DNA of 23,605 nucleotides from a virus (IMGVR_UViG_3300042924_004904:1-23605), one strand, 5' to 3'. Shown: positions 1 through 23,605, counted from the first letter of the stretch. Numbers and translations are program-made. Notes: generated from the sequence alone by a model not told the origin.

Positions 1-879
1 AAAGTAGAAATGAATAGTGGAAATATTAACTCTCTATTTGAAGTTTACAATTTAAGTGTTGAGATTGATGTTAGAGATAAAGTTTACAAAGGAAGAGTAA
101 ATACTCTGTCTACAGCTAGTACAACTGTCACATTTCCTAACGGAGGATTTTATGGTGGATTGTTAGGTACTACACCTCCTACTATAGGTCTTCAAGTTAT
201 TAATGCCCAAGAAGGAGATACCCCTATTGTTACTTCTAGAAATAAAACAAGTTTTACTTTTAGTATATGGAATAGCGGAAATAGAGTAATAAGAGAAATT
301 GATTGGCAAGCGATAGGACAAAAAATGGCACAAGCTAATATAACATTAAACTGTAACGTATCAGGTACAACTTATACTACAAACCTAAATAACTCTTTAG
401 CAGCTATAGATAGTTCACATTCAGGCACCACAGCGCCTACTTTGAATGTAGTAGCAGGTAAAATGTGGTTAGATACTTCGGCAGCTTCTCCTGTATTAAA
501 AATTCAAGCTAATGGTTGGAAATCTCTTTTCACTTTAAATGCTACTACTGTAGATATGTCTGTAAACACTATTACAGGAGTTAACATCAATACAACTTCA
601 GATTCTAGATTGAAAGAAGACATTAAACGTCTAGTTAATGCTACAGAAAAAGTAAATCAGCTAGAAGGAGTTAGCTATACTCTTAAAGAGTCAGGTAACA
701 AATCTATTGGTTTAATTGCCCAAGAAGTTGAAAAGGTTTTACCTGAGCTAGTAGACACTAATAAAGAAGGTTACAAATCAATTGCTTATGGTAATATTGT
801 AGCTTTACTAATTGAGGCAATAAAGGAACAAGATAAGCGTATTCAAGAATTGGAGAGCAAACTTGTATCAACTAGGTAA
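1..879 (+). CDS. Tail fibre/spike C-terminal part with S74 intramolecular chaperone (5' end probably off-window)
   Basis: The C-terminal ~93 residues, counted from the ATG at 10, carry the pattern of the peptidase S74 / intramolecular chaperone auto-processing domain: it begins SDSRLKEDI near residue 197, then GLIAQEVEKVLPELV, then a terminal helical coiled coil (IVALLIEAIKEQDKRIQELE). In this family the domain helps the fibre trimerise and is often cut off just before that serine. The part before it is beta-rich and ends in NSGNRVIREIDWQAIG, typical of fibre or lectin-like tips. The frame is open to base 1 and there is no convincing ribosome site before the ATG at 10, so I treat the gene as cut at its 5' end. 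It likely binds the host receptor. The next gene starts inside its last codons. Confidence 0.8.
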   Translation, partial: KVEMNSGNINSLFEVYNLSVEIDVRDKVYKGRVNTLSTASTTVTFPNGGFYGGLLGTTPPTIGLQVINAQEGDTPIVTSRNKTSFTFSIWNSGNRVIREIDWQAIGQKMAQANITLNCNVSGTTYTTNLNNSLAAIDSSHSGTTAPTLNVVAGKMWLDTSAASPVLKIQANGWKSLFTLNATTVDMSVNTITGVNINTTSDSRLKEDIKRLVNATEKVNQLEGVSYTLKESGNKSIGLIAQEVEKVLPELVDTNKEGYKSIAYGNIVALLIEAIKEQDKRIQELESKLVSTR

Positions 880-1282
880 TAAATCTAAAGACATTCTAAA
901 AGGTGTTCATCCTAACCTAGTAAAAGTTATTGAGAGGGCCATCCAACTGTCCTCTCAAGATTTTACTGTGCTAGAGGGTCTTCGTACACCAGAACGTCAA
1001 GCAGAGCTATATGCACAAGGTAGAACAAAACCCGGACCTGTAGTGACTTGGACTTTAAAGTCTAGACACTTTGTACAGGCAGATGGTTTTGGTCATGCAG
1101 TTGATCTTGCGCCTTGGCCTATTGACTGGAATGACATTAAAAAGTTTGATGCTATTGCAGATGCAATGTTTCAAGCTTCTAAAGAACTAGGTACTCCTAT
1201 TCGTTGGGGTGCCGACTGGGATGAAGACGGTCGTCCTCGTGAAAGAGGCGAAACCGATAGCCCTCATTTTGAGTTAGGCTAA
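863..1282 (+). CDS. Endolysin, M15 family L-alanyl-D-glutamate-type peptidase
   Basis: This 139-aa protein resembles the M15 (VanY/CwlK-like) zinc peptidases that many phages use to cut peptidoglycan stem peptides. Visible motifs are FTVLEGLRTPERQAELY near the N-terminus, SRH (67-69) and GHAVDL (77-82) as the zinc-binding half, and SPHFEL at the end with H135 as the last ligand. A few extra residues (FVQADGF) separate SRH from GHAVD compared with the usual compact motif. The start is TTG at 863, inside the end of the fibre gene, chosen because GGAGAG at 853-858 is well spaced from it. There is no signal peptide, so it should need a holin. It heads the lysis cassette. Confidence 0.9.
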   Translation: MYQLGNKSKDILKGVHPNLVKVIERAIQLSSQDFTVLEGLRTPERQAELYAQGRTKPGPVVTWTLKSRHFVQADGFGHAVDLAPWPIDWNDIKKFDAIADAMFQASKELGTPIRWGADWDEDGRPRERGETDSPHFELG

Positions 1283-1283
1283 T

Positions 1284-1493
1284 ATGAAAACCTATAAGCG
1301 TGAATCAGCTATAGCTATCCTTTTATATCTAGGCTACATGGGACTATATGGACGTGTAGAAGCTCTTGAAATACTTGCTTGGCCTCTCATGCTTTATGTA
1401 GGTGCAGCTTTCGGTATGGATTGGGCAAGAAAACAAACAGAGTTAGTATCAAGAAGAAAAGAGTATACTCATGATGAGCTTGATAACAAATAA
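1284..1493 (+). CDS. Small two-helix membrane protein, holin candidate
   Basis: This 69-aa protein has two hydrophobic segments, about residues 8-23 and 28-47, separated by a short GRVEA turn, and a highly charged C-terminal tail (RKQTELVSRRKEYTHDELDNK). Its place between endolysin and spanins, its size and its topology fit a class II holin or a related lysis membrane protein. I do not recognise a specific family. It begins one base after the endolysin stop, and its last 23 bases overlap the next gene, suggesting coupled translation. The alternative holin candidate is the membrane protein at 1842. Confidence 0.6.
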   Translation: MKTYKRESAIAILLYLGYMGLYGRVEALEILAWPLMLYVGAAFGMDWARKQTELVSRRKEYTHDELDNK

Positions 1494-1719
1494 ACTAATG
1501 ATAGGAGCGATTATTTTCTTGCTTACTGCTGCTGGAGCTGCTAGTTATTTTTTATATAACAAAGGCTTTAAAGCTAAAGAGCAAGAAGTAATTATTGAAC
1601 AACAAGAGAATTACATTGAAACTAGGAGAAGAATAGATGAAGCTACTAGTGGTAACCGCTCTGTTAGTGATGCTGTTGACAGGTTGCGACTTCGTCAACA
1701 AAAGCGCAATGAGCGATAA
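1471..1719 (+). CDS. i-spanin (Rz-like) inner-membrane lysis protein
   Basis: This 82-aa protein has an N-terminal transmembrane helix (about residues 10-29, rich in I, L and A) and then a charged, mostly helical periplasmic stretch with many E, R and Q residues, the layout of an Rz-type i-spanin. It is short for the family, which is often 110-150 aa. The identification rests mainly on position after the endolysin and on the out-of-frame lipoprotein gene starting inside it at 1637. Together the pair would fuse inner and outer membranes at lysis. Its start overlaps the end of the preceding membrane protein gene. Confidence 0.7.
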   Translation: MMSLITNKLMIGAIIFLLTAAGAASYFLYNKGFKAKEQEVIIEQQENYIETRRRIDEATSGNRSVSDAVDRLRLRQQKRNER

Positions 1720-1849
1720 AGGTCTTTGTGACGGTTTATCACCTAAAATTGATAGACTAAACGATGCTCTTTTAATTGATGGTGGCCCTCAAACTATCGT
1801 TGCTGGTGAAGATGTAATCTCAGGCTATGATGCAGGGTGCTATGGATGA
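1637..1849 (+). CDS. o-spanin (Rz1-like) outer-membrane lipoprotein
   Basis: This 70-aa precursor has a basic N-terminus, a hydrophobic core (LLVVTALLVMLL) and the lipobox LLTGC, with Cys17 as the predicted lipidated residue, leaving about 54 mature residues. It starts in another frame within the i-spanin gene and shares 83 bases with it before extending beyond, the classical partly embedded Rz/Rz1 arrangement. The mature part carries two further cysteines (CDGL and DAGCYG), which could form disulfides; this last point is inference. An outer-membrane lipoprotein implies a Gram-negative host. Confidence 0.8.
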   Translation: MKLLVVTALLVMLLTGCDFVNKSAMSDKGLCDGLSPKIDRLNDALLIDGGPQTIVAGEDVISGYDAGCYG

Positions 1850-2078
1850 ATGGGTAGGTAAAATAATTGCAGGTTTAGTTGCAAGTGTTTTTGCTTCTAT
1901 TGGTTGGTTAGTTAGAACTGTTCTAACAAATAACAAAAAGATAGATTTATTACAACTTGAAATTAAAAACCGAGACATACGTAGAGAAGACGATCGTAAA
2001 GCTGTTGAAGAGATCAAGCAAGAAATGAAAGATCTCCGCAAAGAGCTACATGATTACTTCTTTAGTAAGCGTGATTAA
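1842..2078 (+). CDS. Small membrane protein with coiled coil, possible holin/antiholin
   Basis: From the ATG at 1842 this is a 78-aa protein with one N-terminal hydrophobic helix (KIIAGLVASVFASIGWLV) followed by a long charged heptad-like helix (about residues 33-74) ending YFFSKRD. I chose 1842 over the in-frame ATG at 1827 because it overlaps the o-spanin stop in an ATGGATGA arrangement and AGGG lies just upstream. Single-helix plus coiled-coil proteins of this size in lysis cassettes have been proposed as holin-like or lysis-regulating, but nothing here proves it. It is the last plus-strand gene before the convergent terminators. Confidence 0.6.
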   Translation: MDEWVGKIIAGLVASVFASIGWLVRTVLTNNKKIDLLQLEIKNRDIRREDDRKAVEEIKQEMKDLRKELHDYFFSKRD

Positions 2079-2095
2079 AAAAAAAAGAAAAGTGG

Positions 2096-2123
2096 AACCC
2101 CTCCGGCTTGCGCCAGGGGGGTT
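2096..2123 (-). terminator. Intrinsic terminator for leftward transcripts
   Basis: AACCCC/GGGGTT arms extended by CC/GG around a bulged T form a GC-rich hairpin. Read on the minus strand it is followed within a few bases by a U-rich tract (positions about 2090-2076, a run of ten Ts after CTTTTC). On the plus strand it is followed by A's, so it should act only on minus-strand transcripts coming from the amidoligase operon. Confidence 0.7.
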
Positions 2124-2149
2124 TGCAAAAAAAAAAAAATAAAGTAAGT

Positions 2150-2185
2150 AGCCCCCGCCAGCGTAATGCTGACAGGGGCTTTTTC
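2150..2185 (+). terminator. Intrinsic terminator for rightward late transcripts (possibly bidirectional)
   Basis: AGCCCC at 2150-2155 pairs with GGGGCT at 2175-2180, with an inner CAGC/GCTG stem. On the plus strand the stem runs straight into five Ts, a standard intrinsic terminator for the lysis-gene transcript. Read on the minus strand it is followed by ACTTACTTTA and then about thirteen Ts, so it may also slow leftward transcription. It starts 71 bases past the last late gene. Confidence 0.75.
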
Positions 2186-2187
2186 AT

Positions 2188-3030
2188 TTAGAACTCATTT
2201 TGTGCTAAGTCACCTATAACCTCCCAGTTTACAGGAACAGCGTTGTAAGCTTGTGTACCCTGCACTGGTTTACCAATACCTGTTCTAATTTCTAAACGTG
2301 GTTTTAGTTCTATTACAACTTTTGGAAAAGACACATCTGGATGAAGACTCTCTAAGTAAGAATAAACATTTTGCTTAAAAGAGTCTTTTTCACGTTTTAG
2401 ATATATCTCTGCCCACCACCAAAAACCTTGAACTGTTTTGTTCCAGTTGAACAACTCTCCTAGATCATTTGTTGTTTCTACTAGTAACTGTAGCTCTTCT
2501 TTCACTAAAGGTAAGCCTAGTTGGTTTAACACTTCTTTGTTAATTTCTTTCTTGTTAATACGATCAGCAAGATACTCAAAGCAGTAACAGAAAGTTTTTA
2601 TTAACTCTTTAATTTCTTCTTTTGAGAGTCTCATTGGTTCAATGTAAACATGATCTCTTAGACAGTTAGCCAACCCTAGATCACTAAGTTGTGCAGTAAC
2701 TCGTTCCATTCGGATATAGTTGAAGAATTTTTTCTTATCAATAATCTTATAGTAGTGTTCTTCAACTTCTTGCAGTAGTAGATCTCTAAACTTATAAAGA
2801 TCTTTTTTGTAGTCTCCAAAAGCCTCTGGGCTAATGGTATTTCTACCCGTACCCTTGTACTTTTTTTCGAAGGCTTTTAGAACTTTGTTAGCAACGGCTA
2901 CTCTGTTATCTTTATACTGGCCATACCAGTCATGCCTAACTTCTTCCCAATCTTCCCAGCCAATAATTTCGGGGTTATAGAGGACACTCAAGTTATAGAT
3001 AAAGTTAGCTACCTTACTAACATTAACCAT
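2188..3030 (-). CDS. Unknown 280-aa protein, last gene of the amidoligase operon
   Basis: I do not recognise this protein. It is predicted to be largely helical and is rich in K, E, Y and W, with an aromatic cluster (NKTVQGFWWWAEIYLKREK) in its second half. The C-terminal ~50 residues are more beta-like and proline-containing (PKVVIELKPRLEIRTGIGKP). No signal peptide or membrane segment is visible. Its start overlaps the end of the ATP-grasp gene by 8 bases, so the two are probably translationally coupled and functionally linked. It could be a substrate-binding, carrier or helical accessory subunit of the ligase system, or the acceptor protein. That is inference from position only. Confidence 0.75.
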   Translation of the reverse strand: MVNVSKVANFIYNLSVLYNPEIIGWEDWEEVRHDWYGQYKDNRVAVANKVLKAFEKKYKGTGRNTISPEAFGDYKKDLYKFRDLLLQEVEEHYYKIIDKKKFFNYIRMERVTAQLSDLGLANCLRDHVYIEPMRLSKEEIKELIKTFCYCFEYLADRINKKEINKEVLNQLGLPLVKEELQLLVETTNDLGELFNWNKTVQGFWWWAEIYLKREKDSFKQNVYSYLESLHPDVSFPKVVIELKPRLEIRTGIGKPVQGTQAYNAVPVNWEVIGDLAQNEF

Positions 3031-3817
3031 TTTTTAGCCTTTCGAACATTTCTACATAGTCTCCAATAGTAGATCCTTCTAGACCTGGAGCAGTATTTAC
3101 TTCAAGAGCATAAGCTTGCTCTTGTCGTTCGTTATAAATAACGTCAATTGCGCCAAAGTCTAAGCCTGTAATCTTCAGAGCCTTTAGAGCTTCTGTTTCA
3201 CAACTCTCAGGTACTTCGAGATCTTGTTTAGCAAAGATAAAACCGTTTGAATGGTTTCGAATTTGGTAATCTACTTGCTCATTAGGAATTTCTTTTTTCT
3301 TCAGTTTTTCTTGAACACAAAAGACACCTTGTACTCGATCTACATGGAAACGAAATTCTCGTTTTTTAGGCACATACACAACAAACATAGTACCTTCAGC
3401 AATAGGCTCTAGGTCTTCTACTGTGTTTACTTTTACAATACCTTCACCTGAATGTCCGGTTAGTACTGTACGAGCAAAAATCTTTTTTGGTTTCTCCTCA
3501 GACAACCACTGCCTAGCTACCTCTTTAGAGAAAGTAAAGTCTGGAATTTTAGGTCCAAGTTCACCAGCTTCTTTCGCTAGTTCAAAGAAGTTTTTCTTGT
3601 TACTAGCTCGATTTACTAACTCAGGCTTATTTAAAATACGAGTTCCTTCAAGTAGTGGGGTTAACACAGTAGAACCCCAGTTGATTACTGTTTTCCTTGC
3701 AGAAGGTCTAAATCTAGAGTTCTCTAGCCGAATTACCTTTCCCTCAATACCTTGAGCTAAGGCAATTGCACTTTTCGAAGCTTGACGATAAGGATAGACA
3801 AAGTTTTCAGTAGCCAT
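3023..3817 (-). CDS. ATP-grasp domain ligase (RimK/glutathione-synthetase-like fold)
   Basis: This 264-aa protein shows the ATP-grasp order. An N-terminal pre-ATP-grasp segment ends VINWGS. The ILNKPELVNRASNKKNFFELAKEAG helix follows, as in RimK-like ligases. Next come a nucleotide-binding segment (IFARTVLTGHSGEGIVKV, about 113-130), EFRFHV, and the C-terminal metal-binding core GLDFGAIDVIY...LEVNTAPG with E239 and N241. Members of this fold join a carboxylate, via an acyl-phosphate, to an amine. The protein is on the short side for the family but has all core elements. It sits between an amidoligase gene (one base away) and an unknown gene, in the same operon as two glutamine amidotransferase-like proteins. 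The acceptor and donor are not identifiable. Confidence 0.88.
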   Translation of the reverse strand: MATENFVYPYRQASKSAIALAQGIEGKVIRLENSRFRPSARKTVINWGSTVLTPLLEGTRILNKPELVNRASNKKNFFELAKEAGELGPKIPDFTFSKEVARQWLSEEKPKKIFARTVLTGHSGEGIVKVNTVEDLEPIAEGTMFVVYVPKKREFRFHVDRVQGVFCVQEKLKKKEIPNEQVDYQIRNHSNGFIFAKQDLEVPESCETEALKALKITGLDFGAIDVIYNERQEQAYALEVNTAPGLEGSTIGDYVEMFERLKNG

Positions 3818-3818
3818 G

Positions 3819-4643
3819 TTATTTAGTCTCCCAGTTTGTTAGGAATACCCAGTGTTGAATTTGACGAATACTCTCGTACAGTGACTCTTCAAAGTGAGGT
3901 TTGCTAACTTGCTTCTTAGCATGTTCACCTAGCAACTTAGTAACTACTTCTGTTGCACCATTTGCAGACATACTAGACAATAGCTCTAGCGGACTTGAGA
4001 AATGCTTTAGAGCATTTTCTTTTAAGGTAAACAACATATCAGTCCACTCAATAATTTTTTCTCGGTTAGTAGGAGTACGCAAAGCACGAAACTCTAGAGA
4101 ACCAAACTTACTCAAGCTAACCAAGTTCATAGCACTATAACGAAGATTTTCATTATGAAAGATACCCCCGTCAGAGGTTACATCTTTGTATGTCAGAGTA
4201 CTCATGATACCAATGTTAACATAGTCTGCATCAGATAGCCTTAGACAGAACAGATTGCCTTGTCGCTCTTCACCTGCTTCTTCGGTGATAAGGTCTTCAA
4301 GACAGTAGTAAGCTGCCATAACTGTAAACAACTGACGTAGGGTCAATCGCTGACAATTAAGATGCACATGTACACCAGCTCGCATAGAGTCATTTATCTT
4401 GCCATCTAGAAGATCATACAAGATATTGACTTCTTTAAAAGCTTCTTCTTTAGACAGAGGATAACGGAATACATACTCCTTAGCTTCACCCCTTAATGAC
4501 CCGTCATTCATAACTCGCCAGTTATCATTGACTTCTAAAGGTAACCTTTGATTACCCTCTACTTCTACTTCAATTCCGATATCTCCTTTTTTACCAGAAA
4601 GATCCCAGAACTCATTTACTTTTCTATCGAGAAAGGTGCTCAT
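3819..4643 (-). CDS. Putative amidoligase, glutamine-synthetase-like fold
   Basis: This 274-aa protein matches the putative amidoligase family. GIEVEVEG (23-30) gives the acidic metal ligands E25, E27 and E29. NDGSL (46-50), AGVHVHLN (89-96, with H92 and H94) and the FGSLEFRALRTP arginine motif near residue 200 follow in the usual order. The fold is that of glutamine synthetase and gamma-glutamylcysteine synthetase, and members are thought to make amide bonds at the cost of ATP. The start overlaps the preceding gene's end by 20 bases. A second protein of the same broad fold is encoded two genes upstream (5219-6061), so the operon has two GS-like ligases plus one ATP-grasp ligase. Confidence 0.85.
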   Translation of the reverse strand: MSTFLDRKVNEFWDLSGKKGDIGIEVEVEGNQRLPLEVNDNWRVMNDGSLRGEAKEYVFRYPLSKEEAFKEVNILYDLLDGKINDSMRAGVHVHLNCQRLTLRQLFTVMAAYYCLEDLITEEAGEERQGNLFCLRLSDADYVNIGIMSTLTYKDVTSDGGIFHNENLRYSAMNLVSLSKFGSLEFRALRTPTNREKIIEWTDMLFTLKENALKHFSSPLELLSSMSANGATEVVTKLLGEHAKKQVSKPHFEESLYESIRQIQHWVFLTNWETK

Positions 4644-5226
4644 ATCCTACTTCCTTGGCAAATTCTTCTTCTACGAAGTTGAAGTTATTGTCTAGTTTAA
4701 ACTTATCGTCTTTGTTTAAACTACCGATTGTAAATCCTTTATACAAGAGTTTATACTTACTGCTAAGAGCAAAGTTTTTGCTAAAAGCAATATCGTTATT
4801 CCATTCTTCAGATAACTCAATAACTGTTTCTAGCTTAGGAAACTGATTGTTGATACACTTGTTAACTGCTTTTGCATTTTGCTCTAGCCATAGCTCAGAA
4901 ACAGGAGAAGAACCCCCATTCCTAGTAAAGTTAAGTTGTGAAGATCGAATACCTTGACGATAATCTCTACGCAAAGGTAGTCTGCTTACAAACATTGCAA
5001 TACCAGAGATAACATCGTTAACATAACCTAGCTTACCAATGTTAAACTCAAGGTCTGTAATTTTGATTTGCACATGTAGTTTGTCTTGGTTTAAAGCAGT
5101 AATAACTGCCTTATCTAACAAGTTACTCTTAGAAGAGATATCTAAGATTTTATATAACTGGCCTTTACCTCGCATATAGCTTGACACGATGCGAGAACGT
5201 GCATATTCTGCGTCATTATTAAACAT
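4624..5226 (-). CDS. Unknown 200-aa protein between two GS-fold ligases
   Basis: I do not recognise this protein. It is soluble, lysine- and asparagine-rich, with a mixed alpha/beta pattern (HVQIKITDLEFNIGKLG, then a helical VISGIAMFVSRLPLRRDYRQG), an RSSQLNFTRNGGSSPVSELWLEQN loop segment and a polar C-terminus (NNFNFVEEEFAKEVGYEH). No metal-binding or nucleotide-binding motif is obvious. It overlaps the upstream ligase gene by 8 bases and the downstream amidoligase gene by 20 bases, the tightest coupling in the operon. A partner of one of the two ligases, or a diverged GS-like relic, are both possible; neither is shown by the sequence. Confidence 0.75.
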   Translation of the reverse strand: MFNNDAEYARSRIVSSYMRGKGQLYKILDISSKSNLLDKAVITALNQDKLHVQIKITDLEFNIGKLGYVNDVISGIAMFVSRLPLRRDYRQGIRSSQLNFTRNGGSSPVSELWLEQNAKAVNKCINNQFPKLETVIELSEEWNNDIAFSKNFALSSKYKLLYKGFTIGSLNKDDKFKLDNNFNFVEEEFAKEVGYEHLSR

Positions 5227-6061
5227 AGCTGCCCTTTAGCTCATTAAAGATAGCTTCACCTAGATAACCCCAGTTGTTATCAATAATCTCCTTAGCAGGA
5301 AGATTGATTGAACCTCTGAAGAAAGTTTGATTATTTGCACCTTTACGTTTTTTAGGATCCATAACACTACTAATTGCTTTAACAGTCGTGTCAAAGACAA
5401 ACCCAATTAACTCGTCGGATTGTAACCACTGGTTAGAACCTGAACGATACTCCATACCATAAGGTTTAGGACGGAAAGCCCCTGCAGCGCCATAAATAGA
5501 GCGCCTAAGAGCATCCTTATCCCAAGCTAGAGATGCTGCCCCCATATAGTAGTCCATCTCTGCTGCTAGAGCAGCACAGGCAGCAATATGGCGTGGATCT
5601 CGAGTAGGCATATCCCTACCCCATCCAATGTGAACATGACCACCAGCGGACCGAATATTAGGGTCTGGCAGCCTAGGACGAGGGTTCTTATCAAAGGTGT
5701 AGGCATTATAATCAGGATCACAACCCAACTCAAGTGCTTCAGGGGGCTGTGCTGCCATTACTTCAGGAGAGAACTTTGCAATAGAAGCCACAGACAAGCT
5801 GTGACCTTCTGGCAACATCTCTTTTAACTGACTCAGAACATCTTTTACTCGATAAACAAAATCACCTTTGGTAGCTGAAGGATCAATACCAAACTCCAAA
5901 GCCATTCCATCAACTTGAACCATACCGTTACGTACCTTCAGTGGTTCTTCTTTAGTGCCGGGAATCATTCCATGAGCACTTACAAATTCTCCTTTGCTGT
6001 TTACAACAAAGACTTCAGGGTCGCAACCAAGAAGGAATTCTACATTGTTAATGATAGCCAT
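5219..6061 (-). CDS. phiEco32-like COOH-NH2 ligase type 2 (glutamine-synthetase-like fold)
   Basis: This 280-aa protein has the marks of the family named after phage phiEco32. LGCDPEVFVVNSKGEFVSAHG (11-31) gives the first acidic ligands. Then come VDGMALEFGIDPS (50-62), a second LGCDPDYNAYT (112-122), AGGHVHIGWG (139-148, with H142 and H144) and a YRSGSNQWL arginine motif near residue 211. The paired acidic and HxH motifs are those of the glutamine synthetase fold, where they bind Mg-ATP and the carboxylate. It is predicted to form amide bonds. It follows the class II amidotransferase gene by 16 bases. Its first six residues, MAIINN, equal those of the single-strand-binding protein at 22161, with different codons. 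Confidence 0.85.
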   Translation of the reverse strand: MAIINNVEFLLGCDPEVFVVNSKGEFVSAHGMIPGTKEEPLKVRNGMVQVDGMALEFGIDPSATKGDFVYRVKDVLSQLKEMLPEGHSLSVASIAKFSPEVMAAQPPEALELGCDPDYNAYTFDKNPRPRLPDPNIRSAGGHVHIGWGRDMPTRDPRHIAACAALAAEMDYYMGAASLAWDKDALRRSIYGAAGAFRPKPYGMEYRSGSNQWLQSDELIGFVFDTTVKAISSVMDPKKRKGANNQTFFRGSINLPAKEIIDNNWGYLGEAIFNELKGSYV

Positions 6062-6077
6062 TTTAGCTTCCTATAGT

Positions 6078-7169
6078 TTACGATGCAGTTTTAAAGGATT
6101 TAGCACAGGTAACACAGAATGGAGTATCTCGCTCCATCCATTTTACAAAACCTTCTAGTTGATCTTCATACTCAAGATCTACTTGACAAGCCGCACAACC
6201 ATACTTTGCAAGGTTGTTAAACTCTTTCTCAGTGAGTTCAGACATGTCCAACCAACCAGAGTCGCTACGAAAGGGCTCTTCTAGCTTCCTAACCCCCTCT
6301 AGCCAAGTTGGTTTATGATGTTCTTTTAGCTTGAGTTGTTTTCGGTTATTAGGTAACGGGACTACTTTATTACCACCAACAACCGTAGGAGTCGTAACCG
6401 TAGTCTTTACTACTAAAGGGGGTACAGCAGTTACTTGTACTCCTTTTACTTCATTGTCTCCTAGTTTGATTTGAAGCAACTCATCTACATTAAACTCTTT
6501 AATATTATTAACTAGCTCAGGCAACTTAGCTTTAGCCAAGGCTACTTTAAGAATCCACTGTTCACTTGCATAAGCATAAACTGTTTTTCCAGCATTATGC
6601 GTGTAGAACAAAGGTCGTTCTTTGTTTCGATAGATATTAAAAGTTTTAGTACTGGCATCCCACCAAGTCATTGCTGCAGCACCTGTTACAGTGTCCATCA
6701 CTTTTTTGATGCTCCAACCCCTAGAAAGAGCAAAGATCAACTTTTCTGAATCAGTATGACCTTCAATTTCTTCACTTGTAGGTAAAAAAGATAGTCCTCC
6801 ACTAATAGTCCCATTATGGCAACCAGTGATAGCACCATGATGAAAAGGATGAGCATTAGTAGCATTAACTGCACCAATAGTAGCAGAACGATTGTGACCC
6901 ATTAAAAAGTCAAAACGTTCATTAGTACGGCTATGTAACATTCCTTTCCCATCAAACAACTCTGGAAACTTTCGAGCTAAGCTAGAAGGATGACCTTCTG
7001 TTTTAGCTACAACTACTTGTGAACGTTGTTTGTTGTTTAAAAAGCTTTTTCTTAAAGCAATACCTGTAGAGTCTTCTCCGCGGACTACATCAAGATGCAA
7101 CATCCATTTAAAAGCTTCTGAGTGTAGTGCTGTAAGATTAGCCCCTACAATACCTACTAGACCACACAT
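6078..7169 (-). CDS. Class II (Ntn-hydrolase) glutamine amidotransferase with C-terminal zinc-ribbon-like tail
   Basis: The protein starts MCGLVGIVG, placing the nucleophile at Cys2 after Met removal, as in PurF, GlmS and AsnB glutaminase domains. Other domain motifs are VRGEDSTGIAL, the GHNRSATIG...AHPFHHGAITGCHNGTI stretch and HTDSEKL. The Ntn domain fills about residues 1-235. A linker rich in T, V and P then leads to an ~90-residue tail with CAAC and CVTC pairs, probably one zinc site. No synthetase or isomerase domain is fused, so it would either pass ammonia or a glutamyl group to a separate ligase or act as an amidohydrolase. Its start overlaps the class I amidotransferase stop by one base. 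Confidence 0.88.
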   Translation of the reverse strand: MCGLVGIVGANLTALHSEAFKWMLHLDVVRGEDSTGIALRKSFLNNKQRSQVVVAKTEGHPSSLARKFPELFDGKGMLHSRTNERFDFLMGHNRSATIGAVNATNAHPFHHGAITGCHNGTISGGLSFLPTSEEIEGHTDSEKLIFALSRGWSIKKVMDTVTGAAAMTWWDASTKTFNIYRNKERPLFYTHNAGKTVYAYASEQWILKVALAKAKLPELVNNIKEFNVDELLQIKLGDNEVKGVQVTAVPPLVVKTTVTTPTVVGGNKVVPLPNNRKQLKLKEHHKPTWLEGVRKLEEPFRSDSGWLDMSELTEKEFNNLAKYGCAACQVDLEYEDQLEGFVKWMERDTPFCVTCAKSFKTAS

Positions 7170-7762
7170 TAGAGAATTCCTTCGAATTTGTGTTTCATTA
7201 GTTCTGCGAAGAAGTCAACTCCTTCTTCTGGGCAACTAGCATACTCTGGATGATATTGGACGCCTAGAAAGCCTGTATTAGTAGCTACAAGAACTTCTGT
7301 AGTACCTTCATGGCTAACATAGACTTGCTCTGCATAGTCAGTTTCATCAATAGGAACACATTGATGATGCGTTGAGTTAATTTTTAGTTCTTCCCAACCT
7401 GAAATAGGTTCTTCTAGATTGGTTAGCAACTTATGAACAGTACCTGCATGATTGTCAATATGTTGGACTAGCGTACCACCATTTGCTACATGAAGTAACT
7501 GCATTCCTCTACAAATACCTAACATTGGAATTTGTTTTAGTTTGCCAGCAATAACTGTAGAAAAGTCTTGATAGTCAATATCTTTATCTGAGTAAACTCC
7601 TTTTTGAGGCTCTTGATTATAAAGATAAGGGCTTACATCTACTCCTCCTCCAAAGACAATAAAGTCAGGATACTCATTATCTTTAGTTTCTACATAACCT
7701 AATTTTTTAAGCAAGTTAGAAACACTGTAGTCATGACGACTCATCATAAACTTAGCAGCCAT
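7169..7762 (-). CDS. Class I glutamine amidotransferase / gamma-glutamyl hydrolase-like (peptidase C26) protein
   Basis: This 197-aa protein has the class I triad: Cys84 in the nucleophile elbow MLGICRGMQ, and His171 and Glu173 in VQYHPEY. FIVFGGGVDVSPYLY (34-48) is the oxyanion-side loop typical of the PuuD/gamma-glutamyl hydrolase branch, which cuts gamma-glutamyl amides rather than feeding ammonia to a synthase. HATHH-like STHHQ (about 130) also fits that branch. It is a single domain, slightly shorter than PuuD. With the Cys2 amidotransferase just downstream, the operon contains two unrelated glutamine/glutamyl-handling folds. It follows the unknown first gene of the operon with a 2-base gap. 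Confidence 0.85.
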   Translation of the reverse strand: MAAKFMMSRHDYSVSNLLKKLGYVETKDNEYPDFIVFGGGVDVSPYLYNQEPQKGVYSDKDIDYQDFSTVIAGKLKQIPMLGICRGMQLLHVANGGTLVQHIDNHAGTVHKLLTNLEEPISGWEELKINSTHHQCVPIDETDYAEQVYVSHEGTTEVLVATNTGFLGVQYHPEYASCPEEGVDFFAELMKHKFEGIL

Positions 7763-7764
7763 TA

Positions 7765-8754
7765 TTATTCTCCAAGTTTGAGTTGTTTAGAAAGCAGTTC
7801 TACAGTAGAAAGGTTAATAGGTACTCCCCCCTTACTGTCCATACCAACAAGTACTTTAGATTTCAACTCAGTAACAGCATCTTCCCAAAGGAAAGAGTAG
7901 TTTTGTTCAATAGCTACAGTTGCATTAAACAACATAGAAGCAGTACCCTCTAGCAACCCTTTAAAAGAGTTAGTTAGAAGTGTTTCGTAACTTGCTTCAG
8001 GTTCTTTAGAGGCAGCACAGAGGATTGTGTTACTATTGTTAGGCCAACTTGACTCATTAAACTTACGTGCAAAATTAGGATTCCACGTAAAAGGCTTATT
8101 AGGATCATCTTTGCAGATTTCTTTTAATTTTACACTAGAATCAAGATAGCAGAAAGGCAAATGAGCGCTATTTGTAGAATATGCACAGTTTTTCATATGT
8201 TGCATTCTAGCAGACTTAGTTGCCTTAATATGTTTACCATCTGATACAAAACCAAGCTCAGTTGCAATATACAACAACAACAAAGGATGAATATCAAAGT
8301 CTGAAGCCATGATATCATAAACAGCTTTCATATCATTTTTAAATTCAGAGGTGCTTAAGCGAGATAACTGAGCTGCACCTAACCATTTTGCTGCAGAAAC
8401 ATCTACACGTTTAATAAAACCATACTTTAAGCTTAGTTCAACATCTTTACAAAGAAACACATCAGAAAAGAAACTTTTGTTAATCAACCAGTCATAAAAC
8501 TTAATTGCTCCTTTGTTAGTTTCTAGCCGATTATCTGCCATAGTAATAACTGCTAGTGCATTGGCACGATCCATAGCTGAGCTAATACCTGCATGGCAAG
8601 CTCCTGATACCCGCTTCTTTGGATTATAAGTACCTACTACATCTGTAGTATGCACTACATAGCCTGTCATTGCAGACTGTGAATTACGATAATCAGCAAA
8701 CACAGCATCATAAAACCCTTCAGAGTGCTGCTTTAGTAGAGTCTGGATATCCAT
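7765..8754 (-). CDS. Unknown 329-aa protein, first gene of the amidoligase operon
   Basis: I do not recognise this protein. It is soluble, with mixed alpha/beta character and a middle region rich in histidine and cysteine (IKATKSARMQHMKNCAYSTN, HLPFCYLDSS). It opens with a helical MDIQTLLKQHSEGFYDAVFADYR segment, and KRVSGACHAGISSAMDRANALAV follows near residue 50. No membrane segment is seen. The ATG at 8754 has a strong upstream site (AAGAGGT at 8767-8761). It is the first gene after the terminator at 8785-8802 and so probably begins a separate unit with the amidotransferase and ligase genes. A substrate-handling or peptide-binding role is only inference. Confidence 0.75.
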   Translation of the reverse strand: MDIQTLLKQHSEGFYDAVFADYRNSQSAMTGYVVHTTDVVGTYNPKKRVSGACHAGISSAMDRANALAVITMADNRLETNKGAIKFYDWLINKSFFSDVFLCKDVELSLKYGFIKRVDVSAAKWLGAAQLSRLSTSEFKNDMKAVYDIMASDFDIHPLLLLYIATELGFVSDGKHIKATKSARMQHMKNCAYSTNSAHLPFCYLDSSVKLKEICKDDPNKPFTWNPNFARKFNESSWPNNSNTILCAASKEPEASYETLLTNSFKGLLEGTASMLFNATVAIEQNYSFLWEDAVTELKSKVLVGMDSKGGVPINLSTVELLSKQLKLGE

Positions 8755-8784
8755 TTTGGACCTCTTAGCTAGGTTAAATAAAAA

Positions 8785-8802
8785 GCCCGGTTTTTACCGG
8801 GC
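8785..8802 (-). terminator. Intrinsic terminator after the reductase operon
   Basis: GCCCGGT (8785-8791) and ACCGGGC (8796-8802) form a perfect 7-bp stem with a 4-base loop. On the minus strand it is followed at once by TTTTTATTT (8784-8776). It ends the reductase/glutaredoxin transcript. The stop codon of the gene at 8794-9039 lies inside the hairpin, so the last codons (AAG GCC CGG TAA) double as terminator. Confidence 0.85.
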
Positions 8803-9039
8803 CTTTAACGATGATATTTCTTTATCTTTGTCACAAACATAGTGACCTACTACTTTAAAGTCTATTAACTTTTTATTATCTTCTTCCCAAAGCACTATGT
8901 AAGAATTCTGAAAAGTGATCACCCATGAGTCTCTACCTGCAGAGATAGAATGACTTACAATACGATCTTCTTTTTCACTTTCAATTTTTATAATATCCCC
9001 TCGTTTGAGGGAACACCATTTATCGTACAGTGTAGACAT
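8794..9039 (-). CDS. Unknown 81-aa protein downstream of glutaredoxin
   Basis: This small, beta-rich, charged protein (LKRGDIIKIESEKEDRIVSHSISAGRDSWVITFQNSYIVLWEEDNKKLIDFKVVG, given here in two continuous segments split at about residue 27) has a pattern like a small barrel or SH3-like fold, but I recognise no family. I prefer the ATG at 9039 (MSTLYDKW) to the TTG at 9066, because the TTG itself overlaps the only GGAGG and would extend into the glutaredoxin gene. The overlap with glutaredoxin is 20 bases. Its 3' end is inside the terminator hairpin. Confidence 0.6.
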   Translation of the reverse strand: MSTLYDKWCSLKRGDIIKIESEKEDRIVSHSISAGRDSWVITFQNSYIVLWEEDNKKLIDFKVVGHYVCDKDKEISSLKAR

Positions 9040-9253
9040 AATGCTGAAACTCTGTTGAGCCTCCAATATAGTTATTCATGCTGATTGAATCCTTAAAAAT
9101 AGCAGGAACTGATTTCAATCCATTTTCTTGCATAAATTCCATAACATCTTCTACAGGAACTATTGTATACTCTAAACCTGCTTTGTCAGCAAGATTTTTT
9201 GCCATCTCACAATAAACACAACGAGGTTGTTTACGACTTATAATATAGAGCAT
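9020..9253 (-). CDS. Glutaredoxin
   Basis: This 77-aa protein has the thioredoxin-fold layout of a small glutaredoxin: MLYIISR beta strand, the active site CVYC (Cys12, Cys15), the cis-proline motif SVPAIF (about 49-54) and IGG before the last helix. It would reduce the disulfide formed in the large subunit of ribonucleotide reductase during turnover. Its ATG overlaps the reductase alpha stop by one base, so the two are made together. It is near the minimum size for the family, like other phage NrdH/NrdC-type redoxins. Confidence 0.9.
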   Translation of the reverse strand: MLYIISRKQPRCVYCEMAKNLADKAGLEYTIVPVEDVMEFMQENGLKSVPAIFKDSISMNNYIGGSTEFQHYVYTVR

Positions 9254-10935
9254 TAGGCCTCACAAGCTGAACACGTAAGCAAGTTTCTAACTAACTCTTG
9301 TGCGGGATTAGTTGAACGTTGATAATACATAGTTTTTACTTTTAAGTGCCAAGCCATGACAAGAAGATCATGGACATCACTTGGAGGGGCACTAGGATGA
9401 ACAGTAATATTAAGAGATTGCGATTGATCAATATATGCCTGGCGATCTGATGCTTGGATTACAACTTCTAATTGTGAAATCTCTCCAAAGGTTTTGAATA
9501 CTTCTTTTTCTTTTTCTGACAAGAATTCAAGGTGTTGAACTGAACCACCACGAATTAAGATTGAACGCCATACTTCTTCAGTGTCTTTGCCATGAGCTTC
9601 GAGGACATTTTGAAGGTAGGGGTTTTTGTAGGTGTATTTCCCTTTTGCCAAGTCTTTAGTAAAGTAGTTACTTGCGAGAGGCTCAATACTAGGAGATACA
9701 GCACCAAGGATAAAACTTGAGCTAGTAGTAGGAGCAATAGCCATGAGAGTGACATTACGGCGACCATATCCTTTTAGCATTTCAGGTTCACCAAACAACT
9801 TAGCCATTTCTTTAGAAGCCTCTAAAGCTCTCATGCTAATTTCTTTATGGATTACCCTATTTAGATCTCGTGCTTCTTCTGACTCAAAAGGAATTAGCTT
9901 AGACTGAAGTAAGCTATGATAGCCAAGAGTACCAATCCCGAGAGCACGTTGTTTAACAGCGAAAGTACGAGCAGCTTCCATGAACTTAATGGATGCTGTT
10001 TTTTCGATATACTCTTCCATGACAGCATCAAGGAAGAAAGCCAAGACTTCAACTGCATCTGTATCCTTCCATTCATCCCAAGTTAGCATGTTCATTGAAG
10101 ACAGGTCACAAACAAAAGACTCTTCTTCGTTACTAGAGAGAGCAATTTCTGAACATAGGTTACTGGAATAAATTTTACGCCCTAGATCTTTATAGACATC
10201 TGGGGCTGCGTTATTTACAGTATCTGTCCAGAAGATATAAGGATAGCCAGACTCGTAACGCTTACGAATGATAGCACCCCATACTTTGCGTTTGTCTTTA
10301 TCTCCTGCAAGCATAGACTCCATCCAAGCGTCTGTAATACAAACCCCTAGCGAAACGTCCTGAATCGGAGATCCTTCTTCCCGCATTGATAGCCACTCGA
10401 GAATGTCGGGGTGTTCGACGTCGAGGTATCCTGCCCAAGCTCCTCGCCTTGTTGTGCCTTGGCTGATGACTGACGTATGCGTTTGAAACATTTCCACAAA
10501 ATGTACAGGGCCGTCAGCTGAACCCCCAGACTTAATAGGAGTCCCCCTAGGACGAAGATGACCAAGATAACCGCTAGTACCTGCTCCATGTTTTGTTTGC
10601 ATCCCTACTTCAGCTACTTTTTGAAGAATACCACCCATGTCATCGGGGACATAGACATTATTGCAACTAATAGGCAGCCCATCACGACCAAAGTTAGACC
10701 AGACTGGTGAGGCTAAGCTGTAGAAGCCTCGTGACATATAGTCATAAAATTTAGCTTCTAGTTCATCTACAAACTTATAGTCATTTTCAAGCAACATTTT
10801 AGAAACAACTTCACCGAAACGGGAAGCAATATTTCCTACTCTTTCTTGAACAGTTTCTTCATTACGAAGATAACTGCCTCCTTTAGACATAAAATTTACT
10901 GTGTCTTCTGTTACCCAATACCAAGGTTCGCGCAT
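9253..10935 (-). CDS. nrdA: Ribonucleoside-diphosphate reductase, alpha (large) subunit, class I
   Basis: This 560-aa protein reduces ribonucleotides to deoxyribonucleotides for phage DNA synthesis. The active site is visible: Cys91 (PISCNN) and Cys276 (FVCDLSSMN) as the redox pair, and Asn259, Cys261 and Glu263 (SNLCSEIAL) around the thiyl radical. MYYQRS gives the radical-transfer tyrosines Y537 and Y538, and CSAC (Cys555, Cys558) is the C-terminal shuttle pair. It is much shorter than E. coli NrdA (about 760 aa). It starts close to the catalytic domain and so lacks an N-terminal ATP-cone, which suggests it escapes dATP overall-activity inhibition. The ATG overlaps the beta-subunit stop (TAATG). 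Confidence 0.95.
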   Translation of the reverse strand: MREPWYWVTEDTVNFMSKGGSYLRNEETVQERVGNIASRFGEVVSKMLLENDYKFVDELEAKFYDYMSRGFYSLASPVWSNFGRDGLPISCNNVYVPDDMGGILQKVAEVGMQTKHGAGTSGYLGHLRPRGTPIKSGGSADGPVHFVEMFQTHTSVISQGTTRRGAWAGYLDVEHPDILEWLSMREEGSPIQDVSLGVCITDAWMESMLAGDKDKRKVWGAIIRKRYESGYPYIFWTDTVNNAAPDVYKDLGRKIYSSNLCSEIALSSNEEESFVCDLSSMNMLTWDEWKDTDAVEVLAFFLDAVMEEYIEKTASIKFMEAARTFAVKQRALGIGTLGYHSLLQSKLIPFESEEARDLNRVIHKEISMRALEASKEMAKLFGEPEMLKGYGRRNVTLMAIAPTTSSSFILGAVSPSIEPLASNYFTKDLAKGKYTYKNPYLQNVLEAHGKDTEEVWRSILIRGGSVQHLEFLSEKEKEVFKTFGEISQLEVVIQASDRQAYIDQSQSLNITVHPSAPPSDVHDLLVMAWHLKVKTMYYQRSTNPAQELVRNLLTCSACEA

Positions 10936-11915
10936 TATTTGAAAATATCCTCTAGATCAAAGCTCTTATTGTTTTTAGCGTATTCTACTGGACGCTTATG
11001 AAAGAAGTCGGTCATATTAGAACCAAGAGTTTCTTCATCCATCCAGTAAGTTTGTTTTAGTAATTCTTTTTCTTCTTTTGTTTCCTCTAGGTTAGGGAAT
11101 CCAATTTGATCCATAGAATCATTTAAGCGATGTTTAATATAAGCCTTTAGAATATCTGCTGAAAGATGCTTACCTGTAAAGCCTTGGAGAATCCAGTCAA
11201 TAACTTTTGATTCGGCTTCAAGAGCAGCTTGACACTCTTCTTTGATTCTTTGTTTTAAATCGTCGTCAAACAAGTCGGGGTATTCTTCTTTTAGCTTATT
11301 AATAAGGAAAATACCTACTTGAGCATGAAGCATTTCTTCATTTCGAGTATATTGAATTTGTTGAGCAACATCTTTCAACACGTTATCAAAACGATTAAAA
11401 TGCATCATAATATAGAACTGGCTAAACAAAGAAACATTTTCTACAAAGAGAGTAAAGAGACAAATAGCATAAACATATTGTTTACGATCGTCTTTATACT
11501 TTTTCTCAAGATACTTTTGCAGGTATTTTACTCGGTTAGCAACTACTTCTTTCTTTAAGTTTTCTTCAAACACATCTTCTAAACCAAGAATAGTAAGTAG
11601 TCTTTCGTAGGCTTCGTTGTGAACTACTTCGTTAGAAGCCATAGTGTAGCCAAGGTCAACCATAGAGGGATGAGGAAGATTGTTACCTAACTCTCCCCAA
11701 AACTTTTTTACTGCTACCTCAATTTGACCAATAGCTGAGATAGTGCGAACAACTACCTGTTGCTCTTCTTCTTTCATTGCTTTGAAGTTGCCTACATCGG
11801 ACTTAAAGCTAAATTCTCGTGCTGTCCAAAAGCCATTCTGGATAGCTTCAATGAACTGTTGTGTTTCTGGATATTTATTAGGTTTCCGTGATACCTGTTT
11901 TTCGAATAAGCCCAT
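10935..11915 (-). CDS. nrdB: Ribonucleoside-diphosphate reductase, beta (small) subunit, class I
   Basis: This 326-aa four-helix-bundle diiron protein makes and holds the tyrosyl radical used by the alpha subunit. Ligands appear in order: Glu66 (GQIEVAV) as the likely first ligand, Glu96/His99 (NEVVH), Glu159 (FVENVSLF) and Glu194/His197 (EEMLH). The radical Tyr103 sits four residues after His99, as Tyr122 does in E. coli NrdB. The C-terminus ends SFDLEDIFK, an acidic aromatic tail of the sort that docks on alpha. It is the first gene after the phage-type promoter at 11948-11968. The first ligand appears to be Glu rather than the usual Asp. Confidence 0.94.
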   Translation of the reverse strand: MGLFEKQVSRKPNKYPETQQFIEAIQNGFWTAREFSFKSDVGNFKAMKEEEQQVVVRTISAIGQIEVAVKKFWGELGNNLPHPSMVDLGYTMASNEVVHNEAYERLLTILGLEDVFEENLKKEVVANRVKYLQKYLEKKYKDDRKQYVYAICLFTLFVENVSLFSQFYIMMHFNRFDNVLKDVAQQIQYTRNEEMLHAQVGIFLINKLKEEYPDLFDDDLKQRIKEECQAALEAESKVIDWILQGFTGKHLSADILKAYIKHRLNDSMDQIGFPNLEETKEEKELLKQTYWMDEETLGSNMTDFFHKRPVEYAKNNKSFDLEDIFK

Positions 11916-11947
11916 AGTTCCCTCGTCGTTTCTTATTATTAGTTGTC

Positions 11948-11968
11948 TCTGCTTTATAGCTAAGAGGT
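11948..11968 (-). promoter_or_regulatory. Putative phage RNA polymerase promoter upstream of the reductase operon
   Basis: On the minus strand this 21-base sequence is identical to the one at 22212-22232 and contains TTAGCTATAAAGCAGA. The CTATA core followed by a purine-rich stretch ending in AGA resembles the T7-type layout (CTATA just before the start, GGGAGA after it). It lies just after the stop of the previous gene and 32 bases upstream of the reductase beta ATG. Exact repetition at two intergenic sites in the same orientation, in a genome that encodes a T7-type polymerase, is the main evidence. Confidence 0.75.
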
Positions 11969-11972
11969 GAAC

Positions 11973-12218
11973 TCATTGTTTTTGTTTGCATAGTTGTATT
12001 GCAACCTCTTTTACAATAGTAGGATACTCTTCTTCTGAAAGCAAAAGAGTTCCCGCTGCTAAGTTTTCTTTAGTTACTAGATGTTTATGCCTATGTTCTA
12101 TTGTGTCGTAATATTTCAATAGTTTCTTAGACATAGCATCAAACTCTGCATCTTCAATAAGACTTTCATCTAGCATGTAGTATGCGTAGGCCGTGATAAG
12201 GTACCACGGCACTAGCAT
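11973..12218 (-). CDS. Stand-alone NAD-dependent DNA ligase Ia-like mini-protein
   Basis: From the ATG at 12218 this is an 81-aa protein. Its first half (AYYMLDESLIEDAEFDAM) strongly resembles the N-terminal Ia subdomain of bacterial LigA, where the matching tyrosine/histidine and aspartates grip the NMN part of NAD+. The adenylation, OB and zinc domains are absent here, and no ligase is visible elsewhere in the window. It may be a ligase accessory, a NAD-binding protein or a relic. I chose 12218 because it follows the upstream stop (12232) by 13 bases, whereas the longer reading from 12296 would run back into that gene. Confidence 0.6.
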   Translation of the reverse strand: MLVPWYLITAYAYYMLDESLIEDAEFDAMSKKLLKYYDTIEHRHKHLVTKENLAAGTLLLSEEEYPTIVKEVAIQLCKQKQ

Positions 12219-12231
12219 GTTTTTATTCTTT

Positions 12232-12762
12232 TTAGTTATTACAAAGTTTTTTACACTTAGCAACGATTTCTTCGATGTGGATTGGGGTGTAAGCATGTTT
12301 TTCTACACAAGCGTTAAAGTAAGGTCCAACAGGACTATCGTTATTATGAATGTGTCCATGCACGTTAACTCCTCCTGCAACAACGATTCGTTCATGAATG
12401 CTGCTCTCATGCACTGGAACATGAGTTAGTAAAAGATTCCACTCAGTAAAAACACGCCACAATCCAACTTTTTTAAACCAACCACCTTTTGACAAGAAAG
12501 GAATGTCATCGTGGTTTCCTACGATTAGCCTTTTAGAACCATGCAGCTTAGCTAGTAAAGAACCGATGCCCTCATAAGAACCAGCTCCAATAGCTACATC
12601 GCCAAGGTGATACACTTTGTCTCCGGGTTTTACTACTGAGTTCCAATTATCAACAAGGCATTCATTCATCAACTCAGCATTAGCAAAAGGTCGACCACAA
12701 TACTGAATAATATTGTCATGAAAGAAGTGAGTGTCTGAAGTAACCCAGATGTTTTTAGTCAT
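12232..12762 (-). CDS. Calcineurin-like metallophosphoesterase
   Basis: This 176-aa protein carries the full motif set of the family: SDTHFFH (D-x-H), YHLGDVAIG, IVGNHDD, LLLTHVPVH and VHGHIHNN, which bind two metal ions. Such phage proteins resemble YfcE/MJ0936-like phosphodiesterases and can act on nucleotides or nucleic-acid ends; the substrate is not evident. It overlaps the MazG-like gene upstream by 8 bases, so the two nucleotide-related enzymes are probably coupled. Confidence 0.92.
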   Translation of the reverse strand: MTKNIWVTSDTHFFHDNIIQYCGRPFANAELMNECLVDNWNSVVKPGDKVYHLGDVAIGAGSYEGIGSLLAKLHGSKRLIVGNHDDIPFLSKGGWFKKVGLWRVFTEWNLLLTHVPVHESSIHERIVVAGGVNVHGHIHNNDSPVGPYFNACVEKHAYTPIHIEEIVAKCKKLCNN

Positions 12763-13048
12763 GACTCATTCCATTACCCATAGAAATTTTTCGATACTTT
12801 TCAATCTTCACAAACTTCATATTTAGCAAATCAGAGTTACAGTCATACTCAAAACGTCCATCCTCTCCTTCTACAAGAATAGCACAAGCGTTGACATCAT
12901 TCCATTCTTTGATAAGAGCTTCATAGTTCTTTTCAAGAGTATTAGGGTGAACCTCGTCCAGTCCAAAGGCAGCACACTTCAGTGCTACTTGTGCAAGCTC
13001 TGCAGCTTCTTCGGCAAGTTTCATTAGGTAGTATTGCTGTTTGTTCAT
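12755..13048 (-). CDS. MazG-like all-alpha NTP pyrophosphohydrolase
   Basis: This 97-aa helical protein has EEAAE (13-17) followed about 31 residues later by EWNDVNA (48-54), the ExxE...ExxD magnesium-binding pattern of MazG/dUTPase-like pyrophosphohydrolases. Family members cleave (d)NTPs to monophosphates; phage versions are thought to clear non-canonical nucleotides or lower alarmones. It is a single domain. The start at 13048 lies within the 3' part of the overlapping small zinc-ribbon-like gene. A GGAGG lies upstream at 13077-13073, rather far for a ribosome site, and TTTCCTG-complement CAGGAAAT sits closer. Confidence 0.78.
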   Translation of the reverse strand: MNKQQYYLMKLAEEAAELAQVALKCAAFGLDEVHPNTLEKNYEALIKEWNDVNACAILVEGEDGRFEYDCNSDLLNMKFVKIEKYRKISMGNGMSHD

Positions 13049-13187
13049 AACACTTATTTCCTGTTGATAATGTTGGAGGTAACTCGTAAGACTTTACTCT
13101 TACTTTAAAGCCGCAAGTATTGCATTTGTAAACATTGTCAAGTGACGCAATTAGAATGTCATACCAGACCCATTTACAAGCTTTCAT
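12942..13187 (-). CDS. Small cysteine-rich zinc-ribbon-like protein overlapping the MazG-like gene
   Basis: This 81-aa frame starts in an ATGA overlap with the acetyltransferase stop (13184), good evidence that its start is used. The first half has KCNTCGFKV plus further cysteines at GNKCYEQ and NETCRRSCRAC, consistent with one or two zinc sites. The last ~35 codons overlap the MazG-like gene in another frame for 107 bases, and the sequence there (SSTEVCCLWTGRGSP) looks like a shadow translation, so the functional part may be just the first ~45 residues. It is the only explanation for the 135 bases between the two neighbours. Confidence 0.5.
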   Translation of the reverse strand: MKACKWVWYDILIASLDNVYKCNTCGFKVRVKSYELPPTLSTGNKCYEQTAILPNETCRRSCRACTSSTEVCCLWTGRGSP

Positions 13188-13633
13188 TTTAAGTCTTTCT
13201 TGTAAGTATATTCAACAACTTCATAACCTCTCTTAGTATACAAGAAATCTAAGTTGCTCATTTTACTGGTATAGGACATAGAGACAAAGTCTGCTTTAGC
13301 AGTTTCTTTAGCCCAACTTTCAAAATCACTTAGCATTTCAATGCTTTTACGTCCTCTGTAGTCAGACTGAACATACCATCCTAGCTCAGAAGCAATAATC
13401 TCATCAAAGTAAGGTCCTTCACTTGCAATACCAACTAGTAACCCAACTACTTTTTCGTTATCTTTTAAAACACTACAGTAGTAGTTTTTATCATAGACTA
13501 AAGATGCTTCAAGAATAGAACGCAGTTTAGCTCGGTTAAACTTTTTAGATTGCCCATAAACAGTATTAAATTCGTTTGCTAAGTTAAGAGTAGGCTCAAT
13601 ATCAAACACTTGCAATCGCTCTAAGTTGATCAT
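13184..13633 (-). CDS. GNAT-family N-acetyltransferase-like protein
   Basis: This 149-aa protein has the GNAT secondary-structure order and motifs. An N-terminal strand-helix is followed by KVVGLLVGIAS (beta4-like), ELGWYVQSDYRGRKSIEMLSDFESWAK (the acetyl-CoA pyrophosphate loop Q/RxxGxG/A in degenerate form, SDYRGRKS, then its helix) and YTKRGYEVVEYTYKKDL at the end. It overlaps the primase-helicase stop by 4 bases. The acceptor could be a protein or a small molecule. GNAT-fold proteins can also act as amidoligases, but nothing links it to the operon at 2188-8754. Confidence 0.75.
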   Translation of the reverse strand: MINLERLQVFDIEPTLNLANEFNTVYGQSKKFNRAKLRSILEASLVYDKNYYCSVLKDNEKVVGLLVGIASEGPYFDEIIASELGWYVQSDYRGRKSIEMLSDFESWAKETAKADFVSMSYTSKMSNLDFLYTKRGYEVVEYTYKKDLK

Positions 13634-15342
13634 GCTACTTCCTTTGTTGTTATGATTTCAAATTCGTCCTCATCTCGTTTTTCAACTTCTTCAAGGCGAC
13701 CTGTAGCTGAGTTGTATCGATACGCACCAGCAGGACCTGTATTTCCCGTTTTCCGATCTTTGAGTAAATAGATTTGACTACGATTTCGAACCAACTCGTT
13801 TTCAGCCAGTTTGTTCCTTGAAATAGCAATCGTTTGGAACGAAATTTGCTTAAGCGATCCAGAGCCTTTAAGGTCGTCTTCGCTAATTGGAGCGCCTGAC
13901 TCAAATGAGTCTTCCCCTGACTTAACTTTTCGAAGATGCGATACAACCCCAATCCAGATGTTATGTCGTTTAACGAGTTTAAGTAGATCGGACATGAACT
14001 TGTCGATTGCAGCGTTAGGATTGCCATCCTCAGTCTCCGATACAGCAATTGTGATATGATCTAGGTAAAGATACTTGCAACCACTAAGAGCCATGTATTC
14101 AATCTTGTCAATAAGGCTGTTATCACTTAAAGAACCTTGGTGATCAAGAAGGATAATACGATTAGGCTGTCCAGCAGTAGCCTCCCAAGCTAGTCGTTCT
14201 TCTTCAGTAGTAGCTTCTACTCCGGGTAACCCTAAGCGTTTATTTAAATGAATTGACATTAACCCACCTACAGTTTCACCTACATCTTCTTCAAGAAAAA
14301 TAGCTCCAATCTTCTCATCAGTGGTTTTTAACAAATGGTAAATATCTTCACGTAGAAGTGTAGACTTACCAATTGAAGTGCCTGCAGCAATCATAGTGAT
14401 AGTGCCAAGAGCACGACCATGAGTTAGCTTGTTTAGAGTTGATAGGAAAGGAGGCCAAGGAATAAAAGTTAGGTTTTTAAAAGCCTCATAACGATCCCAA
14501 GTTTCTTCACCTGCAAGGATACCAGAGGGGCTATAAGGTTTTGCATCCCAGATATAGTTCCAAGCTTTCTTTGTGCCCTCTTGAGTACCATAGGCTTTTA
14601 GTGTATCACAAGCATCTTTCTCATTTGCTTTAACGATCTTTACTTTGTCTGCACCAAGAATTTTAGCAGCCTCTTTAGCTGCTTTCTGTCCCTGATCATC
14701 AGCATCAAACCAAATAACAATCTCGTTAAACTTACGAAGCAAGTCTCGATTTTTTAACAAGTAAGCTGTTTGGTTAGATCCACCCATTGAACAAACAGGG
14801 TAAATAGAGCCATACTTCTCTAAGCTAGTTTGAGCTACTGCTAGAGCATCCTCTTCACCTTCTGTAATGACAATACGTTTACCGCCATTCATAAAGTGTT
14901 CAAAGCCAAAAAGATTTTTAGCTTCACCAACAGCATACTGGTCTGCTTTTTCTTTTGGATTTTTTGTTTTGTAACCTATTGTCGCAGTGCCATCGCTATT
15001 ACTAAAAGGGAAATAATAACGATCGATATCGCCTTTTTCGTCATAAGAAGCTTTAACATTAAAAAACTCGCAAACTTTTTTTGTAATTAGTCTTTCCGAC
15101 AACCCACGAGAAGGTAACACAAAAATATCATCAAGACTAATTTCTTTTTTATAATGACTTCGTTTATAGTTATCTTGCTTATACTCGACTTGAGTTGTTC
15201 CATGCTTTTTAGCATACTCTTTAGAGTAATCATAAGCAGCTCCACAACTAAAACACTTAGCTGGTCCTTCTTCGTAAACTTGGACAGCATCGCTAGACTT
15301 ACACCTTAAACAAGGTTGATTCCGTACTAAAATTCTTCCCAT
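13630..15342 (-). CDS. DNA primase-helicase (T7 gp4-like)
   Basis: This 570-aa protein is nearly the same length as T7 gp4 (566). It has a four-cysteine zinc finger (C11, C14, C30, C33; CLRC...CFSC), a Toprim primase core (ITEGEEDALAVAQ, IVIWFDADDQG), a linker, and a RecA/DnaB-type helicase with Walker A AAGTSIGKST (Lys326), Walker B KYLYLDHITIA and the SGSLKQIS...SRNK arginine-finger region near the C-terminus. It would unwind the fork on the lagging strand and make RNA primers for the polymerase encoded at 17788-19659. Its start overlaps the small upstream gene by 204 minus its free part, with 44 bases shared. Confidence 0.95.
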   Translation of the reverse strand: MGRILVRNQPCLRCKSSDAVQVYEEGPAKCFSCGAAYDYSKEYAKKHGTTQVEYKQDNYKRSHYKKEISLDDIFVLPSRGLSERLITKKVCEFFNVKASYDEKGDIDRYYFPFSNSDGTATIGYKTKNPKEKADQYAVGEAKNLFGFEHFMNGGKRIVITEGEEDALAVAQTSLEKYGSIYPVCSMGGSNQTAYLLKNRDLLRKFNEIVIWFDADDQGQKAAKEAAKILGADKVKIVKANEKDACDTLKAYGTQEGTKKAWNYIWDAKPYSPSGILAGEETWDRYEAFKNLTFIPWPPFLSTLNKLTHGRALGTITMIAAGTSIGKSTLLREDIYHLLKTTDEKIGAIFLEEDVGETVGGLMSIHLNKRLGLPGVEATTEEERLAWEATAGQPNRIILLDHQGSLSDNSLIDKIEYMALSGCKYLYLDHITIAVSETEDGNPNAAIDKFMSDLLKLVKRHNIWIGVVSHLRKVKSGEDSFESGAPISEDDLKGSGSLKQISFQTIAISRNKLAENELVRNRSQIYLLKDRKTGNTGPAGAYRYNSATGRLEEVEKRDEDEFEIITTKEVA

Positions 15343-15502
15343 CTTCTCTGTATGGTTCCTTTAGTTGATATTGTAAATTACTAACTAGCCAACGAAGAGT
15401 TCCTACAGAAACTCCAATGACTTGCTCATTAGGGAAGGGGTAGCCTTCTCGGTCAAAAGTGAGCTTGGACAAGTGCTCAATAAGTTCTCTACTTGGTTTC
15501 AT
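15299..15502 (-). CDS. Unknown 67-aa protein upstream of primase-helicase
   Basis: This short soluble protein (MKPSRELIEHLSKLTFDREGYPF...) has a central SVGTLRWLVSNLQYQ segment that could be a helix-turn-helix-like or simple helical hairpin element. I recognise no family. Its start overlaps the GIY-YIG-like gene by 14 bases, and its last 44 bases overlap the primase-helicase start, where its translation (KNFSTESTLFKV) is likely unconstrained. The tandem overlaps favour a real gene. Confidence 0.6.
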   Translation of the reverse strand: MKPSRELIEHLSKLTFDREGYPFPNEQVIGVSVGTLRWLVSNLQYQLKEPYREDGKNFSTESTLFKV

Positions 15503-15932
15503 ACTTGTATTTCCTCATACAGTCTTTTAGTTTACGCTTATGGTAGTCAGTTACAGGTTCAGTAACTTTCCAAGTAACTTTGTCAATAAATCGATTCATA
15601 AATTCCTCATTTTTACTTGGTGTTTCACATACTACTTGACTCCAAGTTTCAGCAAAACTTAAACCACCAACAGAGTAGTATTGTTCGAGTATTACAAACT
15701 TAAATTTGTCTTTACCTTTTTCTTTTATTAAATCGTTAAGGTAGGAGCTAGAACTAGTGTAAGTTTTCCAATTAGAACCTTTACCTTTGTTCAGTTTGCC
15801 CCTACCTTTAAAGTTTTTCTTACCAATATATTTCTGATTGGTTTCAGTATAGATAATCATGTATACAAAGCCAACTGCGCCATCAGGATCTATCTTCAAT
15901 CCTGCACAGTTCCAGTGGCCTGTATCAGCCAT
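15489..15932 (-). CDS. GIY-YIG-like nuclease domain protein
   Basis: This 147-aa protein has GFVYMIIYTETNQKYIGKKNF (residues 21-41), matching the GIY...YIG signature with the variant GFVY...KYIG. A basic GRGKLNKGKGSNWKTYTSSSSYLNDLIKEKG segment and FKFVILEQY follow, the order seen in phage GIY-YIG endonucleases that carry a YIGRK-type motif. The catalytic Arg and Glu candidates are R44 and the E in SFAETWSQ. It could be a genome-processing or host-DNA nuclease, taking the place T7 endonuclease I has in T7, or a homing-type enzyme. It has a strong site, AAGAGGTG, 2 bases before the ATG. Confidence 0.68.
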   Translation of the reverse strand: MADTGHWNCAGLKIDPDGAVGFVYMIIYTETNQKYIGKKNFKGRGKLNKGKGSNWKTYTSSSSYLNDLIKEKGKDKFKFVILEQYYSVGGLSFAETWSQVVCETPSKNEEFMNRFIDKVTWKVTEPVTDYHKRKLKDCMRKYKYETK

Positions 15933-15947
15933 TCACCTCTTGTAGGT

Positions 15948-16142
15948 TCAAAGCAATTCCTCTCCTAGTTTTTTCCAATAATGCAACTCTGCTTGTTCAA
16001 AGTTGCCGAATGTTTTAGAGTGATAAAATCGTTTAAGATCCCATAGCTCTACTTTGTAAGTTACAGGTTTACTTTCTGTAGCTTCTTGTCGTTTTACACA
16101 GGCATAAGAGCCATTAGATAGTTCGAACTCCAACACGATCAT
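15948..16142 (-). CDS. Unknown 64-aa protein
   Basis: This is a short beta-rich then helical protein (MIVLEFELSNGSYACVKRQ, then WDLKRFYHSKTFGNFEQAELHYWKKL). I do not recognise it. It overlaps the 3' end of the exonuclease gene by 29 bases and ends 15 bases before the GIY-YIG-like gene. The arrangement argues that it is expressed, but no function can be given. Confidence 0.6.
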   Translation of the reverse strand: MIVLEFELSNGSYACVKRQEATESKPVTYKVELWDLKRFYHSKTFGNFEQAELHYWKKLGEELL

Positions 16143-16860
16143 TTAGGAATTTCTCCTTGAAAGACTCTAGGGTGAACCAATCGTAATCTTTACGTTGCAA
16201 CCAAAGTAACTTACCATTAGCAATAAAGTAGTTTTTCCAGTCTTTATCATACACTAAAAAGTAATGATCAAGAACCAGAGAAGCTGCTTCTGCTACAGTG
16301 CTTGCTGAGTTAATAATAGTTTCAGCTTTAATAGGACCATACTTAGGCAACCCTGGAATTTTGTCCATAGAGTCACCCATTAGTAGCTGCTTTAAGAAAA
16401 AGCGATCGGCTTCCTCTTCGGTTACGACATAATACCTTTCCTTGTTGTACTTAGGATTATAGTGTAAACCAGCTAGTTGATCCATATCCTTATCAACTGT
16501 AACAATAACTGACTGATCACCTAGTTGACGACTAAGAATACCAAGCAAGTCATCTGCTTCAATGTTGTCAGCTATTAGCACATTGTCTAAGCTGTAAAGA
16601 TAGTCTTTAACTTTTTTAAAGTGCTCAGGACGCTCACCTCTCCCTTTAACTCGCATAGTAGTTTGCTTGTAGTCAGGGTAAAGGTCATCCCGATAATTTT
16701 TACCATCAAGAGGACCTACTGCAATGATACACTCATCACAGTAGGAGTAGTCTGTATAATCTTCAATATTCTTATGCAACTTGCTAACCGCTTCTTTTTC
16801 ATTAGTAGTTTCCCACAAAGTAGCATGTAGCAGTACATCACCGTCAATTAACGCTATCAA
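16114..16860 (-). CDS. 5'-3' exonuclease, FEN/PIN-like (T7 gp6-type)
   Basis: This 248-aa protein has the acidic metal-binding motifs of the 5' nuclease family in order: ALIDGDVLL (D6, D8), YRDDLYPDYKQ with the helical-arch basic residues after it, NIEADDLLGIL, VTVDKDMDQL and LLMGDSMDKIPGLPKYGPIKA (the H3TH DNA-binding motif). In T7-type replication this enzyme removes RNA primers and degrades host DNA. Its start overlaps the upstream small gene by 17 bases. It is shorter than T7 gp6 (about 300 aa) but complete in motifs. Confidence 0.93.
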   Translation of the reverse strand: MIALIDGDVLLHATLWETTNEKEAVSKLHKNIEDYTDYSYCDECIIAVGPLDGKNYRDDLYPDYKQTTMRVKGRGERPEHFKKVKDYLYSLDNVLIADNIEADDLLGILSRQLGDQSVIVTVDKDMDQLAGLHYNPKYNKERYYVVTEEEADRFFLKQLLMGDSMDKIPGLPKYGPIKAETIINSASTVAEAASLVLDHYFLVYDKDWKNYFIANGKLLWLQRKDYDWFTLESFKEKFLNDRVGVRTI

Positions 16861-17251
16861 GTTCTTCTATTACCTCTAGTTTAAAATCGATGTCAATACG
16901 AGCCTCTAAGATCTCTAGCAAGTCTTCAATTTTAAGTAACACATGTTTACCCTTCTCGAATTTATTTGGATCTTTTTCAATCTGTAATTTGCAATCATAA
17001 ATCATGATGTCGTTTAAGACTACATGTTGTTGTAAATGCAAAGGTAAAGTATGTAGGTTATCCGCTAAAAAATCACAGAGTTCATAGTATTTTTCATTAG
17101 AAATAAAATCTTCTTCTTTGAGAGTACAATACTGACAAAAATGGTAAAAAAGGAGTGCGTGTTCAACGCACCCCAGTTTTAGAGATTTATCTAGTTCTTT
17201 TTCGTAGTCTTCTTTTGAAAAGAATTCCGAAAAGACAGTTTTACTTGACAT
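16844..17251 (-). CDS. Unknown 135-aa helical protein
   Basis: From the ATG at 17251 (MSSKTVFSEFF) this is a strongly helical, acidic protein with several cysteines and histidines (LGCVEHALLFYHFCQYC, DFLADNLHTLPLHLQQH). The C-terminal ~35 residues (KIEDLLEILEARIDIDFKLEVIEEL) look like a coiled coil. I recognise no family. I prefer 17251 to a longer reading because it overlaps the upstream stop by 11 bases, in keeping with its neighbours. Being between two small unknown genes and the exonuclease, it may modulate replication or nucleases; this is inference. Confidence 0.65.
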   Translation of the reverse strand: MSSKTVFSEFFSKEDYEKELDKSLKLGCVEHALLFYHFCQYCTLKEEDFISNEKYYELCDFLADNLHTLPLHLQQHVVLNDIMIYDCKLQIEKDPNKFEKGKHVLLKIEDLLEILEARIDIDFKLEVIEELDSVN

Positions 17252-17579
17252 TAGCGCGCACCATCGCTGAGAGGATTTCTTTAGTGTGTTCGGTATAAGG
17301 AGACAAGCGATACATCTTGTCATTCCAGATGTCCCAACGTTCTAGACCTGTAGCATTCCAAGAAAACTTGTTTTTAGCTGTGCTATGAGTAAGTACATTT
17401 GATGGAAACTTACCATCTTGATAAGCTTTAGCTAAAAACTCTCGTACTACAGGGAGATCAAGAGTTACTGTTACATTGTAACGCTTAGTGTTTTCTTTAC
17501 CATATAGTGTTAAAATACCTTTGTCGATATTTAGACGACCGTCAAAACCGTTGAATTGAGTGCGAATTACGTTAGCCAT
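17241..17579 (-). CDS. Unknown 112-aa protein
   Basis: This soluble alpha/beta protein begins with beta-like strands (VIRTQFNGFDGRLNIDKGILTLYGKENTKRYNVTVTLD), followed by a helical and polar part (VVREFLAKAYQDGKFPSNVLTHSTAKNKFSWNATGLERWDIWNDKMYRLSP). It is not recognised. The ATG overlaps the upstream stop by one base and the gene lies just downstream of the DNA polymerase, so it is in the replication operon. Confidence 0.7.
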   Translation of the reverse strand: MANVIRTQFNGFDGRLNIDKGILTLYGKENTKRYNVTVTLDLPVVREFLAKAYQDGKFPSNVLTHSTAKNKFSWNATGLERWDIWNDKMYRLSPYTEHTKEILSAMVRANVK

Positions 17580-17788
17580 TAGTTGATTCCTTCTAATTTA
17601 TAATAGTTGTTTTCTTGAATAGCTGCAAAATAAGCTCTTGCAACTAGATCGCTAGGGAAGTGTTTAATTTCGATTGCATCGTTAAAATGTTCATTCCAAG
17701 CATAAGAAACCCAGTGTTCAGGCGGGTCTACTTGCGCTTTACCTTTAAAGAGTTCGTACTCTTCTCGAGTCATTCCATACTTAGACAT
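17579..17788 (-). CDS. Unknown 69-aa protein next to DNA polymerase
   Basis: This short protein (MSKYGMTREEYELFKGKAQVDPPEHWVSYAWNEHF in its first half) is predicted helical with many aromatic residues. I recognise no family. Its ATG overlaps the DNA polymerase stop by one base, so it should be made with the polymerase. A polymerase accessory role is possible but not shown. Confidence 0.65.
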   Translation of the reverse strand: MSKYGMTREEYELFKGKAQVDPPEHWVSYAWNEHFNDAIEIKHFPSDLVARAYFAAIQENNYYKLEGIN

Positions 17789-19659
17789 TAGTGTGTCTCA
17801 TACCAGTTTTTGCCAATAGCGGCAGAACCATCCATAATCATTGCTCCTAGTTGTTTTGGGGCTTCTCTGAAAGCTTTCAATGCTATTTCTTTTGCTGCTT
17901 CAGCTTGATCCTCACGAACAAGAAACTGGCATTCATCGTGGTATACGATTAGTGGTTGCCAATCAAAACCCTTAGAATCGAGTTCTTCCTGTAGAGCGTC
18001 GATAGCTGCAGCAACAGTGATTTTTTCAAAAGACTGTAGCAGATAATTTAGAGCAAGACGTTTACCTTCCATAAAGACAGGGCGACCGTCAAGTGCCATA
18101 ATATACCCTTTACCAGTTTTTGAGTTGGTAGCGTCGAACATCTTTTCTAGCTTAGTTACAAGTTCATTCAATCCAGGAATTTTCTTTAAGAACTCATCTT
18201 TAATCTTTTGTCCAATAGAAGCATCACGTCGACCTGTAACAATCAATGCTAGTTTGCCAGCACCACCTGCAAAGATTAGTGCATAGAAAAATGCTTTAGC
18301 CCTTTTCCTACCATCTGGACCCATTGAGCCAACAATAGACTCGAGGATTTTCCGATTAAAGTCATGAATATCCCCTGTGCAGATAGCTTCAGTATACTCT
18401 TTATTGTTTAAATAGTGTGCTAGGGCACGATTTTGATTTCCTTTTGAGTCGGCTCCGACAATAACGTATCCGGGTAAACTACTGAACAAACTACGGATTT
18501 CAGGTCCGAAGGTAGCGTCTGCGCTTGGGATATTAGCGATGATACTATGACGAGAGCGAGCAGTAGGAGTGCCAATGACGAAGCAATCACCATGTATACG
18601 TCCAAGAGTCGTGACATTTTCTTCCATCCATGTTTTGAGAATTGAGTGACGAGAACGTAAAGTATAAAACTCGTTAATCATAGCTCCAATTTTACCAAGA
18701 GGCTCAAGCGAAGCTTCTGTTAACTTTGGGCTAGACTTTACAGGATTACCTTTAGCATCTTTAACATAATTCCATTCATCAGGCTCCCAACCTAACTCAT
18801 ACAGTAATGTTTTGACTGATTCCATAGAACCAATATCAGGATGAACTAGCTCTACTCTGCAATAGTCTCCCCACACAGGACGATCTTCTTCTTGTCCTCT
18901 AGCGGGGTCTAACTCAAACCAAGAAGCAGTTCTTACTGCATAGTTGCCTGTTTTAATCCAAGCAGGAGACTTGAATTCAGGGTCTCTATCTATTTGAGCT
19001 AACTTAGTTTTTAGTCTTGGATTAATTTCTTGTTCAATCGCTGACATTTTATCTTCTAATTGTTGTCGAACTTCTTTTGCTTTTTCAACATCAAAAGGCC
19101 AACCATGAAGAATAGAACGCCCCACAAAGCGGGAAGTTCCATGTTCTACTTTCAACCCTAGTTTCAGACTCTCTTTATTTTTACGAGAGCTTAGTTCTGC
19201 TACTAAGTAGTTGTAAACTTTAACATTTAACTTAACGTCTACTACACAACGGTTACGCATCTCAGGACTGTATTGAGACCAGTCTTCATGCTCTACTTTA
19301 GGATAGTCAAAAAACTCACCCCACTTAGCTAGACTATGCCCGAATCCAAAACGTTTATAGTTAAGGACTTGGGACATAATCATAGTGTCTACTAACTTAT
19401 GATGCTCTTTAGGCTTCCAACCTAAAAGCTTTTCAAGAATCAAAACATCATACATAAGGATATTATGACCAGAAAGCAAGCGACAAGAGTCTAGAAAAGC
19501 AGGTAGTTCTTTTAGTGGTTTTGCATCTTTGTCTTCATCCGAGAAAACGGTCTGTTCACCTGTACTAAGATCTTCAGCTACAAAAATCCAAATAGTAGTT
19601 GCCTCGTGTAAGAGACCGTTAGTCTCGAGGTCAAATACTATCTGTTTAGTTTTTAACAT
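17788..19659 (-). CDS. DNA polymerase, family A (T7-type) with 3'-5' exonuclease
   Basis: This 623-aa replicative polymerase is shorter than T7 gp5 (704). The exonuclease domain has FDLETNG (Exo I), SGHNILMYDV (Exo II) and YSPEMRNRCVVDV (Exo III). A reduced thumb region near residues 220-330 resembles the place of the T7 thioredoxin-binding loop but is shorter. In the polymerase core, motif A is ADSKGNQNRALAHYL with Asp404, motif B is RAKAFFYALIFAGG with Lys455 and Tyr459 (matching T7 Lys522 and Tyr526), and motif C is YHDECQF with His574, Asp575 and Glu576. Motif A has Gln409 where T7 has Glu480. The start overlaps the upstream small gene by 14 bases. Confidence 0.96.
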   Translation of the reverse strand: MLKTKQIVFDLETNGLLHEATTIWIFVAEDLSTGEQTVFSDEDKDAKPLKELPAFLDSCRLLSGHNILMYDVLILEKLLGWKPKEHHKLVDTMIMSQVLNYKRFGFGHSLAKWGEFFDYPKVEHEDWSQYSPEMRNRCVVDVKLNVKVYNYLVAELSSRKNKESLKLGLKVEHGTSRFVGRSILHGWPFDVEKAKEVRQQLEDKMSAIEQEINPRLKTKLAQIDRDPEFKSPAWIKTGNYAVRTASWFELDPARGQEEDRPVWGDYCRVELVHPDIGSMESVKTLLYELGWEPDEWNYVKDAKGNPVKSSPKLTEASLEPLGKIGAMINEFYTLRSRHSILKTWMEENVTTLGRIHGDCFVIGTPTARSRHSIIANIPSADATFGPEIRSLFSSLPGYVIVGADSKGNQNRALAHYLNNKEYTEAICTGDIHDFNRKILESIVGSMGPDGRKRAKAFFYALIFAGGAGKLALIVTGRRDASIGQKIKDEFLKKIPGLNELVTKLEKMFDATNSKTGKGYIMALDGRPVFMEGKRLALNYLLQSFEKITVAAAIDALQEELDSKGFDWQPLIVYHDECQFLVREDQAEAAKEIALKAFREAPKQLGAMIMDGSAAIGKNWYETH

Positions 19660-19837
19660 AGTCTACAATCTTAAACTTTTCTGAGCTGATAGAGCGTAGT
19701 TGGTTAATCAGAATTTTAGCGGTACCATGAATATAAGGACCCTCTGGAAACCCTAACTGACGTAGGAAAGGACCACTATATCCTGTACCACCTTTATAGT
19801 TATCTCGTTCACGAATAACGACAAATTTTTCTAACAT
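19646..19837 (-). CDS. Unknown 63-aa protein upstream of DNA polymerase
   Basis: This short protein (MLEKFVVIRERDNYKGGTGYSGPF...) is basic with a glycine-rich middle and a helical C-terminus (HGTAKILINQLRSISSEKF). It is not recognised. It begins 3 bases after the nucleotidyltransferase-like gene ends and overlaps the polymerase start by 14 bases, which favours a genuine, translationally coupled gene. Confidence 0.6.
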   Translation of the reverse strand: MLEKFVVIRERDNYKGGTGYSGPFLRQLGFPEGPYIHGTAKILINQLRSISSEKFKIVDYVKN

Positions 19838-19840
19838 GTT

Positions 19841-20704
19841 TTATACTTCTCCGAGTACTTGGACAACCTTATCTAAATCTACTTTGTTCTCAGTTGAACA
19901 TAGATTCAAGATCGTCTTTAATGTTTTATTTTCAATACCATAGATACCAAGCAACTCTTCTTCAAGAGCATCTCGATTAGACCAATCAATTTTAGCAGCT
20001 GTTAAAGCTAGCGACAACAGTGATGAAGGACTAACACACCAACCTCGTTTAATAAATTTGTTTAAGCGACTGATAGCAGACAAAGCAAACCTTGTATTGC
20101 CTGTGTAAATTAATTCATTTTTAGCAAAAGATTCTTGGCTACGACCTTCGTAGACTAGCTTACCTAGTAGTAAGCCTAGTGGATCTGGTCTCCAATAAGC
20201 TTTACAGTGTTCATAGTCGAACGTAGTAAACACCTCTTTAGGATCACCAATAAACCGAAAAATAATTTGAACTCCATTGTTCATAGTTAGAGCATTTTTA
20301 GACAAGTAAGCAGGTATTGCTTTGCCTTTAGACTTTGCTTTTTTACATGCTTCATTGAAAAGATCAATTTGCTCTTCTAAAGTAGTAATCATACGTTCTG
20401 GATAAGCAAATTCTAGATTACCTCTTTGGAGGTTAGGATTAATTGGATCTACACTCGTAACTAACTGCATAGTTTCTCCGGGGCTAATCCTTCGAAGTAA
20501 AGTGTTGACTAGCGACCTTGCAGAGGCAGCATTAGTCATAAACAAGTCATAATCTTTAATTTTTTCTTCTTTTGCAACAGAAGCGATAACTCCTCCTGCA
20601 ATAAAGCTATTACACAAAATATTATCGTTAAACTGTTTTTCAGTTAAACCGAGTTCTTTTAGTTTTGCTTCACACAGATTATTGACTGTTCGTAGAAAGC
20701 TCAT
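19841..20704 (-). CDS. Pol-beta-fold nucleotidyltransferase-like protein
   Basis: This 287-aa protein has FIAGGVIAS (34-42) followed by IKDYDLFMT with D51 and D53, the GG...DxD pattern of the DNA polymerase beta nucleotidyltransferase superfamily. A helical C-terminal half (ALSAISRLNKFIKRGWCVSPSSLLSLALTAAK) follows, reminiscent of CCA-adding or MNT-type architecture. A third acidic residue may lie in VQIIFRF...TFDYEH. Such phage proteins are usually annotated only as nucleotidyltransferase, and targets could be RNA ends, small molecules or proteins. The ATG overlaps the DUF3310 gene stop by one base. Confidence 0.72.
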   Translation of the reverse strand: MSFLRTVNNLCEAKLKELGLTEKQFNDNILCNSFIAGGVIASVAKEEKIKDYDLFMTNAASARSLVNTLLRRISPGETMQLVTSVDPINPNLQRGNLEFAYPERMITTLEEQIDLFNEACKKAKSKGKAIPAYLSKNALTMNNGVQIIFRFIGDPKEVFTTFDYEHCKAYWRPDPLGLLLGKLVYEGRSQESFAKNELIYTGNTRFALSAISRLNKFIKRGWCVSPSSLLSLALTAAKIDWSNRDALEEELLGIYGIENKTLKTILNLCSTENKVDLDKVVQVLGEV

Positions 20705-20979
20705 TACTTGCTCCTAGAGAAGAAGTTTTTAAGATAATTGACATACCACGCAGACTTACCTAACTCTTGAACAGGATCATCTTTACCACCTAGCCGAAGC
20801 ATATACTTCCAAGCTTGACCTTTTAGATGACCTTTAAATTCTTCAGGAGTCATCATAAACTCCATAACTTCAATATACTGAAGACTAATAGAGCCATCAG
20901 GTTGTTGTACTTCTTTAGCTCGTTCTGCGGGAATAACTAAAACACCTTGATAGTGTTTAGGATTGATAGCGTCACTCAT
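20704..20979 (-). CDS. DUF3310 (SaV-like) protein, possibly related to T7 gp1.7 nucleotide kinase
   Basis: This 91-aa protein has INPKHYQG at residues 5-12, YIEVMEFMMTPEEFKGHLKGQAWKYMLRLGGKDDPVQELGKSAWYVNYL as one continuous helical block (about 40-86), and a lysine-rich end. That is the DUF3310/SaV-like signature (NPxHY ... GxxxKYxxRxGxKD ... KAxWYL). T7 gp1.7, a nucleotide kinase, is grouped with this domain as far as I recall, but the activity is not demonstrated for short members. It overlaps the upstream stop by 4 bases. Confidence 0.8.
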   Translation of the reverse strand: MSDAINPKHYQGVLVIPAERAKEVQQPDGSISLQYIEVMEFMMTPEEFKGHLKGQAWKYMLRLGGKDDPVQELGKSAWYVNYLKNFFSRSK

Positions 20980-21233
20980 TTTAGTATACCGATTCTATTT
21001 ACGATTGTATAAATAAACTGATTTAACTCACCGGGATCATTAGTTTCCCAAACTAAGTTAGAGTTCAGATGTTTAACTTTGACAGTGATAGAGTCTACTT
21101 CAGGATTTCGTTTTAAAACTTTTTTGAAAAATCTTTCAGCACTAGTAGGATCGAAAGTAATACGGTTAGGTCCCTTTCTGTAATCTAAATGAATACTGAA
21201 TTCCCAGTTAGCATTCTTTCTTTTTAGTGACAT
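20976..21233 (-). CDS. Unknown 85-aa protein
   Basis: This is a small basic protein with a beta-rich start (WEFSIHLDYRKGPNRITFD), a helix (TSAERFFKKVLKRN) and another strand-helix pair (DSITVKVKHLNSNLVWET...ELNQFIYTIVNRIG). I recognise no family. The beta-alpha-beta order could be a small ferredoxin-like fold, which is a guess. It lies 3 bases after the deoxyribosyltransferase-like gene. Confidence 0.6.
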   Translation of the reverse strand: MSLKRKNANWEFSIHLDYRKGPNRITFDPTSAERFFKKVLKRNPEVDSITVKVKHLNSNLVWETNDPGELNQFIYTIVNRIGILK

Positions 21234-21236
21234 TGA

Positions 21237-21647
21237 TTACCTGTAATAAGCTAGTGTTGCTTCCATTGCTTCCTCAAGTGTGTGATGCACTTCTGTTGCA
21301 AAGCAATCAATAAAAGGATGATTGAATCCTTCTTCAAGCACCACAATGATAGTTTTTAATTGGCCTTGAGCAATCATTAACTCACAAATAGTACCCCAAG
21401 CTTTACCAGCACCACGATCTTTAAGGTTCATTAGTACTGTAGAAGCTTCACGAATATCATCGATATCCATCTTTACAATTTTTTTTGCAAGATTAAGAGA
21501 GTAAGGCTGATCATGAAACTTTTTACGACGAGTAGGATCTAGTGTGTTAATACGATGTCCATGAAAAAAGCTAGTGGCAGTTTCCCGCCACTTTGTTGCT
21601 TCCTCCAAGCTAATACCTTCGATAGGACCAGCTAGATAAACAGTCAT
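21237..21647 (-). CDS. Nucleoside 2-deoxyribosyltransferase-like protein
   Basis: This 136-aa Rossmann-like protein begins VYLAGPIEG, then has NTLDPTRRKKF, MDIDDIREASTVLMNLKD and RGAGKAWGTICELMIAQGQ. This is the order of the nucleoside 2-deoxyribosyltransferase / DUF4406 family (LAGPI; D..DI..AD; G(T)..E...A). Enzymes of this group move deoxyribose between bases or hydrolyse nucleoside monophosphates, with a glutamate in the G-x-x-x-E segment as nucleophile. It could serve salvage or the making of unusual nucleotides. It is one gene from the phage-type promoter. Confidence 0.78.
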   Translation of the reverse strand: MTVYLAGPIEGISLEEATKWRETATSFFHGHRINTLDPTRRKKFHDQPYSLNLAKKIVKMDIDDIREASTVLMNLKDRGAGKAWGTICELMIAQGQLKTIIVVLEEGFNHPFIDCFATEVHHTLEEAMEATLAYYR

Positions 21648-21657
21648 TTTTTATTCC

Positions 21658-22161
21658 TTAGTAAGGGTCATTTTCATTGCTTGAGTTATCGTCGCCTACA
21701 ACTTCAAAGTCATCACTTAGCTCAAACTCATCTTCACTTACACGAGGTTCAAACTTAAATAGTTTGCTTACTTGGATACCTTTAAGAGTACGACTAGACT
21801 TGTCTTCTTTAACATAGAAGCTCACATTGGCGATTGAGCCATTACCTACTGTATTTGGATCAAGTGGAGTACCATCTTTGAGAATAACGTTTACAGGTTT
21901 GTTTGGTTTTGTTAGATCCTCATTACCATCTGCGCCTGAGCCAAAAGCATAACGAGAAATACTTGTTTTGTAGACTACCTTATCATCTACTTCCATTGGA
22001 GAAAATTTGAAGCCATAGTCTTTTTCTAGAGCTTCTTTTACTTTCTTGTCTTTGACTCGGAGTTGGACAGAAAACTTAGCAGGACCTTTACCCTGAAAAC
22101 GCTCAGGCTTTGAAGGATCGCACTTAACCCAATGAATTTCGATGTTATTGATAATAGCCAT
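21658..22161 (-). CDS. Single-stranded DNA-binding protein (T7 gp2.5-like / DUF2815)
   Basis: This 167-aa protein has a beta-rich body with aromatic and basic residues (IEIHWVKCDPSKPERFQGKGPAKFSVQLRV; SIANVSFYVKED; GIQVSKLFKFEPR) and a strongly acidic C-terminal tail (about residues 141-167) rich in E and D, ending NENDPY. OB-fold core plus acidic aromatic tail is the layout of T7 gp2.5, whose tail contacts polymerase and helicase. It is the first gene after the polymerase gene and its promoter, as expected for an early, highly expressed protein. AAGGAA sits 7 bases before the ATG. Confidence 0.88.
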   Translation of the reverse strand: MAIINNIEIHWVKCDPSKPERFQGKGPAKFSVQLRVKDKKVKEALEKDYGFKFSPMEVDDKVVYKTSISRYAFGSGADGNEDLTKPNKPVNVILKDGTPLDPNTVGNGSIANVSFYVKEDKSSRTLKGIQVSKLFKFEPRVSEDEFELSDDFEVVGDDNSSNENDPY

Positions 22162-22211
22162 TAGACATTTCCTTTTCTTATTGTTTTACAATTTTTCGAC
22201 ATTTTAGCATT

Positions 22212-22232
22212 TCTGCTTTATAGCTAAGAGGT
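22212..22232 (-). promoter_or_regulatory. Putative phage RNA polymerase promoter after the polymerase gene
   Basis: This minus-strand 21-base sequence containing TTAGCTATAAAGCAGA is identical to the one at 11948-11968. Its first base is the last base of the RNA polymerase stop codon, and it points toward the single-strand-binding protein gene, leaving a leader of about 50 bases. The CTATA core and following purine-rich AGA-ended stretch fit T7-type promoters. The leader carries a small perfect ATTGT/ACAAT hairpin at 22180-22192. Confidence 0.78.
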
Positions 22233-23605
22233 CAGCAGAAACAAAAGTCAGATTCAAGAACCTTATTAATATCAAGGTTCCCACGTTTAGGCATCATTGA
22301 CTCACAACCTAACTGTTTTAGGATATGTTTCAATGGGTCAGTTTTATACAACTCAACAAACTTTTCACGAACAAGAACAAACAATCTACTCATGTTACCA
22401 GCAGTAGTTCCCCAAGAATCATGAATAGCTGCAACATCGTACTCAGCAGCATGAACTACCATTGACATATGTACAGCATCAAGACTATGAACAACATTAG
22501 GAGAAGCACCTAACTTTTGAGAGTCTTTGTCTAAAGTAGCTTCTTCCCAGTTTTCAACTACTACATGGAAACGAGCATCACCATAAGACAACCAAGTTCG
22601 GTTGCTAATTGGTTGACGATAGTTTTGAACAACAGGAAAGTTAGTTACAGGAGACTGCCAAGCCATGTACTCATGCTTTTCATTATAGATTTCTGCTACT
22701 TGTTCGAACAACTTTAACAAACCACCCGGTCCTTTCAAGTCTTCATAACAAGCAGCATGTAGCTCTCTACCTAGCATAGAAGCCCAAAGCTTTTCTTGAC
22801 GACCTAGATACTCATTAATAGTGCGAGTGTCATCCCATACTTGTTGCCCCATACCATAAGGTACAGCACCATAAGCACTAGTCATTGTTGGTCGTTTACA
22901 GATCTTCCTTCTTACTTTAAGATCTTTGATCCGGTTCCAGTATACAGGATAAAGTGCTTCGCGTAACTTACGATTGTTGTTTCTCCAGGTTTGCACTTCA
23001 GTGTAGGCCAGTGCTTTCCGTTCAGAACCAGCTGGTGCTTCGTCATAGATTTTCTGTAACCTCTCTGCTTCTTCTAGAACGTAGTCTAGTTGGTTGTAGA
23101 TAACACTAGGAATACGCATCTCTAGTTCTTCTAGACGCTTCCAAGCCTTTTCAGCTACAAGAGCATACAAGTCTCCTGGAACTTCACTTGGTACTAAGTT
23201 CACATAGGGAGCTAACTCTTCATCCTTAGACATTGCTGTAAGGTGTTGAGAGCCATTATTCGAACCGTCAATAAACAAAGGTAAGTGTGACACAAATAAC
23301 TCTTGAGTATTGCCAGCATCACACCAGTCCTGTAACAATTTTAACTCCATGCAGAAGGCAAGGAAGCTAAAAGGTTTATCAGCTTTCATCCAACCAATGT
23401 TTTCAGTTGGATTAGCTGCATAGCTTAAGAACAAGTCATAATTCTGTAAGCAAAACTCTGCACGGTCATCAAGTGAACATTTGTCGTTACCCCACGTATT
23501 AGAACCATGAACTAGCAGCCAATACAAACCTTCTTCACCAATAGCAACGCCATTAGCAAACAGCAGTAGTGACTTAGCGTTGTCACTAGACTGCTCATGA
23601 AGGAA
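22232..23605 (-). CDS. T7-type single-subunit DNA-directed RNA polymerase, C-terminal part (cut by window edge)
   Basis: The frame is open through base 23605 and reads in with SLLLFANGVAIGEEGLYWL, matching T7 RNA polymerase (LLLFAKGKPIGKEGYYWL), so the TTG near 23527 is an internal Leu and not a start. Core motifs are LPLFIDGSNNGSQHLTAM (T7 Asp537 region), CKRPTMTSAYGAVPYG (Lys631 and Tyr639 equivalents, O-helix), ASPNVVHSLDAVHMS and AAIHDSWGT (Asp812 equivalent). It ends FCFC, like the FAFA end of T7 RNAP that reaches the active site. It transcribes phage genes from its own promoters, for which 11948-11968 and 22212-22232 are candidates. The N-terminal half, including the promoter-recognition AT-rich-binding domain, is outside the window. 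Confidence 0.97.
   Translation of the reverse strand, partial: FLHEQSSDNAKSLLLFANGVAIGEEGLYWLLVHGSNTWGNDKCSLDDRAEFCLQNYDLFLSYAANPTENIGWMKADKPFSFLAFCMELKLLQDWCDAGNTQELFVSHLPLFIDGSNNGSQHLTAMSKDEELAPYVNLVPSEVPGDLYALVAEKAWKRLEELEMRIPSVIYNQLDYVLEEAERLQKIYDEAPAGSERKALAYTEVQTWRNNNRKLREALYPVYWNRIKDLKVRRKICKRPTMTSAYGAVPYGMGQQVWDDTRTINEYLGRQEKLWASMLGRELHAACYEDLKGPGGLLKLFEQVAEIYNEKHEYMAWQSPVTNFPVVQNYRQPISNRTWLSYGDARFHVVVENWEEATLDKDSQKLGASPNVVHSLDAVHMSMVVHAAEYDVAAIHDSWGTTAGNMSRLFVLVREKFVELYKTDPLKHILKQLGCESMMPKRGNLDINKVLESDFCFC

Follow-up and report, generated by a model that had tools for sequence, protein, structure and literature searches.

Gene content and borders of the operon

The window analysed here is the whole 23,605-nucleotide stretch of IMGVR_UViG_3300042924_004904, a linear IMG/VR record of a marine-type phage fragment. 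Between positions 2188 and 8754 it holds eight minus-strand ORFs that overlap or nearly abut one another, at the coordinates given in the original prediction, and these are transcribed in the order P8, P7, P6, P5, P4, P3, P2, P1. The features of this cassette are as follows.

8781..8806, minus: hairpin shortly before the P8 gene, an intrinsic terminator/attenuator (folding and conservation)
7765..8754, minus: P8, 329 aa, first operon gene; ORF of a recurrent family with no function class
7169..7762, minus: P7, 197 aa, placed best in Peptidase C26, with the fold of class I amidotransferases (profile)
6078..7169, minus: P6, 363 aa, class II (Ntn) glutamine amidotransferase with Cys2 as predicted nucleophile (GATase_6 profile)
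6105..6197, minus: C-terminal four-Cys motif of P6 (C325, C328, C352, C355; conserved columns)
5219..6061, minus: P5, 280 aa, phiEco32-like COOH-NH2 ligase, glutamine-synthetase (GS) fold (PHROG 3815)
4624..5226, minus: P4, 200 aa, core component between the two GS-fold ligases
3819..4643, minus: P3, 274 aa, Amidoligase_2, a GS-fold ligase (Pfam)
3023..3817, minus: P2, 264 aa, ATP-grasp ligase of the phage 'S6 glutaminyl transferase' type (PHROG 2599)
2188..3030, minus: P1, 280 aa, lineage-specific last gene (10/51 loci)
2150..2180, minus: intrinsic terminator after P1 (hairpin and U-run, conservation)

Terminators had been predicted on both sides, and both borders are indeed hairpins with U-runs that are kept in close relatives of the window phage. 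The terminator after P1 combines a 13-bp hairpin (9 GC) with a U-run (z -5.4), and a second hairpin/T-run lies beyond it at about 2120-2085. The upstream hairpin, of GC type with U5, stands about 20 nt before the P8 start (-17.3 kcal/mol, z -3.2); it was found by folding and not by the pattern scan for terminators, a likely reason being that the T-run can be drawn into its stem. Among the relatives its stem changes in matched pairs, and the hairpin remains in the relatives L019 and L020. As there is little promoter room between this hairpin and P8, the operon is probably expressed through read-through. Candidate sigma-70 promoters for the operon were rejected, since they did not score above shuffled sequences, and so was a repeated phage promoter in the stretch after the upstream hairpin, which occurs as a single copy in the window.

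The window phage belongs to a lineage akin to the Naomviridae. Between it and the Naomviridae phage DSS3_VP1 the RNA polymerases share 48% identity, and the genes for both RNR subunits, primase/helicase, exonuclease, DNA polymerase and RNA polymerase follow one another in matching order; in the 50 kb of DSS3_VP1 that were covered (L007), no cassette gene was annotated or found. The lambda-J-like central tail fibre of a close relative, L009, suggests a long-tailed virion. The window cassette closes the minus-strand block, coming after the genes for ribonucleotide reductase, and adjoins an M15 peptidase endolysin.

Enzymes and companion proteins of the cassette

Profile searches placed five of the proteins in the enzyme families predicted for them, with P7 (C26), P6 (GATase_6) and P3 (Amidoligase_2) over the cut-offs and P5 and P2 assigned through PHROGs. 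The catalytic residues are present as predicted: the active-site columns of all five vary little or not at all among diverged relatives, and no loss was seen in their alignments. P5 matches PHROG 3815 at 8e-76 and Pfam COOH-NH2_lig at 23.6 bits, slightly under the cut-off of 25; among its diverged relatives 21 columns are invariant, including D14, E16, D51, E56, H142, H144, R186, R197, E204 and R206, and the invariant columns are retained in the alignment with phiEco32 gp86, the founder homologue. P3 reaches 39.2 bits against Pfam Amidoligase_2 (cut-off 22), with G23, E25, E27, H92, H94, N173, E184 and R186 invariant in diverged relatives. P2 matches PHROG 2599 at 9e-70, its Pfam ATP-grasp matches lie under the cut-offs, and K74, R156, K171, D225, E239 and N241 are likewise invariant. 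Among solved structures, a sequence search with P5, P3, P4 and P8 returned nothing beyond a chance antibody match for P4 (E 1.3).

P7 fits better as a gamma-glutamyl hydrolase (C26) than as an ammonia-supplying amidotransferase, judging from its profile scores of 85 bits for Peptidase_C26 (8e-24, cut-off 20.5) and 55 bits for GATase. The triad Cys84/His171/Glu173 is invariant in an alignment of diverged relatives, and the STHHQ motif is present. P6 scores 59 bits against GATase_6 (cut-off 27); Arg94, Asn119-Gly120 and Asp140 are invariant among diverse relatives, and the window protein has Cys2. Its four-Cys tail, in which C325, C352 and C355 are at least 90% conserved in 18 diverse sequences, is a probable zinc knuckle. 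An assignment of P6 as GlmS was rejected, as the Pfam scan found no SIS isomerase domains (and no synthetase domain) and the protein carries the four-Cys tail instead; the database name 'L-glutamine-D-fructose-6-phosphate aminotransferase' is therefore misleading.

Gamma-glutamyl cyclotransferase (GGCT) is a frequent partner of the cassette, found in 21/51 IMG/VR loci, and is unlinked in the closest relatives of the window. None is encoded in the 23.6-kb window itself, and in three of six contigs of its relatives, which are longer records, GGCT lies elsewhere in the genome, away from the cassette. The earlier description of the operon as complete-looking is not quite right, since the window lacks the GGCT that numerous cassettes of this kind contain; in those three longer related contigs it lies elsewhere.

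The other three proteins, P1, P4 and P8, could be placed by profile searches in no family of known function, as predicted, and Pfam scans gave no family for P4 or P8. The alignments of P4 and P8 conserve too little for collection-wide scans to trace them. P4 is a newly recognised core member of the cassette. Its AF2 model has a pLDDT of 95, and no PDB entry matched the fold with E<=0.001; a Tudor/EF-P-like assignment was discarded, as the best PDB matches (E 0.06 and higher, TM about 0.2-0.27) were taken as noise. Eleven viral proteins match it significantly (E<=0.001), including those of CW02 and Vp_R1, and all the named ones come from phages carrying cassette enzymes; distant homologues, LUZ24 gp17 and phiEco32 gp85, occupy the same position. 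Being a core protein unlike an enzyme and bound up with the ligases, P4 would suit protein modification, in which RimK/Mvd-like ATP-grasp and GS ligases put glutamate or amide groups on host or phage proteins with P4 as the recognition subunit or substrate. The best NCBIfam matches of P2, the peptide-modifying ATP-grasp families MvdC/MvdD and RimK, point the same way, all of them far below cut-offs. However, P4 has no conserved C-terminal acceptor residue, and we regard protein modification as rather unlikely.

P8 represents a newly recognised recurrent family with a Cys/Arg/His signature. Cys53 is nearly invariant within a '[GP]-x-C-H-A/G' motif, and Arg132 and His198 are invariant; because these residues are conserved, P8 may be an enzyme. 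Its AF2 model is weak (pLDDT 67), with no fold match. Profiles detected P8 in 26/51 loci, and profile-profile comparison added five remote relatives in the same place (31/51 in all). P1 occurs in only 10/51 loci, all of them close relatives of the window phage, and a proposed homology to PA11 ORF009, which has the same position, gave no significant match.

Distribution, co-variation and known relatives

About 310 phages in GenBank carry the cassette. A tblastn search of 50,697 GenBank phage records found P5 in 317, P2 in 316, P3 in 331 and P6 in 326, near-equal counts that also hold by organism, together with P7 in 74 and, at tblastn sensitivity, P4 in 17; P1 and P8 had no match in these records. 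A gene-neighbourhood survey of 51 IMG/VR loci, fetched with P5 alone and searched with profiles for the other genes (some gaps being contig ends), recovered P3 in 50, P6 in 50, P2 in 49, P4 in 49 and P7 in 38, confirming that the genes travel together. The inner order [P8]-P7-P6-P5-P4-P3-P2 holds in most of these loci; the position of the ATP-grasp gene varies, some cassettes lack GGCT and some lack P7, and primase/helicase is a recurrent neighbour. Distance matrices computed for the proteins of 32 diverse loci give correlations of 0.65-0.83 among P6, P5, P4 and P3, with P4 reaching 0.83 against the ligases, and of 0.49-0.72 once primase distance is regressed out; these values come from raw identity distances and remove shared phage ancestry only in part. 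The ATP-grasp ligase P2 correlates with the rest at only 0.32-0.45, so that P6-P5-P4-P3 is the tight unit, to which the ATP-grasp is more loosely attached. None of the eight proteins matched the PADLOC anti-phage defence models.

The P5 ligase is essentially phage-restricted and nearly absent from cellular genomes. Searching 84,980 bacterial and archaeal genomes with P5 gave only 14 loci, all on MAG contigs <50 kb and most with the cassette, which we infer to be phage contigs. This distribution, unlike that of host-derived metabolic genes, counts against a role in nitrogen or amino-acid metabolism by which the phage would aid host use of ammonium or nitrate. Such a role was claimed for phage ZRK32, whose growth-promoting effect with nitrogen was reported (PMC10945688), and we confirmed that the ZRK32 record carries the cassette in the order P5-P4-P3-P6-P2-GGCT. 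However, that record is partial and marked UNVERIFIED, the passages of the ZRK32 paper that were consulted contain no gene-level test (PMC10945688), and the listed hosts of cassette phages are mostly Proteobacteria infected by isolated phages of plaque-forming type. The nitrogen explanation is therefore improbable.

The system itself is of a known kind, predicted years ago by comparative genomics, as the original prediction recognised, and described in several phage groups; the window holds a further member, in a Naomviridae-related lineage. RIO-1/PSA-HP1-like podoviruses have a 'peptidoglycan modification cassette' (PMC5498523, where Hardies 2013 and Iyer are cited) that likewise joins a gamma-glutamyl amidoligase, a second amidoligase, an ATP-grasp and a glutamine amidotransferase in one block, whereas the window has P7 and P8 in front, P1 last and no linked GGCT, and its lineage is related to Naomviridae rather than to RIO-1-like podoviruses. 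The Zobellviridae phages PA11 (Pseudomonas) and CW02 (Salinivibrio) share the inner order GATI-GATII-COOH-NH2 ligase-P4-amidoligase-ATP-grasp, and the PA11 homologue of P5 is 50% identical to the window protein; in both, however, the cassette precedes primase/helicase instead of following ribonucleotide reductase genes. All core families, including the distant P4 homologues, recur in phiEco32 and LUZ24, but in the order P5-P4-P3-P6-P2 with a linked GGCT and with P7 and P8 undetected. A GS-fold ligase is also paired with a C26 hydrolase in the PuuA/PuuD gamma-glutamyl-putrescine pathway, as in the window, although the ligase families differ and no PuuB/PuuC-like genes were seen in the window.

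Cell-wall alteration and a block on superinfection, both also suggested in the original prediction, are the published proposal for such cassettes (PMC5498523; PMC10580990). It was made for the RIO-1/PSA-HP1 podoviruses (PMC5498523) and restated for phiEco32 (PMC10580990; PMC11318856), and the cassette is also mentioned for OM43 phages (PMC10580990). The ligases would make unusual amide links in stem peptides or precursors for superinfection exclusion, and GGCT/GATase would recycle or trim them. The D-Ala-D-Ala ligase among the ATP-grasp relatives of P2 in the Pfam scan and the M15 peptidase endolysin beside the window cassette are consistent with this. However, the lysis enzymes of cassette phages differ (M15 peptidase in the window, GH24 lysozyme in tf), so that a shared wall target is not evident, and no murein-synthesis enzyme was recognised in the recurrent neighbour families, most of which were not profile-searched. 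We found no experimental test of the proposal in the literature and consider peptidoglycan modification a possible, minority explanation.

DNA hypermodification, or other counter-restriction by base aminoacylation, is suggested by the 'remarkably resistant' behaviour of cassette-bearing phiEco32-group phages towards restriction-modification, the pathway of which is not known (PMC11990801). Primase/helicase lies beside the cassette in many loci, and the phiEco32 cassette is near a nucleotidyltransferase and a dCTP deaminase. However, DNA of the cassette-bearing phage tf is cut by RsaI, HpaI, EcoRV, SmaI and HaeIII (PMC3517423) and that of Delta by BamHI (PMC8540360), a site check confirmed that both genomes hold the restriction sites concerned, and those who reported the resistance put forward different candidate causes (PMC11990801). 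Cleavage by ordinary enzymes argues against bulk base modification, which we reject as a general role of the cassette, and DNA modification as a whole is very unlikely. The main text of the CRISPRi-ART paper does not mention phiEco32-group phages.

A possible gamma-glutamyl conjugation cycle

The reading we lean towards, with somewhat better than even confidence, is that the cassette is a phage-specific gamma-glutamyl/amide conjugation cycle, which makes and probably undoes such bonds. Going by family chemistry, P6 would hydrolyse glutamine to glutamate and ammonia, P5 and P3 would use ATP to activate a carboxylate for coupling to an amine or ammonia, and the ATP-grasp ligase P2 would add a further residue. 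P7 and the GGCT encoded elsewhere in the genome would cut gamma-glutamyl amides, so that a group could be added, used or trimmed. Because the GS-fold and ATP-grasp families act on a wide range of carboxylate/amine pairs, the case for gamma-glutamyl specificity comes from the C26 and GGCT partners and not from the ligases. Lying between the ligases and co-varying with them, P4 probably serves them as structural partner, carrier or substrate, and the ATP-grasp may perform a separate step, given its weak co-variation (r 0.32-0.45) and shifting position.

Very tentatively, the product of this conjugation cycle might be a peptide-like or amine conjugate made in infection that alters the host cell; we give peptidoglycan no preference over protein or a small molecule as its target. 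In a relative, SU10, several of the proteins are made, since proteomics placed its ATP-grasp, GATase and YtfP/UPF0131 proteins among the early products (PMC4281155). The literature search, in line with the original prediction, turned up neither a knockout nor an in vitro test for any gene of the cassette. A more speculative extension, which we think improbable, makes the pathway exclusive to phages and casts P4 as its dedicated carrier or recognition protein and P8 as a new enzyme dependent on Cys; the gamma-glutamyl-type conjugate would disarm host defences early in infection and could underlie the restriction resistance of the phiEco32 group. Taken together, the enzyme classes, active sites and co-travelling genes of the original prediction are supported, none of the three outcomes that it named as refuting was seen, and its interpretation is partly supported.

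New here are P4 and P8 as core or recurrent members, the four-Cys tail of P6, the GGCT partnership and the near-confinement of P5 to phages. The conserved P4 and P8 families are concrete handles on the role of the cassette, which is directly testable because cassette phages are available for the laboratory hosts E. coli K-12 (with restored O-antigen) and P. aeruginosa PAO1. Its retention as a unit in hundreds of phages, together with its near-absence from cells, points to a gain for the phage that is worth about 6 kb of genome.

Cassettes in other phages

The partial record of the Planctomycetes phage ZRK32 (OP650935.1), which is flagged UNVERIFIED, carries a cassette in the order COOH-NH2 ligase, P4 (the core protein without a family of known function), Amidoligase_2, class II GATase, ATP-grasp ligase and gamma-glutamyl cyclotransferase (GGCT), an order resembling that of LUZ24. 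Some cassette genes occur twice in other phage loci: L026 holds a second COOH-NH2 ligase (2478-3278), the opposite strand of L046 a second pair of amidoligase and P4 (8176-9614), and phiM6 a second class II GATase adjoining the GGCT gene (L005:2916-4022, minus strand). Judged by RNA polymerase, the closest named relative of the window's phage is DSS3_VP1; the part of its genome that was examined (L007) carries no annotated cassette. A glutathionylspermidine-synthase-like gene, a different amide-ligase type, lies at the end of that part (L007:48498-49658).

Other genes in the window

1471-1719 and 1637-1849, plus strand: two small overlapping ORFs adjoining the M15 endolysin gene
13184-13633, minus strand: GNAT-type acetyltransferase (phrog_1249), within the replication block
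21237-21647, minus strand: protein resembling nucleoside 2-deoxyribosyltransferases, scoring above cut-off for the Pfam families PF15891 and PF05014

By their sequences, the two ORFs look like a putative embedded Rz/Rz1 spanin pair beside the endolysin. The first has a hydrophobic N-terminal stretch, and the start of the second contains a lipobox-like LLTGC.

Hairpin upstream of the operon

8781-8806, minus strand: conserved terminator hairpin

Because this hairpin lies only ~20 nt upstream of the operon start codon, it suggests attenuation or read-through control of the operon.
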